NCBI RefSeq assembly: GCF_026168555.1
Contig: NZ_CP092471.1
Span: forward strand, 2,552,501-2,616,500
Reading direction: 5' to 3'
Length of the DNA stretch: 64,000 nucleotides
Origin: Qipengyuania spongiae
GTDB taxonomy: Bacteria; Pseudomonadota; Alphaproteobacteria; Sphingomonadales; Sphingomonadaceae
Positions 1 through 64,000 of this stretch are shown here, in pieces. A model generated the notes under the pieces. That model was not told where the DNA came from. It saw only the letters and a list, made by a program, of their open reading frames with translations, and ran no database searches. Made by a program: the position numbers and the translations under genes. Each line of letters starts with the position of its first letter. Position 1 is the first letter of the stretch.

Positions 1-2
1 CT

Positions 3-374
3 TTCGGTTCGTCCGAGCAATTGGGGGTAGCCGATCTTCCGCCGTCATTTGTCGGTAACGGCCCGATAGGTCTGCCGCCCATCGGCGGAACCGCGCCGCC
101 AATCGGGGTGCCCGGAAACCCTGGTGGCGAGAACCCCGGTGGCGAGAACCCTGGAGGCGAGAACCCCGGTGGCGAGAACCCCGGTGGAGAAAACCCCGGT
201 GGCGAGAACCCTGGCGATCCTGGCACACCCGTCGATCCGGTCGATCCCCCCGTCCCTGCCGTACCCGAACCGGCAAGTTGGCTGTTGATGATCCTGGGGG
301 TCGGTGTGATCGGCCAGGTCCTGCGACGCCGGGCTGACTCGACGGAGAACATGTCCGGGCTGACACCAGCCTAA
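3..374 (+). CDS. PEPxxWA-CTERM sorting-domain protein with GGENP repeats (5' partial)
   Basis: The reading frame is open from the first bases, so the start lies upstream of the window. The visible part is a low-complexity Pro/Gly-rich stretch with six GGENP pentapeptides, a Pro/Asp/Val linker, and then the C-terminal sorting signal: VPEPASW, a hydrophobic helix (LLMILGVGVIGQVL) and a basic RRR tail. This tripartite end is the recognition signal of exosortase systems. A type-V exosortase is encoded at 3493-4377, so this protein is a likely substrate: exported, processed near PEP and presented at the cell surface or in the EPS matrix. The function of the missing N-terminal part is unknown. Confidence 0.85.
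   Translation, partial: FGSSEQLGVADLPPSFVGNGPIGLPPIGGTAPPIGVPGNPGGENPGGENPGGENPGGENPGGENPGGENPGDPGTPVDPVDPPVPAVPEPASWLLMILGVGVIGQVLRRRADSTENMSGLTPA
123..212 (+). repeat. 15-bp tandem repeat encoding (GGENP)x6
   Basis: Six consecutive 15-bp units of the form GGTGGCGAGAACCCC code for Gly-Gly-Glu-Asn-Pro. Units differ only at synonymous positions, for example GGA for GGT and GAAAAC for GAGAAC. The repeat lies just before the sorting signal and would form an extended acidic Gly/Pro stalk. Its period makes copy-number change by slippage likely. Confidence 0.9.
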
Positions 375-378
375 TCCG

Positions 379-846
379 CTAGATTCGCGGTTTGATCGCG
401 AGTCCGCCCGAGCGGCCGAGAACGTCCATCCCCAACAGTGGCCGCGGAAGATTCTCGACGATCAAGACCCGCATATCCCGCATGGTGATCGTGTCCGCAA
501 CGACCGTCCCGATGCGACCGGTCTGCACTTCGATCTCGCCTCCCACGGTCTGCAACCGAGTCGAGCCGTCGATCACGACACCCAGGGCACGAGCCAGTCG
601 GGGGTCGATGAGTGTATGACTGGCTCCGGTATCCACCAGAAAGCGCACCATCCGGCCGTTCGCCACCACTGGAACATAAAGTCTGCCATCCACGCCGAAC
701 ACCACGGGTATGGTGCGAGAGCCATGGCCAGGACTCGTCTCGGCCCGCATCGCCGCTGGCGACGCGGGCGTGGCATCGGCGAAGAGGAGCGCGGTCCCCC
801 CGGTCAATGCGAGCGTTGCGGTCAGGATGCTACCGAGGTCGGACAC
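379..846 (-). CDS. Retropepsin-like aspartic protease (clan AA), exported
   Basis: A 155-residue protein starting at GTG. It has a hydrophobic N-terminal segment (residues 6-24, signal peptide or anchor) and then a single retropepsin-like domain with the catalytic motif VDTGAS (Asp72-Thr73-Gly74). Bacterial single-lobe clan AA proteases of this size act as homodimers, usually in the periplasm. It lies 31 bp downstream of the membrane-protein gene ending at 878, at the end of the gene run that contains the exosortase. A role in processing sorted or exported proteins is inferred only from context. Confidence 0.8.
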   Translation of the reverse strand: MSDLGSILTATLALTGGTALLFADATPASPAAMRAETSPGHGSRTIPVVFGVDGRLYVPVVANGRMVRFLVDTGASHTLIDPRLARALGVVIDGSTRLQTVGGEIEVQTGRIGTVVADTITMRDMRVLIVENLPRPLLGMDVLGRSGGLAIKPRI

Positions 847-877
847 GATCCCGTGCTATACGGGCAAAGGGTTACCT

Positions 878-1801
878 TCAGGTTGACTGATGTCCACGCG
901 CCTTGCCGGATTTCAGCTTATGCACATGCCACCGCATAGCCAGCCAGCACAAACCAAGAAGGATAGTGAGGATGGCGATATCCGCTGCGGCGCTCAGATA
1001 AGGCCAACGCGCCGAAGCAGCATCCTCGAAGATAACGTAGGTCGGATGCTCGATCCGGTAGCCCGCATTGCGATAGAGGCGTTCGAGCCCCCCCGGCAGC
1101 GCAGCGCGACGAACCACGCCGGTGACCTCGCGCCGTTCGGGGCGGCGCTCCGGCGCTATTCTGTCCTGGTCAATCCATCCTTGCTCGCCGAGCGAAGGCG
1201 GTCGCGGCACTTCGAGGAACACCTGAACGCCCGTGTCGTCAACGTCCGAAGTCAGGGGTACCACATAGAGTTCGCGCCCGGTCACCACAAACCGTTCGAT
1301 GTAGAAACCGACACGGTTTGTGAGGGTCCATGCACGCGCGCGCACGCGGGTTCCGTCGGCTACCGCGACGCCGCTGACTTCCAGCACTCCGCTGGGCCTT
1401 TCGCTGTCACCGGTGCCACCGATCCTGAGGCCTAGAACGGCGAGGACGAGCGAAACGATAGCCGCAAAAATGGTCAGACCCGCAAAAGTCTTGAGCACGA
1501 CGATGTCGCTGATGCGCAAGCTCCTGCGAATCAATGGCTCACCCGCTTTGCGTCTGCGCCACAACCGTACAGCGATCAGAATGATGAAAGGCAGCGACAA
1601 AAGGAAGACCACCAACGCGATCGTCGCGACGGGGAACATGCGGTCGAAGGTGCGGAACTGCCATTCCGCAAGGAGGCTGAACAATCCCGAATAGGCATAA
1701 GCCTGCCATACCAGGATCGCGGTTACGAGAACCGCCCAGGCAATCGCGATCCATGCGATCGCACGAAGTGAAAACTTCCCCCTGTTTCGCGCTTCCGCCA
1801 G
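878..1801 (-). CDS. Unrecognised membrane protein of the exosortase-V locus (probable CTG start)
   Basis: No family recognised. The frame is open up to the stop of the upstream gene (1835). A TTG at 1684 would remove a clear transmembrane helix (AIAWIAIAWAVLVTAILVW) encoded just upstream. The only plausible start keeping it is CTG at 1801-1799, seven bases after an AGGGGGG Shine-Dalgarno match, which gives 307 residues. The protein then has three N-terminal hydrophobic segments, a soluble region of about 130 residues and a C-terminal helix (DIAILTILLGLCWLAM). It sits between the PPIase and aspartic protease genes on the same strand, which suggests an accessory role in sorting. The start needs confirmation. 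Confidence 0.6.
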   Translation of the reverse strand: MAEARNRGKFSLRAIAWIAIAWAVLVTAILVWQAYAYSGLFSLLAEWQFRTFDRMFPVATIALVVFLLSLPFIILIAVRLWRRRKAGEPLIRRSLRISDIVVLKTFAGLTIFAAIVSLVLAVLGLRIGGTGDSERPSGVLEVSGVAVADGTRVRARAWTLTNRVGFYIERFVVTGRELYVVPLTSDVDDTGVQVFLEVPRPPSLGEQGWIDQDRIAPERRPERREVTGVVRRAALPGGLERLYRNAGYRIEHPTYVIFEDAASARWPYLSAAADIAILTILLGLCWLAMRWHVHKLKSGKARGHQST

Positions 1802-1834
1802 TGTATTGCCCCCCTTTTGAAAAAAGGACCGCGA

Positions 1835-2548
1835 TCAATCGGTTGATTGAGCCGAAGCGCCTTTCCCTTCCTGATACTGTACCTGTCCCGATTGTCGATA
1901 CTCATCGATCAACCGTGTCAATTCGGCATCGACCGATCGATCGACCAAAGCCTTGCGGGCACGGTCGATCAAGGCCCTGTCATCGGTGGTAACGGATTGC
2001 GTCGAGATTACGTTCCAGACTCGCCCCTCGATCGTCACATCGTCACCCACCCGTGCCGCGATCAGTGCCTCGCCGGCGCCCGGCGGCGCGTCGGCCGTGT
2101 CGATTTCGACCTCTGCCTTTTCGGCAGCACCTGTCGGCCCGGAGAGCGTCACGAACTCGCGCTGCCTGTAAACCCATGGACGCTCGGTGATTTCGCGAGC
2201 GATGTCCGCTTCGTCAGGACGCGCCGCTTCGTACCGCAGCCGTCTTTGCAAGGCTCGCACGAGCAGTTCGTCGCGTGCCTGACGCAGCGCGAAATGGTAG
2301 TCCCCTTCGCGGTCGAGATCGCGGCTGAGGGCCTCGGATGCCAGGATCTTGCGTTGAACGATGCGTTCCATCGCTGCGCCACGCATGTCGGGTCCCGCAC
2401 TGGCTAGGGCCACTCCGGCCGACCGCAACTCCTGATCGACCTCGCGTTCGGTCACATCCGTCCCGTCGACGCGTGCGATTGTCTGGCCGGTCGGAGGTGA
2501 CGCTTCACAGGCGATCACCAGAGTGGCGAGCATCGCAGCAGCTGCCAC
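1835..2548 (-). CDS. EpsD-like peptidyl-prolyl cis-trans isomerase lipoprotein
   Basis: A protein of about 237 residues. The GTG at 2548 is chosen because it follows a strong GGAGGGGGG motif and produces a lipoprotein signal ending in LVIAC; upstream frame extensions would overlap the divergent gene. After the lipobox, the sequence (ARVDGTDVTEREVDQEL...) resembles the SurA/PpiC N-terminal chaperone region found in EpsD-family PPIases that accompany exosortase and EPS loci. Its role would be folding or holding exported proteins in the periplasm. An ATG at 2533 is an alternative start. Confidence 0.7.
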   Translation of the reverse strand: MAAAAMLATLVIACEASPPTGQTIARVDGTDVTEREVDQELRSAGVALASAGPDMRGAAMERIVQRKILASEALSRDLDREGDYHFALRQARDELLVRALQRRLRYEAARPDEADIAREITERPWVYRQREFVTLSGPTGAAEKAEVEIDTADAPPGAGEALIAARVGDDVTIEGRVWNVISTQSVTTDDRALIDRARKALVDRSVDAELTRLIDEYRQSGQVQYQEGKGASAQSTD

Positions 2549-2584
2549 CTTGCCAATCGCCCCCCTCCGGCGCAGGGTCGCGCG

Positions 2585-2833
2585 GTGAAAACGATTTTCG
2601 ACTGGCTGGCGGTGCTCCTGTTCTGCGCGATCGCCCTCACTTACCTGCACCGCTCGCTCGCTCCTCGAAGCCTCCGATCCGATCACATGCTGGCATATTT
2701 GCCACCAGTGCTCGGTTGTGTAGCTGCCAATTGGCTGGGCAATGACGGGGCCGCGATCGCGGCCTACGCTCTGCTGTTCGCCAGCGCAGCCTATTATGTT
2801 ATGGTTCTCAAGCCGCAGCAAGATTTCACCTGA
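2585..2833 (+). CDS. XrtV sorting system accessory protein
   Basis: An 82-residue membrane protein (GTG start) with hydrophobic segments at about residues 6-21 and 36-75 and a short charged end. Size, composition and position between the epsI and PPIase genes match the small accessory protein that accompanies exosortase type V. It runs opposite to its neighbours: its start is 36 bp from the divergent PPIase start, and its 3' end overlaps the end of epsI by 8 bp. Its biochemical role is not known. Confidence 0.75.
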   Translation: MKTIFDWLAVLLFCAIALTYLHRSLAPRSLRSDHMLAYLPPVLGCVAANWLGNDGAAIAAYALLFASAAYYVMVLKPQQDFT

Positions 2834-3500
2834 GCGGCCCGAAGATCAGGCGCCTGCTCTCCGCCCAAAGTGCAGCGTGAAGCGCGCGTGTGAAAGCGAA
2901 CAAGGGCGCAAAATCGGGGCTCTCGCCGTAATCGGTCACCGACAAACGCACCACTATTCCGTCGAGCGTCCGCCCGGTCAGCAATGCGCCGGCGAGTTGG
3001 CGCCGCTGATCCCATACACTGCCAGGATAATCCTCGGACATGCGGGTCCAGTAGAGCACAGTATCGGTGCGACCGCCTCTCTCGGCGCGCAAGATGCCGA
3101 CCGGCAGGTTTGCCGACCCGATCGGTACTGTCCGCTCGGCCTTCGCGACAATCGCAAAACCGGAAGCGGGATAGCAGACCTCCGGACGGTGGACCTGCCC
3201 TTCCCAGTCCTGTGCCGCACGATAAGCGGCCACCAGCGTAATCGGTGGGCCTTCCGAAAGATAGCGGCGTGCCGTGATCCGGTCGTAGGTCGCCTCGCTG
3301 AGCGCGTCGCGCGGCGGCAGTATCGCCTCGCGTGCTTCGGCTGCACGCCATTGTCCGACTTGGTCCGGAAAAAGAGCGGAGATGTCTCGGTCGGCATTCG
3401 GCGGGGATTTGCTCAGCGGACCCACCGCCAGCGCACTCACGCCACCGGCGGCCAGCATTCCGCCGATCAGTACGTCGCGGCGGTTGAGCCCCTCATCCAT
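2826..3500 (-). CDS. epsI: Exosortase-associated EpsI family protein, V-type
   Basis: A 224-residue protein with a Tat-like N-terminus (NRRDVLIGGMLAAGG) and the EpsI core motif HRPEVCYPASG, containing the invariant His, Glu and Cys. EpsI proteins are periplasmic partners of exosortases, found next to or fused with them. The ATG at 3500 is used because it overlaps the exosortase stop by 8 bp (ATGGATGA), indicating translational coupling; further upstream starts would run deep into the exosortase gene. Confidence 0.9.
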   Translation of the reverse strand: MDEGLNRRDVLIGGMLAAGGVSALAVGPLSKSPPNADRDISALFPDQVGQWRAAEAREAILPPRDALSEATYDRITARRYLSEGPPITLVAAYRAAQDWEGQVHRPEVCYPASGFAIVAKAERTVPIGSANLPVGILRAERGGRTDTVLYWTRMSEDYPGSVWDQRRQLAGALLTGRTLDGIVVRLSVTDYGESPDFAPLFAFTRALHAALWAESRRLIFGPLR

Positions 3501-4377
3501 GGCGCTTTGCCGGGAGGTAATCGACCAGCCACGCCGCCAGCAACAGAAGGCCGAGTGCGAAGCCAAAACTCAGAATGCCCGACAACGGATGAATGGCTGT
3601 CTCGAGCACGCCCACTCCGACCCAGGACGTCAATCCCATCAGGGCGACGACACGGCCGAGATTGGCGAGCAGCGCGATGGGGATGGCGAGCAGCGACAGG
3701 GTAAGAATACGAACCTTCGAGCCAGCTCCGATCCAGTAGGCGAGCAGAATCCCGATCGCGATCAGGCTGAGAGTCGAATTGGCTCCCGCACAGGCGTTCT
3801 CGATCAAAAGCAGATACTGGTTCACGGCAATTGCGCCTTGATCGAGCGCGACGTCGAGTCCGAGCCACCTCCCGCTCGCCACAGCGGCGTGCGATAATCC
3901 GTCACGCAGAATGGCATTCGCGTGCATCGAGAGGACGTAGGGCAGTGGAACCACCATCGCGAGCAGGAGGACGGGCAACGCCGCGGTTCGCAGAACGGCT
4001 CCGCCAAGCGCGGCGTAAAGGGCGGCAACTCCCGCGAGCCAAGCCGAAAGTGCCATCAGCGCCGCGAAACCCAGCGCGCTCCCCGCGATCATTCCCAGGA
4101 TCGCCGCGATCATCACGGGTAGCCAGATCATTGCGCGCCCCGGTCGCCGGAGTTCGGGATGCGACCTTGTGGCATGCCACAGCGTCCATCCAGCGAGCGC
4201 GAGAATGATCGGGGCAAGCGAGCCCGCCTCGCTTTGCCACGCCTGATCCGCCAATACGATGACCGCCGGTATGGTGAAAAGCACGAAGCCGAGCGCGATC
4301 GGCCAGCCAGACACGATGAAGGAGCGTGCTGGCGCAGCGGAAATGCCGATTCCTTCGTCGATCGCCACGTCACTCAT
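3493..4377 (-). CDS. xrtV: Exosortase V (XrtV)
   Basis: A 294-residue polytopic inner-membrane cysteine transpeptidase with about eight hydrophobic segments. The exosortase triad is visible: Cys196 in IENACAGAN, Arg242 in ANLGRVVAL and His263 in AIHPLSG. Family members cleave near the PEP motif of C-terminal sorting signals and pass the protein onward; the 3-374 product is a candidate substrate. It is the first gene of a leftward run followed by epsI. Linkage to EPS genes is characteristic of exosortase systems. Confidence 0.95.
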   Translation of the reverse strand: MSDVAIDEGIGISAAPARSFIVSGWPIALGFVLFTIPAVIVLADQAWQSEAGSLAPIILALAGWTLWHATRSHPELRRPGRAMIWLPVMIAAILGMIAGSALGFAALMALSAWLAGVAALYAALGGAVLRTAALPVLLLAMVVPLPYVLSMHANAILRDGLSHAAVASGRWLGLDVALDQGAIAVNQYLLLIENACAGANSTLSLIAIGILLAYWIGAGSKVRILTLSLLAIPIALLANLGRVVALMGLTSWVGVGVLETAIHPLSGILSFGFALGLLLLAAWLVDYLPAKRHG

Positions 4378-4607
4378 TCGGCACGAGAGGCATCGTACGG
4401 TCGCGCAACCGTAAACCAGAACAGCACTTCAAGCCATTGAACCATCGCCTCTACCCATACCACGAAGGCCGAGCTGTCGATACCGTTACCAGGCTACAGC
4501 GAGTTCGATCGGAAAAAGACAAGCGGCATCACGCGGCTAACGTCAAGCGTCGAGGTGCGGGCCAGACGAACGCTCTCCGGGGGGTGGTTCTTGTCACCAT
4601 CGCAGTC
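4378..4607. other. Intergenic region upstream of the exosortase gene
   Basis: About 230 bp between the exosortase start and the 3' end of the next acyltransferase. It must carry the promoter of the leftward exosortase run. I see no convincing -35/-10 pair or hairpin. Confidence 0.4.
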
Positions 4608-5657
4608 TTACCCGCCGAAGACGGGCGGCGAGCCCGGCCCAGGCAAATCCGGCGCACGGCGAGCGCGCGAATTCAGGATACGCTTTTCCATCTTTCGGAA
4701 GAACGTGATGCTGGGTTCTTCGAAGAAGAGATACACGATGCTCGCGAGCGCGACGCTGGTTCCGACCCCGAGCGGAATCAGAACCATCGGGCTGGATGGG
4801 GCAAACTTCTCCACCAATGGCAACACCAGACCATGCGTCAGGTAGAGCGAGTAGGAGATGTTGCCGAGGAACACCGCCGCCGCAAGCTTCGGCCAACGAC
4901 CGGCTGCCTCGATCGACAGCACGCCAGCCAGAAGAAGCATGCTCGGAAGGCCGGCGACGAGCACACGGCGCAGCCCCTCGCCCGGCGTCACCAGACCGAT
5001 CACCATCGCAGCCAGCCCGACCACGCCTATTGCGGCAAGAGCGAAACCCAACCGTGCAGGGATGGCGCCCGCCCTTCGCGACAGCAACAGTCCGCCAGCG
5101 AATTCGAGGATCAGCGGGCTGGTCGCGATGAGAGCGAAAGGTCGGGTGGGCGTGAGCATCACCCCCAATCCAGTCAGCACCACAAGCGCCGCCATCGTTG
5201 CCCGGCGCGGCCACGGCGTGAACAGTGCCGCCGCGAAGACGAGGTAGAAGAACATCTCGAAATTGAGCGTCCAGCCGGGCACGACGAGTGGGTAGAGTTC
5301 GCCCGCCTCGTTGAAATAGGGAATGAAGAGCAGCGACTTGATTAGCTGCTCGGCCGTGAAGTCGAAATTCCGCATCAGGCCGGGCACGAAGAACATTACG
5401 CACATCGCCAAGGTGACCAGCCAGTAGAGCGGCGCGATGCGGATCACGCGGCGATAGACGAAGCGCGCAGGACGCTCGTTCACGCCGATCGCGCCCATGA
5501 TGAAGCCCGAGATCACGAAGAACAGGTCCACCCCGGTATGGCCGTTGGGAAGAACGCCGAGATGGAACAGCACCACAAGCAGGGCTGCACCCGCCCGTAG
5601 AGCCTGTATCGACTCGTATCGCGGCGGTTTCTGGTTGGGAAGGTGGGGCAGGTTCAA
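4608..5657 (-). CDS. Acyltransferase family 3 (OafA/ExoZ-like)
   Basis: A 349-residue integral membrane protein of the acyltransferase-3 family. The N-terminus has the family signature: IQALRAGAALLVVLFH, TGVDLFFVISGFIM and the RRVIRIAPLYW motif, followed by about ten helices. These enzymes transfer acetyl or succinyl groups to sugars of exported polysaccharides. A homologous gene lies divergently at 5879, so two O-acyl substitutions of the EPS are likely. The acyl donor and target sugar cannot be read from sequence. Confidence 0.9.
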   Translation of the reverse strand: MNLPHLPNQKPPRYESIQALRAGAALLVVLFHLGVLPNGHTGVDLFFVISGFIMGAIGVNERPARFVYRRVIRIAPLYWLVTLAMCVMFFVPGLMRNFDFTAEQLIKSLLFIPYFNEAGELYPLVVPGWTLNFEMFFYLVFAAALFTPWPRRATMAALVVLTGLGVMLTPTRPFALIATSPLILEFAGGLLLSRRAGAIPARLGFALAAIGVVGLAAMVIGLVTPGEGLRRVLVAGLPSMLLLAGVLSIEAAGRWPKLAAAVFLGNISYSLYLTHGLVLPLVEKFAPSSPMVLIPLGVGTSVALASIVYLFFEEPSITFFRKMEKRILNSRARRAPDLPGPGSPPVFGG

Positions 5658-5878
5658 CGCGAACTCGTACGGAGGCCGAAAACCCGCGGCGATTTAAGTG
5701 GAAACCTCTATTACGGCAAGCACGCCGACTTCGCGCCTGCCAGCATGTTCCATATCCGGGCAGTGCAGTAAAATGAGCGACAGGGACCCACCCCTGCGCT
5801 ACGCTCTCAACTGCGTCGAATCGAAGCTTTCGAGCCCGAAGACGCTCGCGACCGATCAGTCCATCGCGGAGCTGCGCC

Positions 5879-6943
5879 TTGATCTACAACTTCCAGGCTA
5901 TGCGTGCGGTGGCGGCTCTGCTCGTCACTTTCGTCCATATCGATATCTTCGTCGCGGCTTCCGGCCTCACCCACCGGCATCTTGCCTTCGGCAATTTCGG
6001 CGTCGACCTGTTCTTCGTGCTGAGCGGCTTCGTGATCGTTCACAGCACTGCGAAGAGCGATCCGACGGCCAGTGGCTTCATGGTCGGCCGTATCGTCCGG
6101 GTGGTGCCGATCTACTGGCTGCTGACCCTCGCGGTTTTCGCGGTGGCGCTTGCCACGCCGCAGCTTCTGGGCGCGACGACCGCCGATCCGCTCGAGCTGG
6201 CCAAGTCGCTGTTCTTCATACCTTACATGAAGGAGAACGGCCTGATCCAGCCGGTCCTTTTCGTCGGCTGGACGCTCAATTACGAGATGTTCTTCTACAC
6301 CAGCTTCGCCCTTTTCCTGCTGCTTGCGAGGCGCAATCTCAATGGGACGGTCATTCTCACCTCGCTGTTCATCGGCGGGTTCGCACTCGCGGTACAGATT
6401 GCGCAACCGGACTCGCTGGTTCTTCGCTTTTTCGGCTACCCCATCGTGCTCGAATTCGTGATGGGCATGTGGATCGCGCTCGCAGCGCGGCGATGGCCGG
6501 AACAGGCGAGCCCGCTGGCCGGGCCGGTCATGGGTCTCGCCGCCTTCTGCCTGCTGCTGCATATCGTGGTGGTCGCCGATGCGCCGCGCTGGCTGGCGGC
6601 GGGCGTGCCGAGTGCGGCGATCCTGTGGGCGGCGCTGATGTTCGAGCGGCGCGGGCGCGTGCTGTCGGGCCGCATCGTGCAATTGCTCGGCGCGGCAAGT
6701 TATTCGCTCTATCTCTCGCACCCCTTCGTATTGCAGGGCCTCGGCAAGCTGATCGAGCCGGTCAACGGCCCGGTCGTCGGAATTTTCGCCGCGCTGATCT
6801 CGATCGCCCTTGCCCATCTGGTCGGCGTCGTGATTCATCTGAAGATCGAGCGGCCGATGGTCGACTGGCTGCGCGGCAAAAACCGCACGAGCCCGTCGAC
6901 CGGAACGGCCAGGACGCTGACCTCGTTGGGGGCTCGCCGATGA
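5879..6943 (+). CDS. Acyltransferase family 3 (ExoZ-like)
   Basis: A 354-residue membrane protein of the same family as the divergent 4608-5657 gene, with MRAVAALLVTFVHIDIF, NFGVDLFFVLSGFVI and GRIVRVVPIYW in the same order. It starts at TTG (5879). It is followed at 14 bp by the GH16 gene and then by galE, forming a small rightward EPS operon. Likely role: O-acetylation or succinylation of EPS sugars. The 221 bp shared with the divergent homologue must contain both promoters, but no strong consensus is evident. Confidence 0.9.
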   Translation: MIYNFQAMRAVAALLVTFVHIDIFVAASGLTHRHLAFGNFGVDLFFVLSGFVIVHSTAKSDPTASGFMVGRIVRVVPIYWLLTLAVFAVALATPQLLGATTADPLELAKSLFFIPYMKENGLIQPVLFVGWTLNYEMFFYTSFALFLLLARRNLNGTVILTSLFIGGFALAVQIAQPDSLVLRFFGYPIVLEFVMGMWIALAARRWPEQASPLAGPVMGLAAFCLLLHIVVVADAPRWLAAGVPSAAILWAALMFERRGRVLSGRIVQLLGAASYSLYLSHPFVLQGLGKLIEPVNGPVVGIFAALISIALAHLVGVVIHLKIERPMVDWLRGKNRTSPSTGTARTLTSLGARR

Positions 6944-6956
6944 AGGAAACGCACTC

Positions 6957-7913
6957 ATGACAAGGCAGAAACTCAAGTCGAGCTGGCGCGGGATCGCCGC
7001 GATCGTCATTGCCGCAGGCATCGTCAGCGCCGCCGTGGCGATGAGCGTGGCGGGTTCCGATCAAGGCACGCAAACCTCAAAGGCGGCCGACAAGCCCGCT
7101 TCCGGTCCGCCCGCCGGCTATGCCGCGAAGCTCACTTTCGACGAGCAATTCGACGGTTCCGAGCTCGATTCCACGCGCTGGCAGACGAGCTTCGCCTCGC
7201 CGGACGATCGCTCTCCCGGCCTCGGCAAGCGAAGTCTGTGGAACAATGGCGAACGGCAGGCCTATTTCGATCCCGCCTATCTCGGGCAGGGTATCGACCC
7301 TTTCCGGATCGCGGACGGCATCCTTACCATCGAGGCCCGCCCCCTGCCCCGCCGGGCGCGCCAGCTGATCGCGGCCGAGCTGCGGAACCTGCCCCGAGAC
7401 CAGCGCGAAAGCGCGCTCGCCAATCTCGCCTACAGTTCGGGCGTAATATCGAGCCGGGGCCGCTTCGCGCAGAAGCTCGGCTATTTCGAAATGCGCGCAC
7501 GCTGGAGCGACGGGAAAGGCCTGTGGCCCGCCTTCTGGCTCCTGCCCGAAGGTGGCGGCTGGCCGCCCGAGATCGACGTTGTGGAAGCGCATGGCGACAA
7601 GCCGAGCAAGACCTTCCACAGCTTGCATCTCAGCGGCAATCGCCACACCACGAAGCCGGCTACTGTGAATACGCGCAAGGGCGGCTTCCATACCTATGGG
7701 GCGCTCTGGTTGCCTGACCGCATCGACTATTACGTCGACGCGGCGAAGGTCGCCACGATTCCGCTACCCGAACCGCTCGAGGAGCCGATGTTCATGCTTG
7801 CCAATCTGGCGGTCGGCGGGGGATGGCCCGGCGATCCGGATGCAAGCACCAAGTTTCCCGCGACGCTCGAGATCGATCACATACGCGCCTGGTCGATCGA
7901 GCCCAAGCGCTGA
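6957..7913 (+). CDS. Glycoside hydrolase family 16 (EPS glycanase)
   Basis: A 318-residue protein with an N-terminal signal or anchor (residues 11-32) and a GH16 jelly-roll domain. The catalytic motif EIDVVE gives nucleophile Glu205, Asp207 and acid/base Glu210. GH16 enzymes cleave beta-glucans or galactans, and members in EPS loci (ExoK/ExsH type) trim the secreted polymer. Position between an acyltransferase and galE supports a role in setting EPS chain length. Substrate is unknown. Confidence 0.92.
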   Translation: MTRQKLKSSWRGIAAIVIAAGIVSAAVAMSVAGSDQGTQTSKAADKPASGPPAGYAAKLTFDEQFDGSELDSTRWQTSFASPDDRSPGLGKRSLWNNGERQAYFDPAYLGQGIDPFRIADGILTIEARPLPRRARQLIAAELRNLPRDQRESALANLAYSSGVISSRGRFAQKLGYFEMRARWSDGKGLWPAFWLLPEGGGWPPEIDVVEAHGDKPSKTFHSLHLSGNRHTTKPATVNTRKGGFHTYGALWLPDRIDYYVDAAKVATIPLPEPLEEPMFMLANLAVGGGWPGDPDASTKFPATLEIDHIRAWSIEPKR

Positions 7914-7952
7914 CACGGACTTTCTCGTACTCTCCTAACATGAGGCAGACCC

Positions 7953-8963
7953 ATGCAATCGGATAAGCGCGTACCCGTCCTGGTGACCGGGGGCGCAGGG
8001 TATATCGGCAGCCATGCCGTGCTCGCGCTACAGGACGCGGGCTGGCCTGTCGCGGTCATCGACAATCTCAGCACCGGCTTCGCCTTCGCGGTGCCCGATG
8101 GCGTTCCGCTGTACGAAGGCGACATTGCCGATGCCGATCTGCTTGCGCGGATCTTCGCGGAATGCGGCACGAAGGCGATCATGCATTTCGCCGGATCGGT
8201 CGTGGTCCCGGAATCGGTCAAGAACCCGCTCAAATATTACGAGAACAACACGGTGAAGAGCCGCGCGCTGATCGATGCGGCAGTGCGGGCGGGCGTTCCG
8301 CACTTTATCTTTTCCAGCACGGCAGCGACCTATGGCATCCCGGAAGAAACTCCGGTCGTCGAGGATGCGCACAAATCACCGATCAACCCGTATGGCTGGT
8401 CGAAGCTGATGACCGAGCAAATGCTGGCCGACACAGCCGCCGCTCACGCGATGAACTACTGCGCCCTGCGGTATTTCAACGTCGCCGGCGCCGATCCGCA
8501 GCAGCGGTCGGGCCAGTCGACCGCTGGGGCGACGCACCTCATCAAGGTCGCGGTCGAGGCGGCAACCGGCAAGCGCGAAAGCGTTTCGGTATACGGGACG
8601 GATTACGAGACGGCGGACGGTACCGGCGTGCGCGACTACATTCACGTGTCGGACCTCGCGAGCGCACATGTCCTGGCGCTCGAACAGCTCCTTGCCGAGC
8701 CCGGACATTCGCTGACGATGAATTGCGGCTACGGCCGCGGCTATTCCGTGCTCGAAGTGCTCGATTCCGTCGACCGGGTTACCAATCGCCCGATCCAGCG
8801 TCGTTTCGAGCCGCGCCGGGCGGGCGATCCGGCAGCGCTGGTTTCCGACCCCTCGCGCATTCGGGGCACCCTGCCATGGGAGCCGCAATATGCCGATCTC
8901 GATCTCATCATCCGCCACGCCATGCAGTGGGAGGATCGGCTGAGCGAAATCAGACAGGGCTGA
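7953..8963 (+). CDS. galE: UDP-glucose 4-epimerase
   Basis: A 336-residue extended SDR enzyme interconverting UDP-glucose and UDP-galactose. It has the NAD-binding GGAGYIGS (13-20), the catalytic Tyr147-x3-Lys151 in NPYGWSK, and the FSSTAATYG segment. Sequence and length match GalE closely. It would supply UDP-galactose to the EPS glycosyltransferases encoded around it, and it ends the rightward acyltransferase-GH16-galE operon. Confidence 0.95.
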   Translation: MQSDKRVPVLVTGGAGYIGSHAVLALQDAGWPVAVIDNLSTGFAFAVPDGVPLYEGDIADADLLARIFAECGTKAIMHFAGSVVVPESVKNPLKYYENNTVKSRALIDAAVRAGVPHFIFSSTAATYGIPEETPVVEDAHKSPINPYGWSKLMTEQMLADTAAAHAMNYCALRYFNVAGADPQQRSGQSTAGATHLIKVAVEAATGKRESVSVYGTDYETADGTGVRDYIHVSDLASAHVLALEQLLAEPGHSLTMNCGYGRGYSVLEVLDSVDRVTNRPIQRRFEPRRAGDPAALVSDPSRIRGTLPWEPQYADLDLIIRHAMQWEDRLSEIRQG

Positions 8964-8987
8964 CGCTCCGGCGCCAGCCCCTCGCCA

Positions 8988-11129
8988 TCAGTCGGTGTAA
9001 TATCCGCGGAATTTCTTGGCGTAGCCGTAGACGTCACCGTCGCCGGTGCTCGCATATTTGCGGATATCGACCTGCGTCACGGCAAGGCCGGTAATCTTGC
9101 CGCCCGCCTCGATCAGCATGCTGGCCGCCGCATCGACCGCGCGGACCGAGGTCTTTTTCCACTGCGACAGCAGAAGGATGCGATCGGCGCAATTGGTCCA
9201 CACCCGGCTTTCGGCGACGCCCAGAACCGGGGCGGTGTCGATGATCGCCACATCGTAATTCTCGCGCAGCATCTCCAGCAGCCGCTCGACCCGCTCCTCG
9301 GTGATCGAGGTCAGCGGACGGTCGACATTGCTGCTGCCAAGCACGTCGAGGCCCGACGCCTCGTCCCGGACGACGCAATCAGCGAGCGAGGCGGTCCCGG
9401 CCAGCAGGTCGTGAATGTCGTGCTCGTGATCAAAGCCAAAAATCTCGCTCGATCCGCGCCGCCGCAGATCGGCATCGACCAGCACGGTGCGGATGCCCTC
9501 GGCAGCGGTCGAGCGTGCGAGACAGGCGGCGGTGGTGGTTTTGCCCTCGCGCGGCAGGGCGGAGGTGATCGCGATCACGCGCGCCCGCTTGCCCGGCGAA
9601 AGCGAGAGGAAGGTCCGGATCGACCGGAACGCCTCGGTAAACAACGAATGGGGATGCTGGAGAACGTAGTCCTGTGGCGCCTCGAGCGGGCCGGACTTCT
9701 TGGCCGCCGATTTCAGCGTCGGCACCGCGCCGGCATAGCGCAGGCCGAGCTGCTTCTCGACATCGCGGCGGGTCTGGATCCCCCGGCGCAGATATTCGGC
9801 TGTGCCCACGGCGCCGAAGCCGCCGACGAAGGCCAGAAAGCCACCGATCAGGACGGTCAGCGGAATGTTCGGCGAGGAAGGCGCGCGAGGAACCGTCGCC
9901 CGCGCCGAGATCCGCGCATCGGGCAGCGCGCTGTCCCGCAGTGCCTCGGTCTCCTGCGAACGGTTGAGGAAGGAGCGGTAGATCGCCTGCGCGACGTCGG
10001 CCTTCTGCTGCAATTCGTTGAGCTGGGTCTGTGCCCGACCGGTGACGGTCAAGGCGCCCAGCGAGCCCGCCCGGCTTCCTTCGAGCGAGGAAACCCGCGA
10101 TTGCGCGGTCTGGACCTCGGCATCAAGATTGGAAAGAACGCGGTTGATTTCCTCCTGTATCCGCTGCCGGATCTCGCGCAATTCCTGTTCCGCCTGGCGC
10201 CGTTCGGGATAGAGCTCCCCATAGCGTTCGCGCAGGACGGCAACCTGCGCGCTGACAGTCGCTTCCTGCGCACGCAGACCCGAGATCGTTCCCGAACCGA
10301 GCGCGGCGCCGACATCGGCCCCGCCGCCACCGCGCGACAATTGCTGGCGCGCGGCATTGTAGCGACCGCGCTTTTCGGCGAGATCGGCTCGCGCCACGGC
10401 GAGCTGCTGGTTGAGCGCCGAGACTTCCTGTTCGGCATTGGTACCGCCGGTGCCGCTGATCAGGCCCCGTTCTGCCCGGTAATTGTCAAGCGCGGCCTGC
10501 GCTGTCAGTGCATTCGATTCGAGTTCGGACAGCCGCGCATTGATGAAGGAGGCCGAGGTTTCGGTGTCGCCTACCTTTACCCTCACCTGCGACTGGAGAT
10601 AGGCTTCGGCGACGAGATTGGCGGCGGAAGCGGCGAAGGAGGGATCGGTGTCCTGCGCGATCACGTCGACGACCCGCGACTGGCCCGAGCGCGCGACAAT
10701 CGTCGCTGCGTTCATGCGCCCGGCAAGCGCGGTGATCTCCTCCTCCGTGAAGCGATCGCCATCCGGCGAAGCGAAATTCTGCGCGTAATTGCGAGCCGCG
10801 ATCTCGGACACGAAAGGAGACTGGATCAGCCGGATCTCGGTATCGACCTGGTCGGCATTGACGACCGGGCGGGCATCGCCGGGCTCGGTGGTCTCCACCG
10901 GATCGCTGGTCGGCTGGATCAGGATGCTCGACTGCGCCCGGTAGATGCGTGGCGCCGTCGCCAGATAGGCGGCGGTGAGCGCCAGCACCGCACCCACGAC
11001 GGCGACGAACAGCAGAAGGTTGCGCCGGAATGCCTGCCACACCAGCCCCGGATCGGGCAGCAGCGGAACCGCGGACTTCTGTGCGCCGGCCACCGGCTCT
11101 TCGTTCAGGGCAGTCTCGTCATCGACCAA
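8988..11129 (-). CDS. Polysaccharide co-polymerase / BY-kinase (Wzc/ExoP type)
   Basis: A 713-residue protein with a Wzz-type N-terminal region and first transmembrane helix (about residues 36-54), a long periplasmic coiled-coil section, a second helix (about 425-445) and a cytoplasmic tyrosine kinase domain. Walker A is SALPREGKTTTA (Lys530), followed by VLVDADLRR and VAIIDTAPV. The C-terminus has clustered tyrosines (692, 701, 703, 710, 711) for autophosphorylation. It controls EPS polymerisation and export. The TTG start at 11129 follows GGAGAG at 5 bp. No separate Wza exporter gene is present here. Confidence 0.93.
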   Translation of the reverse strand: MVDDETALNEEPVAGAQKSAVPLLPDPGLVWQAFRRNLLLFVAVVGAVLALTAAYLATAPRIYRAQSSILIQPTSDPVETTEPGDARPVVNADQVDTEIRLIQSPFVSEIAARNYAQNFASPDGDRFTEEEITALAGRMNAATIVARSGQSRVVDVIAQDTDPSFAASAANLVAEAYLQSQVRVKVGDTETSASFINARLSELESNALTAQAALDNYRAERGLISGTGGTNAEQEVSALNQQLAVARADLAEKRGRYNAARQQLSRGGGGADVGAALGSGTISGLRAQEATVSAQVAVLRERYGELYPERRQAEQELREIRQRIQEEINRVLSNLDAEVQTAQSRVSSLEGSRAGSLGALTVTGRAQTQLNELQQKADVAQAIYRSFLNRSQETEALRDSALPDARISARATVPRAPSSPNIPLTVLIGGFLAFVGGFGAVGTAEYLRRGIQTRRDVEKQLGLRYAGAVPTLKSAAKKSGPLEAPQDYVLQHPHSLFTEAFRSIRTFLSLSPGKRARVIAITSALPREGKTTTAACLARSTAAEGIRTVLVDADLRRRGSSEIFGFDHEHDIHDLLAGTASLADCVVRDEASGLDVLGSSNVDRPLTSITEERVERLLEMLRENYDVAIIDTAPVLGVAESRVWTNCADRILLLSQWKKTSVRAVDAAASMLIEAGGKITGLAVTQVDIRKYASTGDGDVYGYAKKFRGYYTD

Positions 11130-11235
11130 AGGGTCTCTCCAAATCCGGCAATTCCGCTGTCAGGCTTCGGCGCGCGCCGTCCGACAGGCGGGAACCGCTA
11201 AAAGCATATCCGCTGCTAGCAGTCATTGGTTACCT

Positions 11236-12795
11236 TCACTTGAACAAAGGTTTGTCGGTGCTGCCGGAAGCGCCTGCCGCGGCAGAGGCGACGGGCGCAC
11301 GTGCCTTCAGGTGCTCGGCCAGCCGGTGTGCCAGCGCCACTATGGTAAGCGTGGGATTGCCATGGCCGCCGGTGGAGAAGACCGATCCGCCGACCACGAA
11401 GAGATTGTCCGTCCCGTGCACCCGGCAATTGGCGTTGACCACACCCTGCTCCGGATCGGCGCTCATCCGCGTGCCACCGAGAGGATGGTTGCTGTCGGTG
11501 ATCAAGGCGGGCTCTATCCGCGTGGGCGAGACGCCGGACAGCGCGGGCAATTGCCCGTAGCCTAGCGTATCGAGCAACGTCCGGGTCCGCGCAATGACCG
11601 CTTCGGCCGTACGATAATCGTTGGCAGCGATCTTCCAATGCACGTCCGCGCGCGGAATTCCGCTCGGTCCGAGGGAATCGTGCAGCGTCACGCGGCTATC
11701 GTGGCAGACCTCCTGCTCGACATCGGCGAACAGGGAGGCGCGCCCCTGCGGCAGAACCACCTGCCTCCCGAGCATTCGCGGCAGGGCACTCGCCGCGCGC
11801 GACGGCGCGAACCGCGACCGGCCGGATGCGTATTCGAAGAAGACCGACGCGTTGCCGAGCCGTTCGGCGCGGGCGAAACCGGGATCTACGGCGAGACCGA
11901 TCTCATGCCGCCCCCGCCCCGGCCCGAAAAAGATGTTGAACCGCCGCTGCAGCGCCTGGAACTCCACCGGGTCCTGAACGAGCGGTCCGCAACTCACCCG
12001 CAGATGCTGCATGAACCCGCGCCCGAGCCAGCCCTCGACCGGGCCGAGCACGCCGGGCACTCTCCGGTTGTGGAGCAACAGCAGCTTGATGTTGTCGAGA
12101 CAGCCCGCTGCGATCACCACGTTCTGCGCCCGGATCAGCTTGCGCCTGCCGCCCCGGTCGACGATGTTGACGCCCACGATCCGGGTGCCGTCCACCTCGA
12201 AATCCACCGCGTTCGCGGCATAGAGTAACCGCCGCAAGGGATGGGTGAAAATATCGCGATAGCGGTTGGCGAAATTCTGTCGCCGGTTGGCCTTTCGTCC
12301 GCTGAACCACCAGGAACATTCCCGCATTGCCGGCATTCCGCACGGCTCGACAGGGGCCACCGTCGGGCCCGGCAGTCGCATCCCGTCGCACAGAGTAAAG
12401 CCGAGCGAGGCCCATGCCCGATCGTAGAACGGCGCGAGATCGCCCTTCCCAATGGGCCAGCCGGCTTGCGCAATCCAGGGCCGGTCCTCGAAATCAAAGT
12501 CGTCGAGTTCGATGCAGCGCCCGGTCCACCGGGTGGTCGCCCCGCCGATCGCATGGACGCGGACCGCGTCCGGGTTGATTTTCTCTCCGCTGACATGGGA
12601 CCAATGGGTGGTCTGGATTCGCGGATCGACTTCCGGCCCGCCGCACTCGACCACCATGAGATCGCCCGGCAGCGCATCGGCCAGCGTCAGCCCGGCCGCC
12701 CCGGCTCCGACGATGACCGTGCCGGTTTCCAGAACGTCGGCGTCGATCTCGTGTGCGGCATTGCAGTTCACGCAGCGAGCCTGTCGAACGTGCAT
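11236..12795 (-). CDS. GMC-family FAD oxidoreductase
   Basis: A 519-residue protein with an FAD-binding fold near the N-terminus (TVIVGAGAAGLTLADAL), IGGATTRWTG, and the C-terminal GMC signature around NHPLGGTRM and VVGGSVFSTGGHGNPTLTIVALA. GMC enzymes oxidise alcohol groups of sugars or polyols. Its start overlaps the end of the upstream glycosyltransferase gene by 28 bp, so the two are translated together. A role in oxidising an EPS sugar or intermediate is inference. Confidence 0.88.
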   Translation of the reverse strand: MHVRQARCVNCNAAHEIDADVLETGTVIVGAGAAGLTLADALPGDLMVVECGGPEVDPRIQTTHWSHVSGEKINPDAVRVHAIGGATTRWTGRCIELDDFDFEDRPWIAQAGWPIGKGDLAPFYDRAWASLGFTLCDGMRLPGPTVAPVEPCGMPAMRECSWWFSGRKANRRQNFANRYRDIFTHPLRRLLYAANAVDFEVDGTRIVGVNIVDRGGRRKLIRAQNVVIAAGCLDNIKLLLLHNRRVPGVLGPVEGWLGRGFMQHLRVSCGPLVQDPVEFQALQRRFNIFFGPGRGRHEIGLAVDPGFARAERLGNASVFFEYASGRSRFAPSRAASALPRMLGRQVVLPQGRASLFADVEQEVCHDSRVTLHDSLGPSGIPRADVHWKIAANDYRTAEAVIARTRTLLDTLGYGQLPALSGVSPTRIEPALITDSNHPLGGTRMSADPEQGVVNANCRVHGTDNLFVVGGSVFSTGGHGNPTLTIVALAHRLAEHLKARAPVASAAAGASGSTDKPLFK

Positions 12796-13769
12796 GGAGG
12801 CATCAACATCCGGGATCGCGGCCCATTCTCCTCGCGCGAGCGCAGCTTGTCGCGCAGGATGTCCCGCAACGCCGTCGGCCGGGTACCGAGCGCCATCACG
12901 CCCCGCGCCAAGCCATGCTCGCTGCGGATGTCCAGCACCTCGCGAAGGTCGATCTTCTTGCGCAGGCTGTCCTGCAAAGACCGGAACGGTCCCGCCGCCG
13001 AGGGCGGAAGCTCGGGCTCCAGCGCTTCGATCCCGTTCAGGAAATGCCGCAAATCCTCCACCCCGTGCTTGCCGCTGAGCGAATCTCGCCGCTCGTATGC
13101 CACGTAACCGCAGGCCTCATGCACCCGGAACCGGGCGCCTCGCGCCAGCGCCCGACAATAAAGCAAGAAATCCTCCCCCAGCCGACAATTGGCGGCATAG
13201 CGCAATCCGTGGGTGTCGAGGAATTCGCGCCGCATCACCGGTTTCAGAAAGCCCAGTTCGCTACGCTCTACCGCCTTGGAGTTTCGATTGCCCATCATGA
13301 AAGTCTCGAGATCGAGCGTGGCCACGCGGCCCTGGCCTTTCGCCCCCGGCGCGAAGCTGGCAAACGCCGCCCGGTCGGTCAGGAACGCGATGTTGTCGGC
13401 GCAGAAATCCCAGTCCGTGGTGCCGAACAGGCGCGCGAACCGCCCGGGCAGGAAGCGGTCGTCGGCGTCGAGAACCGCGACATATGGCATCGTCGCTGCA
13501 TCGATCGCACGATTGCGAGCCGCCGAGGGGCCGCGATTGATGTCCTGCCGCACGACCTGCAATCGCGGATCTCCGCCGCCCGCACGCTCTGCCGCCGCCA
13601 CCGTGTCATCGCGCGAACAATCGTCGACCACGATGACTTCGCCGGTTTCCGGCTCGGCCAGTGCGCTGGCGACGCAGGCAGCGATTGTCTGGCCCGCATC
13701 GAAGGCGGCGATCACGACCGATACAGCCTTGCGCACTATAGAAAACCCGCCATCGGACACTCTTTGCAA
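12768..13769 (-). CDS. Glycosyltransferase family 2
   Basis: A GT-A glycosyltransferase with VSVVIAAFDAG, VIVVDDCSRDDT and the metal-binding VLDADD. The longest form is 333 residues from TTG at 13769; an internal GTG (VRKAVSVV...) may be the true start because the family usually begins close to the first beta strand. It would transfer a sugar to the growing EPS repeat unit at the inner membrane. It is translationally linked to the GMC oxidoreductase gene. Donor and acceptor are unknown. Confidence 0.88.
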   Translation of the reverse strand: MQRVSDGGFSIVRKAVSVVIAAFDAGQTIAACVASALAEPETGEVIVVDDCSRDDTVAAAERAGGGDPRLQVVRQDINRGPSAARNRAIDAATMPYVAVLDADDRFLPGRFARLFGTTDWDFCADNIAFLTDRAAFASFAPGAKGQGRVATLDLETFMMGNRNSKAVERSELGFLKPVMRREFLDTHGLRYAANCRLGEDFLLYCRALARGARFRVHEACGYVAYERRDSLSGKHGVEDLRHFLNGIEALEPELPPSAAGPFRSLQDSLRKKIDLREVLDIRSEHGLARGVMALGTRPTALRDILRDKLRSREENGPRSRMLMPPCTFDRLAA

Positions 13770-13851
13770 GCTGCCGCGATTACGCGTTCTGCCCCCCGGT
13801 CCTCAAGCGAATTCTCGCACATGCGAAACCGGAGTCCGAATACTGCTACGC

Positions 13852-15888
13852 TCAGGCCGCGTGGCGCTTCAGTACCAGCCCGACGGCATAGACATAGCCC
13901 GATCCGGTTCCCTTGAAGAAATCGACGCCGATCTCGCCATTGGCGTCGACCACCACGCTCGACACGCGCCAGGGGTTGGCCAGCCGGTCTCGCTCGTCCC
14001 GGTCGCCCTGATTGACGCCGTTGACGAACAGCGCGGTTCTTCTCCCGAGTCCGCTATTGCCCGAGCCGACCGCCACGATGTCGTAGACACGGCCGGGCAC
14101 GAGGCCGGTCAACTTGGCGTCGAACCCATTGCCGGTGCTGATGACCATCACGCTGCGGATCAGCGGATCGGGAAATTCGGCGATCTGGCTGCCGCTCTGC
14201 GGGCCATTGGTGAAGTTCGAAGGTCCGAGGAGGTTCTCCACCACCAGCGAGATGTCGGATGCTGCGCCCCGGTCGTCGACCAGCGCATGGGGCGTGGGCG
14301 CGCTGGTATTGCCGCTGAAGGCGAAGCCGTTCCAGTTGGCGACGCCGGGCGCGGCGGTGCCGAAGACTATTTGCACGATCTGGTCGAAGGTCGCGCCCGC
14401 AATCGCCGCGATCCGCGTCTGCTGCTCGGCGATCGTGTCGGGACTCGCGCGGTCGACGAACCCTGCCGCCCTCGCCGCATCGAGCGCGTTCTGCGCGGCA
14501 GTCTTGTCTGCCGGCGCTTTGGAAGCCTCCGCAACCGCGATCAGGCGCTTCGCCTCGAAGAATAGCGTGGTCGGGCGGATCGCAGCCAGCCGCGCGCGAA
14601 ATGCCTCCTTCGGCCCGCCGGGGCCGAGGCCGATCGCTGCGAAGTCGGCTTCGATGTAGCGGACGAAGGCATCTGCTTCGTTCGTCGCCGCTTCCTCGGC
14701 CTCCACCACGATCCGTTCGATCTGCGGGGTGTAGCTCCAAGTGCCGGTGTAGAGGAACCGGTGCCAAGTCTCGGCGATGGCGGTCCGCTCCAGAGCGTAT
14801 TGCGCGCTCGATCCGTGGATGTAGTCCGAATGCAGATCGCGGCTGTTCAGCGTCAGCAGGTATTCGTCGTAACGCGGTCGGTCGATGTCCGCCTGCCAGA
14901 GCTGCGGCAGCCGCTCCTGGATAAAGGGGAAAGTGATCGCCAGATCATAGGGCTTGGTGCCCGTCGTCTGGATTGCCGGAACCGCATCGCCGGAATATTT
15001 GATGTAGCGGGTCGAGCCCATGCCCACGGTCAGCCCGGCCCCCTCCAGCTTGTCGACGATCGCCGCCATGCTCGCCGCACGCGAGGATATCTTGGCCGCA
15101 TCGGGCGCATCGTTGGCAATGTCGTTGGCGAGCAGCCCGCCGCACCACGCATAGCGTGCCGCCTGCCCGAAATGCACCAGCGCCTGCGGCACGATCCCGT
15201 CGATCTGGGCGATTGTGTAGCCGGTCCGGGCGTAGTTGAACGCCACGGGATCGCGGTTCGGAAAGACCGCGCGAATCGAGCTCTCGTAAGCGCTCGACTG
15301 GTAGCCATCCTGTAGCAGCGAAGGACCGATCAGCAGATGCGCGTCCCACGGGCCTGATATCGGTATGAGGTGCAAGAGCGGCTCGATGGCGCAGGCCGCT
15401 CCGTTCGCCGCGGTGATCAGGCGGATTTTCTGCCCCGCGGTCACGGTCATCACATGGGCTTGCCGGCGATTGCTTTCCCCGGTGCCCACTGGAATTGCCT
15501 TGGCAAAGTTCTGGTCCTCGCCGTCGAGCGAGATAGCGAAGCCGTGTCCGGACGAGCGCGGAATGAAAGACAGCAGCGCTTTGCCTGATGCCTGCACTGT
15601 CCACTCGATCCAGTCGGTCGCGCCGCTTGCGATTGTAGCGGAGGGCCGGGCCTTGCTCTTCGGCGCAGCGGAGGCCGAAGCGAGAGCGCTTTGCGACCCG
15701 GAAAGGCCCGAACTTGTCGCCACGGTAGCGGGCATTCGCCAGTCTTCCGGCGCGATAGTGTGCGCAGGAGCCGGAGTGGGAGTCGGGGTTGGTGTCGGAG
15801 CAGGTTCCTGTCCCTGCCCCGCCTCGCGCGAATGGCCTCGCGCCACCGCCACCGCGCCCGGCGCGAACGAGAAAGCGAGCCCGCTCAA
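13852..15888 (-). CDS. Large SGNH-hydrolase-like spike/fibre protein downstream of the spike base gene
   Basis: The start TTG (15888-15886) overlaps the stop of the spike-base gene (TTGA), giving about 678 residues. Order: an N-terminal hydrophobic segment, a Pro-Thr linker of (PT) repeats, a beta-rich region, a region with LLIGPSLL and a later SDYIHGSS resembling the serine and DxxH blocks of SGNH/GDSL hydrolases, an alpha-helical stretch, and a C-terminal beta-sandwich-like part. Similar proteins follow spike-base genes in phages and gene transfer agents. It is probably the receptor-binding or polysaccharide-modifying part of a head spike. The open frame continues upstream to 16245 only as a shadow of the base gene. 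Confidence 0.6.
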   Translation of the reverse strand: MSGLAFSFAPGAVAVARGHSREAGQGQEPAPTPTPTPTPAPAHTIAPEDWRMPATVATSSGLSGSQSALASASAAPKSKARPSATIASGATDWIEWTVQASGKALLSFIPRSSGHGFAISLDGEDQNFAKAIPVGTGESNRRQAHVMTVTAGQKIRLITAANGAACAIEPLLHLIPISGPWDAHLLIGPSLLQDGYQSSAYESSIRAVFPNRDPVAFNYARTGYTIAQIDGIVPQALVHFGQAARYAWCGGLLANDIANDAPDAAKISSRAASMAAIVDKLEGAGLTVGMGSTRYIKYSGDAVPAIQTTGTKPYDLAITFPFIQERLPQLWQADIDRPRYDEYLLTLNSRDLHSDYIHGSSAQYALERTAIAETWHRFLYTGTWSYTPQIERIVVEAEEAATNEADAFVRYIEADFAAIGLGPGGPKEAFRARLAAIRPTTLFFEAKRLIAVAEASKAPADKTAAQNALDAARAAGFVDRASPDTIAEQQTRIAAIAGATFDQIVQIVFGTAAPGVANWNGFAFSGNTSAPTPHALVDDRGAASDISLVVENLLGPSNFTNGPQSGSQIAEFPDPLIRSVMVISTGNGFDAKLTGLVPGRVYDIVAVGSGNSGLGRRTALFVNGVNQGDRDERDRLANPWRVSSVVVDANGEIGVDFFKGTGSGYVYAVGLVLKRHAA

Positions 15889-16148
15889 AACAGCGCCACG
15901 ATGTCGGCGGCGCTGGTTCCGGTCTCGTAGACCTGACAGGCACGCACGGGAAGGATCTGGCCGCTGGCAACGTTCTTCAAGGTCACCGGAAAGCCATCCT
16001 CGACACAGCGCAGCCGCAAATCGCCGCCCGTGCCGACGAACAGCGCCTTGGGCACTGCGGACAATTCCGTTCCGTCCGCCGGAGCGATCGCCATCAGGCC
16101 GCGTGCCGGATTGGTTACCGCATCCGCGTTTCTCGAAAATTCGTCCAT
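15885..16148 (-). CDS. GTA/phage head-spike base protein, RCAP_Rcc01079 (GhsA) family
   Basis: An 87-residue protein. The pattern AIAPADGTELSAVPKALFVG, then GDLRLRCVEDG, GQILPVRACQV and TGTSAADIVAL is that of the small beta-barrel spike-base family typified by rcc01079 (GhsA) of Rhodobacter capsulatus. There it forms head spikes of the gene transfer agent that bind the capsule. It overlaps the start of the downstream large spike gene, as expected for a base/tip pair. No other GTA or phage structural genes lie within 20 kb on either side. Confidence 0.8.
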   Translation of the reverse strand: MDEFSRNADAVTNPARGLMAIAPADGTELSAVPKALFVGTGGDLRLRCVEDGFPVTLKNVASGQILPVRACQVYETGTSAADIVALF

Positions 16149-16345
16149 GAAGCCACCTCGTACTTGCTTGCGAAGCCTGGCTAACCAGAATGGTTCTCTG
16201 TAGGAAAACGATTAATCGTATGGGATAGGGTTTGCGCGCGGGCATTTCTTTCGCGGCAATGGCTTTCGGTGTTGTGAGCGGCTATTGCGCTTGCGCCCCT
16301 CGCCCGAAGCGCCGTGGGAAACGCCGATCCGGAGAGGGAGATCAC

Positions 16346-17302
16346 GTGCGAGACGAGGCCCCATCCTGCGACGTGAGCTTCGCGGTCGCATGCTACGATG
16401 CCCTGCCCTATCTCGACGCCGCGATTGAATCCGCGCTGTCGCAGGCGGGCGTGTCGGTCGAAGTACTGGTGGTCGAGGATCATGGCAGCGACGCCAGCCT
16501 CGCCCATGCCCAAGCGTGGCAGGCCCGCGATCCGCGCGTCCGGGTCTTCCGCACTCCGGCGAACGGCGGACCGGGCGCGGCGCGCAACATCGCCATCGAC
16601 GAGATGCGAGGACGCTGGTTCGCCGTTCTCGACAGCGATGATCTCCTCGCCCCGCAGCGCAGCCGCCTGCTGATCGATGTGGCCGATGCCCATGGCGCAG
16701 ACCTGATCGCCGACGATCTCGTGCTCTTCGGCGAGGGGATCGAGGAGCATCGCTTCCTCCCGCCCGAACTGGCCGCGGAGGGTGGCCGCTGGATCGATCC
16801 CGAGTTCTATTTCGCCTCGACCATTATGCTCGGCACCGAGCCGAATCTAGGCTTCCTGAAGCCGATGATCCGCAAGTCCGCGCTCGATACGAGCGGGGTG
16901 CGTTACGACCCCGGCCTGCGCATCGGAGAGGACGACGCGCTGATCGTGCGCCTGCTGCTGGCGGGCCTTTCATATTACCTCATGCCCGAGCCCGGTTATC
17001 GCTACCGCAAGCACGGCGCGTCGATCTCGCACCGGCTCTCACTCGCCAATGCCGAGAAAATGCTTCGCTCCGAGCACCTCCTGCGCGCCGATCTGGCGGC
17101 GACGGGGCTGGCCGGCAGAGCCTACCGCCGGCGGCTCGGCTCGATCGAGCGGGCGGTCGCCTTCACGCACTCGGTCGAGGCGATGAAAGCGCGCAAACCT
17201 CTCGCCGCGCTCGCTCCGTTGCTCGCCAACCCGCGCGCGGCCCTGCTCTACGCGCTGCCGCTGAAGGCACGGATCGGGCGCATTCTGGGACGGGGCCAAT
17301 AG
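16346..17302 (+). CDS. Glycosyltransferase family 2
   Basis: A 318-residue GT-A enzyme. The GTG at 16346 is chosen because it lies after a GGAGAGGGAG ribosome site and just before the first beta strand (CDVSFAVACYDALPYL). It shows VEVLVVEDHGSDAS and AVLDSDDLL (DxD). It is similar in layout to the 12768-13769 enzyme and probably adds another EPS residue. It is divergent from the spike genes, with 197 bp between the starts. Confidence 0.88.
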   Translation: MRDEAPSCDVSFAVACYDALPYLDAAIESALSQAGVSVEVLVVEDHGSDASLAHAQAWQARDPRVRVFRTPANGGPGAARNIAIDEMRGRWFAVLDSDDLLAPQRSRLLIDVADAHGADLIADDLVLFGEGIEEHRFLPPELAAEGGRWIDPEFYFASTIMLGTEPNLGFLKPMIRKSALDTSGVRYDPGLRIGEDDALIVRLLLAGLSYYLMPEPGYRYRKHGASISHRLSLANAEKMLRSEHLLRADLAATGLAGRAYRRRLGSIERAVAFTHSVEAMKARKPLAALAPLLANPRAALLYALPLKARIGRILGRGQ

Positions 17303-17549
17303 CGCTCGCGCCGCGTGGCCGCAGGAGCGTTGCAGTCGTGCCGGACGAGCGATAAAAGGCAGCCTCGCGCCAGTCCCTCGCCCATTCGCCGGCCGAACAG
17401 GAACCCTTCCGCTGCCCAGCGCCACCGCCCGATCCCGCGCCCAGTCCCGGCCACGGTTCAACAGAGCCGATTTTGCTCTCGACCGCCGCGCGCCCTGGAT
17501 CGACGTCGCGATCGTCGCGACCATCGTCGGCGCGTCGCTGTTCACCCTC

Positions 17550-18680
17550 GTGCTCACCTCGCTGACGCCGGTGGTGATTCTCGGTACGATGGGCGCCTTC
17601 GTGCTGATGCGTTGGGAGAGGCTGCCGCTGATCCTGCGCGATGCATGGCCGCTGCTGCTGCTGCCGGGAATGGCCCTGCTCTCCACCACGTGGTCCGCCA
17701 TTCCGGGAACGAGTTTCTATTACGGCGTGCTCTACCTCGCCACGGTGCTCGCCGGGATGATGATCGGTCGCGGCATGGCACCGGGCACACTGCTGACCGG
17801 GTTCTTCACCGCCTTCGCCATCTTCACCGTGTTCAGCGTGCTGAGCATGCGCTTCACCGCCTGGGGCGGCGGCGGCACCGCCTTCGTCGGCCTTACCCAG
17901 TCCAAGAACAGTGCGGGCGACATGGCGGGTGTTGGGCTGCTCGCCACGCTGTGCTTTTTCTTCTCGGCGCTTTCCCGGCGCAAGCTGGTGCAGATGGGAC
18001 TCGCACTCGCCGTGGTGCCGTTCCTGCTGTTCGCCCTGTGGTTCAGCCGCGCGACCGGCGCGCTGGTGGCGACGACCGCGATCTTCGGCGTCACGCTCGC
18101 CTGGCTCGCCTCGCGCCTGCTGACAGTCCAGGCCCGTACGGCGATCTTCGTTCTCGCGATCGTGGTGATCGCCCTTCTGATCGCGACCCAGCAATTCTGG
18201 CTGCCGCCGCTGTTCGACGCGGTGCTGGAGAACAGCGGCAAGGATGCCGGGCTGACCGGCCGGGCCGACCTGTGGATTTACGCCGACGATCTTATATCTC
18301 GCAAACCGTTGCTCGGGCTCGGCTACAACGGCTTCTGGGTGCACAACAATCTGGATGCCGAATATATCTGGCGGCACATGGGCATCGGCTCGCGTTCAGG
18401 CTTCAATTTCCACAACACGCCGCGCGAGATCCTCGTCCATATGGGTTATGTCGGGCTGGCCATATTCGCCGTGGTCGCGATCATCGGCGCTCTCCGCCTG
18501 ATCGTTCTGACCAGTCAGACGCCGAGCCACGAGCGCATCTTCGCCTGTGCCATCGTGCTGTTCTACGCGATGAAGATGCCGTTCGAGGTGGTTGGCATTC
18601 CGCCGATCCATTTCGGCACGCTGACTTCGGTCGCAGTGCTGGCGATGGGGTTTCGTCGGACGGATCCGGCTCGCCGCTGA
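17550..18680 (+). CDS. O-antigen ligase / Wzy-type polymerase domain protein
   Basis: A 376-residue polytopic membrane protein with about ten helices and a periplasmic loop containing LTGRADLWIYADDLISRKPLLGLGYNGFW, typical of Wzy/O-antigen ligase proteins. It probably polymerises EPS repeat units. The GTG at 17550 lies inside the first helix. The frame stays open well upstream and encodes more of that helix (WIDVAIVATIVGASLFTLVLTSL) without any ATG, GTG or TTG, so a CTG start near 17412 is possible and the N-terminus is uncertain. Confidence 0.85.
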   Translation: MLTSLTPVVILGTMGAFVLMRWERLPLILRDAWPLLLLPGMALLSTTWSAIPGTSFYYGVLYLATVLAGMMIGRGMAPGTLLTGFFTAFAIFTVFSVLSMRFTAWGGGGTAFVGLTQSKNSAGDMAGVGLLATLCFFFSALSRRKLVQMGLALAVVPFLLFALWFSRATGALVATTAIFGVTLAWLASRLLTVQARTAIFVLAIVVIALLIATQQFWLPPLFDAVLENSGKDAGLTGRADLWIYADDLISRKPLLGLGYNGFWVHNNLDAEYIWRHMGIGSRSGFNFHNTPREILVHMGYVGLAIFAVVAIIGALRLIVLTSQTPSHERIFACAIVLFYAMKMPFEVVGIPPIHFGTLTSVAVLAMGFRRTDPARR

Positions 18681-18705
18681 CTTCGTCTGCCCACGCGCTT
18701 TCCGA

Positions 18706-19926
18706 TCAAGCGCGACCGTCCGCCCAGTCGCGCAGCTCGCGATGAACAGTCTCGGCGGAGAAATTGTGCACCGCGCTGGCAAGCGCCCGTTCCGCCAGGT
18801 TGGCACGGGCGTTCCGGTCGCCGGCGAGACGGGACACCGCCCCGGCGAATTCCGCCGCATCATCGGTGCAGATCACCGCCTCGCCGCAGTGCTCGGCCAC
18901 ACCCTGCAGCGTGATCGATGTCGCGACCACCGCCTTGCCCGCCGCCATGGCTTCGACAAGCTTGATCTTGAGCCCCGATCCGAATGTCAGAGGCGAGATC
19001 ACCACCCCCGCATCGCGGTAGAGTGGCGCAAGATCGGGAACGAGGCCGAGAAAACGCACGCCCTCTGGCACCGGCCCTTCGAAACCGCGATCGACCGTGC
19101 CCGCGACCTCCAGCACGCAAGCGGGCCGCGCTCGCCGGACCAAGGGCCAAACCTGCTCGAGGAACCAGCTCAGCCCCACCGTATTGGGCGCCGTGTTGCT
19201 GCCGACGAACAACAGCCGGTCGTCCTCGCCCGGCGCGGGACTCGTGGCGATTTCCGCCGGCATCGGTACCAACACCGCCCGCGTATCGGGCACCTGGGCG
19301 GCGACGAACGCGGCTTCCTCCTGCTGGATCGCCAGCACGGCGTCGGCCGCGCCAAGCATTCGCACCTCGTCATCGCGCGAGACGATCGCGACCGAATCCT
19401 TCCCCCCGCCGGCCCGCGCGTGAAACAAATCGTGCATGACGATCCCCGTTGCGGCGGCCTCCGGCGCGAGGGCGAGCGCGGGCGCGCAGAAAATGTAATC
19501 CGCGATCACCGCGGAACAGCCGGGCGGCAGATGGCGCTCGACGAAGGCCAGATCGGCCCGCACCCACGGCGTCGCGACCGAATAGGGACGCGGCCGGTCC
19601 TCGGTCCACCGCCCCTTCATTCCGACCTTGCGCAGCAGCTTGCGCGCGACCCCGGCGGCGGCGGCGGCCCAGATCGCGGGCGAGAGGACGATCCGCCAAT
19701 TGCCGAGGCGCAGGGTCGCGCGGATCGTGTGGCTTGCGAACACGTCCATTTCCGGCTGAAGACGCATTGCCGGCGTTCGCCCGAAAATATTCGGCGATGG
19801 CTGGATCAGGTGGACCTCGTGCCCCGTGCCGGCAAGGGAACGCGCGATCGCGATCAGATAGGCCGAACTGCCGTTCGTCGCGCCCACCAGCCGCTGCTTG
19901 CTGACGATGGCGATCGGGCCCTTCAC
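18706..19926 (-). CDS. GT-B glycosyltransferase (GT4-like), last gene of the lasso run
   Basis: A 406-residue protein with a GT-B layout: an N-terminal acceptor domain (IAIVSKQRLVGATNGSSAYL) and a C-terminal nucleotide-sugar domain with LLFVGSNTAPNT, VRFLGLVPDLAPLY, and GSGLKIKLVEAMAAGKAVVATS. Its GTG start overlaps the stop of the lasso ABC transporter gene (GTGA), so it is translationally coupled to the lasso genes although it resembles EPS glycosyltransferases. It may modify the lasso peptide or simply belong to the EPS locus that the lasso genes entered. Confidence 0.85.
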   Translation of the reverse strand: MKGPIAIVSKQRLVGATNGSSAYLIAIARSLAGTGHEVHLIQPSPNIFGRTPAMRLQPEMDVFASHTIRATLRLGNWRIVLSPAIWAAAAAGVARKLLRKVGMKGRWTEDRPRPYSVATPWVRADLAFVERHLPPGCSAVIADYIFCAPALALAPEAAATGIVMHDLFHARAGGGKDSVAIVSRDDEVRMLGAADAVLAIQQEEAAFVAAQVPDTRAVLVPMPAEIATSPAPGEDDRLLFVGSNTAPNTVGLSWFLEQVWPLVRRARPACVLEVAGTVDRGFEGPVPEGVRFLGLVPDLAPLYRDAGVVISPLTFGSGLKIKLVEAMAAGKAVVATSITLQGVAEHCGEAVICTDDAAEFAGAVSRLAGDRNARANLAERALASAVHNFSAETVHRELRDWADGRA

Positions 19927-21641
19927 GCCCGCTCCGCCTGCAATCTGCCGCGCTCGAGCACGATCCGGTCGTCCGCGATGTCGGCTAGCAAGGGCTGGTG
20001 CGCGATGAGCAGGATCGTCAGCCCGCCGTCGCGCAGCGCCAGTATCGTCTCGGCAACCTTGCGCTGATTGTCCGCGTCCAGCGCCGAGGTTGCCTCGTCC
20101 AGAATCAGGATTTCCGGATCGGGCAGCAATGCCCGCGCGATGGCGAAACGTTGCCGCTCGCCGCCCGAAAAGCGCGTCCCGCGATTGCCGACCTCGGTAT
20201 CGAGACCGTCCGGCAGGCTTCGCACCAGCGCCGCGATCCGTGCACGCTCGAGCGCCGACCAGATCTCGCCTTCGGAAGCATCGGCCTTCGCCAGCCGCAT
20301 GTTTTCCCGCAGCGAAACGTCGAAGAGGAAGGCGTCCTGCGGCACGGTGGCGACGCGGCTGCGCCACACGCGGCGATTGGTCGCGTCGATCGGTGTTTCG
20401 TCCACCAACATCGCTCCGGCAGTGGGAGTGACGAGGCCCGAAACGATATCGGCGAGTGTGCTCTTGCCGCTGCCCGAGGAGCCCAGTAGCGAGGTGATCC
20501 GCCCTGCCGCGATTGTCACCGTCACGTTGTCGAGTGAGGGCTGCGCGCCGTTCTCGTAAATTTTCGACACCCCAGTCAACGCGATCCGCCGCGCGAGGCG
20601 CGGTGGCGGGATATCGGCGCTGTCCTGCTGTTCCTGATCGGCCCTGAAATAAGTCATCATCGCGGTGAACTCGGCATAGGCGGGCGCGTTGGAAAGATAT
20701 TGCTGCCCCTGGTCCTGCAACACGCCGAAACGCGGCGCCAGGCGAGCGAAGATGACCAGCAGCACCGCGATCCGCGCGAGTCCCAGGTCGAAGACCTCGA
20801 CCGCAAGATAGACGAAGCTCGCCGCGAACACCGCCACGCCGATCTGGAAAACCAGCGAGCCGAGCGAGGACTGGGCGTAGAATCGCAGCGTGCTGCGCCG
20901 GATCGCGCCGAGATGACCGTCGAACGAGCGCATGAAATGGCGCTCTGCCACGAAGGTCTTGGCGAGCCGCACACCGTTGAGGAAATCGAGAGTCACCCGG
21001 CTCTGTTGCTGGAACATTTCGGTCAACTCGTGCCCGTAGCGGCTCGCCCGGCGCCGCAGCGGATACATCGCCGCGAACAGGGCTGCGCCGACCAGCACCG
21101 CGAACAGCGCCATCTGCCAAGATACCGCGGCGGCGATGGCAACGTAGATCGCGATCAGTATCGCGGCCTGCACAAGCATGTTGAACGCATTCGCTGCCGT
21201 CATGCAACGCGGGATGCCACTGACGAATACCTGATTGACGTCCGACAGCCGGCGACGGGCGATCGCGTCCCATTCAGCATGGGAGACAGCATGAAAAAGG
21301 GAGCGTTTCAGCCGGTCGGACAGCAGTTGCATCAGGTGCAGCGAATAGTAGTTCCTCAGATAATTCAGCGCTGCCTGGACGCATATCAGAACGATAAAGA
21401 GCGCCAACAGAAACGGCAGGCCGAGCGAGGCACCGGCAATGAGGTCGCCGATCAGCGGGATGTCGGCGGCCTGCTGCGCTGTCTCCGGGCTGGTGGAGGC
21501 GACAATCGGGATCAGCATCGTGATCGAGATGCCTTCGGTGAGCGCGACGACCAAGGCGAGCAGCACGGTCCAGCCGACCTTCCCCTCGGTCCCCTTCCAC
21601 AGCAGCCGGACCACTTCGCCGAAAGTCGAGCTCCGGCTCAC
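19923..21641 (-). CDS. Lasso peptide ABC exporter (D protein)
   Basis: A 572-residue fused transmembrane/ATPase half-transporter: about six helices in residues 22-300, then the ATPase with Walker A GSSGSGKS (387-394), signature FSGGERQRFAIARAL and Walker B EILILDEATSALD. It has no N-terminal C39 peptidase, as expected for lasso exporters, where B2 removes the leader. The GTG start overlaps the kinase stop (GTGA). It probably exports the mature lasso peptide and confers self-immunity; EPS export is an alternative but less consistent with the coupling. Confidence 0.85.
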   Translation of the reverse strand: MSRSSTFGEVVRLLWKGTEGKVGWTVLLALVVALTEGISITMLIPIVASTSPETAQQAADIPLIGDLIAGASLGLPFLLALFIVLICVQAALNYLRNYYSLHLMQLLSDRLKRSLFHAVSHAEWDAIARRRLSDVNQVFVSGIPRCMTAANAFNMLVQAAILIAIYVAIAAAVSWQMALFAVLVGAALFAAMYPLRRRASRYGHELTEMFQQQSRVTLDFLNGVRLAKTFVAERHFMRSFDGHLGAIRRSTLRFYAQSSLGSLVFQIGVAVFAASFVYLAVEVFDLGLARIAVLLVIFARLAPRFGVLQDQGQQYLSNAPAYAEFTAMMTYFRADQEQQDSADIPPPRLARRIALTGVSKIYENGAQPSLDNVTVTIAAGRITSLLGSSGSGKSTLADIVSGLVTPTAGAMLVDETPIDATNRRVWRSRVATVPQDAFLFDVSLRENMRLAKADASEGEIWSALERARIAALVRSLPDGLDTEVGNRGTRFSGGERQRFAIARALLPDPEILILDEATSALDADNQRKVAETILALRDGGLTILLIAHQPLLADIADDRIVLERGRLQAERA

Positions 21642-22561
21642 TCGTCCGCGCCCAGAGCACGCCCCACGGTCTCGACCGCTTCGGGAAGGCGTTCCAGACT
21701 CGCGGGAATGTGGAGGACACCCACTCTCACCGCGCGCGCCAGCGCGGCGCAGTGCTGAAAGTGCCGCCGGCGATCGAGCATTTCGGGCGGCGCCGTATCG
21801 AAGCGGACATTGTAGCTGAAACGGGCTAGCTGGGTCAGCGCGTCCGACTGGTCCAGCCATTCCACCCGCGCTTCCTCGCCTCCGCGCTGCAGAACGAACA
21901 GGGCATCGAACCCGTCCGGCTGGTCGGCCAGTCCGTCGAGCCGGTGCTGGCGCTTGGGAAATCCGTCGATGATGAGCGGCAGGGCCTCGGCCCCTTCGAC
22001 CGGCACCGCCTCGGCCGATTCCTCGCTCAGTTTCAGCTGCGCGAAGGCGGGCTGGACCGTCGGGCGGGCAGGGTCGTCCATGTCGAAGACCAGCAGGTCG
22101 TCGGTCACGAGCCGTCCGCCATCACGCAGGAAAGCGGCAGCGGTGGTCGACTTGCCCGCCAGCTTGTCGCCCAGGAAGCCGAACGCCCGGCCCCGCCACA
22201 CCAGCGCGCTCGCATGGAGGATCATCCGCCCGCGCAAGTGCAGATACCAGGCGACCACCGGGCCGAGCAGCGGGAAAGCGACATATTCGGGCTTGGCGAT
22301 CGAGGCCGGTTGCATTTCGATCACATCCGGCAGGCGGATGCGGAAACCTCCGACATGGGGCCAGAGCATGACGACGCCCTCCGGATCGTCGAAATCGAAT
22401 TGCGAGGGCGCGTCGGGCGGCGGAATGGCGCGGCCGATATCCGTCACGACGATACGAAGGTCGGGTTCTCCTGCCTCGGCTGCGTCGACCTCTGCCAGCT
22501 CGGGCAGAGGCCACTCGCTTTCGATCGCCAATCCGAAGGCGCGATATCGGTGCAAGGTCAT
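21638..22561 (-). CDS. HprK-like kinase of the lasso cluster
   Basis: A 307-residue protein of the HPr-kinase-like family found in lasso clusters. The P-loop is GDKLAGKST (131-139, Lys137), preceded by ILHASALVW and followed by LVTDDLLVFD. Characterised relatives in paeninodin-type clusters and in Sphingobium phosphorylate the C-terminal Ser hydroxyl of the precursor. The core peptide encoded at 25236-25379 does end in Ser. ATG at 22561 overlaps the cyclase stop (ATGA) and its stop overlaps the ABC start, so it is embedded in a coupled operon. Confidence 0.88.
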   Translation of the reverse strand: MTLHRYRAFGLAIESEWPLPELAEVDAAEAGEPDLRIVVTDIGRAIPPPDAPSQFDFDDPEGVVMLWPHVGGFRIRLPDVIEMQPASIAKPEYVAFPLLGPVVAWYLHLRGRMILHASALVWRGRAFGFLGDKLAGKSTTAAAFLRDGGRLVTDDLLVFDMDDPARPTVQPAFAQLKLSEESAEAVPVEGAEALPLIIDGFPKRQHRLDGLADQPDGFDALFVLQRGGEEARVEWLDQSDALTQLARFSYNVRFDTAPPEMLDRRRHFQHCAALARAVRVGVLHIPASLERLPEAVETVGRALGADE

Positions 22562-24339
22562 GCCGGTTCCAGAAGCGGGACGAGTTCGGGCGGCGGAACG
22601 GTGGGGTCGAATTGGTCGAGCCACATGCACAGCACCGTACAGCGCCAGATGAAACGCGCATCGTCGTTTTCCAGCTCTGTCCCTTTCCGGCCCAGCACGT
22701 CCCGCACCCGTTCCAGCCGATCGAGGTTCACCAGGTCGCGGAACAGATGGTGTGTTCCGGCCGTCCAGTCCAGGACCTGTTCGCGCTTGTCGCTCAGGCC
22801 CGCGACGAAGGGCGCGGTGAAATCGTATTTCGTCCCGCGCTCCAGCACCTCGCGCGGCAGGCGCGACCGCATCGCCTCGCGCAGAACGAAGCGCGTCAGG
22901 CCCCCGCGCAGTTTCCAGTGCGAGGGCAGCGAAAGGCTGAACTCGATGAGGTCCCGATCGTAGAATGGCATTTCGGTAACGACGCCCGCCGCCCGGCTGG
23001 TCTGCGTGATGGATTCGATGGCAAGCGGCTGCATCGGCGATTCGAGCGCCTCCAAATGCAGCATTCGCTCGTCGTGATCGCGCCGCGACTGCAGGGAGAC
23101 GTAGGTCAACTGTTCCGCACCGACGAGGTCTTCTGCCCTGTCCGACAGCGAGGGATCGCCTGCTGTCTGCGCGTCGGGAAGGATTTTCCGGATCAGCCTC
23201 TCGACAGGGCGATAGGCGGGATAATGAGTCAGGTAATTGCGCATGAAGCGCAGCCGCGAATCGCGCGAAAGCTGCGCCACGCCCGCGGTTTCGCGCCACA
23301 CGGAGAGCCAGCGATGCGCCCGGGCGAGTTCGTTCAGTCGCCCCGATCCATAGCCGACCACCTCGTCGCCGCCGTGCCCCGAAAGCAGCGTCGTCCACCC
23401 CTTGGCCCGCGCGACCTTCTGCAACTTGGCGGTCACGGAGTGGCCGTAGGAAAGATAGGGTCCGTCGAGCAACTCGAGATATTCACCGATATCTTCGAGC
23501 GGATCGTGCCGATCGCTCGGAACCTCATTCAGCTCCAGGTCGAAATGATTGCGCAACACATCCAGATAGTGCGCGTCGCTCCATCCCTTGGTCCCGCGAT
23601 AGGTCTTGGTAAGACAAGGGATCTCTGAAGGCGCAATACCGTTGGCCGTCACCGCGCCCAGAATGGCGGATGAATCCATCCCACCGCTGAGAAGAACGGC
23701 CGTCTTCCCGGAATGGAAACTGCGGAGGACCGAGCGGTCGAAAAGCTTGCGGAAGCGCGCCGCTGCATGGTCGCAAGGTACGTCTCGCGGGGCATCGTGG
23801 GGAGACCAATAGCGCCGCATCTCGCCGTTCGATGCAGCGGAAAATTCGAGAATATGGGCTGGCAACAAACGTGAAAGGCCGGCGAAGAACGTCCTGCCGC
23901 GCGTGGTCGACTGGCTATTGAGGAACTCGGCATGAAACACTTCGTCGAGCGACAGTTCCTGCCCGAACAATGCGCGCGCCATCCGCGACGTGGCGGCGAC
24001 AGCGAGGCGATGCGGCGCCGCGACGTAGAACAACGGCGCCAGTCCGGAAATGTCACGCACCAGCGAAAGAATCTGTCCCTGCGGTTCGAAGATCGCGAAT
24101 GCGAAAGCGCCACGCAACCGGTTGGCCAGTTCGTCGCCCCACACCCGCCAGCCCTCCAAGAGGACTTGCTCGACCGAAGCTTCGCCGCCGAGCCCGAGGG
24201 CACGGCGCATCGCGTCCATATTGTCGATACGGGTCGAAGGCGAAAGAAAGGCGAGGACCGCGCGCCGCCCCCGGGCATCACCGACCGGTTCGGACCGCCG
24301 CCATAACAACCCCGTAAGATCGCGCGTCGTTTCGATCAC
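22558..24339 (-). CDS. Lasso cyclase (asparagine-synthetase-like, C protein)
   Basis: A 593-residue asparagine-synthetase homologue. The N-terminal glutaminase-like half lacks the nucleophilic Cys after Met1 (it begins IETTRDLTG), so it cannot act as a normal amidotransferase. The C-terminal half has the ATP-pyrophosphatase loop LLSGGMDSS (218-224) and a second motif LLSGHGGDEVVGYG. Lasso cyclases adenylate the ring Asp/Glu side chain and join it to the new N-terminus. GTG at 24339 overlaps the B2 stop (GTGA). Predicted acceptor: Asp9 of the core peptide. Confidence 0.92.
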   Translation of the reverse strand: MIETTRDLTGLLWRRSEPVGDARGRRAVLAFLSPSTRIDNMDAMRRALGLGGEASVEQVLLEGWRVWGDELANRLRGAFAFAIFEPQGQILSLVRDISGLAPLFYVAAPHRLAVAATSRMARALFGQELSLDEVFHAEFLNSQSTTRGRTFFAGLSRLLPAHILEFSAASNGEMRRYWSPHDAPRDVPCDHAAARFRKLFDRSVLRSFHSGKTAVLLSGGMDSSAILGAVTANGIAPSEIPCLTKTYRGTKGWSDAHYLDVLRNHFDLELNEVPSDRHDPLEDIGEYLELLDGPYLSYGHSVTAKLQKVARAKGWTTLLSGHGGDEVVGYGSGRLNELARAHRWLSVWRETAGVAQLSRDSRLRFMRNYLTHYPAYRPVERLIRKILPDAQTAGDPSLSDRAEDLVGAEQLTYVSLQSRRDHDERMLHLEALESPMQPLAIESITQTSRAAGVVTEMPFYDRDLIEFSLSLPSHWKLRGGLTRFVLREAMRSRLPREVLERGTKYDFTAPFVAGLSDKREQVLDWTAGTHHLFRDLVNLDRLERVRDVLGRKGTELENDDARFIWRCTVLCMWLDQFDPTVPPPELVPLLEPA

Positions 24340-24767
24340 AGGTCGACCAGTCGATTGAAGGTCTGCAGGTTCTCCTCCCGCCCGCCGATGATGCATTCCC
24401 CGCCGTAGAGGACCCACGCATGCGCGCCGAATGGCTTGTCCTCGCCGCTCTTCACACCGATCCGGATCACGCATTCCCGGTTCGCGCGCAGCAACAGGTA
24501 GCGAACGGCCAGCGCCTGCGCGAGGCAAAGAGCGCCCGGAACGAAGCGCGCGGCGTTCGAGACCGACCAGGCCGCGACATGAACGGGAATGTCGTAGGTC
24601 TCCCTTCCCGTCGTATTTCGTTCGATCCATTGCTGCACCGAGCGATAGGACCCTAAGGAGAGCCCGATCCGCACCCGCGCCAGGACGACGAAAGCGTAGA
24701 CGAGCGGGCGGTGATGGCGGCGGATCAGCCGCAGATAGCGCCGCAGTCGTTCAAGCCTGTCGCTCAA
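24336..24767 (-). CDS. Lasso peptide leader protease (B2, transglutaminase-like)
   Basis: A 143-residue protein of the lasso biosynthesis B2 family. The catalytic Cys81 lies in RFVPGALCLAQALAVRYLL and His116 in FGAHAWVL, the typical spacing of this transglutaminase-like fold; the third acidic residue was not assigned. It cleaves the leader after the Thr-x pair, probably when delivered by the RRE protein encoded just upstream. Its ATG overlaps the RRE gene by 17 bp. Confidence 0.93.
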   Translation of the reverse strand: MSDRLERLRRYLRLIRRHHRPLVYAFVVLARVRIGLSLGSYRSVQQWIERNTTGRETYDIPVHVAAWSVSNAARFVPGALCLAQALAVRYLLLRANRECVIRIGVKSGEDKPFGAHAWVLYGGECIIGGREENLQTFNRLVDL

Positions 24768-25017
24768 TCAGACCAGCCTCTTCAAGCGCCTTGAGCAAAT
24801 CGATTATGTCGTCCCGGCAATCCTCCTGCGACACATCGAAGACCGAGGAAAGCTCTTCCTGCATTTGTTCCAGCGTATTGCCCGCCTCGACATTCTTCCA
24901 GATCAGCGCCCCGGTATCGTTGAGTTTGAAATACTGACTCGTCTCAAGATTGAGCAGAGCCTGACCGGCGTCCAGGTCGCAGGCAACCACGTTCGGGCGA
25001 GCGGCAAACTTCAACAT
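24751..25017 (-). CDS. PqqD-family RiPP recognition element (lasso B1)
   Basis: An 88-residue winged-helix protein with the PqqD/RRE pattern: three strands (ACDLDAGQALLNLETSQYFKLNDTGALIW) and helices ending in LLKALEEAGLIE. Such stand-alone RREs bind the YxxPxL part of the lasso leader and guide the B2 protease. The gene begins 218 bp downstream of the precursor stop. Its ATG at 25017 is preceded by a GGGGAAGG-type ribosome site. Confidence 0.93.
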   Translation of the reverse strand: MLKFAARPNVVACDLDAGQALLNLETSQYFKLNDTGALIWKNVEAGNTLEQMQEELSSVFDVSQEDCRDDIIDLLKALEEAGLIERQA

Positions 25018-25102
25018 GACAGCACCTTCCCCTGTATAGGCACCCGACCATTGCCCCGAGCAGGTGCCGTGGCGAGGTCTCGACGAATGAGGGTCTCAAG
25101 GC

Positions 25103-25139
25103 AAACAAAAAGCGGCCGCGAAACGACCGCTTTTTGTTT
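25103..25139. terminator. Bidirectional intrinsic terminator between lasso precursor and B1 gene
   Basis: A perfect 13-bp inverted repeat, AAACAAAAAGCGG (25103-25115) and CCGCTTTTTGTTT (25127-25139), encloses an 11-nt loop. The A-run and T-run make it a hairpin with a U-tail in either direction. It follows the precursor gene on the minus strand, so most transcripts should end here with partial read-through into B1-B2-C-K-D, giving an excess of precursor over enzymes. Confidence 0.85.
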
Positions 25140-25190
25140 TCCGAGCATATCGCTTCTACCGCTTACGGCCGATGCGATCGCTTTGAAGGC

Positions 25191-25224
25191 GGGAGCGGAG
25201 CGCCTAGAAAGCGCTTCCGCTCCC
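25191..25224. repeat. Stem-loop just downstream of the lasso precursor gene
   Basis: GGGAGCGGAGCGC (25191-25203) and GCGCTTCCGCTCCC (25211-25224) form a GC-rich stem with one bulged base and a 7-nt loop, 11 bp after the precursor stop. It has no T-run, so alone it is not a terminator. It may protect the 3' end of the precursor mRNA from exonucleases after termination at 25103-25139. Confidence 0.65.
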
Positions 25225-25235
25225 ACTCCTGTCGA

Positions 25236-25379
25236 TCAGGAGAAGCAGGTGAACTGCGAGGACGGTGTGCCGACAGGGAAAGTGGCATCCGCGTTACCCG
25301 GGCAGGAAGCACCCTTCGTGATGGTCTCGAAAGAGCCGATTTCGTTGAGAGTGGGACGTTCGTAGCTGCGCTTCTTCAT
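25236..25379 (-). CDS. Lasso peptide precursor (A)
   Basis: A 47-residue peptide with an excellent ribosome site (AAGGAG, 6 nt before ATG). The leader, residues 1-22, has the lasso consensus Tyr6-x2-Pro9-x-Leu11-x3-Gly15-x5-Thr21, with Thr at the required penultimate position. The predicted core is residues 23-47 (25 aa), beginning GASCPGNAD and ending QFTCFS. Gly1 can be joined to Asp9 (9-residue ring). Cys4 is in the ring and Cys23 in the tail, allowing one ring-tail disulfide, and the C-terminal residue is Ser25. It is followed by B1, B2, C, kinase and exporter genes on the same strand. Leader motif and context make the assignment secure; ring and disulfide are prediction. Confidence 0.93.
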   Translation of the reverse strand: MKKRSYERPTLNEIGSFETITKGASCPGNADATFPVGTPSSQFTCFS

Positions 25380-25632
25380 AAGAAACTCCTTGGATGTGTC
25401 GTTTCAGTAGGGATGACCGTGCGACATGGCGCTTTCGGGATTGCTCTTGGTCTTCCCTGGTGTATCGCGCCTTTGCCCGAGCTGCGGAATCACAGATCGT
25501 TAACTGATTCGCAACCATATTCGCGTTGCATTGCGACATGATCGCATGTCTGTCCCATTTCCGCACAGGTTTGCACATTCTCGAACGAGATGGGTAATAC
25601 TTAAATAAATCAATATTTTATTTGCGGGACGG
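25380..25632. promoter_or_regulatory. Divergent control region between lasso precursor and nucleotidyltransferase genes
   Basis: On the plus strand TTGCAC (25571-25576) and TAATAC (25595-25600), 18 bp apart, form a good sigma70 promoter reading toward the nucleotidyltransferase gene, in an AT-rich stretch. An inverted repeat GACATG-N4-CATGTC lies at 25535-25550. The 9-mer TGCGACATG occurs twice in this region (25420-25428 and 25532-25540), a possible operator pair. I could not identify a convincing minus-strand promoter for the precursor. Confidence 0.55.
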
Positions 25633-25809
25633 GTGTCGGGGCGCGAACGGCGTTACCTCCCGATACTCCTATGCCGCATGTGCGAAGACAAGGCCCGTGA
25701 GGCCAGTGAAGCGGCTCCCTCGAAGGTCCGGCGGAGCGATTTGCATTCGGTTGTTTCCTCCGTGAGTGGGTCGTGGCAAAGCGGCTACCTTTATCGGGGG
25801 CAGATAAAG

Positions 25810-26949
25810 ATGCGGAAAAGGAGGCGGACCCTGCAACGAATGGATGACAGTGGCCGATCTGACGCGTTATCCGAGCTCGACCCGTCCCGCTACGCCCATA
25901 TCGACAGTCTGCTGGCGCTGTTGGGATTGTGGTTCGTAGGAGAGGAGCCTTCACCCAAGGTGGAGGATTGGAACACGATTCTGGACATTGCTGCGCGAAC
26001 CAAGACCGCCGGCCTCGTCGCGCACGTCGCAGATCGCGTTGCCGTGCCGGAGGGGATTGCGGGCAAGATCAGCCAGATGCGTGACGCGATCCTGGTGCGC
26101 AATCTGCGCAATCTCGATTGGACGACCAAGGCGGTGATGGCGCTCGACGCTGCCGGAATAACCTCGCTCGTGTTCAAAGGCGTCTTGCGGTCCAAGCAGG
26201 TATACGGCACCTGGAATGTGCGCGCCTCGAACGACATCGACCTCCTCGTTCCCCGCTCGCGTTACGACGAAGCCCGAAAGGCTTTGAAGGAAGCGGGGTT
26301 CGCGCCTCAAGTGCCGGACGATTCGCAGTGGTGGCACCGATGTCTCGGCGAAGCGCCCTATCGGCGGGGGGATTCCGATTGTCCGTTCATAGATCTGCAT
26401 CAGAGCCTTCAGCAGCCCGGAGGCCCCTATCCTCTTGATCTCGAAAGCTTCTTCGATACCGCAATTACCACCAAATTCGGCGGAGTCGATCTCCGGACGC
26501 CGGACCCGCTCCACGCCCTTCTCATTTGTGCGATAAATTACGGCAAGGCCGTGCGCGCGCATGATCCCGTCATCGCGCCGCTCCACGAGCTCGCCTATGC
26601 CACGCGTGAATTCGGGCCGGACGAAGAAGAGCAATTGCGCCAACTCGCTCGCAAGCAGGGGCTGCGCCGGCTTGTCGATCGATCCCTGGCCGACGCGAAC
26701 ACCATGTTCCCATACGCCCTGGATCAGACTGATCGGGATATCCATTCCGATCCAGTATCGCTGGCAATGCGCCCTTGGCGCGAGCGCCCTGTTCTTCATC
26801 GCACTCGCCTCATCTGGGAATGGACCGATGGTCGGCTTCCGGGACGGGTCGGGGGGTTCGGCAGCGGGATCGGCCGCGTCCTGATGAGCAATCTGCAGCA
26901 CCACATCGACGAGCGGCGCGGTCGGCTCGCGCTGGGCCACACGGCGTAG
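25810..26949 (+). CDS. Nucleotidyltransferase family protein (NTP_transf_5-like), divergent from the lasso precursor
   Basis: A protein of about 379 residues (ATG at 25810; the frame is open to a GTG at 25633 and another ATG lies at 25840). It resembles the NTP_transf_5 family of lasso and other peptide clusters: ITSLVFKGVLRSKQVYG followed by RASNDIDLLVPRSRYDEA, where the Asp-x-Asp would bind metal in the nucleotidyltransferase fold. Paeninodin- and pseudomycoidin-type lasso clusters pair such a gene with an HprK-like kinase, and it is thought to act on the phosphorylated C-terminus. Its own promoter lies in the shared 25380-25632 region. Confidence 0.8.
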   Translation: MRKRRRTLQRMDDSGRSDALSELDPSRYAHIDSLLALLGLWFVGEEPSPKVEDWNTILDIAARTKTAGLVAHVADRVAVPEGIAGKISQMRDAILVRNLRNLDWTTKAVMALDAAGITSLVFKGVLRSKQVYGTWNVRASNDIDLLVPRSRYDEARKALKEAGFAPQVPDDSQWWHRCLGEAPYRRGDSDCPFIDLHQSLQQPGGPYPLDLESFFDTAITTKFGGVDLRTPDPLHALLICAINYGKAVRAHDPVIAPLHELAYATREFGPDEEEQLRQLARKQGLRRLVDRSLADANTMFPYALDQTDRDIHSDPVSLAMRPWRERPVLHRTRLIWEWTDGRLPGRVGGFGSGIGRVLMSNLQHHIDERRGRLALGHTA

Positions 26950-26977
26950 TACGGCAGAGCGGCCGAGCTGCGGTAAC

Positions 26978-28075
26978 CTAGCGCAATGTTGCCTTCGCCA
27001 GCACTGTCGGCCACAGTCGCGGCGGGGTGATGGCCGCAGCATCGCGTATGCGCCCCTGCTTCAGCAAGCGTGCGCCTGCCTCGCCGAGGTACCAGTCTAT
27101 TTCGCGGCGATTGCCCGGCGGCAGGTCGAGATTATCAGCGCCGCGCACCTGTTCCGCGATGAAGTCGCAATCCTCGGTCTCGATTTCGAACGGGCGATAA
27201 GCCGCCAGTTCGAGCAATTTGATCCCCGCCGCCAGTCCAAACCTGTTCCGGTCGACCTCCGCTACGTGCCCGCGCGCAATCGCGCACATGGTTTCCAGCG
27301 AGCGCGCATCTTTCAGCGCAGGAACCAGATCCGTCGTGAAACCGGCATCCCCTTCCCCCCGTGTTCGGGCCCGCGCCGCGAGGGCACCCAATTGGGATCC
27401 GACCGCCATGATCCGACCGTTGACTATCGACCCGCCCGATATCGACTGGGTGTGGAAGCGATATCTGCCAAGCCCTTCGTCGAGATTGTGCAGCCGTCCC
27501 GCCTCCGCCAGTCGCCAGTAAAGATCACTGTCTTCGGAATGGGGCACGTAGCGATAGCCGCCCGCCTTCATGACAGCTTCCCGCCTCGCCATCAGGAAAG
27601 GGTGAATGAGATATGGTTCGCGGGCCGGGACCCAGTTCGCGTCCGCAAGCGCCGGATCGCCGGGATGCGGCAGGCCCGCGAGCGGTCGACCATGTTCATC
27701 GATATGCTCCACCCGTCCGGCGACCGCCACCACATCCTCGTTCGCAGTCAGATAGCTGTATTGCCGATAGAACCGGTCGGGATCGCACAGGTCGTCCGCG
27801 TCCATTCGCGCGACGAACGGCGCGCTGGCCAGCGACAGAGCGGTGTTGAGCGCCGCCACAATTCCTGCATTCGCTTGAGAGGTTACAGAGAATCGTCGAT
27901 CGGCACGTGCCCAGCGTGAGAGAACGGCGGCCGATCCATCGGTACTGCCGTCATCGACGGCGATCACGTGGAAATCCGTAAAGCTCTGCGCCGCGATAGT
28001 TGCGAGAGCCTCGTCCAGCGTTTCGGCGGCGTTGTAAACCGGGATCAGGACGTCGATTGCCGCGACATCGCTCAC
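26978..28075 (-). CDS. Glycosyltransferase family 2
   Basis: A 365-residue GT-A enzyme. The GTG at 28075 overlaps the stop of the upstream glycosyltransferase gene (GTGA) and leads directly into VAAIDVLIPVYNAAETL. It also shows FHVIAVDDGSTDGSAAVL, ARMDADDLCDPDRF (DxD) and HSEDSDLYWRL. It probably adds one residue of the EPS repeat and is translated with the next gene upstream. Confidence 0.9.
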   Translation of the reverse strand: MSDVAAIDVLIPVYNAAETLDEALATIAAQSFTDFHVIAVDDGSTDGSAAVLSRWARADRRFSVTSQANAGIVAALNTALSLASAPFVARMDADDLCDPDRFYRQYSYLTANEDVVAVAGRVEHIDEHGRPLAGLPHPGDPALADANWVPAREPYLIHPFLMARREAVMKAGGYRYVPHSEDSDLYWRLAEAGRLHNLDEGLGRYRFHTQSISGGSIVNGRIMAVGSQLGALAARARTRGEGDAGFTTDLVPALKDARSLETMCAIARGHVAEVDRNRFGLAAGIKLLELAAYRPFEIETEDCDFIAEQVRGADNLDLPPGNRREIDWYLGEAGARLLKQGRIRDAAAITPPRLWPTVLAKATLR

Positions 28076-29031
28076 AACTCTCCACTCCGCCGGCGGACGG
28101 TGGATGCCAGTTTCCTGCCTGCTATCCGCGCAGCCAGCGCCAGCCACATGCCCGCCGCTAACGGAACACCGACAAGCAGCGCCGCCCATGCCCGCCGCGC
28201 GCGCAGATACCGCAGGGCCGAACGCAATTCGCGGAGCAGAGCAGCCAGGTCGCTACGGGAGGGGACGGAAAAGCGCTCGCGCATCCACCCTGACAGATAG
28301 GCGTCGCGGCTATCGGGCCGCAGCATATATTTGGCGAAATAGGCTCCCCGCCCCCGGTCGTATCCCTCCATCAACAGCGGAAAATCCGCTGCCTTGCGGC
28401 CGTGATGGTGGCGCACGACCATCGTCGGATCGAAACGGCCGGGAATGCCCGCCCACAGGCATGCGGCCACCGCGTCGATGTCCTCGCAGGGGAATGGCGT
28501 GCCTGCCCCCAGCATCGTGTCGATGCCGCCGATCGCCTCGAGCGCGCTGCGGCGGAAGGCGAAATTGGCGCCCTGCAAGGTGCCGGGCGGCGCAAAACTG
28601 TACGGCGCAATCATCTCGGTTTCGGTCCGTTCGTCGATCGTTACCGGGTAGTCGGAAGGATCGTGAAGGAGGATGCGGCCACCGATCAAACCGGTTTGTG
28701 GATGTTTTGCGAACGCTTCGAGCGTGGCGTCGACGATGTCCGGCGCCACATAGCAATCGTCGTCGGTGAACAGGACGATGTCGCCCTTCGCCATCCGCCA
28801 TGCCGCATCGCGCGCCGCGCCGAGACCGATCGCGGTCACGGTTTCCACCCGCGCATCCGGAAAGTCCCCCGCCGCCGCATCAAGGATCTGGCGCGTCTCG
28901 TCGGTCGAGGCGTTGTCGATCAGCAGCAATTCCCATGCCCGCTCGCTGCGCACGGCCTGCAGCGCCGCGAGCATCGGCCCGAGCGAGGGCGCGCGGTTGC
29001 GTGTGCAGATTATGATGGAAAGCTCGGTCAA
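28072..29031 (-). CDS. Glycosyltransferase family 2
   Basis: A 319-residue GT2 enzyme (TTG start, MTELSIIICTRNRAPSL) with LLLIDNASTDETRQIL, IVLFTDDDCYVAPDIV and the acceptor-loop residues CEDIDAVAA. A hydrophobic segment near the C-terminus (AALLVGVPLAAGMWLALA) suggests membrane attachment. It forms a two-gene unit with the downstream glycosyltransferase and belongs to the EPS locus. Confidence 0.9.
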   Translation of the reverse strand: MTELSIIICTRNRAPSLGPMLAALQAVRSERAWELLLIDNASTDETRQILDAAAGDFPDARVETVTAIGLGAARDAAWRMAKGDIVLFTDDDCYVAPDIVDATLEAFAKHPQTGLIGGRILLHDPSDYPVTIDERTETEMIAPYSFAPPGTLQGANFAFRRSALEAIGGIDTMLGAGTPFPCEDIDAVAACLWAGIPGRFDPTMVVRHHHGRKAADFPLLMEGYDRGRGAYFAKYMLRPDSRDAYLSGWMRERFSVPSRSDLAALLRELRSALRYLRARRAWAALLVGVPLAAGMWLALAARIAGRKLASTVRRRSGEL

Positions 29032-29228
29032 TGTATTGCTTGCGATCGGGGCCTCGCGATATGCGGCTCGGCGTCTAGCCCGCCCTGCGCGCCGAAAGAA
29101 GGAAATTCGCGGGCGGTGCCCTGCCCTGCTACGGTTCGGCGAACCAAATTGACTATGCCATTCCCATGCCCGATGCTGCGCTGCAATGATTTGACGGCAT
29201 CGGCTGTCGAAAGAAACCGGCCCATCCG

Positions 29229-30086
29229 TTGATTCTCATCCGAACCCAGCAAGTCGACAAGCGGCTACATACCTTTTCGCAGGACCTCGCGGAATGGAGC
29301 GGGATGCCGGTCGCCTTCGTGATCGACGAACGCAACGCCGCGGTCGATATTCCGGCGGGCGCCTCGAAAGTCTCGCTTACCGAGACCGCCTGCCGCGCAC
29401 TTGGCCTTTATTGCCCGAAGGATTTCGCCTGGCGTTGCGGGGATTACGGGCTTTACCTCGCCCGCGTGGCCTTTCCCGACTGCGCACGTTTTTGGCTGAT
29501 CGAAAGCGACGTCCGCATTGCCGGAGAACGGCCGGAGGAATTCTTCGCGATCCTCGCGGGCAGCGGTGCCGATCTCCTGTCCAGCTTCATGGGACCGGCC
29601 AGCGAAGACTGGTTCTGGTATCGCGCCGCGGCCAATCGCGATCTCGGCGTCCATAAGTGCTTTTTTCCGGTCTGCCGCTTGACCGCCGCTGCGATCGACC
29701 GGATGCTGGCGGTCCGGCAGCGTCATGGTCGCTCTTGGGCTCGCCGCCATTTCTGGCCGAACGACGAGGCCTTCGTCGCGACGACGCTGATCGGAGAGGG
29801 CTGGTCGTACGCCGATCTGAACGCGGTCGGCGGGACGGTGTACGATCCGGCCGAGTTCCACTTCGAAAGCGTGTTCGACGGCGACAGCGACCTGCCCGCC
29901 GACGGACCACCGCGCCTGTTCCATCCTGTCCTCTTTTCGCCCGCGCTCGAAGCCAAGCGCGCCAGGCTCGCCTCCCGCGACGGGCGGAAGGGTCGCCTCG
30001 GGCGCTTGGTCGAGAAACTCGATCGCAGGCTCGGCCTTTCCGCGCTCGCCTATCGCATCAACAGGAGCCGGCCATGGGCGAGCTGA
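29229..30086 (+). CDS. Unrecognised EPS-locus protein, possibly a glycosyltransferase
   Basis: A 285-residue protein with no family I recognise. It has no signal peptide or membrane helix. The sequence FWLIESDVRIAGERPEEFF has an acidic E-x-D pattern like the metal site of GT-A enzymes, and FWPNDEAFVATTLI could hold an acceptor-site acid. The gene starts at TTG and is followed at 28 bp by a pyruvyl transferase gene on the same strand, so a role in EPS repeat-unit assembly or decoration is likely but unproven. Confidence 0.6.
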   Translation: MILIRTQQVDKRLHTFSQDLAEWSGMPVAFVIDERNAAVDIPAGASKVSLTETACRALGLYCPKDFAWRCGDYGLYLARVAFPDCARFWLIESDVRIAGERPEEFFAILAGSGADLLSSFMGPASEDWFWYRAAANRDLGVHKCFFPVCRLTAAAIDRMLAVRQRHGRSWARRHFWPNDEAFVATTLIGEGWSYADLNAVGGTVYDPAEFHFESVFDGDSDLPADGPPRLFHPVLFSPALEAKRARLASRDGRKGRLGRLVEKLDRRLGLSALAYRINRSRPWAS

Positions 30087-30114
30087 CCTGTCCCGACCGG
30101 AGCGCTGCGACCTC

Positions 30115-31005
30115 ATGAAGCTCGTCTATTTCCAGGACCCCAAGCGCAATTTCGGCGACGATCTCAACCCCTGGCTGTGGGACCGGCTGCTGCCCGGCCT
30201 GATCGACGGCGACTCTTCCAGCGGGCTGTTATTTGGCGTCGGCACCATTCTCGAGCCCTGGTTCGTCGAGGATCTGGAGCCCGGAACACGCAAATACGTC
30301 CTCGGATCGGGCGGCGGGATGACGGTCCCGGCGATCACGCTCGACGACAGCTGGACGGTGCGCGGCGTGCGCGGGCCGCTGACGGCGGCCTATCTCGGCC
30401 TGCCCGCCTCTCTCGCCGCGACCGACCCGGCCATGTGCATCGGACGGCATTTCGAACGCCCGGCGAAAAGGTCCGGCGGGGTCGGCTTCATGCCGCACCA
30501 CGCCGCGCTGCGCCGCTGGGACTGGCGCGGGACCTGCGAGGAAGCGGGCCTGATCTATCTCGACCCGCACGCCGATCCACTCGAGACCATGGGGCAAATC
30601 GCCAATTGCGACCTCGTGCTGGCCGATGCGATGCACGCCGCCATTGTCGCCGATGCACTGCGCGTGCCCTGGTTTCCGTTGCAGATCAGCCCGATCAATT
30701 ATGTCGGCAAGTGGCACGACTGGGGCGCGTCGATCCGGATGCCGATCCATTTCCAGCCGCTGCCCGACCTCTACGATCCGCTGCGGGCAAGCAGCGTCGG
30801 CGACCTGCGCCGACAGGGCCTGCGTCGCGCGGTCTACGAGTGGCGGCAGGGCAGTTCGCGCCGCGCGGCGGACAAGGCGGCCGAGCGGTTGCAGGCCTAT
30901 GCGAAGGATTACGAACCCTATCTCAGCCGCGACGAGGATTTCGACCGCGCCGTTTCCGGTTTCGAAGCACGGCTGGCGGCGTTCCGGGCGGAGATCGGGG
31001 ACTAG
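30115..31005 (+). CDS. Polysaccharide pyruvyl transferase family protein (ExoV-like)
   Basis: A 296-residue protein of the pyruvyl transferase family: NFGDDLNPWLWDRLLPG near the start, then GSGGGMTVPAI, VRGVRGPLTAAYLG, GFMPHH and LVLADAMHAAIVADALRVPWFPL. Enzymes of this type add ketal-linked pyruvate from phosphoenolpyruvate to a sugar of the EPS repeat. A second family member lies at 32156. Its TAG stop lies in a CTAG shared with the stop of the convergent gene. Confidence 0.88.
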   Translation: MKLVYFQDPKRNFGDDLNPWLWDRLLPGLIDGDSSSGLLFGVGTILEPWFVEDLEPGTRKYVLGSGGGMTVPAITLDDSWTVRGVRGPLTAAYLGLPASLAATDPAMCIGRHFERPAKRSGGVGFMPHHAALRRWDWRGTCEEAGLIYLDPHADPLETMGQIANCDLVLADAMHAAIVADALRVPWFPLQISPINYVGKWHDWGASIRMPIHFQPLPDLYDPLRASSVGDLRRQGLRRAVYEWRQGSSRRAADKAAERLQAYAKDYEPYLSRDEDFDRAVSGFEARLAAFRAEIGD

Positions 31006-32093
31006 TCGCCCGCCGCATGTTCCCGGCGCGCCTCCGCGGCTTTCCGGCGATTGAGATAGCGGCGCACCGGCAGCTTCGCCTGCGCAATCAGCGCGCTCCA
31101 GGCCGAAGGGTTGTTCCGGAAAGTCAGCCGCCGCTCGACCTCCTCCTTCGGGACGCGCACGATGCAGCCGATCTTGTCGTCCACCCCATAGGCAAGCACC
31201 CAGTCCTTCCCCCGTGAGACAGCGCCGGTCACGTAAAGGACCTCGCCAGCCTTGTCGTTCAGCGTCTCGAGGTCGGGGATGGCATCGGGGCGCGGAAGGT
31301 CGAAGGGCTCGGCCACTGTGCGCTTCACGGCATAGGGCGCATGGGGCACGAAGGTATAGACGTTGGCCACGTAGTGCCTCAGCCCTTCGCGCGCATAGGC
31401 GGAATGAGCGAAGTGGTACATTGCGCCGCCATGCTCGACCGGACCCGCGCCGCCGCGAAACTCGCCGAACGTTTCGCCATAGGGCGACAGGTTGGGCGCG
31501 ACGCGAGTCTCGCGCCAGACGATCGTCTTGTCGGTTTTCTCGACCGGTTCCATCACCCGGTGTGGCCCGATCTCGTAGACGCAGCGCCAGCCCTGCGGCG
31601 TGTCGAACAGCATCCAGTTCTTTTCCGGGCGGGACTGCCCGTCGTCGCGCACCATCGCGCGCACCGGACCGACGGGGCGCAGCGTCTCGCGGTCCAGCTC
31701 AACAAGATACTGGTTGTTGAAGGGCGAGATGTCGCCCGCCCCGTAATGGAAGCCGTCGTTCCACGACATCTGGAAGGTGCCGCCGAGCGCGAAGATGCGG
31801 GGATCGGCGAACCAGCCGCGCGAACGCTCGCTGCGCCCGGCCATCAGTGGTGCGAGCAATCCGCTGATATCGACCTGCGAGCCCGGGATCGGCACGAAAT
31901 CGGGGCCGAGCCGGCAGCCCGCGATCCTGCGGTCGTTGCCCGGAGTGACCACGCGATAGACCGCCGCATAGCTCTCGCCCAGCGGCTGGATCGACGGATT
32001 GAACAGCCGCATTGCCGGATCGCGCAAACCCTCGTAATCAGCCGGCAGATAATCTTCGACGGGCAACATCACGTGCACAGGCGCGGTATTCAT
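31002..32093 (-). CDS. GH130-like five-bladed beta-propeller protein
   Basis: A 363-residue protein (ATG at 32093). It has the layout of glycoside hydrolase family 130 / beta-mannoside phosphorylase-like propellers: RLFNPSIQPLGESYAAVYRV, WFADPRIFALGGTFQMSWND, EKNWMLFDTPQGWRCVYEI and FRGGAGPVEHGGAMYHFAH. Many homologues in EPS and LPS loci have no tested activity and may act as transferases or phosphorylases. It lies between two pyruvyl transferase genes on the opposite strand. The 63-bp gap to the divergent gene must hold both promoters. Confidence 0.65.
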   Translation of the reverse strand: MNTAPVHVMLPVEDYLPADYEGLRDPAMRLFNPSIQPLGESYAAVYRVVTPGNDRRIAGCRLGPDFVPIPGSQVDISGLLAPLMAGRSERSRGWFADPRIFALGGTFQMSWNDGFHYGAGDISPFNNQYLVELDRETLRPVGPVRAMVRDDGQSRPEKNWMLFDTPQGWRCVYEIGPHRVMEPVEKTDKTIVWRETRVAPNLSPYGETFGEFRGGAGPVEHGGAMYHFAHSAYAREGLRHYVANVYTFVPHAPYAVKRTVAEPFDLPRPDAIPDLETLNDKAGEVLYVTGAVSRGKDWVLAYGVDDKIGCIVRVPKEEVERRLTFRNNPSAWSALIAQAKLPVRRYLNRRKAAEARREHAAGD

Positions 32094-32155
32094 GGAATTC
32101 CCCGTTGTCGGCGTTTCCCTTGCGGGACCGCCCTCACCCCAGACAAAAGGGCCGA

Positions 32156-32989
32156 ATGATGACGCAGGACGCCAGCGGGAGAACTCTACCGCTGTTCTAC
32201 TGGGATGCAAAGGGCCTCGCCCTCTCCGATCCGAAGCGCGGCGTGTTCGAGACCGGCAATTTCGGCGACCTTGCTTCCGTTTCGGTGGTCGAGTGGCTCT
32301 CGGGCCAAACGGTCGAACACGCATCGGACGATACGGACGGGCCGCGCCTGCTTGCCATCGGTTCCATCCTCCATCGCGCGCGTGATGGCGACGTCATCTG
32401 GGGTAGCGGTTTGAAGGGCAGCGCCGCCGAGCAGTTCGACGCGGGCCGCATCGACATCCGCAGCTGCCGCGGTCCGATTACCTACGACTTCCTGAAGCGG
32501 CGCGGCTGTGACCTCGGCAAGGTGACGACCCTGTTCGATCCCGGTTCGCTCGCCCACTGCCTGCCCGTCGCCGAAACGCTCGACCCCGGCGCGAACCGGG
32601 GCAAGACCCTCATCATTCCCCATTTTCGCGAATTGGCGAGCTTTGCGCGAAAGAACTGGCGCCAACGCAAGCAGATCGTTTCGGTGGACTGCACGCTCGA
32701 GACCATGATGGCGCGGCTCGTCGGCGCCGAACGGGTGATCTCGAGCTCGCTCCACGGCATCATCGTGGCGGAGGCGCTCGGCGTTCCGGCAATCTGGCTG
32801 CGGCCGATGACGGCGGAAAGCCACCTGAAATATTACGATTATTACTACGCCACGGAACGCTACGACGTGACCTGCCACGACACGCTGCGCGACGCATTGA
32901 AAGCGGATGCGCCGCCGCTGCCCCGTCTCGATCACGCCGCGATGCGCGCTTCCTTCCCGCACGACCGCGTCGACGAACTGGCGCGCTGA
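32156..32989 (+). CDS. Polysaccharide pyruvyl transferase family protein
   Basis: A 277-residue protein starting at tandem ATGs (32156/32159) after AAAGGG. Family features are ETGNFGDLASVSVVEWL, VIWGSGLKGS, CRGPITYDFLKRRG, LIIPHFREL and VISSSLHGIIVAEALGVPAIWL. It probably adds a pyruvate ketal to a second position or sugar of the EPS. It is followed after 12 bp by the wzx gene. Confidence 0.87.
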   Translation: MMTQDASGRTLPLFYWDAKGLALSDPKRGVFETGNFGDLASVSVVEWLSGQTVEHASDDTDGPRLLAIGSILHRARDGDVIWGSGLKGSAAEQFDAGRIDIRSCRGPITYDFLKRRGCDLGKVTTLFDPGSLAHCLPVAETLDPGANRGKTLIIPHFRELASFARKNWRQRKQIVSVDCTLETMMARLVGAERVISSSLHGIIVAEALGVPAIWLRPMTAESHLKYYDYYYATERYDVTCHDTLRDALKADAPPLPRLDHAAMRASFPHDRVDELAR

Positions 32990-33001
32990 CAGGCCAGTGC
33001 C

Positions 33002-34513
33002 GTGAAGAGCACCTCCAACCTCCTGATGAGGGGAGCCTTCTGGATCGGGGCCACGCGGGTCGCCGTCAACCTGATGGGCCTCGCGAGCACGATCATCCTT
33101 GCGCGCCTGCTGGTGCCGGAGGATTTCGGCCTGGTGGCGATCGCGACCGCACTGGCCGCAGTCATCCAGGCGGTCACCGAACTTTCCCTGTCGCAGGCGC
33201 TCGTTCAGCACGCCGATCCCGAGGAGGATCATTTCCACACCGCCTGGACCATGAACGTCCTGCGGGCGGCCATCCTCGGTGTGCTGATCGCCGCACTCGG
33301 CTGGCCGGCGGCCTATTTTTACGCCGAGCCGCGCCTAATCGAGATCATGATCGGCTTCGGTATCGCCAATGTGATCGGAGGCTTCATCAATCCCCGGCTG
33401 GCGCTGTTCGAGCGCAGGCTCGAATTCAAACAATGGGTGTTTCTAAGTGGCGGCGAGAAGCTGGCGGGTTTCGTCGTATCGGCGGGTATCGCCTTCGTCT
33501 TCCGGTCCTACTGGGCGCTCGTCGTAGGTGTGCTGGCCTCGCAGTTGACGCGGGTGATCGTGTCTTACGCGCTCATTTCCTATCGTCCGCGCCCGCGGCT
33601 TTCGCATTATCGCGACCTGCTTAATTTCTCGATCTGGCTGACCTTCGGACAGGCGGTGCAGGCGATCAACTGGCGCGCTAATCCATTGCTGCTTGCCGCC
33701 TTCCTGCCGACGCCGGTGGTCGGCAGCTACAATGTCGCATCACGCGTCTCCTCGCTCGCAGTCAACGAGGTGCTGGAGCCGGTCAATGCGTTGCTCTTCC
33801 CCGCCTTCTCGCGCCTCCAGTCCGAGCGCGAGCGGCTGCGCGCCGCCTATATCAGGACGCAGGGGCTGCTCGCCCTGCTGTCTTTCCCGGTCGGATGCGG
33901 ACTCGCCGCAGTGGCCGCGCCGACCGTGCTGCTGGTGCTGGGCGAACAATGGCGCAGCGCCATTCCGATCGTGCAGTTCCTCGCCATCGCGGCGGTGATC
34001 CAGCGCCAGGTGCAGCTGAGCCCGCTTGCCATGGCGACTGCCAATACCAAGCAGATGTTCGGCCGCGACGTGCGCGCGCTGATAATCCGCCTTCCGCTGG
34101 TGCTGGGCGGCCTCGCCTTCGGCCCGTCGCTCGGCGTCGGAAGCCTGTTCGGCGCGCTGATCGGCCACACGCTGTCCTCGCTCCTTAATGCGCTGCTCAA
34201 CATGCAGCTGGTGGCGAAGATCATCGATCTCGGCCTGATGCAGCAGATGAAGCAGATCTGGCGTCCCGCGGTGGCCGGAACGTTGATGGCGCTTTGCGTC
34301 GCCGGAGCACTCGCGCGCCTGCCCGAACAGTCCGAGTTGGTCGGCCAAATCGCCATGCTGATCGGCGCGGTCGCTGCGGGCGGGGTGCTCTATGTCGGCA
34401 TCGTCGCCCTGTTGTGGCTGATTGCGGGCCGTCCGGCAGGAGCGGAGACCGAGGCGGTCGACACGGCGCGCAAAGTTCTGGGCCGGCTGCGTTCGCGAGG
34501 CGCCCCGGCCTAG
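33002..34513 (+). CDS. Wzx-type polysaccharide flippase (MOP superfamily, WzxC-like)
   Basis: A 503-residue membrane protein with about 12-14 helices. The start STSNLLMRGAFWIGATRVAVNLMGLASTIILARLLVPEDFGLVAIA is typical of WzxC/ExoT-type exporters. It would flip lipid-linked EPS repeat units across the inner membrane for the Wzy-type polymerase at 17550 and the Wzc co-polymerase at 8988. GTG start, 12 bp after the pyruvyl transferase. Its stop shares a CTAG with the convergent TonB-like gene. Confidence 0.93.
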   Translation: MKSTSNLLMRGAFWIGATRVAVNLMGLASTIILARLLVPEDFGLVAIATALAAVIQAVTELSLSQALVQHADPEEDHFHTAWTMNVLRAAILGVLIAALGWPAAYFYAEPRLIEIMIGFGIANVIGGFINPRLALFERRLEFKQWVFLSGGEKLAGFVVSAGIAFVFRSYWALVVGVLASQLTRVIVSYALISYRPRPRLSHYRDLLNFSIWLTFGQAVQAINWRANPLLLAAFLPTPVVGSYNVASRVSSLAVNEVLEPVNALLFPAFSRLQSERERLRAAYIRTQGLLALLSFPVGCGLAAVAAPTVLLVLGEQWRSAIPIVQFLAIAAVIQRQVQLSPLAMATANTKQMFGRDVRALIIRLPLVLGGLAFGPSLGVGSLFGALIGHTLSSLLNALLNMQLVAKIIDLGLMQQMKQIWRPAVAGTLMALCVAGALARLPEQSELVGQIAMLIGAVAAGGVLYVGIVALLWLIAGRPAGAETEAVDTARKVLGRLRSRGAPA

Positions 34514-35262
34514 CGCGGCCGCGCGAACCAGCCATGCGTCTCGATCATCTGCGCGCGCACCGCCCGCCCCTCGGCATCGCGCGCCGGACGGAAACGGAAG
34601 CGCTGCTCGATCAGGCGGCAGGCGGTGCTGTCGAGCAGCGCGCTGCCGCTCGAGCGCTCGGCCCGGCAGCCGGTCGCCCGGCCATTGGGCAGCACGGTAA
34701 AGACCACTTCGACCTCGATCGTACCGTAATCGGTCAGCACGCCTTCGGGCAGGTCGCGATAGGACAGCGTGCCGGAGATCCGGCGCGGTCCGACCACCGC
34801 CTCGCCCCCGCCAGTCCCGTCGCCATCGCCGCCCAGCCCGCCGCCGCCGCGCCCCTCGCCGCGATTGCCGGCGCCCTGCCCCGGTCCGGGCAGATCCGAT
34901 GCGCCGGTCTGCGACGCGGCACCAATGTCGGGCGCGGGCGCGGCGACGACCGGAGGAGGGAGGACGATCGGCTTGACCGGAGGCACGATGATTGGAGTCG
35001 AACGGTTGCGCAAATTGCGCTCCCCCGCCTCGTCCTTCGGTGCGGCGCGCCGGGGGTCGGGCTCCTCAACGCGCTGCGTTGGGCTAGGCGTCGGCGTCGG
35101 CGCAGGACGCGGTTCGTCGAGCGCGACGGCGACCAGCGCGGGTGGTTCGATGCGCGAAGGCAATTCGATGCCGATCCCCCAGATCAGCACGGCGAGGCCG
35201 AGGCCAGTCACACCCAGCGCGAAGGTCGCCGAGGCCAGCCGTGGTGGTCGCGAGGCGTACAT
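34510..35262 (-). CDS. TonB-like energy transducer family protein
   Basis: A 250-residue protein with one N-terminal helix (about residues 14-32), a long Pro/Gly-rich periplasmic linker (PAPTPTPSPTQ, then a Gly-rich stretch) and a C-terminal TonB-like domain with RDLPEGVLTDYGTIEVEVVFTVLPNGRATGCRAERSSGSALLD and RFRFRPARDAEGR. It could transmit proton-motive force to outer-membrane receptors or act as a cell-envelope protein of the TonB-C fold. No exbB/exbD genes are adjacent. Confidence 0.8.
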   Translation of the reverse strand: MYASRPPRLASATFALGVTGLGLAVLIWGIGIELPSRIEPPALVAVALDEPRPAPTPTPSPTQRVEEPDPRRAAPKDEAGERNLRNRSTPIIVPPVKPIVLPPPVVAAPAPDIGAASQTGASDLPGPGQGAGNRGEGRGGGGLGGDGDGTGGGEAVVGPRRISGTLSYRDLPEGVLTDYGTIEVEVVFTVLPNGRATGCRAERSSGSALLDSTACRLIEQRFRFRPARDAEGRAVRAQMIETHGWFARPR

Positions 35263-35310
35263 GCGCGCCGCCCTACGCCGCTCCGCGTTGATCCGCCGTG
35301 AACCGCTCGC

Positions 35311-37374
35311 CTATCCGCCGCGCAGGGTCCGCACGCCGAAATCGCGCTCGAACAGATAGAGCAGCGTGCGCGCCGCCTCGCCCCGCTCGCCCTCCAGGCC
35401 GCCGTCGCGCTCCATCAGCAGGCGGGCATCGTCGTGCGCGGTCGGCAGCAGGCGGGTGATCTGCTCGAGATCGGCGATCTGGAACGCCGCATCGCCCGAT
35501 TGCCGCGTGCCGAGCAGTTCCCCACCGCCGCGCAGTCGCAGGTCCTCCTCCGACAGCAGGAAACCGTCCTGCGTCTGGCGCATCAGCTTCAACCGTTCCT
35601 GCGCGGTTTCGGACAAATTCTCGCCGTGCAGAAGAACGCAGAAGCTTTTCTCGCTCCCCCGCCCGACGCGCCCCCGCAACTGATGAAGCTGAGCGAGACC
35701 GAAGCGTTCGGCCTGTTCGATCACCATCAACGTCGCGTTGGGCACATCCACGCCGACCTCGATCACCGTGGTCGCGACCAGCAGCTTCGCGTCCCCGCTG
35801 GCGAAACGTTCCATCGCCGCATCCTTCAGTTCGGGCGCCAGCTGACCATGGACCAGCACGACATCCTTGCCGAAACGTTCGCCAAGCGCGGCGTAGCGCG
35901 CTTCCGCCGCGGCGACGTCCTCCGGTCCGTCCATCTCGCGCACCATCGGGCATACCCAATAGGCCTGGCGCCCTTCGCCGAACTGCGAGGCGAGCCGATC
36001 GACCAGCGCACCGATCCGTTCCTGTCCCATGACGACGGTATCGATCGCCTGCCGCCCCGGGGGCAGCTCGTCGAGCTTGCTGACGTCGAGTTCGCCATAT
36101 TGCGCCAGCGTCAGTGTGCGCGGGATGGGCGTTGCGGTCATGGCGAGGACGTGCGGCGCCCGCCTGCCCTTGCCCGCCAGCATCAGTCGCTGGCCGACCC
36201 CGAAGCGATGCTGCTCGTCAATCACCACCAACGCCAGATTTCGATAGGCGACCTTGTCCTGAAAGATCGCATGGGTGCCGACGACGATGTCGATGCTCCC
36301 GTCGAGCAGGCCCATGAGGATGCTTTCCCGCGCGCGCCCCTTGTCGCGCCCGGTGAATAGAGCGACCTCGGCGCCGGTGGGGGTAGCCATGCGGCGCAAA
36401 GTCTCGTAATGCTGCCGGGCGAGCAGTTCGGTGGGCGCCAGCATCGCCGCCTGGGCGCCCGCTTCCACCGCGATCAGCATAGCCTCGAGCGCCACCACCG
36501 TCTTGCCGGCGCCGACATCGCCCTGGAGTAGGCGGAGCATCGGCGCTTCCTGCGCCAGATCGCCCTCGATCTCGGCAATGGAGCGCTGCTGCGCGCCCGT
36601 CAGCGGGAAAGGCAGCGCGAGCTTGTCGCGATAGCGGCCATCGCCCATCAGCGCCTGCCCCCGCCTCCGCCGGTTGTCGGCTCGCACCAGCATCAACGCG
36701 AGGCTGTTGGCGAGCAGTTCGTCATAAGCGAGGCGATCGCGCGCCTTCGGGTTCTCGCTCTTGTGCGCCAGATTCAGGGCGTCGCGCCAGTCGGGCCAGT
36801 CCTCGCGATCGGCCTGCTGGGCCTCGATCCATTCGGGCAATTCGGGCGCCTTCGCCAGCGACTGCGCCACCAGCCCCGCGACGCGCGGCTGCGTCAGCCC
36901 CTCCGACAGGCGATAGACCGGCTCGCACAGATGGCCCAGGCTCTCGCCCCCTTCCTCCAGCACATGGTCGGGATGAACGATCTGGAGCATGTCGCCATAG
37001 CGTTCGAGCTTGCCCGCCACCCAGCGCTTCTCGCCCACCGGCAACTGCTTTCTGGCGGTGTAGGACGCGCGCCCGAAATAGGTCAGCGACAGGACATTGC
37101 CCTTCGCATCCTGCGCCAGCACGCGATAGGGCGCGCGGGCGTTCCGGCTCGAACGATGCTCGGTCACGGTCAGCGCGACGACGATATTCTCGCCCTCGCC
37201 CGCCTCGTCGAGATCGGTCACCGCGCGGCGCGAGACGAAGCGTTCGGGCAGGTGGTAGAGCACGTCCCGCACCCGCGTCAGGCCCAGCCGGTCGAGAGGC
37301 TTCTTCATCTTCGGGCCGACCCCGTCCAGTGTCTCGGTCTCGGCGAAGAGCGGGTTGAGAATGTCGGGACGCAT
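35311..37374 (-). CDS. recG: ATP-dependent DNA helicase RecG
   Basis: A 687-residue SF2 helicase that remodels stalled forks and Holliday junctions. It has the N-terminal wedge region (LNPLFAETETLDGVGPKMKKPL), Walker A LLQGDVGAGKTVVAL, DEQH (VVIDEQHRFGVGQR), ATPIPRTL and the C-terminal QLRGRVGRGSEKSFC. Length and motif order match RecG. The divergent sdhE-mfd pair lies 55 bp away, the order common in alphaproteobacteria. Confidence 0.97.
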   Translation of the reverse strand: MRPDILNPLFAETETLDGVGPKMKKPLDRLGLTRVRDVLYHLPERFVSRRAVTDLDEAGEGENIVVALTVTEHRSSRNARAPYRVLAQDAKGNVLSLTYFGRASYTARKQLPVGEKRWVAGKLERYGDMLQIVHPDHVLEEGGESLGHLCEPVYRLSEGLTQPRVAGLVAQSLAKAPELPEWIEAQQADREDWPDWRDALNLAHKSENPKARDRLAYDELLANSLALMLVRADNRRRRGQALMGDGRYRDKLALPFPLTGAQQRSIAEIEGDLAQEAPMLRLLQGDVGAGKTVVALEAMLIAVEAGAQAAMLAPTELLARQHYETLRRMATPTGAEVALFTGRDKGRARESILMGLLDGSIDIVVGTHAIFQDKVAYRNLALVVIDEQHRFGVGQRLMLAGKGRRAPHVLAMTATPIPRTLTLAQYGELDVSKLDELPPGRQAIDTVVMGQERIGALVDRLASQFGEGRQAYWVCPMVREMDGPEDVAAAEARYAALGERFGKDVVLVHGQLAPELKDAAMERFASGDAKLLVATTVIEVGVDVPNATLMVIEQAERFGLAQLHQLRGRVGRGSEKSFCVLLHGENLSETAQERLKLMRQTQDGFLLSEEDLRLRGGGELLGTRQSGDAAFQIADLEQITRLLPTAHDDARLLMERDGGLEGERGEAARTLLYLFERDFGVRTLRGG

Positions 37375-37429
37375 CGCGCCCGTCTATAGCCGGTTGCGCG
37401 CACGATGCGAGTGGCCTACCCGCCGGATC

Positions 37430-37708
37430 GTGCCCGACGCTCTTACATTCGAAGGCCGCGTGGCCCGCTGCCGCTTCCGAGCCTGGCATCGCGGAACGCG
37501 CGAGGCCGATTACGTCTTCGGCGGTTTCTTCGACCGATATCATGCCGACTGGACGGCCGAGGAACTCTCCTGGTTCGAAGCCCTGCTCGAGGAAGAGGAT
37601 GTCGACGTGCTCGCATGGGCGATGCAGGCGCGCACCGCTCCGCCGCATATCGACGGACCGTTGCTGGAGCGGATGCGCAAGCTCGATTTCGTCGATATTC
37701 CGCGCTGA
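37430..37708 (+). CDS. sdhE: FAD assembly factor SdhE
   Basis: A 92-residue protein with the SdhE/SDHAF2 motif HRGTREADYVFGGF (RGxxExD), which binds the FAD of succinate dehydrogenase, and SWFEALLEEEDVDVLAW downstream. It helps attach FAD covalently to SdhA in the cytoplasm. The GTG at 37430 places the motif about 24 residues from the start, as in homologues; longer in-frame extensions overlap the recG start and look unnatural. mfd follows 50 bp downstream. Confidence 0.92.
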   Translation: MPDALTFEGRVARCRFRAWHRGTREADYVFGGFFDRYHADWTAEELSWFEALLEEEDVDVLAWAMQARTAPPHIDGPLLERMRKLDFVDIPR

Positions 37709-37758
37709 CACCCCTTTTCCGGTGGGAACCCGCCCCGCCCCCCATCGCTGGACGTAAG

Positions 37759-40700
37759 ATGCCCGACCTCTCCCGCATCCTCGATGCCGACAAACCGCTG
37801 ACGCTCGCACAGGTGGGGCGCGGGGCGCAGCCGCTCGTCATGGCCGATCTCGCCCGCGCAGCGAAGGGCCGCGCCGTCTTCGTCGCACCCGACGATACGG
37901 CGATGCGGGGGATCGGCGATGCCGCGCGCTATTTCGCACCCGAACTCGAAGTGATCGAATTCCCGGCGTGGGATTCGCTGCCTTACGACCGGGCGAGCCC
38001 GGCATTGTCGATCAGCGCGCGCCGGCTGGCCGCGCTTCACCGGTTGCAGCGCGGCAAGGCGGGCAACCAGCTGCTCGTCACTACCGCCAACGCGCTGACC
38101 CAGCGCGTCCTCAGCCCCTTCCGCATCCGCGAGAGCGTGCGCGAATTCGCGCCGGGGTCCGAGATCGGCATGGACAGCCTTGCCGGTCTGCTCCGGCGGC
38201 AGGGCTACACCCGCACCGACACCGTGATCGATGCCGGCGAATTCGCGATCCGCGGATCGATCGTCGACATCTTCCCCAGCGGCCTCGGCGAAGGGCTGCG
38301 GCTCGATTTCTTCGGTGACGAGTTGGAGAGCCTTCGGACCTTCGATCCCGGCACGCAGATGAGCACCGGGCGGCTCGATTCGCACCTGCTCCTGCCCGCA
38401 AGCGAGGCGCTCCTCGACGATGACAGCATCAAGCGCTTCCGCAGCCGCTATCGCGAGCTGTTCGGCGCCAACGCCACGCAGGACCCGCTTTACGAGGCAG
38501 TGAGCGAGGGGCGGCGGCTGGCCGGCATGGAACACTGGCTGCCGCTGTTCGAGGACAAGCTGGCCACCCTGTTCGATCATCTCGGCAAGGACGACGTGCT
38601 CGTCCTCGACAATGCCGCCATCCAGGCGAGCGAGGAGCGCCTGTCGGACATCGCCGACTATTACGAGCAGCGCACCAGTTCCGCAGGGCAGGCCAAGGGA
38701 AGCTATCGACCGCTGAAACCCGACGCGCTCTATCTCGGCACCGACGAATTGCAGAGCGCGCTCGAGAAGTGGCCCGCCCATCGCAGCTCGATCTTCGCCG
38801 AGCCGGAGGGGCCCGGCGTGGTCGATTTCGGCTTCCGCTCGGGCCGCGACTTCGCCCCCGAACGCGCGCGGGGCGACAATGTCTATCCCGCCCTTGCCGA
38901 TCATATGAAGGCGGTCGCGAAGGAAGGCCGCCGCCCTCTGATCGCCGCCTATTCCAAGGGCAGCCGGGCGCGGATGGCCTCGATTCTCGACGAGGCCGGG
39001 GTGCCGGTGCAGCTAGCCGAAAGCTGGCAGGATGCGCTCGGCAAGTCAGTTTCGGGAAAACCCGCGGCGATGATCCTGCCGCTCGATTCGAGCTTCGCCA
39101 ATGACGAGATAGAGCTGCTGACCGAACAGGACATTCTCGGCGACCGGCTGGTTCGTCGGCGCAAGAAGCGCAAGGATTCCGACGCCTTCCTCGCCGAAAT
39201 CCAGGCGCTCAACCGCGGCGATCTCGTCGTCCATGTCGAACACGGGATCGGCAAATATCTCGGGCTCGAGCCGATCACTGTCGGCAAAAGCGCGCATGAC
39301 TGCGTGATGCTGGAATATGCCGGGGGCGACAAACTCTACATCCCGGTCGAGAATATCGACGTCCTCTCTCGCTACGGCAGCAGCGAGGAAGCGGTCGGCC
39401 TCGACAAGCTAGGCGGCGAGGCGTGGCAGCGCCGCCGTGCGAAAATGCGCGAGCGCATTCGCGAGATCGCCGGCGAGCTGATGCGGACCGCCGCCGAACG
39501 CGCGCTCAAGAAAGCGCCGGTCTTCGAGGTGGAACAAGGCCCCTACAACCAGTTCCAGGACCGCTTCAAATACGAGGAAACGGACGATCAAGAACGCGCG
39601 ATCGAGGACGTGCTGCGCGATCTGGAAAGCGGCAGCCCGATGGACCGGCTCGTCTGCGGCGATGTCGGCTTCGGCAAGACCGAAGTGGCCATGCGTGCCG
39701 CCTTCGCCGCCGCCATGGCCGGGCGGCAGGTGGCCGTGGTCGCGCCGACCACCCTGCTCGCGCGCCAGCATTACCAGAACTTTACCGAAAGATTCGACGG
39801 TTTTCCTCTCAAGATTGGCCGACTTTCCCGTTTGGTGTCCGCAAAAGAGACCAAAGACACCCGCGACGGGCTCGCATCGGGCGACATTGACATCGTCGTC
39901 GGTACCCACGCGATCCTTTCCAGAAACACCGAGTTCAAGGATCTCGGCGTGGTTATCGTGGACGAGGAACAGCGCTTCGGAGTCACGCACAAGGAGAAGC
40001 TGAAACAGCTGCGCGCTGACGTCCACATGCTTACCCTCACCGCCACGCCAATCCCGCGCACACTGCAGATGGCGATGACGGGCCTGCGCGAACTTTCGAC
40101 GATCCAGACCCCGCCGGTAGACCGCCTGGCAGTGCGAACCTACGTCATGGAATGGGACGAGATGGTCGTGCGCGAGGCTCTCCTGCGCGAGCATCATCGC
40201 GGCGGGCAGAGCTTCATCGTCGTGCCGCGCATCTCCGACATGCCCGACCTTGAGCAATGGCTGCGCGAGGCGGTGCCCGAGGTGAAGGTGGTGACCGCCC
40301 ATGGCCAGATGGGCGCTGGCGAGATCGAGGAGCGGATGAGCGCATTCTACGAGGGCAAGTACGAAGTGCTGCTTTCGACCACCATCGTCGAGAGCGGACT
40401 CGACTTGCCGAGCGCGAACACGATCATCATCCACCGCGCCGACCGCTTCGGCCTTGCCCAGCTCTACCAGTTGCGCGGCCGGGTCGGCCGCTCGAAGCTG
40501 CGCGCCTACGCCTATCTCACCTACGAGAAAGACGTCGCCTTGTCCGAAGTCGCGGAGAAGCGCCTGAAAGTGCTCGGCGATCTCGACAGCCTTGGCGCCG
40601 GGTTCCAGCTCGCCAGCCACGATCTCGACATTCGCGGTGCGGGCAACCTCCTCGGCGACGAGCAGTCCGGCCATATCCGCGAGGTCGGCTTCGAACTCTA

Positions 40701-41265
40701 CCAGTCCATGCTGGAAGAAGCGATCCTTGCAGCCAAGGCCGGCGAGATGGGTCTGGAAGCCCGGCCCGACAAGATCAGCCCGCAGATCACGGTCGATGCG
40801 CCGATCATGATCCCGGAAGACTACGTTCCCGACCTCGCCGTCCGCATGGCGCTCTACCGCCGGCTTAACGACGCGCAGGACACGGCCGAGATCGAGGCCA
40901 TGGCCGCCGAAATGATCGACCGCTTCGGCGAACTGCCCGCCGCAACCGCCAATCTTGTGCGCCTGCTGGAAATCAAGCTGCAGGCGATCGACGCCAATAT
41001 CGCCAAGATCGATGTCGGCGCGGCCGGGACGCTGGTGACCTTCCATAAGGACGACTTCCCTGATCCTACGGGTCTCCTCGCCTATGTCGACCGGCTCAGC
41101 GGCACCGCGAAACTGCGCCCCGACATGAAGCTCGTCATCAGCCGCGCCTGGGGTTCGCCGGAAAGCCGCCTCAACGGGTTGTTCCAGTTGACCAAGGGCC
41201 TGTCGGGCATCGCCCGCAAGAAAACGAAGGCGAAGGGCAAGGACAGGGCGAAAGAACCCGTCTGA
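37759..41265 (+). CDS. mfd: Transcription-repair coupling factor Mfd
   Basis: A 1168-residue protein. Regions in order: UvrB-like N-terminal part (residues about 1-350), the RNA polymerase interaction domain (LNRGDLVVHVEHGIGKYLGL), and the RecG-like translocase with Walker A CGDVGFGKTEVAMRAA, DEEQRFGV, TLTATPIPRTLQ and QLRGRVGRSKLRAYAYL, then the C-terminal TRCF domain. It removes stalled RNA polymerase at lesions and recruits UvrA. ATG at 37759. Confidence 0.98.
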   Translation: MPDLSRILDADKPLTLAQVGRGAQPLVMADLARAAKGRAVFVAPDDTAMRGIGDAARYFAPELEVIEFPAWDSLPYDRASPALSISARRLAALHRLQRGKAGNQLLVTTANALTQRVLSPFRIRESVREFAPGSEIGMDSLAGLLRRQGYTRTDTVIDAGEFAIRGSIVDIFPSGLGEGLRLDFFGDELESLRTFDPGTQMSTGRLDSHLLLPASEALLDDDSIKRFRSRYRELFGANATQDPLYEAVSEGRRLAGMEHWLPLFEDKLATLFDHLGKDDVLVLDNAAIQASEERLSDIADYYEQRTSSAGQAKGSYRPLKPDALYLGTDELQSALEKWPAHRSSIFAEPEGPGVVDFGFRSGRDFAPERARGDNVYPALADHMKAVAKEGRRPLIAAYSKGSRARMASILDEAGVPVQLAESWQDALGKSVSGKPAAMILPLDSSFANDEIELLTEQDILGDRLVRRRKKRKDSDAFLAEIQALNRGDLVVHVEHGIGKYLGLEPITVGKSAHDCVMLEYAGGDKLYIPVENIDVLSRYGSSEEAVGLDKLGGEAWQRRRAKMRERIREIAGELMRTAAERALKKAPVFEVEQGPYNQFQDRFKYEETDDQERAIEDVLRDLESGSPMDRLVCGDVGFGKTEVAMRAAFAAAMAGRQVAVVAPTTLLARQHYQNFTERFDGFPLKIGRLSRLVSAKETKDTRDGLASGDIDIVVGTHAILSRNTEFKDLGVVIVDEEQRFGVTHKEKLKQLRADVHMLTLTATPIPRTLQMAMTGLRELSTIQTPPVDRLAVRTYVMEWDEMVVREALLREHHRGGQSFIVVPRISDMPDLEQWLREAVPEVKVVTAHGQMGAGEIEERMSAFYEGKYEVLLSTTIVESGLDLPSANTIIIHRADRFGLAQLYQLRGRVGRSKLRAYAYLTYEKDVALSEVAEKRLKVLGDLDSLGAGFQLASHDLDIRGAGNLLGDEQSGHIREVGFELYQSMLEEAILAAKAGEMGLEARPDKISPQITVDAPIMIPEDYVPDLAVRMALYRRLNDAQDTAEIEAMAAEMIDRFGELPAATANLVRLLEIKLQAIDANIAKIDVGAAGTLVTFHKDDFPDPTGLLAYVDRLSGTAKLRPDMKLVISRAWGSPESRLNGLFQLTKGLSGIARKKTKAKGKDRAKEPV

Positions 41266-41275
41266 GCCCTTTCGC

Positions 41276-42607
41276 TCAGTTCCCCGTAGTCTGGCGAAAT
41301 TCTTCCAGCGAGAGCGGGAGCGATTTCAGAAACCCCTGATAGATCGCGACGCCCTCCTCCGCGAGGATGGCGCGCTGCGCCTCTTCCTCGACGCCTTCGG
41401 CCACCACCGACATGTCGAGCGCCCGGGCCATGGCCACGATCGCCTGCAGGATCGCGCGGTCGCGCGGGTCCTCGGCAATGCCTTCGACCATGGACCGGTC
41501 GAGCTTGATGCTGTCGACCGGCAGATGCTTCAGATAGCGAAAATTGGAATAGCCCGCCCCGAAATCGTCCAGCGCGATCTTCATCCCGCGCTCCTTCAAC
41601 GGCTCCAGCGTCCGGCCGAGATGTTCCAGGTCGGCCAGAAGCACCTGCTCGGTGATTTCCAGCGTCAGACGTTCGGGTGGAAACCCCGAATGACGCACCA
41701 CCGAAGCGAACTCGTCGGCGAAATTACCCGAGGCGAGGTCGGCCGGGGTCACATTGATGGACAGCCGCCAGTTGCCCGGCGACCGGGCCGCCTCGTACAG
41801 CGCGCGCTCGGCGATATGGCGCGAGAGCTGGGCGACGTGATCGGTCCGCTCGGCAAGCGTGAACAGGGTGTTGGCGCCCAGCCGCCCGATCTCCGAATGC
41901 TGCCAGCGGGCCAGCGCCTCCGCCCCGGTCAACCGGTCGTCGGCAAGCGAATATTGCGGCTGGAACACGATCTCGATTTCGGCCCGGTCGATTGCGGCGA
42001 GAAGGTCGGCCTCCAATTGCTGATTGGTTATTCCGATCCGCGCGGTCTCGCCGGTGACCCAGGCGACGCGGCGCCCTTGGTCCTGCCGTGCCAGATCGAG
42101 CGTCTGTGCCAGTTGATCGAGCATCTGGTCCGGGCCTTCGCCTTCCACCGTCCGCATCAGCGCAACGCGCGGCCACAGGCGGACGACGCCATCGTGTTGC
42201 GGTGTCTCGATCGGCATGGCGATGGCGTCGGCCAGCGCTTCGCCGAGCCACTGCCAGCGCTCGCGACTGCACCGGTCGCGCGCGGCGATCAGGAAGGTGC
42301 CGCCGCCCGCACGCGCGGCAATCCAGGCGGCGCTTTCCAGCTCGTCGGAAGCGAACTGACCGATCCGGCGGGCAATCTCGATCAGGGCGTTGTCACCGGT
42401 GCTCTCGCCATAGGCGATGTTGACCGTGTCGATCCGGCCGACCGAGATGAGCATGGCATGGATCGGGCAGGCGCCCGCATCGGCCGGCCAGGCGGCCTGC
42501 CAGCCGTCGATCATATCCCGCGCGGTCGCGAGTTCGGCCAACCCCGTGAGGCGGTCGCGCGGGTAGCCCGCAGAATAGCCCACTGGCTGCATCATTTCGA
42601 TTCCCAT
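41276..42607 (-). CDS. EAL-domain c-di-GMP phosphodiesterase with degenerate GGDEF
   Basis: A 443-residue cytoplasmic protein. The N-terminal half (about 25-170) has a diguanylate-cyclase fold, but the signature is RAGGGTFLI instead of GGDEF, so it should not make c-di-GMP. The EAL domain (about 195-440) keeps GAEALARW, the NVTP segment, DDFGAGYSN and VVAEGVEEE, so hydrolysis of c-di-GMP is expected. It could influence EPS production and motility. It is convergent with mfd. Confidence 0.9.
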   Translation of the reverse strand: MGIEMMQPVGYSAGYPRDRLTGLAELATARDMIDGWQAAWPADAGACPIHAMLISVGRIDTVNIAYGESTGDNALIEIARRIGQFASDELESAAWIAARAGGGTFLIAARDRCSRERWQWLGEALADAIAMPIETPQHDGVVRLWPRVALMRTVEGEGPDQMLDQLAQTLDLARQDQGRRVAWVTGETARIGITNQQLEADLLAAIDRAEIEIVFQPQYSLADDRLTGAEALARWQHSEIGRLGANTLFTLAERTDHVAQLSRHIAERALYEAARSPGNWRLSINVTPADLASGNFADEFASVVRHSGFPPERLTLEITEQVLLADLEHLGRTLEPLKERGMKIALDDFGAGYSNFRYLKHLPVDSIKLDRSMVEGIAEDPRDRAILQAIVAMARALDMSVVAEGVEEEAQRAILAEEGVAIYQGFLKSLPLSLEEFRQTTGN

Positions 42608-42725
42608 TGCGACCCCTCTACCCGCACACGCAAGCTATAAGAGCGAAATCCGCGGCGCGTTGCCAAACGGGACGCCGGACCCTAGCTTATCCACAAAACG
42701 CGCGGGCGACGATGCCGAGAGGGTT

Positions 42726-43505
42726 ATGGCGAAATACAGCAAGCTGGCACTGCTGGTATCGGACAGTGAGAAGGCAGAAGAGGCAGCGCCCGTCTTTCGC
42801 GGCCTGGCCGACTGGGTCCCTCTGGATGAAGCGGATGCTGCGATCGTTCTGGGGGGCGATGGCTTCATGCTCCAGACACTCCACGGAATGCTCGACCGCG
42901 GTCGCCACGTCCCTGTCTACGGCGTCAATGTCGGGACGATCGGTTTTCTGATGAACAAGAACCGCAGCCCCGAAAAATTGCTCGAACGACTGGGTGAAGC
43001 GAAGCCGGTCGAGATCGCCCCGTTGGTGATGGACGTGGTGACGCAAGGCGGCGAGGAGCATCGCTTCTGCGCGATCAACGAGGTCTCGCTGCTGCGCGAG
43101 ACTCGCCAGACCGCCAAGATCGAGGTGAAGGTGAACCGCAAGGTACGGATCAAGGAACTGGTCTGCGACGGCGTGCTGGTGGCGACGCCCGCCGGGTCGA
43201 CCGCCTATAATCTTTCCGCCGACGGGCCGATCCTGCCGCTCGAATCGCAGATGCTTGCGCTCACTCCGATCAGCGCCTTTCGCCCCCGGCGCTGGCGCGG
43301 GGCGATCCTGCCCGATCGTTACAACATCACGTTCACGGTTCACGAATCGGACAAGCGGCCAGTCTCGGCAGTGGCCGACCAGAAGGAAATCCGCGACGTC
43401 TCGCAGGTGCGCATCGCCCGGGCCGATGAATCCCGGCTGACCCTGCTGTTCGATCCCGGCCACTCGCTCGACGAACGGATCGTGGCCGAACAGTTCGTGA
43501 CCTGA
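42726..43505 (+). CDS. nadK: NAD kinase
   Basis: A 259-residue enzyme phosphorylating NAD to NADP. Motifs: VLGGDGFMLQT (GGDG), YGVNVGTIGFLMN and the NE/D region INEVSLLRET, then DGVLVATPAGSTAYNLSADGPIL. The ATG at 42726 gives the usual alphaproteobacterial length and a normal start (AKYSKLALLVSDSEKA). It lies just upstream of tRNA-Asn. Confidence 0.95.
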   Translation: MAKYSKLALLVSDSEKAEEAAPVFRGLADWVPLDEADAAIVLGGDGFMLQTLHGMLDRGRHVPVYGVNVGTIGFLMNKNRSPEKLLERLGEAKPVEIAPLVMDVVTQGGEEHRFCAINEVSLLRETRQTAKIEVKVNRKVRIKELVCDGVLVATPAGSTAYNLSADGPILPLESQMLALTPISAFRPRRWRGAILPDRYNITFTVHESDKRPVSAVADQKEIRDVSQVRIARADESRLTLLFDPGHSLDERIVAEQFVT

Positions 43506-43526
43506 AAAGAACAGGCATTCGACCCC

Positions 43527-43555
43527 TTGCAATGCGTTTGCGGGCCGCATATAGG
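43527..43555 (+). promoter_or_regulatory. Promoter of tRNA-Asn
   Basis: TTGCAA (43527-43532) and TATAGG (43550-43555) are separated by 17 bp, ending 22 bp before the mature tRNA 5' end. Position and spacing fit a sigma70 promoter for the tRNA gene. Confidence 0.6.
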
Positions 43556-43577
43556 CTCGCCTCCGCCGAAAGGCTGC

Positions 43578-43652
43578 TCCCCGATAGCTCAGCGGTAGAG
43601 TAGGTGACTGTTAATCACTTGGTCGTTGGTTCGAATCCAACTCGGGGAGCCA
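43578..43652 (+). tRNA. tRNA-Asn (GUU), CCA encoded
   Basis: A 75-nt tRNA with acceptor stem TCCCCGA/TCGGGGA, D-arm AGCTCAGCGGTAGAG, anticodon GTT (43610-43612) in GACTGTTAATC, T-loop GGTTCGAATCC and encoded CCA (43650-43652). Its last 14 nt belong to the 20-bp attachment-site duplication of the adjacent element, so the gene is kept intact after integration. Confidence 0.97.
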
Positions 43653-43658
43653 CTTTTC
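43639..43658. repeat. attL: 20-bp direct repeat at the tRNA-Asn 3' end
   Basis: AACTCGGGGAGCCACTTTTC is identical to 51195-51214. It spans the T-arm/acceptor 3' end of tRNA-Asn plus 6 bp beyond CCA, the usual target of tyrosine integrases. A 9-bp inverted repeat TTTCGCAAT/ATTGCGAAA (43655-43677) overlaps its right edge. Confidence 0.95.
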
Positions 43659-43703
43659 GCAATTTCCCATTGCGAAACAGCGCCTTAGCCTAACCCTAGA
43701 TCG

Positions 43704-43725
43704 TTGCCCCACCATTCGCCCCACA
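43704..43725. repeat. Candidate integrase arm-type site, left end
   Basis: TTGCCCCAC-N6-CCCCACA, 46 bp inside attL. The same bipartite sequence with the same 6-bp spacing and orientation occurs at 50961-50982 near the right end, directly upstream of the integrase start. Confidence 0.5.
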
Positions 43726-43750
43726 TCTCTTTGTGTGGTTAGCGGATCGC

Positions 43751-44140
43751 TTAGACTGTCAGGTACTCTGCAAGGTTCGCCATCGCCGTCTCGACATCCT
43801 CGCTCTCGTTCAGCACCGAACCGAGCGTTGCATGAAGGTCCGCGACGGTCGTCTCATCGGGACCGGACGCTAACAGTTTGCGCAGGAACAGTGTCCCGAC
43901 GATTAAGTGCGGTCGACCTATCCCATCCGTTGCTAGTCTCGCACCCCCTTCGCCCGCATCATAAGTGACGTATGCGACATCGTGCAGCAGCCCCTTGCGT
44001 CTCGCCTTGGCCATCATTCGCATCCAGCGTGGCGACAACACCCTGCGAAAGTGCGCCTGCGACCAGCGAAACACCGGGCCGGGACTAGCGATCATAAGTG
44101 TGTGAGCAGGGTTGCTAACTTGGACGGCGGTGAGGTTCAT
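43751..44140 (-). CDS. Hypothetical element protein (129 aa)
   Basis: No family recognised. ATG at 44140 overlaps the stop of the upstream gene (ATGA). It is a soluble mixed alpha/beta protein with a basic central stretch (RWMRMMAKARRKG) and an acidic C-terminus (SEDVETAMANLAEYL). It is the last of a leftward run of small genes in the element (45868 to 43751), so it is probably expressed with them. Confidence 0.65.
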   Translation of the reverse strand: MNLTAVQVSNPAHTLMIASPGPVFRWSQAHFRRVLSPRWMRMMAKARRKGLLHDVAYVTYDAGEGGARLATDGIGRPHLIVGTLFLRKLLASGPDETTVADLHATLGSVLNESEDVETAMANLAEYLTV

Positions 44141-44481
44141 TTGTCGTCTCCATGTACGAATGAGCGGTAGGCTTCCCAAATGTCGACATTGTTCATGTCG
44201 GCGGTGAGCAACGGCGGATCGACCAGCCCAAGCGCCTCGCGCAGCACCTTGGGCATGACGGGCATTTCCAGCGTTCCGTCGAGCAGCGCTGCGTATATCG
44301 CGCTTGGTTCGGGATGCGTTTTTTCAGCCGCAGAAGTATACGCGGCTGTCCGCTCTCGGTGATATGCGAGCGCGCCGCGCAAGTGATCGGGCAAAAAGTA
44401 TTCGCGCCGCTTTCGCGAGCCATGTGGCAGCAGCCGGTCCATGATCCGATCCATGCGGGTATCGATCGAACGGCGGGACAT
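44137..44481 (-). CDS. Hypothetical element protein (114 aa)
   Basis: No family recognised. It is strongly basic at the N-terminus (RRSIDTRMDRIMDRLLPHGSRKRREYF), possibly nucleic-acid binding, then has an acidic C-terminal half. It overlaps its downstream neighbour by ATGA and begins at the last base of the upstream GNPGKPKG gene stop, so translation is likely coupled along this operon. Confidence 0.65.
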   Translation of the reverse strand: MSRRSIDTRMDRIMDRLLPHGSRKRREYFLPDHLRGALAYHRERTAAYTSAAEKTHPEPSAIYAALLDGTLEMPVMPKVLREALGLVDPPLLTADMNNVDIWEAYRSFVHGDDK

Positions 44482-44909
44482 CAGCCACCTTTGCTCTGAG
44501 CGATCAAGAGCGCTTCGATTTCATCAAGCCGTGCGCGCATCTCATCCACGCCAGCGGCTTCCTTGATCGTCTTCACAGCCTGAGCAACGCGGTTCATTTC
44601 GGTGGGAGTCAGACCTTCGTCGGCAACCGTATCGGCCACTGCGTTCGGATCGGTACTGCCAATGTCGACGATTCGTTCGGACGGCAGGAAGCGGGCCAGA
44701 ACGAACGTCGCTGCCTTCAGATCGCCCTCATCCAGCTTGCGCTCCAGCGTCTCCATCGCCTTGCTGGTCAGCCCGCCGAGGCGCTCCAGCACCTCGCGAT
44801 TGAAGCGATGCTTCGCCCCTTTTGGTTTGCCAGGGTTCCCCGGTGCAAATGTGCCGTTCGGTCGCCTGTGTTCCGTTACGGGCCGTTCAAGTTCGGTTGC
44901 CGTTGTCAT
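44481..44909 (-). CDS. DUF5681-like element protein with GNPGKPKG motif
   Basis: A 142-residue protein from ATG at 44909, preceded by GAGGTGA. The N-terminus has RRPNGTFAPGNPGKPKGAKH, a basic Pro/Gly motif common in phage proteins encoded beside terminases (DUF5681-like). The rest is helical (MNRVAQAVKTIKEAAGVDEMRARLDEIEALL). It might bind DNA and redirect packaging, but that is speculation. Longer in-frame starts overlap the upstream small gene. Confidence 0.65.
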   Translation of the reverse strand: MTTATELERPVTEHRRPNGTFAPGNPGKPKGAKHRFNREVLERLGGLTSKAMETLERKLDEGDLKAATFVLARFLPSERIVDIGSTDPNAVADTVADEGLTPTEMNRVAQAVKTIKEAAGVDEMRARLDEIEALLIAQSKGG

Positions 44910-44916
44910 AGTCACC

Positions 44917-45132
44917 TCAAATCCAAGTGATGCGACACCCGCGACGGGCAAGCCATCCGGCAAGCCGTCCTGTGTCGATTTGACCGCCCACAGCGGCTGG
45001 AAATCCATTCCGCTGACGCATCTGCCATGCTCGCCCCCGCGTGATGCTCAACGCGCCGTAGGCCTCGCCCACCGGCAACGTGGGCGAGGTCCGCAGGTAA
45101 ACGACAGCGGGAAGACTAAGCGGCTTGGGCAT
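44917..45132 (-). CDS. Small hypothetical element protein (71 aa)
   Basis: ATG at 45132 overlaps the last 17 bp of the upstream gene; the product begins MPKPLSLPAVVYLRTSP and ends RGCRITWI. It is basic with no recognised domain. Support comes from gene packing: it fills the gap between two likely genes with a short overlap on one side and 7 bp on the other. Expression is not certain. Confidence 0.45.
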   Translation of the reverse strand: MPKPLSLPAVVYLRTSPTLPVGEAYGALSITRGRAWQMRQRNGFPAAVGGQIDTGRLAGWLARRGCRITWI

Positions 45133-45868
45133 CGTCCCGCCCCACGATCCGATCCAGCGCCTTTTCCGGTGTGATGTCGAACACCGCAGCGAGGAAACCG
45201 ACGAGCCGCTTGGCGATAGCCTCGTTGTCGTCGATCGACGCCATCCGCTCGCGATGTTGGGCGAGATAGCCTTCCGCCTCTGCACGCAACGCCGCATGAT
45301 CCGGACCAGTCGCCAGTACCGTGTCGACGGACGGTTGGGCCGGATGGTTCGATTCGGCGTTGTGCCGAGCGATCCAGTTCTCGATCCAGAACCGCTCGCG
45401 CGCCCTATCGTAAAGGTTGACTTCAAGAGCCGCACGATTGCCGCCGTCGACAATAGCGGTCAGGCCTTCAAGGTTCGTTTGTTCGATCCAGCGCGCCTGG
45501 TCTGCAATGGGGAGAGCGCGGACGTGCTCGCGCAATTCCACGCCGATTGCGTGTTCGATCGGACGGGCCGGTTCCATCTGCCGAGCATCCGCCGCGATCG
45601 CTTCGCTCTTCGCGAGCCGTGCTGCGTTTATCGCGTCCCCAGATGCACGCGACATCAACGCGCCTAAAGTCCGCTGTCGAGCCTCTGAAATGCGCTCCGG
45701 CAACAGATCGTTGTGCAGTTCGGCATCCCGCTCAACTGCAAGGTCGAACGCGCGCTTCAGCGGATCGGAATCGAATGGTGAACCATCGTGGAATAGCACG
45801 CTTGCGCCACCCGACTGATAGATAGGACCGCGACCAGACTCGGTTTTCGTGATCGGCTGAATTTTCAC
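45116..45868 (-). CDS. Hypothetical element protein (250 aa)
   Basis: The GTG at 45868 lies 6 bp after AGGAGA, so the product begins MKIQPITKTESGRGP. No family recognised. It is helical and acidic, with a middle section on WIEQTNLEGLTAIVDGGNRAALEVNLYDRARERFW and an end (FDITPEKALDRIVGRDD). It is the first gene of the leftward run in the left half of the element and probably carries its promoter in the AT-rich 45869-46135 stretch. Confidence 0.75.
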   Translation of the reverse strand: MKIQPITKTESGRGPIYQSGGASVLFHDGSPFDSDPLKRAFDLAVERDAELHNDLLPERISEARQRTLGALMSRASGDAINAARLAKSEAIAADARQMEPARPIEHAIGVELREHVRALPIADQARWIEQTNLEGLTAIVDGGNRAALEVNLYDRARERFWIENWIARHNAESNHPAQPSVDTVLATGPDHAALRAEAEGYLAQHRERMASIDDNEAIAKRLVGFLAAVFDITPEKALDRIVGRDDAQAA

Positions 45869-46029
45869 TAGATGTCTCCTGAATTGATCGGCGGGAGACA
45901 AGGTCAATCTAATCCGGCTTCGAGTCAAATACTAAGTTTTGGTCACTCCAATACTATCCGCTTGGAAGTTTTGACACAAAATATCTTAGAAACAAATGAA
46001 GTTAGTGTATCCACCGCTAATTAATGATC

Positions 46030-46130
46030 CGGACAGCTTGGACAACTTTTCTGGGTTTTGGTTTTGAATAATCTGAGGGCGTGCCAAATTCAGATTTCCC
46101 ATAAGTGAGAAAACCTGTCCAAGCTGTCCG
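46030..46130. repeat. Perfect 15-bp inverted repeat, 71 bp apart, beside the helicase gene
   Basis: CGGACAGCTTGGACA (46030-46044) and TGTCCAAGCTGTCCG (46116-46130) are exact reverse complements flanking 71 bp of AT-rich sequence with T-runs (CTTTTCTGGGTTTTGGTTTTG). The right arm ends 5 bp from the helicase stop. The spacing is too long for a simple terminator. It is a candidate replication origin or protein-binding pair for the element's P4-type helicase. The remainder of 45869-46135 is AT-rich with no gene. Confidence 0.6.
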
Positions 46131-46135
46131 TATCG

Positions 46136-47779
46136 CTAAATAACGGACGTTACCGCGAGGCCCTGTACCTTCGTCCCGTCCGATCGATGCCGTTGATAGC
46201 CCAACCGCTCCAGCCGGTCCCCAAAGGCTTGCTTGCCAACGATCGCCCGAACGCCGCTATCCGCAGCCCAATTTCTGAAATGCCGGTAAATTTCGCCCAG
46301 CGGAATGCTGCCCAACGGATCAGCGGTGCAGCGCTCCTCAACGAAAAGCGCCACCTGGTCTGCCTCTCGCCGCCACTTCGCCTTCGCCAACTCGCTCGAC
46401 GGCGGTGCGGTGAAGCCAGAAATCACGGCTCGCTGATATGCCATGAGCGAGCGTGTCAGGATCGCGGACAATTCTCCGACCAATTTGTCCTTGAGGTACG
46501 GGTCTCGCTCGTGCGGTGCGAATGTCCGGTTGAATGTCAGGATCGTGGCGCGCCGGAAAAGAGCATCCGAAAAATCGCGTGTGTGCGGCATATGTTTCGT
46601 GCCGAACCAGCATGTTGCGAATGCGCTCATATCGAATGGCTCGGCGTGCTTATGCTCAACCGTTGTCGTTTCGCCGCTCGTGATCGCTTTCAATGCCGCA
46701 TCGGCAATAACCTCACCCTGCTTCAACTCGGTAACGATGTTCGCCAGCTTCATGTGCAAATGGGCGCGTTGAAACCTGTTCGCAAATTCGCACGGCTGCA
46801 CACCCGATACATTCTCCGCGCCAAGCAGCGCGGTTAAGACATGCAGGAATACGCTCTTACCGTTCGCACCGCTGCCGATCAGCATCACGAATTTTTCGTG
46901 GTTGGCGTGCGAAACGAGCGAATAGCCGATCAACTGGTGCAACGCCTGAACCTTCTCCGCGCGGTCGGTATCGTCGCGGAAGATGTCTGCGAGGAACCGG
47001 TCCCATAGCGGCGCATCGGTTTCGGGCGAATAGACCACAGGGACCTGCGTGGTTCGATAGTGCTCCCGACGATGCGGCACGAACCGCCATGCCCGATCGA
47101 CCAACTCCAGTTCACCGTTCCGGCAATTCACTGCATCCTTTGGCCCGATGTTGAATTGATGATCGGTGCGAAACACATGGGTTTTCAGGACATCCGCAAC
47201 GGCGGTAATTCGGGACGCTTTAATGGGTATCTTACGCTGTGAGAAATGCGCCTGAATAGCTTGCTTCACTGCAATCGGGTTCAGTTTCCGCCAAACCCCG
47301 CACGGGTCCCAGGACCACGCAAAGCCATCTGCGAATACCAGATGCTCGGGACCGATATTTTGGAGCACCGCTTGGGCGAGTTCCAAATCATCGCTGCCGA
47401 TGTTCCCGGCAATCGCTCGCATCTGCGCGCGCAACGTCGTGATCGGAAGATCGGTGCAGTGTTTCAGAACCAGCAAGGTTTGCTCTTGCTCGATCGGATC
47501 GAGCATTCCGGTCAACCCGCACAGATCGTTTATCGAAACGTCGCGACCCTCGCCAAGTCGCGCCTGCCGCTTGATACCCTCCGCTGACAGGCGAGCGAAT
47601 GCTACTCCAGCCAATGGATCAGACGACCAGAGGCGCTTCACCGTCTCAGGATCGTCGGACGCCAGTGCCGGGTCCGTCCCGACCGGATAGACCAGCCACC
47701 CCTTCCGCGCCGCGTCGAGCGCCTTTTCAATTCCGGAAATAGGGGTTGCTTGCGCAGCCGGGGCTGTGGTGGTATTCAT
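46136..47779 (-). CDS. P4-type DNA primase/SF3 helicase of the element
   Basis: A 547-residue replication protein. The SF3 helicase core has Walker A LIGSGANGKSVFL (302-309), then EFANRFQRAHLHMKLANIVTELK and a phage P4-family C-terminus with LFRRATILTFNRTF. The N-terminus (about 18-62: AARKGWLVYPVGTDP, SDDPETVKRLW) resembles only the first part of a bifunctional primase-polymerase domain. The catalytic part seems missing, so priming may depend on the host. It probably starts replication of the excised element. Confidence 0.88.
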   Translation of the reverse strand: MNTTTAPAAQATPISGIEKALDAARKGWLVYPVGTDPALASDDPETVKRLWSSDPLAGVAFARLSAEGIKRQARLGEGRDVSINDLCGLTGMLDPIEQEQTLLVLKHCTDLPITTLRAQMRAIAGNIGSDDLELAQAVLQNIGPEHLVFADGFAWSWDPCGVWRKLNPIAVKQAIQAHFSQRKIPIKASRITAVADVLKTHVFRTDHQFNIGPKDAVNCRNGELELVDRAWRFVPHRREHYRTTQVPVVYSPETDAPLWDRFLADIFRDDTDRAEKVQALHQLIGYSLVSHANHEKFVMLIGSGANGKSVFLHVLTALLGAENVSGVQPCEFANRFQRAHLHMKLANIVTELKQGEVIADAALKAITSGETTTVEHKHAEPFDMSAFATCWFGTKHMPHTRDFSDALFRRATILTFNRTFAPHERDPYLKDKLVGELSAILTRSLMAYQRAVISGFTAPPSSELAKAKWRREADQVALFVEERCTADPLGSIPLGEIYRHFRNWAADSGVRAIVGKQAFGDRLERLGYQRHRSDGTKVQGLAVTSVI

Positions 47780-47845
47780 TTACCGTTCCGATCAATACCG
47801 GGCCGTTGCGTTTCGACTGGCGCAGCGGCCCTATTCTTATGCGGT

Positions 47846-48025
47846 TTAGACCGCTTCGCGAGGCCGGGTTTCGAGCCACTGGTCGACTTCCTCCGCCCGC
47901 CAGCGCGAACAACCGCGAGACAGCTTCAAAGGCTTGGGAAAATCGGGAAGGGTCGAGACGTAGCGCCATACGGTAGCGCGGCTAATCGTCAGCTTTTCAG
48001 CGACTTGGTCAACAGTTTGCAGCAT
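47846..48025 (-). CDS. AlpA-family regulator / excisionase-like protein
   Basis: A 59-residue MerR-like winged-helix protein: MLQTVDQVAEKLTISRATVWRYV, then DFPKPLKLSRGCSRWRAEEVDQWLETR. This is the standard AlpA pattern (helix-turn-helix, the FPKPLKL segment, W..EEVDQW). Such proteins activate integrase or replication genes and act as excisionases in satellites and prophages. ATG at 48025; AAGGTGA is the ribosome site. It lies 66 bp upstream of the helicase gene on the same strand. Confidence 0.9.
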   Translation of the reverse strand: MLQTVDQVAEKLTISRATVWRYVSTLPDFPKPLKLSRGCSRWRAEEVDQWLETRPREAV

Positions 48026-48029
48026 CGTT

Positions 48030-48055
48030 CGTCACCTTGATTGCGATAGGTGACG
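48030..48055 (-). promoter_or_regulatory. Inverted repeat enclosing the alpA ribosome-binding site
   Basis: On the minus strand CGTCACCT-N10-AGGTGACG is followed by AACG and the alpA ATG. The 3' arm contains the Shine-Dalgarno AAGGTGA, so the RNA hairpin (8 bp) would hide it. As DNA the same palindrome could be an autoregulatory operator. Confidence 0.6.
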
Positions 48056-48123
48056 CCTATTATTCACACGATGCGAGCGATTGCGACAGCGCGGTTGCGC
48101 AGTAATTTATTATTTGATTGCGA
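48039..48123. repeat. Three direct GATTGCGA repeats upstream of alpA
   Basis: GATTGCGA occurs at 48039-48046, 48079-48086 and 48116-48123, 40 and 37 bp apart, all in one orientation, with an AT-rich stretch (AGTAATTTATTATTT) between the last two. Regular spacing near an AlpA gene suggests operator sites or origin iterons. Confidence 0.5.
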
Positions 48124-48127
48124 AAGC

Positions 48128-48151
48128 CGGGGAGGACCGTTGTCCTCCCCG
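48128..48151. terminator. Strong hairpin between small element genes
   Basis: CGGGGAGGAC-CGTT-GTCCTCCCCG is a perfect 10-bp stem with a 4-nt loop, 46 bp beyond the stop of the 48197-48364 gene. The run after it on the minus strand (GGCTTTCGC) is only weakly T-rich, so termination may be partial. Confidence 0.5.
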
Positions 48152-48196
48152 CAAGTTCGTACCAGGTTGTTATGTTCTTCTGAATGCGCGATCAGA

Positions 48197-48364
48197 CTAA
48201 GAGGCCATGCTGTAGTACATGAAGGCCTCGGCGTCTTTCTGCGCGTCGATCAAATGGAATTGTGCACTGTCCGACTTAGCGACGAGATGGCCGCGTGCGT
48301 CGTAAATAAACCAGTGCCAGTCATTCCAAAGGTCTGGCAGATAATAGACGTTGTAAGGACGCAT
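48197..48364 (-). CDS. Small element protein (55 aa)
   Basis: From ATG at 48364: MRPYNVYYLPDLWNDWHWFIYDARGHLVAKSDSA and so on. Its alternating aromatic pattern (WHWFIYDARGHLVAKS) recalls DUF1508/YegP-like small beta proteins, but similarity is too short to assign. It is followed by a strong hairpin. Likely a real small gene of the element. Confidence 0.55.
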   Translation of the reverse strand: MRPYNVYYLPDLWNDWHWFIYDARGHLVAKSDSAQFHLIDAQKDAEAFMYYSMAS

Positions 48365-48389
48365 CACCGATCTCCGTATGAGATGGGCC

Positions 48390-48560
48390 ATGGTCGCGAA
48401 GGTTATCAAACCGGGCTGGAAGAAGCGTGAGGGTCGCTCCGCTCAGTGTTTATGCTGTCGGGGACCGCTAGAACCGTACGCCACAGTGTTATCGCAACCG
48501 TTTCGCGTCAGTGTCGGTCTATGGTGGCTGGAATGCGATCATTGCGCTTCTCCCGGTTAG
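48390..48560 (+). CDS. Possible small zinc-binding protein (56 aa) on the opposite strand
   Basis: ATG at 48390 encodes MVAKVIKPGWKKREGRSAQC and so on, with two Cys pairs (CLCC and CDHC) about 35 residues apart that could bind zinc. It is the only rightward reading frame in the element that looks protein-like. It starts 25 bp from the divergent 48364 start. No family assigned and expression is uncertain. Confidence 0.35.
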   Translation: MVAKVIKPGWKKREGRSAQCLCCRGPLEPYATVLSQPFRVSVGLWWLECDHCASPG

Positions 48561-48613
48561 GTACGCAGCGATCATTGAACGAATAGGGAACACAGGCAAG
48601 ATTGTTTACCTCG

Positions 48614-49003
48614 TTATCCCCCTTCGAATTGTGCGACCACCGCCTCCCGTTCGCGATGCAGCGCGAGGTACTTGTCGACCGTCCGGATGGACAGACTTTG
48701 CTCATCGGCGACGATAGCTTTCGCTTCGGATTTCTGCCGTCCCTCATCGATAAGTTCGGAAAAGCGGTCCACGGCGCGCCGAACCTTCCAGTGCCCTGCC
48801 GCAATTTCAGGACGGCCGACCTCCCCGCCGATGTCGCCTCGTGCCAGTTCGGCCAAGCGCTCAATCATATCGGCGAGCACGTTCCGCTCGGCGTCGTCGA
48901 GCGGACGGCTAGCGTCGCGCAGGATCGCGGCCATTTCAGTCGCATCACCTTGAAGTGCTTGCCACTGCGCGGCGCTGAATGTCGTGTCGATGGACTTCAT
49001 CAT
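48614..49003 (-). CDS. Hypothetical element protein (129 aa), possible DNA-binding
   Basis: ATG at 49003 overlaps the stop of the FRG-domain gene (ATGATGA). The product is helical and acidic at first ([27 protein letters not shown]). The C-terminal third has [28 protein letters not shown], which could be a helix-turn-helix. No family recognised. Coupling to the FRG gene suggests a partner or regulator. Confidence 0.65.
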
Positions 49004-49662
49004 CCGGCATTTAACCCCGATTTGAACGTATCTACCACTCTGGATATATCGAAGTGGAGCCGTTCAGCTGTGATACCCATCTTTGCCAAGGCTTCAATAG
49101 TAACTTTTTTATTTTCAGACGATACTTCAAATATTACCTCTTTACTAAATAAATCATAATCGTGCTTTGCATGAAGACTTAAATAGCTATCTTGCGCTGT
49201 CGAACGTGTATTCTGACCTATCGCGTTTATTAAGAAAGGCTTGTTTGTTTCCGGAGCGAATGGGCTGATAAGCAGTGTGTAATCGGCGTAGGCGAATTCC
49301 CCCCTCATTGTTCTCCAGACTACACCGTCGCGACCAATGCATCTTTTATCGTCGCACGCAAAGTAGAGAGCAACAAGTGGACTCGTAGTCCAATCGAGTA
49401 AGGGCGTCGGCAAACCGAAATGTTGAGCGAGCGTTAGCCATCCAATATCATCTTGAGGGATGGGGTTAGCGAACCGGACAGCTTTTTCCCTCCACTGCGA
49501 TAGTAAATAAGGGCTATCTATTCCTCGCACTCCCTCCCGAAACACCGACGGGACTACCTCCCATTGAGCATCAGCCTGACCTCGATATAGCGCGGCCCGC
49601 CGCCCTACGTTTTCCATTACACTCATATAATCGCGAATAACCCCCCACCCCGACATTCCCAT
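49000..49662 (-). CDS. FRG-domain protein, probable cargo gene
   Basis: A 220-residue protein from ATG at 49662 (AAGGGGG, 5 bp upstream). FRG-domain features: [19 protein letters not shown] (about 24-42) and [27 protein letters not shown]. The domain is widespread in mobile elements; its biochemistry is unclear to me and a role in phage defence is only a possibility. Codon use and base composition are more AT-rich than the neighbours, and it sits beside the integrase, the usual cargo site in satellites. Confidence 0.82.
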
Positions 49663-49673
49663 CGTAACCCCCT

Positions 49674-50960
49674 TCAACCGAACAACTGTACTACATCATC
49701 GCTAGCAGCGCCGCCGATGCAATGCGCGGCCCAAGCGTCCATAACAGGACGGCGTTCTTCGAGTGCATCGCCGCGATCATACGCCTGTTCGGTTTTCGAT
49801 CCGATCTTGTGCGCCAATGCCGTTTCGATCAGATCGCGCGAAAATTTGCCTTTGCCCCAAGTCTTGAACGATGCGCGCAGCCCGTGCGGCACTGCTGGCA
49901 AGCCTGAGTCCTTGTCGACGAACCCGACGCAGTCCTTTTCGTGGATCAGTCCCATCTCAGTGCCTAGCTGGTTATACAGCTGCTTGTTACGAGGCGACGG
50001 AAATAACAGGTCGACGCCCTCGCGCCGTTCAAGCCCGTCAATCAGCGCCAGTGCAGCGTCGGACAACGGGACGCGGTGCTCCCGACGATCCTTTGCCCTG
50101 CCCTTCATCCTGTGCGCCCCGATGGTCCACACGCGCGCTTTGCGATCAATCTCGCCCCATGTCGCACCCGCCACGTTGTCGACCCGGACAGCGGTTAAAG
50201 CGAGGAACCGGAGCGCCACCGCCGCCATGCCTTCCTGCGCGCCCGCCGCTGCGAACCAATCGGCCATCCGATCGACAGGGACGGACGGGCGGTTTGTGAC
50301 AGTCGCACCGCCTTGATCGGCAATCCACTGCTTGAGCGCGCCCTTTGAAGCGGGGTTCGCAACATCCTGCCGGTGGCCCGCGTCGATCGCCCATGCAAGT
50401 ACAGACTCTATCCGACCACGGACCTTGACCGCCGTTGCGTTCTTTCCCTGCCAGATCGGTGCGAGCACCCGCTTGATGTCGGGCAAGCCTATATCGCCCA
50501 CGAGCATCGATCCGATCACCGGGACCGCATAGGTTTTGAGCGTCGTGCGCCATTCCTCGCGCTGCCAATCGTGGCGTAACTTCGCCATGCGGCCCGTTTC
50601 CATGTAGCGGTCGACGGCGTCGGCAAAAGTCAGGTCGCGCATCTGCTTGGCGATCAACGCCGCCTTGGCATCGCGTTTTTCTGCGATCGGATCGCGACCG
50701 GAACGGATCGCCTTTTGCACAGCCCGCGCCTCATCGTGCGCCTTAGCAAGCGGGACGGCGGGATAGCTGCCCAGCCCGATGTCGCGCCGCTTCATACCGA
50801 CCTTTGCGCGCAAGACCCAGGATCGGCCACCGCCCGCCGTGGTCTGCAAACATAATCCGGGCACCGTGCCGACCGGGTGAAGGTGCTTGCTCGATTTGCC
50901 GGTCGGATGGACGATCCGGGACACTTCAAGAGCGGCGAGCGGTTTAGCTATGCGAGGCAT
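49674..50960 (-). CDS. int: Tyrosine-type site-specific integrase (P4 family)
   Basis: A 428-residue integrase from ATG at 50960. It has the N-terminal arm-binding part ([34 protein letters not shown]), a core-binding SAM-like domain and the catalytic domain with Arg in [26 protein letters not shown] (His-x2-Arg), ALAHK (His) and the nucleophile in TEQAYDRGD (Tyr). It recombines the tRNA-Asn attB with the element attP. The start is 234 bp from attR; the FRG gene follows after 11 bp. Confidence 0.95.
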
Positions 50961-51005
50961 TTGCCCCACATAGCACCCCACAAAATGATTACGACTAATT
51001 TGTGG
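50961..51005. promoter_or_regulatory. Integrase upstream region: arm-type repeat and inverted repeat
   Basis: TTGCCCCAC-N6-CCCCACA (50961-50982) repeats the site at 43704-43725 and directly abuts the integrase start codon. An inverted repeat CCACAAA-N14-TTTGTGG (50978-51005) follows. Integrase binding here would repress its own gene. Confidence 0.5.
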
Positions 51006-51318
51006 AGTGTAACCACGATTGCGACAAGAAAACGAGTCGAGCGATTATCAGGGACCGGACACCGAAACCGATATATCTGCCTGTTTTTATTCGACGAATT
51101 AAGAAAATCGGCTGTCTTCGGCTGTACCATTGTCCGATTGTTTCAGGGGGGTGGGGGGTCTATTTGAGACGGCCTGCGACCCCCCAGTGCCTCAAACTCG
51201 GGGAGCCACTTTTCAGGCTCGGATTTTCCAGCCTCAGCCGATCCGAAGTTCAGGCGCTGTTTGCGGGACATCTCGCAGCATTCGCGGCTGAACGTCCTAC
51301 GCCTTTAGCGAAGCATCG
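51006..51318. other. Right end of element and junction to host DNA
   Basis: About 310 bp without a gene. It holds the rest of the element right arm and attR (51195-51214), then about 100 bp of host sequence up to the convergent end of the TauE/SafE gene. I see no other structure apart from a G-run at 51147-51159. Confidence 0.6.
51195..51214. repeat. attR: 20-bp copy of the tRNA-Asn 3' end
   Basis: AACTCGGGGAGCCACTTTTC, identical to 43639-43658. It contains the acceptor 3' half, GCCA and six further bases. No tRNA 5' part is adjacent, as expected for the displaced copy at the far end of the element. Confidence 0.95.
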
Positions 51319-52062
51319 CTAGACGCCGATAAGCAGCCGCCCGCCGACCCACAAGGTCAGCGCTGCGGTCAACCAGCGGATCCAGTTGAGCGGCAGGAAA
51401 CGCACGGCCAGCAGGCTGCCGATCTGGCCGCCGATCGCAACCGCCACCAGCAGTGGAAGGCCCATTTCGAACGCCGCGGCAAAGCGGCCTTCCCCGCCCT
51501 TGAGCAATTGCCCGCCAAGACCCGCGAGCGAATTGACCAGAATGAACAGGCTGGCCGTGGCGGCGATGGCGCGGGCGCCGTGCCAGCGCACCAGATGCAG
51601 CACTGGCGCGAGGAAGATGCCCCCGCCGATGCCCACAAGGCCCGCCAGATAGCCGAGCGGAACGGCGACGAAGGGTACGTAGCGGGCAAACCGGCCCCGC
51701 TCGCCATCCTCGGCCTTCTGCTTGCGCGGCAGCAGAAGCGTCCCCCCGGTCAGGACCAGGCTCGCCCCCAGCAACAGCAGGAACGGCTCCCGGTCGATCG
51801 GAGTCAGCCCGCCGAGAAACGCCGCAGGCGCCGCCACTGCGATCAGCAGTGCCGCATCGCGCCATGGCGTGATCTTCGCCCGCGCGAAGCGGACCGTGGC
51901 CCCCGCCACCACCACTATGTTGCACGACAGCGAGAGCAGCGGGAGGATGCGGTAATCCACACCCCCCAGTGCCAACAGCGCGCTGTAGGTCGACCCGCCG
52001 CCGAACCCCACGCTGGCATAAAGCAGCGCGGTCAGCAGGAAAGCGGCGACGAGCCAGAACAT
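51319..52062 (-). CDS. TauE/SafE family sulfite/sulfonate exporter-like permease
   Basis: A 247-residue membrane protein with about eight helices and the two family half-repeats: ASVGFGGGSTYSALLALGG near the start and LAGLVGIGGGIFLAPVL in the middle. Members move organosulfonates, sulfite or other small anions; the substrate is not predictable. It is a single gene between the element and secA. Confidence 0.88.
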   Translation of the reverse strand: MFWLVAAFLLTALLYASVGFGGGSTYSALLALGGVDYRILPLLSLSCNIVVVAGATVRFARAKITPWRDAALLIAVAAPAAFLGGLTPIDREPFLLLLGASLVLTGGTLLLPRKQKAEDGERGRFARYVPFVAVPLGYLAGLVGIGGGIFLAPVLHLVRWHGARAIAATASLFILVNSLAGLGGQLLKGGEGRFAAAFEMGLPLLVAVAIGGQIGSLLAVRFLPLNWIRWLTAALTLWVGGRLLIGV

Positions 52063-52085
52063 CGGCGATGCCTTTCAGTACGCGA

Positions 52086-54851
52086 TCAGGCCCGGATCGA
52101 AATGGCGCCGTGACAATGCTTGTACTTGTTACCCGAACCGCAGGGGCACGGCGCGTTGCGGCTGACATTCTTGTCCGCATAGGGATCCTCGACGAAGGCG
52201 CCGCCCGGTCCCGCCGCCGCCTGAACGCTGCCCGCGAGCGCGCCGAACTCCGCCGCGCGCCGTTCCGAGCCGTCGCCATCGTTGGAATTGTCGAGGCCGG
52301 TGAGCGGATCGATATGTCCGGTGAGGAAATCGGGCAGTCCGGCGAGGATTTCGGCCGGTACCGGCTCGGGCGCCGTGTCGGCGATCCGCAACGTCATCAG
52401 CTCGCGGGTCACGTCCTCGCGCAGCGTGTCGAGCATCCGCTCGAACAGGCCGAAGGCTTCTTGCTTGTATTCGTTGATCGGCTGTTTCTGCGCGTGTGCC
52501 CGCAGCCACACCACCTGGCGCAGGGCATCAAGCGTGGCGAGGTGCTCCTTCCACTGGAAGTCGAGCTTCTGCAGCAACATGCTCTTCTCGAACGAACGCC
52601 AGCGTTGCGGGTCAGTCTTGGCGATCTTGGTTTCCATCTCTCGGTCGGCTTCGGCCTGAAGACGCTCCTCGATGATTTCCGGTTCGAGCGTATCCTCTTC
52701 CAGCCAGTCGTCGATCGGTGGATTGAGCCCGAGGACCTCCTCGACGCGTTCCTTGAGTGTGGCGATGTCCCACTGTTCGGGATAGGAGCCCGGAGGGCAG
52801 GCCTCGCCCACGATCGAATTGATCGCATCGTGACGCATATCGACCACCACGTCGTCGACCGCCTCGGAATCCATGATCTCCGCGCGCTGTTCGTAAATGA
52901 CCTTGCGCTGATCGTTCATCACGTCGTCGTACTGAACGACCTGCTTGCGCGCTTCGTAATTGCGCGCCTCGACCTTCTTCTGCGCGGTCTCGATGGCCTT
53001 GCTAAGCCATTTGGAGCCGATCGCCTCGCCATCCTCAAGATTTGAGTTCATCATGCGAGAGAACAGCGTGTCGGGCCCGAAGATGCGCAGCAGATCGTCC
53101 TCGAGGCAGAGGTAGAAGCGGCTGAGGCCGGGATCGCCCTGACGGCCCGAACGGCCGCGCAGCTGGTTGTCGATACGACGCGATTCGTGCCGCTCGGTGC
53201 CCAGCACGAACAGGCCACCGGCATCGAGCACGCGCTGCTTTTCCTCGGCGATTTCCTGCTTGATACGGGCGATCGCCTCGTCACGTTCGGGCCCCTCGGG
53301 CATGTCGGAAAGCTCGTCTTCCATGCGGAATTCGAGATTGCCTCCGAGCTGGATGTCGGTGCCGCGACCGGCCATGTTGGTGGCGATGGTAACCGCGCCG
53401 ATGCGGCCAGCCTGCGCCACGATATGCGCCTCGCGCTCGTGCTGGCGGGCGTTAAGCACCTCGTGCCTGACCCCTTCCTGTTCGAGGAAGCGGCTGAGAA
53501 GTTCGCTCTTCTCGATCGAGACCGTGCCGACCAGCACTGGCTGGCCCTTGTCGTTATGCTCGCGGATCGATTTTGCGATGGCCTGGAACTTGTCCATCGT
53601 GTTCTTGTAGAACTGGTCGTCCTCATCGATCCGGGTGACAGGCTTGTTGGTCGGAATCTCGGCGACGTTGAGCTTGTAGATGTCCCAGAACTCGCTGGCC
53701 TCGGTGGCGGCGGTGCCGGTCATGCCGGACAGCTTGGGGTACATGCGGAAATAGTTCTGGAAGGTGATCGAGGCCATGGTCTGGTTCTCGGGCTCGATCT
53801 TCACGCCCTCCTTCGCCTCGACCGCTTGGTGGAGGCCGTTCGACCATCGGCGGCCTTCCATCATGCGTCCGGTGAACTCGTCGATGATGACGACCTTGTC
53901 GTCCTTCACGATATAGTCCGTGTCGCGCTTGAACATGATGTTCGCTTTCAGCGCCTGGTCGAGATGGTGGACGACCTGAGTGTTCTCGACATCGTAGAGA
54001 TTGTCGGTTTCAAGCAGACCCGCCTCGGACAGCTTGGCCTCGATCGCATCGGTGCCTTCCTCGGTCCAGGTAATGTTCTTGGTCTTCTCGTCGGCTTCGT
54101 ACCACTCGTCATCGAGATCCTGCACGATCGCGTCGATCTGGACGTAAAGCTCTGATTTGTCCTCGGTCGGGCCGGAAATGATCAGCGGCGTGCGCGCCTC
54201 GTCGATCAGGATCGAATCGACCTCGTCGACAATCGCGTAATTGAACGGGCGCTGCGTCATCTGGCTGCGCTCGTGCTTCATGTTGTCGCGCAGATAGTCG
54301 AAACCGAACTCGTTGTTCGTGCCGTAGGTGATGTCGGCGTTGTAGGCGTCGCGCTTCTCGAACTCGTTCTGGTTCGGCACGATCACGCCGGTGGTGAGGC
54401 CGAGGAAGCGATAGAGCTGCCCCATCGATTCCGCGTCGCGCCGGGCGAGGTAGTCGTTGACCGTTACGACATGGACGCCCTTGCCTTCCAGCGCATTGAG
54501 ATAGGTCGCAAGCGTCGCAACCAGGGTCTTGCCCTCGCCGGTGCGCATTTCGGCGATCTCGCCGCGGTGGAGCACGATGCCGCCGACGATCTGCACGTCG
54601 AAATGGCGCAGGCCGAGCACCCGCACGGACGCCTCGCGCACGGTGGCGAAGGCTTCGGGCAGCAGGTCGTCGAGCTTGGTGCCCTCGTCCAGCATCCGCC
54701 GGAACTTCTCGGTCTGGGCGGACAGTTCCTCGTCCGAGAGCGCCTGAATCTGGTCTTCTAGGGCGTTCACCTGGCTCACCAGCTTCTGCATCGAGGCGAC
54801 GTAGCGTTCGTTCGAGGATCCGAAGATCGACTTCATCAGGGATTTCATCAT
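52086..54851 (-). CDS. secA: Protein translocase ATPase SecA
   Basis: A 921-residue motor that drives unfolded proteins through SecYEG. Motifs: Walker A MRTGEGKT (about 102-109), [19 protein letters not shown], the preprotein cross-linking domain, [11 protein letters not shown] and the C-terminal zinc site [12 protein letters not shown]. Full length with tandem start codons (54851 or 54836). It supports export of many products encoded here, including the exosortase substrate. Confidence 0.98.
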
Positions 54852-54945
54852 GATACGGGGCTTTCGCGCGAAATTCTAAAAGGAAAGCGCCCGCGCACGC
54901 ATCATGGTGCCGGGCGAACAGGGCCGGTCGGGAAAGCGAAGGAAG

Positions 54946-55215
54946 CTATTCGAGCGCGCGATCGGGGCCGAACATCACCGTGGGGAGATAGATCGTCACG
55001 GGACGTTCGTCGGCGCAGGGCGCGGGTTTCAGGCCGCGTTTGCGCGCCGCCTGCTGACGCGCCTCGCATTCCTCGGCCGGTGTCTTGGCCTTGTCACTCT
55101 GGCTCGAAGCGATCTCGAGCTGCTCCAGCGCTTCGGCGAAGCTGGCCTGCGCAGGGGCACCCACGGCGGCAAGGCCGGTGACGAGCGCAAGGCAGGCGAG
55201 AAGGCGACGAAGCAT
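54946..55215 (-). CDS. Small secreted hypothetical protein (89 aa)
   Basis: From ATG at 55215 the protein begins MLRRLLACLALVTGLAAVGAPAQAS, a clear signal peptide with an AQA cleavage site. The mature part is short and charged (LEQLEIASSQSDKAKTPAEECEARQQAARKRG) with two Cys that may form a disulfide. No family recognised. It lies upstream of secA on the same strand, 94 bp away, and is divergent from argJ. Confidence 0.75.
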   Translation of the reverse strand: MLRRLLACLALVTGLAAVGAPAQASFAEALEQLEIASSQSDKAKTPAEECEARQQAARKRGLKPAPCADERPVTIYLPTVMFGPDRALE

Positions 55216-55303
55216 CGTCCACCGGAGATAAGTTCTGCCAGCCATCGCGTCCACCCCTCAATCCGCGTTTACCTGGGCGGCGATCCTTCCTAACGAGCGG
55301 TGA

Positions 55304-56527
55304 ATGGACCTTGAACGATCGCCGCTGGCCTGCCCTTTCCCCGACCTCCCGCCGATTTCCGGAGCGACTTTGCGCGTGGCGCGAGCGCGATACAAGGAAT
55401 GGGACCGCTGCGACCTGACCTTCGCAGAGCTTGCCGAAGGCACGGCGGTAGCCGGCGTCTTCACTCGCAGTGCATGCGCCTCCAGCGAAGTCGAGATCGG
55501 GCGCGCGCAAGTGCCGGGCCGTGCCCGTGCACTCGTCGTCAATGCGGGCAATTCCAATGCCTTTACCGGCCATCGCGGGCGCGAGGCGGTGGACGGGATC
55601 GTGGCGCAGGTGGCGGATGCGCTCGGTTGCGCGGCCGAGGCGGTGTTCGTCTCGTCCACCGGCGTGATCGGCGTGCCGCTGCCCCTCGACAATGCGCGGG
55701 CCGGGATCGCCGCCGCGCTGGAGGCCGCACCCTGCGGGTGGGAAGAGGCGGCGGAGACGATCGGCACGACCGACACCTTCGCCAAGGGGGCAGGTGCGTC
55801 GGCCATGATCGGCGAGACGCGAGTCGAGCTTGCAGGCATCGTCAAGGGCAGCGGCATGATCGCGCCCGACATGGCGACCATGCTCGGCTATATCTTTACT
55901 GACGCGGCGGTCGAGCCAGCCTTTCTCCAGGAAATGCTGGCCAAGGCGAACGGCGAGAGTTTTTCCTGCATCACGGTCGACGGCGATACCTCGACCAGCG
56001 ACACAGTGCTCGCCTTTGCCACCGGCGCCGCCAGACATGCGCCGCTGGCCGGGTGGGACAGCCCGGGGGCCGACGCCTTTTACGCCGCGCTGCGTTCGGT
56101 GTGTCTCGACCTCGCCCAGCTCGTGGTTCGCGACGGCGAGGGGGCGCGCAAGTTCATCGAAATCGCGGTGTTCGGCGCGCAGTCCGATGACAGCGCGCGG
56201 CGGATCGCCATGTCGGTAGCAAACTCCCCGCTGGTGAAGACCGCCATCGCGGGAGAGGACGCCAATTGGGGCCGCGTCGTCATGGCCGTGGGCAAAGCGG
56301 GCGAGCCTGCCGATCGCGACCGTCTCTCGATCGGCTTCGGCGGGACGTGGGCCGCGCGCGAAGGCCAGCCGCTGACAAATTACGACGAGGCGCCGGTTGC
56401 CGACCACCTTCGCGGGCAGAACATTAGGATCGACGTCGATCTCGGGATTGGCGAGGGAAGCGCGACGGTGTGGACCTGCGATCTGACGCATGGCTATATC
56501 GACATCAATGCGGATTATCGCTCGTGA
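55304..56527 (+). CDS. argJ: Bifunctional ornithine acetyltransferase/N-acetylglutamate synthase
   Basis: A 407-residue enzyme of the cyclic arginine pathway. It is made as one chain that cleaves itself before Thr192 in PDMATMLGYIF; Thr192 then acts as the acetyl-transfer nucleophile. Other family segments are VVNAGNSNAFTG, VFVSSTGVIGVPL, CITVDGDTSTSDT and GEDANWGRVVMAVG. Its stop overlaps the GTG start of the IMPase gene (GTGA). Confidence 0.97.
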   Translation: MDLERSPLACPFPDLPPISGATLRVARARYKEWDRCDLTFAELAEGTAVAGVFTRSACASSEVEIGRAQVPGRARALVVNAGNSNAFTGHRGREAVDGIVAQVADALGCAAEAVFVSSTGVIGVPLPLDNARAGIAAALEAAPCGWEEAAETIGTTDTFAKGAGASAMIGETRVELAGIVKGSGMIAPDMATMLGYIFTDAAVEPAFLQEMLAKANGESFSCITVDGDTSTSDTVLAFATGAARHAPLAGWDSPGADAFYAALRSVCLDLAQLVVRDGEGARKFIEIAVFGAQSDDSARRIAMSVANSPLVKTAIAGEDANWGRVVMAVGKAGEPADRDRLSIGFGGTWAAREGQPLTNYDEAPVADHLRGQNIRIDVDLGIGEGSATVWTCDLTHGYIDINADYRS

Positions 56528-57330
56528 GCGTGCTCGACCGTGAGGTGCTCGCCCTGATGCGGCGCGCGAGCGAGGAAGCGATTCTCCCGCATTACCGCAA
56601 TCTGTCGGAAAGCGAGGTGCGCGAGAAAGCGGCCGACGATGTCGTGACCGTGGCCGATCATGCTTCCGAGGCTCTGCTGACCGAAGGGCTCGCGAGGCTC
56701 AATCCCGGCATCGCCATCGTCGGCGAGGAAGCGGCAGAGGCCGATCCGGCCATCATGGACGCGCTCGCCGGCCCCTGCTGGATCGTCGATCCTCTCGACG
56801 GGACCAACAATTTCGCATTCGGCAAGCCGCCTTTCGGCATTCTCGTCGCCCTCGCCGAACATGGCGAGGCTAAGTCCGGCTGGATCTACGATTGCCTGAG
56901 CGGGCGTTTTTGCGCCGCGCATTTGGGGGAAGGCGCATATATCGACGGCGAGCAAATCGCCGCGCGCCCGACCGGCGAGGAGCCGCCGGTCGCCGCGATC
57001 TCGCTAGTCTTCATGGACCGGATACAGCGGGATCGAGTGACGACCCATATCGCGCCACATTACCGGATGGTCGACATTCCGCGCTGCGCCGCAGAACAAT
57101 ATCCACGCCTGGCGCTGGGCGAGAACGATGTCTCCATCTTCGAACGCACGCTACCGTGGGATCATGCCGCGGCCGCGCTATGGCTCAACGAGGCTGGCGG
57201 CCGCGTGGCCCGTCCCAGCGGTCTGCCCTACCGGGTCGACGAATGGCGCGAGCCAGGACTGATCGGTGCATCCTCGCCGCGCTTGTGGGACGAGCTGGCA
57301 GAACGTCTGGCCGCGCTCGCCCCAGATTAA
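56524..57330 (+). CDS. Inositol monophosphatase family protein
   Basis: A 268-residue Mg-dependent phosphatase (GTG at 56524). Metal-binding motifs: GEEAAEADP, WIVDPLDGTNNFAFG and LPWDHAAAALWLNEAGG. The family includes SuhB, CysQ and HisN-type phosphatases; the specific substrate is not clear from the motifs. It is translated with argJ through a GTGA overlap. Confidence 0.9.
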   Translation: MSVLDREVLALMRRASEEAILPHYRNLSESEVREKAADDVVTVADHASEALLTEGLARLNPGIAIVGEEAAEADPAIMDALAGPCWIVDPLDGTNNFAFGKPPFGILVALAEHGEAKSGWIYDCLSGRFCAAHLGEGAYIDGEQIAARPTGEEPPVAAISLVFMDRIQRDRVTTHIAPHYRMVDIPRCAAEQYPRLALGENDVSIFERTLPWDHAAAALWLNEAGGRVARPSGLPYRVDEWREPGLIGASSPRLWDELAERLAALAPD

Positions 57331-57345
57331 ATCAGATCGCGTAGA

Positions 57346-57666
57346 TCAGAGTTCGCCCTCGAGCCAATTCTTCAGCTGACCCTTGGGCACCGCGCCGCGC
57401 ATATTGGCGGCGGGCTGGCCGTCCTTGAACAGCACGAGATAGGGGATCGACTGGACGCCCATCTTCCCGGGCACGTCGGGGTTGGCCATGATGTCCATCT
57501 TGGCGATGGTGATCTGATCCTTCATCTCGTCGCTCAGTTCCTCGAGCGCAGGCGCGATCATCTTGCACGGGCCGCACCAGTCCGCCCAGAAATCCACCAG
57601 CACGGGCTTGTCCGAACCGAGGACGTCCGTTTCGAAACTGGAATCGGTGACTTCGACGGTTGCCAT
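57346..57666 (-). CDS. trxA: Thioredoxin
   Basis: A 106-residue classical thioredoxin with active site WADWCGPCK (Cys31, Cys34) and the cis-Pro loop GVQSIPYLVLF. ATG at 57666 lies 6 bp after AGGAGA. It reduces cytoplasmic protein disulfides. Conserved placement next to addA is usual in alphaproteobacteria. Confidence 0.97.
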   Translation of the reverse strand: MATVEVTDSSFETDVLGSDKPVLVDFWADWCGPCKMIAPALEELSDEMKDQITIAKMDIMANPDVPGKMGVQSIPYLVLFKDGQPAANMRGAVPKGQLKNWLEGEL

Positions 57667-57716
57667 AATCAATCTCCTGTAGGTCGTGTTGCTTTTAATC
57701 TAGGCGGTCGCTTCGA

Positions 57717-60700
57717 TCACTCAACCGATGGCGGCGCAAAACTTTCCGCAGGACCGTCGAGCGCACCGCGATAGCGGGCAAGCATTTCCGGCGGCAGTTC
57801 GATCAGCTGCGGCGTCTGGGTGTAAAGCACGGCGGCGCGAATCTCCCGACCCGGATAGATCGCTGCCAGCGCCGCGACATAGGCGGCGAGCTGGCGGCGG
57901 GTCGCTTCGGGCACGTCGTGGAGACCGCCCGGCGGGCGGCGCGCGGTCTTGAAATCGACGACCGTGACGGCCTCGGGGGTGAGCAGCAGCCTGTCGGCGA
58001 TGCCCGACACCACCGCCCCCTCGACGATCGCCGCGAGCGGGACTTCCGCCAGCGCATCCGGCCCGAACACAGCCGCAAAATCGGGATGATCGAGGACACC
58101 GAGCGCGCGATCAAGAACTTCTGCGCGATCCTCTTCAGGCATTTCGACTGCCCGACGCGTCAGCCAGGCGCGCGCCTTTTCCTCGCGTTCGCCCGGCGCG
58201 ACATCCGGCAGCCGCTCGAGCAGGGCGTGGATCAGCACGCCGCGCCGCGCCGCCATTGCGGTGTGTTCGGGTGGCAGGGGCGGATCGCTGCCCTCTTCTC
58301 CGCCAAGACCCGAGGGTGCGAGCGGGCGCGGCGGGCGAGGTTCCGGGCCGACCGGCTCCTTCGCCCAGCGCGGCAAATCGGGACCGTCAGGTTCGCGCGC
58401 TTCGTCCGCTCGCTCTGGGACCGAAGGCGCCCCCTCTCCCAGTTCCCAGCGCGCGCCCCAGATATCGTCCGCCAGCCCCTCGCCCGCGTCGAACAGCGTG
58501 CGCAGCCGCGCATACCAGCTGTCCTCGTGCGGACCGTTCCTCGCATCGCGCGGGCCGAGGGAGCCGCCGATGAACAACGCCTCCTCCGCCCGCGTCATCG
58601 CGACGTAGAGCAGCCGCCAGTGCTCCTCCATCGAGGTGGCTCGGGCCGCCTCGTCGAGCGCCAGAACCGGGCCAGCCTTCTCGTCCTTCGGCAGGCCGGG
58701 TAGCGGCACCTTCGCGGTATCTCCCCCACCCACGGCGTCGAATTCCATCTCCAGATCGGTTGAGGGATCGGGCCGGATTGCCGCGTCCGCTAGGATCACG
58801 ATCGGCGCCTGAAGACCCTTGGAGCCATGCACGGTCATCACCCGCACCTGATCGCCGCCCTCGCCCGCCTCGCGCTTCAACTCGCCGTCTCCGGCATCGA
58901 ACCAGCGGATGAAGCCTTGCAGGCTCGCCACATGGCTGGTGGCATAGGCGTTGGCGGCGTTCAGCAGTTCGTCGATCGGATCGTTCGCCTCGCGCCCCAG
59001 CCGTGCGACCAGCGCGCGCCGCCCGTCCATCGGGCCGACGAGGATCCAGTGCAGCAATTGTTGCGGGCTATCGTAATCGGCGCGGCGCAGAATTTCGCGC
59101 AAGGTCGCGACCGTGCCGGCTACGAAAGGGTCATCTACGCCGCGCAGATGCTCCCACAGCCTCACTCCGCGCGCCCGATAGCCATGTTCGAGCAATTGCT
59201 CCTGGCTCCAGCCTACCAGCGGCGAAACCAGCAGGTTCGCCAGCGTCAGATCGTCGAGCGGCTGGGCGGCAAAACGGATCGCCGCCATCAGATCCTTCAC
59301 CGCCAGCGGATTGCCGAGCCGCAGCCGGTCGACACCTGCCACCGGCACGCCGCGGCGATAGAGCCGCTGCACGGTAAGCGAGGCGAGATCGCGCCGCTTC
59401 TGCACCAGCACCATGACATCGCCCGCTGTCGCCCGGCGGCTCTCTCCGCCCTTGACCAGAGTGAAGCCAGGCCCTTCGGGATCGAGCCAGCGCGCCACCT
59501 GCCGCGCGATGTTGTCGGCGAGCTTGCGGTCGTGCTTGCCAAGCCAACTCGCATCCTCCTCGCCTTCTTCCATGCCGCTGTCGGCGTGGACCGTGTTCCA
59601 CAGCGTCACCAGTCCCGGCGCATCCGCCCCGATATGAGGCGGCGCCGCATCGCGCAGGCCCAGCGCGCCGGGACCGATCGCCGCGATCGCCCGGTCGACG
59701 AATTCGAGGATCGTCGCATTGCTGCGATAGCTTTGGCCGAGGTCGTATTCGCGCAACCGACGGACGAAATCCTCGCGCCCGCCTTCTTCGGCGGCGAGCG
59801 CGGTCGCTTCCATCCGCTTTCCGAACCAGTCGCGCGCGTCGCGGAAATTGGTCGGGCTGGTCCCCTGAAAGCCGTAGATCGCCTGCTTGTAGTCGCCGAC
59901 CGTGAAGATCGTGCGGTTGGCCTGCTCGCGCGCACCGTAACCAGCGAAGAAATCGTCCGTCAGGGCCTTGATGATCTGCCACTGGGCGCGGTTCGTGTCC
60001 TGTGCCTCGTCGATCAGGATGTGGTCGAAACTGCGGTCGAGCTTGAAGCGGATCCAGTCTGCCACCGCGCTGTCCGAGAGCAGGCGCGCGGCGCGCAGGA
60101 TCAGGTCGTCGAAATCGACCAGCCCTTCGCGCGCCTTGGCCTCCTGCCAATTGAGAGCAAAGGCCCGGCCGGCCTCGAGTTGGGGCGCGAGGAATTGGGC
60201 GAGGTCAAGCAGCTTGCGACGCGACATCGCCGCCGCCACCGATTCGGCCAGCCTTTCCTGATGCGCGGCAAATTGCGGATCGACCTTCTCCGCCCCGGCC
60301 ATTTTCCGGGGGCGGCCGTCTTTCTTGAGGAACGTGTCGAAGAACTCGCCGAGGCCTGCCAATCGCCGGTCGTTGTCGAGCAGGAGCCAGCGTTCGGCAA
60401 AGTCCGCGGCCTTCTGACCCGTGGCCGCCGTCCACCCCCGCGCCGCATCGCGGGAGGCCCGGAGGCAGGCGAGCGGAAATTCGGCATCGCCACACGCCTC
60501 GGCCACCCAGCCCTCGCCCGCATCGGACGGAATGCCGAGCAGGCGCCGAACCGGCACGTCGAGCTCGTGCTGCCAGCCCGGCTGCTCCCACAGTTCCATG
60601 TGCCCGGCGCAACGCATCAGCCAGCCCATCACCGCGTCCGGCCCTTTGCGGCGGCTGAGTTCGGCGATCGCCTCACGCACCTTGGGGCTGCTTCCGGCCA

Positions 60701-61196
60701 GCAGCGCGGAGAGAACATCACGGCTGAGCAGATCGCGATCCCGGTCTTCCATCGCGCGCGAACCGGGCAGAATTTCTGCCTCGGCAGGAAAAGCCGAAAG
60801 AAGATACTGGGCGAAGGCGTGGATCGTATCGATCCGCAGCCCGCCGCCGGGGCAGTCGAGCACGCGCGCGAAGAGCGAGCGCGCCCGTGCCTGCGTTTCG
60901 GGATCGATCGGCGCACCGAGATGGTCGAGTTCGCGAGCCAGCTGCGCGCCGTCCATTCGCACCCAGCGCGCCAGCACGGCGTTCACCCGGACCGCCATCT
61001 CCGCCGCGCCCGCCTTGGTGAAAGTGAGGCACAAGATCTGCGAGGGATCGGCACCGGGCTCCAGCAGCAGGCGCAGCACGCGGGCCGAGAGAACCTGCGT
61101 CTTGCCGGTCCCCGCACTTGCCGAGAGCCAGACGCTTTCCTGCGGGTCGACCGCATCGCGCTGGGCGCCCTGGAGAGGAAAGACCCGGCCGCTCAC
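57717..61196 (-). CDS. addA: Double-strand break repair helicase-nuclease subunit AddA
   Basis: An 1159-residue UvrD/RecB-like subunit. Walker A SASAGTGKTQVLSARVL lies near the start, helicase motif II is HILIDEAQDTNRAQW, later RVMTVHGSKGLQAP, and the C-terminal nuclease has VVSGIADRLLLTPEAVTVVDFKT. It works with AddB to resect DNA ends for RecA. The GTG at 61196 overlaps the addB stop (GTGA). Confidence 0.97.
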   Translation of the reverse strand: MSGRVFPLQGAQRDAVDPQESVWLSASAGTGKTQVLSARVLRLLLEPGADPSQILCLTFTKAGAAEMAVRVNAVLARWVRMDGAQLARELDHLGAPIDPETQARARSLFARVLDCPGGGLRIDTIHAFAQYLLSAFPAEAEILPGSRAMEDRDRDLLSRDVLSALLAGSSPKVREAIAELSRRKGPDAVMGWLMRCAGHMELWEQPGWQHELDVPVRRLLGIPSDAGEGWVAEACGDAEFPLACLRASRDAARGWTAATGQKAADFAERWLLLDNDRRLAGLGEFFDTFLKKDGRPRKMAGAEKVDPQFAAHQERLAESVAAAMSRRKLLDLAQFLAPQLEAGRAFALNWQEAKAREGLVDFDDLILRAARLLSDSAVADWIRFKLDRSFDHILIDEAQDTNRAQWQIIKALTDDFFAGYGAREQANRTIFTVGDYKQAIYGFQGTSPTNFRDARDWFGKRMEATALAAEEGGREDFVRRLREYDLGQSYRSNATILEFVDRAIAAIGPGALGLRDAAPPHIGADAPGLVTLWNTVHADSGMEEGEEDASWLGKHDRKLADNIARQVARWLDPEGPGFTLVKGGESRRATAGDVMVLVQKRRDLASLTVQRLYRRGVPVAGVDRLRLGNPLAVKDLMAAIRFAAQPLDDLTLANLLVSPLVGWSQEQLLEHGYRARGVRLWEHLRGVDDPFVAGTVATLREILRRADYDSPQQLLHWILVGPMDGRRALVARLGREANDPIDELLNAANAYATSHVASLQGFIRWFDAGDGELKREAGEGGDQVRVMTVHGSKGLQAPIVILADAAIRPDPSTDLEMEFDAVGGGDTAKVPLPGLPKDEKAGPVLALDEAARATSMEEHWRLLYVAMTRAEEALFIGGSLGPRDARNGPHEDSWYARLRTLFDAGEGLADDIWGARWELGEGAPSVPERADEAREPDGPDLPRWAKEPVGPEPRPPRPLAPSGLGGEEGSDPPLPPEHTAMAARRGVLIHALLERLPDVAPGEREEKARAWLTRRAVEMPEEDRAEVLDRALGVLDHPDFAAVFGPDALAEVPLAAIVEGAVVSGIADRLLLTPEAVTVVDFKTARRPPGGLHDVPEATRRQLAAYVAALAAIYPGREIRAAVLYTQTPQLIELPPEMLARYRGALDGPAESFAPPSVE

Positions 61197-64000
61197 TGTG
61201 CGTTCTCCGCATCGAGATGGGGGAGCCATTCCTCGAGCCGCATCAGCTGATCGTAAGTGTCGTAGGCCGGGTAGTCGGGGTTCTCGCGCGCGGTGAACGG
61301 TGCGTCGCCGCGGATGTATTTTGCGATCGCTTCGCGCAGGAATCGGGCAGTTTCGGGCAGAAAGTCATCCAATTCGAGTCCGGTCTTCTTCAACCCGACC
61401 CTGAGCGGCGTCTCGACGTAACCGAAGCCGTAGGGATTGTCCGGAGATTTGGCCTTGCCGAGCGACCAGTACTCGTAGCGTTCAGGCTCGCCGTGCAAAT
61501 CGTCGAACCCGTCTCGTTCGGCGATCAGGCCGAGAATGCCGAGCTGCAATGCGAAACCTTCCGCGACCATCGCGGCGCTGGGCGGCGATCCGGTCTTGTA
61601 GTCGACGATCCCCAGCCCTCCGCCGGGCAGCCGGTCGATCCGGTCGGCCCGGCCGTGGACCCGCACGCCGTCGAACTGCATCTCGCCCTTGGTCTCGACC
61701 GCGAGCACCGTGCGGTCGTCATAGGCAGAGACAGTCTCCTCGATCCATTCGAGCGCCTTTTCCAACCGCGGCTGCCACAGGCCCCGGATCAGGGGATCGG
61801 CGTGCTCGGCAGCGAGCACCTGCTCCATGATCGGCCGGATGCGCGCGGTGGGATCGTTCTTGCGCGCCTCGTGCCACAGCTGGAGCACCTTGTGCGCGAC
61901 ATTGCCCTGCCACAGCGCGTCCGGTTCGGCATCGAGAGCGTCGATGTCGGAAAGTTGCAGGATGCGCTGGGCATAGAACTGGTAGGGATCGCCCAGCAGC
62001 CGGTCGAGCGCGGTCGCCGATATGTCGAGATCGCGCTGCTCGGACGACGGCATGGGCCGGGGGCGCGGATAGGCCGGCGTCGGCTCGGCGCGGAACATGG
62101 CGCGGGCCCAATCGACCGCCGTGCTTTCGCGATGGCGGTCGGCGAGATCCTCCCGGCCGCGCGGATCGTGCAGCAGCGCCTGCACCCGCAGGAGAAAGCG
62201 CGAGGGGATCGCTGGCCCGCTTTCGTCGCGCGCCGCGCGGCTCAGCACCACCTCCGGCGCGCCCAGCGCTCCCGCCAGATCGTGCGCGGCAAGACCGATG
62301 CGGAAATCCGCTCCCGGCACGCCGAGCGTGCGCAGGATCGCGGGCGCCAGCAGCGCGTCGACCGAACCGCGCGCGGGCCAGACGCCTTCGTTCAGGCCGC
62401 CGCAGATGACAAGGTCGGCCCGGTTCATCCGCGCCTCGAGCAGGCCGAGGATCTGCACCCGAGAATGACCGCCATAGGGCGGGCGCACGGCGTGCTGCGC
62501 CATCGCATCGGACAGCGCGGTAGCAAGGTGACGCGGCGCTATTGCAAAATCCGCCTCGCGCGCGTGCTGGCGGAACTCCTCGACGAAGCGCGCGAGGGCA
62601 CGGCCGTCCTCGCGGGCCCAGATGCGGTCCGAACACAGTTGCTCGCACACGGCCGCGATCGTGTCGATCAGGTCAGCCAGCGCCTGCGGCGTTTCCGGAT
62701 CGGCGGCGACGAGCGGCTCCAGAGCCTGCTCGGCAATGTCCCACCAGGCAGCGATCCGATCGTGCCGCGCGGCCAGTTTCGCCGCGACAACCCGCAGCGG
62801 GTCGAGCCCCGGCTGAAGACGCGGCCCGCGCAGTTCGCGCTCGACCCGGCGCAATTGCCGCAGCCAGACGCCGCGCTCCATCCCGCCATCGACCAGCGGA
62901 TGGCCGAGCAGCGCCATCACCGGCACCGGCCGCGCGCCCTCGCTCGTCACCTCCGCCGCCAGCAGGAAGGCCCGCCCCGCCGCGGTCTGCGACAGAGGAC
63001 GCCCCGCCGAATCGTCTGCAATCACGTTCCACCGGGCGAGATGATGGACTACCCGCCGTCCGAGCGCGCGGTCGGGCGTCACCACCGCGACGCGCCGTTC
63101 CGGCTCCTCGAGCGCCTGGCGCACCAGCAACGCGATCGCCTGCGCCTCCTCCTCCGGATTGGCGCACTGCATGACGCGGACCCCCGCCATCCGCCGCTTC
63201 TCCGCCGGGAGATCGACCCAGGCCCTGCTCGCTTGCGGAGGCAGGAACACGCTGGAGACGGCATGGCTGCGCTCGGGCGGCGCGGCGGTCATGCCCTTGC
63301 GGTGCCAGGGCTGCACCTCCTCGCGCGCCACGCCCATGCGGTTGAGCAGCAGCTTCAAATGGTATTGTGGATGAGTCACCGCATCGTCGCGACCGAAAGG
63401 CGTGTCGTCGGGCGTCGGCCGGTTGCCCGCACGACCAAGCTCGTCCCACACCTCGCCTGCCATGCCGAGGTTGAAATCGGGCAGGATCACCGCGCCCTGC
63501 GGCAGGTCCGCGACGACACGCAACAGCCGAGCGAGCGCCGGCGCGGCGCTGGTGACTCCGGCGGCGACGATGGGCGTTTCGGGCGGCTGCGCGCGCCAGC
63601 GCCGGGCCGCGTGGTCGAACAGACGGTTGCGCCGGGCAGCGGCGTCAATCACGCCGTTCGCGTTTAGCCAGGCGAGCCATTTCGCTTGGACCACCGCGAA
63701 CAGGCGCAGGGATTTCTGCCAGTGCGCCGAAAGATCGGGAAAGATGCCGACGACCTTCTCGTCGACCAGCTGTTCGGGGCCGATATCCTCGACCAGCAGG
63801 CGGTCCATCGTCGCTCCGGTTTCGCGCGCCAGCCGCAGCAGTGTGGCACCCTCCGGCGCATCGTCCCCCATTTCCTCCGCGATGAGCCCGGCCAGCGCGA
63901 ACAGGCGGCGCTGCGGGTCGACCGCCGGAGGAATGTCGCTTGCCCCCAGCGGATCGAGCAGGCTGCCCAGCGCCTCGTCTAGATCGAGATCGCCCACCAC
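61193..64000 (-). CDS. addB: Double-strand break repair protein AddB (5' partial)
   Basis: 935 residues are visible and the start lies beyond the window. It has the inactivated helicase-like body of AddB and a C-terminal RecB-type nuclease: VRVHGRADRIDRLPGGGLGIVDYKTG, followed by LQLGILGLIAERDG. It forms the AddAB complex with the downstream gene, which it overlaps by GTGA. Confidence 0.95.
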   Translation of the reverse strand: MVGDLDLDEALGSLLDPLGASDIPPAVDPQRRLFALAGLIAEEMGDDAPEGATLLRLARETGATMDRLLVEDIGPEQLVDEKVVGIFPDLSAHWQKSLRLFAVVQAKWLAWLNANGVIDAAARRNRLFDHAARRWRAQPPETPIVAAGVTSAAPALARLLRVVADLPQGAVILPDFNLGMAGEVWDELGRAGNRPTPDDTPFGRDDAVTHPQYHLKLLLNRMGVAREEVQPWHRKGMTAAPPERSHAVSSVFLPPQASRAWVDLPAEKRRMAGVRVMQCANPEEEAQAIALLVRQALEEPERRVAVVTPDRALGRRVVHHLARWNVIADDSAGRPLSQTAAGRAFLLAAEVTSEGARPVPVMALLGHPLVDGGMERGVWLRQLRRVERELRGPRLQPGLDPLRVVAAKLAARHDRIAAWWDIAEQALEPLVAADPETPQALADLIDTIAAVCEQLCSDRIWAREDGRALARFVEEFRQHAREADFAIAPRHLATALSDAMAQHAVRPPYGGHSRVQILGLLEARMNRADLVICGGLNEGVWPARGSVDALLAPAILRTLGVPGADFRIGLAAHDLAGALGAPEVVLSRAARDESGPAIPSRFLLRVQALLHDPRGREDLADRHRESTAVDWARAMFRAEPTPAYPRPRPMPSSEQRDLDISATALDRLLGDPYQFYAQRILQLSDIDALDAEPDALWQGNVAHKVLQLWHEARKNDPTARIRPIMEQVLAAEHADPLIRGLWQPRLEKALEWIEETVSAYDDRTVLAVETKGEMQFDGVRVHGRADRIDRLPGGGLGIVDYKTGSPPSAAMVAEGFALQLGILGLIAERDGFDDLHGEPERYEYWSLGKAKSPDNPYGFGYVETPLRVGLKKTGLELDDFLPETARFLREAIAKYIRGDAPFTARENPDYPAYDTYDQLMRLEEWLPHLDAENAQ

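What the first reader, a model, noticed from the sequence alone, without database searches (positions are those of the whole stretch)
18706..26949. Complete lasso-peptide cluster embedded in an exopolysaccharide locus, with a precursor gene easily missed for its size
The 47-codon gene at 25236-25379 has the exact lasso leader pattern (Tyr6, Pro9, Leu11, Gly15, penultimate Thr21) and a strong ribosome site. It is followed on the same strand by RRE (B1), B2 protease, cyclase, HprK-like kinase and ABC exporter genes, all joined by short overlaps. The cluster lies between EPS glycosyltransferase genes with no transposase remnants.
Basis: partly seen in the sequence, partly recalled or inferred. 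Interest (0 to 1): 0.88.

Follow-up and report, generated by a model that had tools for sequence, protein, structure and literature searches.

The report
Phosphorylated lasso-peptide cluster in polysaccharide locus
A marine-type alphaproteobacterium carries genes for a small knotted peptide, probably tagged with phosphate and perhaps sugar, inside the locus that makes its slime polysaccharide, and in relatives the two gene sets tend to turn up together, which hints at a shared role.

Summary
The finding is real. On the minus strand lie a lasso precursor (25236-25379), B1/RRE, B2, cyclase, HprK-like kinase and ABC exporter; a GT4 glycosyltransferase follows with a 4-base overlap and a PF14907 nucleotidyltransferase diverges upstream. 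Correction: the precursor does not overlap B1; 218 nt with a 17-bp hairpin lie between. The gene set is that of paeninodin/pseudomycoidin-type lasso clusters, known to be phosphorylated, in one case hexosylated, on a C-terminal Ser. Of the 120 best-scoring precursor homologues (own included), 120 have Asp9 and 119 end in Ser. The window's core has Cys4 and Cys23; among the 120 this pair occurs in 8 and a single Cys in none, so a class III-type ring-tail disulfide is predicted. The EPS setting recurs: leaving out the window's genome, 8 of 9 family genomes with this kinase clade also carry the neighbouring Wzy, within about 21 kb, against 8 of 387 others (five of the nine are one genus). None of 50 sampled B2+cyclase loci without kinase has an EPS-specific marker within 20 kb. 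A 2026 paper already reports paeninodin-type clusters in capsule loci of Bacilli; this extends that to Sphingomonadaceae. Product and role are untested. Verdict: new member of a known kind.

The parts
25236..25379 (-). Lasso precursor A, 47 aa; leader 1-22, predicted core of 25 residues with ring Gly1-Asp9, Cys4, Cys23 and C-terminal Ser
   Evidence: NF033521 over cut-off; alignment of 11 precursors; 120 listed homologues
25103..25139 (-). 17-bp hairpin between A and B1, possible attenuator or terminator
   Evidence: Fold z -4.02 against 200 shuffles; similar hairpin in L015. The terminator scan did not report it
24751..25017 (-). B1, RRE/PqqD-like leader-binding protein, 88 aa
   Evidence: PF05402 and lasso PqqD models
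24336..24767 (-). B2 leader peptidase, 143 aa
   Evidence: NF033537 over cut-off; Cys81 and His116 invariant in 11 loci
22558..24339 (-). C, lasso cyclase (asparagine-synthase-like); GTG start inferred
   Evidence: PF00733, NF033535 below cut-off; start codon
21638..22561 (-). K, HprK-like kinase for the precursor's C-terminal Ser (role inferred)
   Evidence: Weak TIGR04352 hit; His116, Lys137, Asp154, Asp155 invariant in 11 loci
19923..21641 (-). D, ABC exporter; GTG start inferred
   Evidence: PF00005 and PF00664
18706..19926 (-). GT4-type glycosyltransferase overlapping D by 4 nt; GTG start inferred
   Evidence: PF13692, best NCBIfam TIGR03087 below cut-off
25810..26949 (+). N, PF14907 nucleotidyltransferase, divergent from A; start at 25810 or 25840
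   Evidence: PF14907 101.9 bits; Asp-x-Asp invariant in 11 loci; nucleotidyltransferase-fold model
17550..18680 (+). Wzy_C O-antigen-ligase/polymerase-type EPS protein used for the linkage test
   Evidence: PF04932
26978..29031 (-). Two GT2 glycosyltransferases of the EPS locus (26978-28075, 28072-29031)
   Evidence: PF00535
33002..34513 (+). Wzx-type polysaccharide protein of the EPS locus
   Evidence: PF13440 and PF01943
8988..11129 (-). Wzc-like AAA/GNVR protein of the EPS locus
   Evidence: PF13614 and PF13807

Best explanation
This is a paeninodin/pseudomycoidin-type lasso cluster that travels with one lineage of Wzy-type EPS loci. Most likely working (inferred step by step): B1 binds the leader; K phosphorylates the C-terminal Ser; B2 cuts after residue 22; C joins Gly1 to Asp9 around the tail; Cys4 and Cys23 oxidise to a class III-type ring-tail disulfide; N adds a hexose or similar group through the phosphate; D exports the product. 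The product most likely acts at the cell surface or in the matrix alongside the polysaccharide. Shown here: genes, motifs, precursor conservation, Cys both-or-none pattern, recurring EPS linkage. Not shown: any chemical step, the product, the role.
For: Gene set and domains. Ten further loci with precursor, Asp9 and C-terminal Ser; 120 of 120 listed homologues with Asp9, 119 with Ser. K residues and spacing equal those of BsfK. Known kinases phosphorylate the C-terminal Ser, and PsmN is needed for hexose on it (passages of PMC9266682). EPS link: 8 of 9 against 8 of 387 genomes without the window's own, p 8e-12; within the genus 4 of 4 against 1 of 55, p 1e-5; K and Wzy identities correlate over nine genomes, r 0.89, permutation 0.00025.
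Against: The linkage test is not corrected for phylogeny: five of the nine non-own kinase genomes are one genus; by genus without the window's own it is 3 of 4 against 8 of 95 genera, p 0.0016. Wzy was chosen because it stands beside this cluster. G185 has the kinase and no Wzy, and 8 genomes have Wzy without this kinase at the threshold. Most other kinase-bearing lasso loci sampled are not near EPS-specific markers: 2 of 22 K+C loci. K falls far below its model's cut-off. BsfK, also HprK-like, phosphorylates Ser3 and not the C-terminus, so the site here is not certain.
Confidence: 0.6

Rival explanations
1. The product is an ordinary narrow-spectrum bacteriocin or signal; the EPS locus is only a hot spot of exchange in which the cluster sits, so linkage reflects joint transfer and not joint function.
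For: Related Wzy-type EPS loci occur without the cluster (G026; others), so the EPS does not need it. Distribution is patchy: cyclase in 5 of 60 genus genomes. EPS loci are often exchanged (general knowledge).
Against: Identities of K and Wzy follow each other over nine genomes, a different divergent lasso-like set sits in a related EPS locus in G253, and a similar link is reported in Bacilli (passages of PMC13381572). None of these excludes joint transfer.
Confidence: 0.3
2. The lasso peptide is covalently joined to the EPS or a sugar carrier through the phosphate on its C-terminal Ser, with N and the GT4 as linker enzymes.
For: K, N and GT4 sit together and D and GT4 overlap by 4 nt; PsmN-dependent hexose on the phosphorylated Ser is known; N has a nucleotidyltransferase fold with FKRP, which I recall as a ribitol-phosphate transferase, among weaker matches.
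Confidence: 0.1
3. The cluster is silent or decaying cargo.
For: The promoter scan found no sigma-70-like site near A (0 found, 0.5 expected), which is weak evidence in this group.
Against: Frames are open and catalytic residues kept; in G001 B1 to D are 79-90% identical while A is 64%.
Confidence: 0.05

Closest known systems
Pseudomycoidin (psm) and paeninodin (pade) clusters
   Same: Split B1/B2, cyclase, exporter, HprK-like kinase and, in psm, a nucleotidyltransferase; precursor ending in Ser (passages of PMC9266682)
   Different: Bacilli there, alphaproteobacteria here; a Cys4/Cys23 pair here; N divergent and a GT4 coupled to D here. Sequences of those proteins were not compared here
Syan cluster of Sphingobium yanoikuyae
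   Same: Sphingomonad precursor with conserved C-terminal Ser and kinase SyanK (passages of PMC9266682)
   Different: SyanA sequence not seen here; it may well belong to the same precursor family
bsf cluster of Bradymonas sediminis
   Same: A, B1, B2, C, D, K and N gene set; same spacing of kinase residues (passages of PMC10368454)
   Different: BsfK acts on core Ser3, precursor ends in Asp, penultimate leader residue is Ile there and Thr here
Paeninodin-like and LPP clusters in capsule loci of Bacilli
   Same: HprK-like kinase, NTP transferase and exporter in polysaccharide loci; role unknown (passages of PMC13381572)
   Different: Different phylum; no SpI-type peptidase was reported in the cluster proteins scanned here
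Class III lasso peptides (BI-32169, 9401-LP1)
   Same: One Cys in the ring and one in the tail (passages of PMC9266682 and PMC13352647)
   Different: The bond is only predicted here; kinase and nucleotidyltransferase in the cluster; 25-residue core

Membership tests
Lasso-peptide biosynthetic cluster | Precursor with lasso leader, RRE, B2 peptidase and cyclase together | tested here: met
Lasso-peptide biosynthetic cluster | Threaded macrolactam product | not testable with these tools
   Needs mass spectrometry and NMR; only Gly1 and Asp9 positions seen
Paeninodin/pseudomycoidin-type cluster | HprK-like kinase with His, Lys, Asp, Asp residues | tested here: met
   His116, Lys137, Asp154, Asp155 invariant in 11 of 11 loci; model score low
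Paeninodin/pseudomycoidin-type cluster | C-terminal Ser in the precursor | tested here: met
   Window Ser47; 11 of 11 aligned; 119 of 120 listed
Paeninodin/pseudomycoidin-type cluster | Nucleotidyltransferase with nucleotidyltransferase fold and Asp-x-Asp (psm, bsf) | tested here: met
   PF14907, model
Paeninodin/pseudomycoidin-type cluster | Phosphate or hexose on the product | not testable with these tools
   No experiment possible
Class III lasso peptide | One Cys in the ring and one in the tail | tested here: met
   Cys4 and Cys23 in the core; pair in 8, single in 0 of 120 listed homologues
Class III lasso peptide | Disulfide between them | not testable with these tools
   Needs the product
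Isopeptidase-type lasso clusters of sphingomonads | Isopeptidase gene in the cluster | tested here: inconclusive
   No isopeptidase or other peptidase hit reported for the nine cluster and flanking proteins apart from B2; no dedicated isopeptidase search was run

The most novel reading that the evidence does not exclude
The lasso peptide is built to be joined to the exopolysaccharide: kinase and nucleotidyltransferase make a phosphodiester-linked sugar on its C-terminal Ser, the GT4 and EPS machinery extend it, and the cell displays a disulfide-locked lasso peptide tethered to its own matrix.
Probability: 0.1. Interest if true: 0.88.

Novelty: new member of a known kind. Interest (0 to 1): 0.45.

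Why it matters
The role of kinase-bearing lasso peptides is unknown. A statistical tie of one kinase clade to one EPS lineage in Sphingomonadaceae, found in a different phylum from the reported case in Bacilli, makes a surface or matrix role worth testing and offers Gram-negative hosts for it. The Cys4/Cys23 pair gives a predicted class III-type disulfide in a family whose other members mostly lack Cys, so the two forms can be compared.

Tried and rejected
Led nowhere: sequence search of solved structures with N and K; tblastn of the cyclase against plasmid records, no match at E 1e-40; single-protein scan of genome contigs, two loci only, an Erythrobacter MAG (the same contig as G001 by length) and a weak Kordiimonas hit. 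Short tail strings were not found in the paper library, which lacks most subscription papers; the paeninodin paper is not held. VIA-align and Foldseek lists for N did not show a hexosyltransferase; that excludes nothing.

Rejected: that kinase-bearing lasso clusters in general sit in EPS loci (2 of 22 K+C loci within 20 kb). Rejected: that the GT4 is specific to the lasso cluster (L150 and L151). Rejected: that the B2-like genes near Wzc in L129-L131 are lasso clusters; no cyclase was found in the 20 kb and the L129 neighbours scanned include acyl-CoA dehydrogenase, GST and FAA-hydrolase genes.

Limits: EPS markers were made from the window's own genes, so other EPS types are undercounted in the controls. 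The 80 control loci were picked from the listed B2 places, mostly best-scoring first, some skipped, and three (L129-L131) taken from the window's genus; the sample is not random. L105 and L121 are among the 22 K+C loci and counted as without marker because their Wzy lies about 21 kb off. The 397-genome searches with the cyclase, K and Wzy scored only a few candidates per genome. In the precursor scan the other kinase-bearing loci gave no candidate or differently built ones. The 120 homologues are the best 120 of 225 under a profile made from Asp9/Ser precursors, so conservation is partly selected for. L019's Wzy was cut at 97 residues in the matrix comparison. G253 counts as Wzy without the kinase at the threshold used though a divergent kinase is there.
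Full report
What is there. On the minus strand, in order, lie precursor A (25236-25379), B1 (24751-25017), B2 (24336-24767), cyclase C (22558-24339), kinase K (21638-22561), ABC exporter D (19923-21641) and a GT4 glycosyltransferase (18706-19926). B2 starts with TTG and C, D and GT4 with GTG in this reading, A, B1 and K with ATG. From B1 to GT4 neighbours overlap by 17, 4, 4, 4 and 4 nt. A is separated from B1 by 218 nt with a 17-bp hairpin at 25103-25139 (the folded 71-nt stretch -29.2 kcal/mol, z -4.02); a similar hairpin stands in L015. An attenuator that favours precursor over enzymes would fit (inference); the terminator scan did not report it. A PF14907 nucleotidyltransferase N runs divergently from about 25810 to 26949. 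K is the weakest assignment by models (24.7 bits against a cut-off of 200, no Pfam hit).

The genome. It has 2.93 Mb in 2 contigs. The nearest named relative is an Erythrobacter MAG with a 79% identical cyclase; L013 and L015 are the same contig. B2 has one match in this genome. Lasso clusters as such are reported in many Erythrobacter species (passages of PMC9723273).

The setting.

Precursor conservation. Homologous clusters in L015-L021, L067, L105 and L121 hold a precursor at the matching place; in the alignment of 11, Tyr6, Pro9, Gly15, Thr21, core Asp9 and C-terminal Ser are invariant and Thr38 nearly so. A profile search found 225 proteins with E up to 0.001, 120 listed; source names include lasso RiPP leader proteins of Erythrobacter, Sphingomonas, Brevundimonas and Devosia. 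Of the 120, own included, 120 have Asp9, 119 end in Ser and 1 in Asp; 112 have no Cys in the core and 8 have Cys at 4 and 23; none has one Cys. L018 also has the pair. The list is the top of the ranking, so it favours precursors like the query.

Is the EPS link real? In the genus the cyclase (E 1e-40) is in 5 of 60 genomes (which searched 99 genomes, 60 of this genus) and the Wzy homologue (E 1e-30) in 6 of 60: the same five and G026; the GT4 (E 1e-60) is in 4 of 60, all with the cluster. Without the window's own genome: 4 of 4 against 1 of 55, p 1e-5. In 397 family genomes K (E 1e-25) is in 10 and Wzy (E 1e-20) in 17; 9 have both, with K and Wzy 3 to 21 kb apart. Without the own genome: 8 of 9 against 8 of 387, p 8e-12; five of the nine are one genus. 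By genus, without the window's: 3 of 4 against 8 of 95, p 0.0016. The remaining genome, G185, has no Wzy match at E 1e-10 but a Wzc-like gene within the 20 kb fetched (L067).

Control. Of 80 B2-centred loci taken from the family, 50 have cyclase and no kinase, and 0 of these has a Wzy, Wzc, Wzx, pyruvyltransferase or GT4 hit within 20 kb; 22 have cyclase and kinase, and 2 do (L056, L067); 8 have no cyclase, and 3 do (L129-L131). So the link belongs to this clade, not to kinase-bearing lasso clusters at large. L105 and L121, of this clade, are counted among the 22 as without marker, since their Wzy lies 21 kb away.

Co-inheritance. K and Wzy identities correlate over nine genomes (r 0.89, permutation 0.00025; C and Wzy 0.91, 0.0003). 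Part of this will be common descent. G032, of the window's genus, has K at 38% and Wzy at 36%, while G099 of another genus has 46% and 51%, which suggests that both moved together rather than followed the host. G253 carries N, K and Wzy, and further along the same contig Wzx, Wzc, B2, B1, D, C and a divergent candidate precursor that also ends in Ser.

Against a joint role. G026 has a related Wzy locus and no cyclase at the threshold (its fetched stretch ends at the contig end), and eight family genomes have Wzy without this kinase, one of them G253. Joint transfer could give linkage without joint function.

What is known. Kinases PadeK, ThcoK, SyanK and PsmK phosphorylate the C-terminal Ser, and PsmN is needed for hexose on it (passages of PMC9266682). 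The bsf cluster has the same gene set, but BsfK acts on Ser3. Rumen lasso clusters often hold kinases, glycosyltransferases and nucleotidyltransferases (passages of PMC7533575). A 2026 paper describes paeninodin-like clusters embedded in capsule loci of Bacilli, says both RiPP types often co-localize with such loci and that their roles are unknown (passages of PMC13381572). My searches pairing lasso peptide with exopolysaccharide (71 papers, 20 listed), Erythrobacter (6), capsular polysaccharide and other terms (136, 20 listed), and Sphingomonadaceae plus polysaccharide (2) listed no title on this link in alphaproteobacteria; unlisted and subscription papers were not seen.

Conclusion. The finding is correct. 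The cluster is a new member of the paeninodin/pseudomycoidin kind. What it adds is a counted tie between one kinase clade and one EPS lineage in a second phylum, and a predicted class III-type disulfide in a kinase-bearing lasso family. Product and role remain to be tested.

Noticed in passing
L149:3503-11146 and L154:4748-18084 (genome G253): One EPS locus with N, K and Wzy at one end and Wzx, Wzc, B2, B1, D, C and a divergent lasso-like candidate precursor ending in Ser further along.
   Followed up: partly
L129, L130, L131, near 10,000: B2-like (lasso_biosyn_B2) genes in three genomes of the window's genus with no cyclase within 20 kb and a Wzc-like gene about 6 kb away; L129 neighbours are catabolic genes.
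   Followed up: partly
L089, L100, L123: Rearranged loci with B1, K and C on one strand and B2, exporter and nucleotidyltransferase elsewhere, with Gly/Asp-rich leader-type candidate precursors of another kind.
   Followed up: no
window 34510-35262: A protein with a TonB C-terminal domain on the minus strand between the Wzx-type gene and recG.
   Followed up: no
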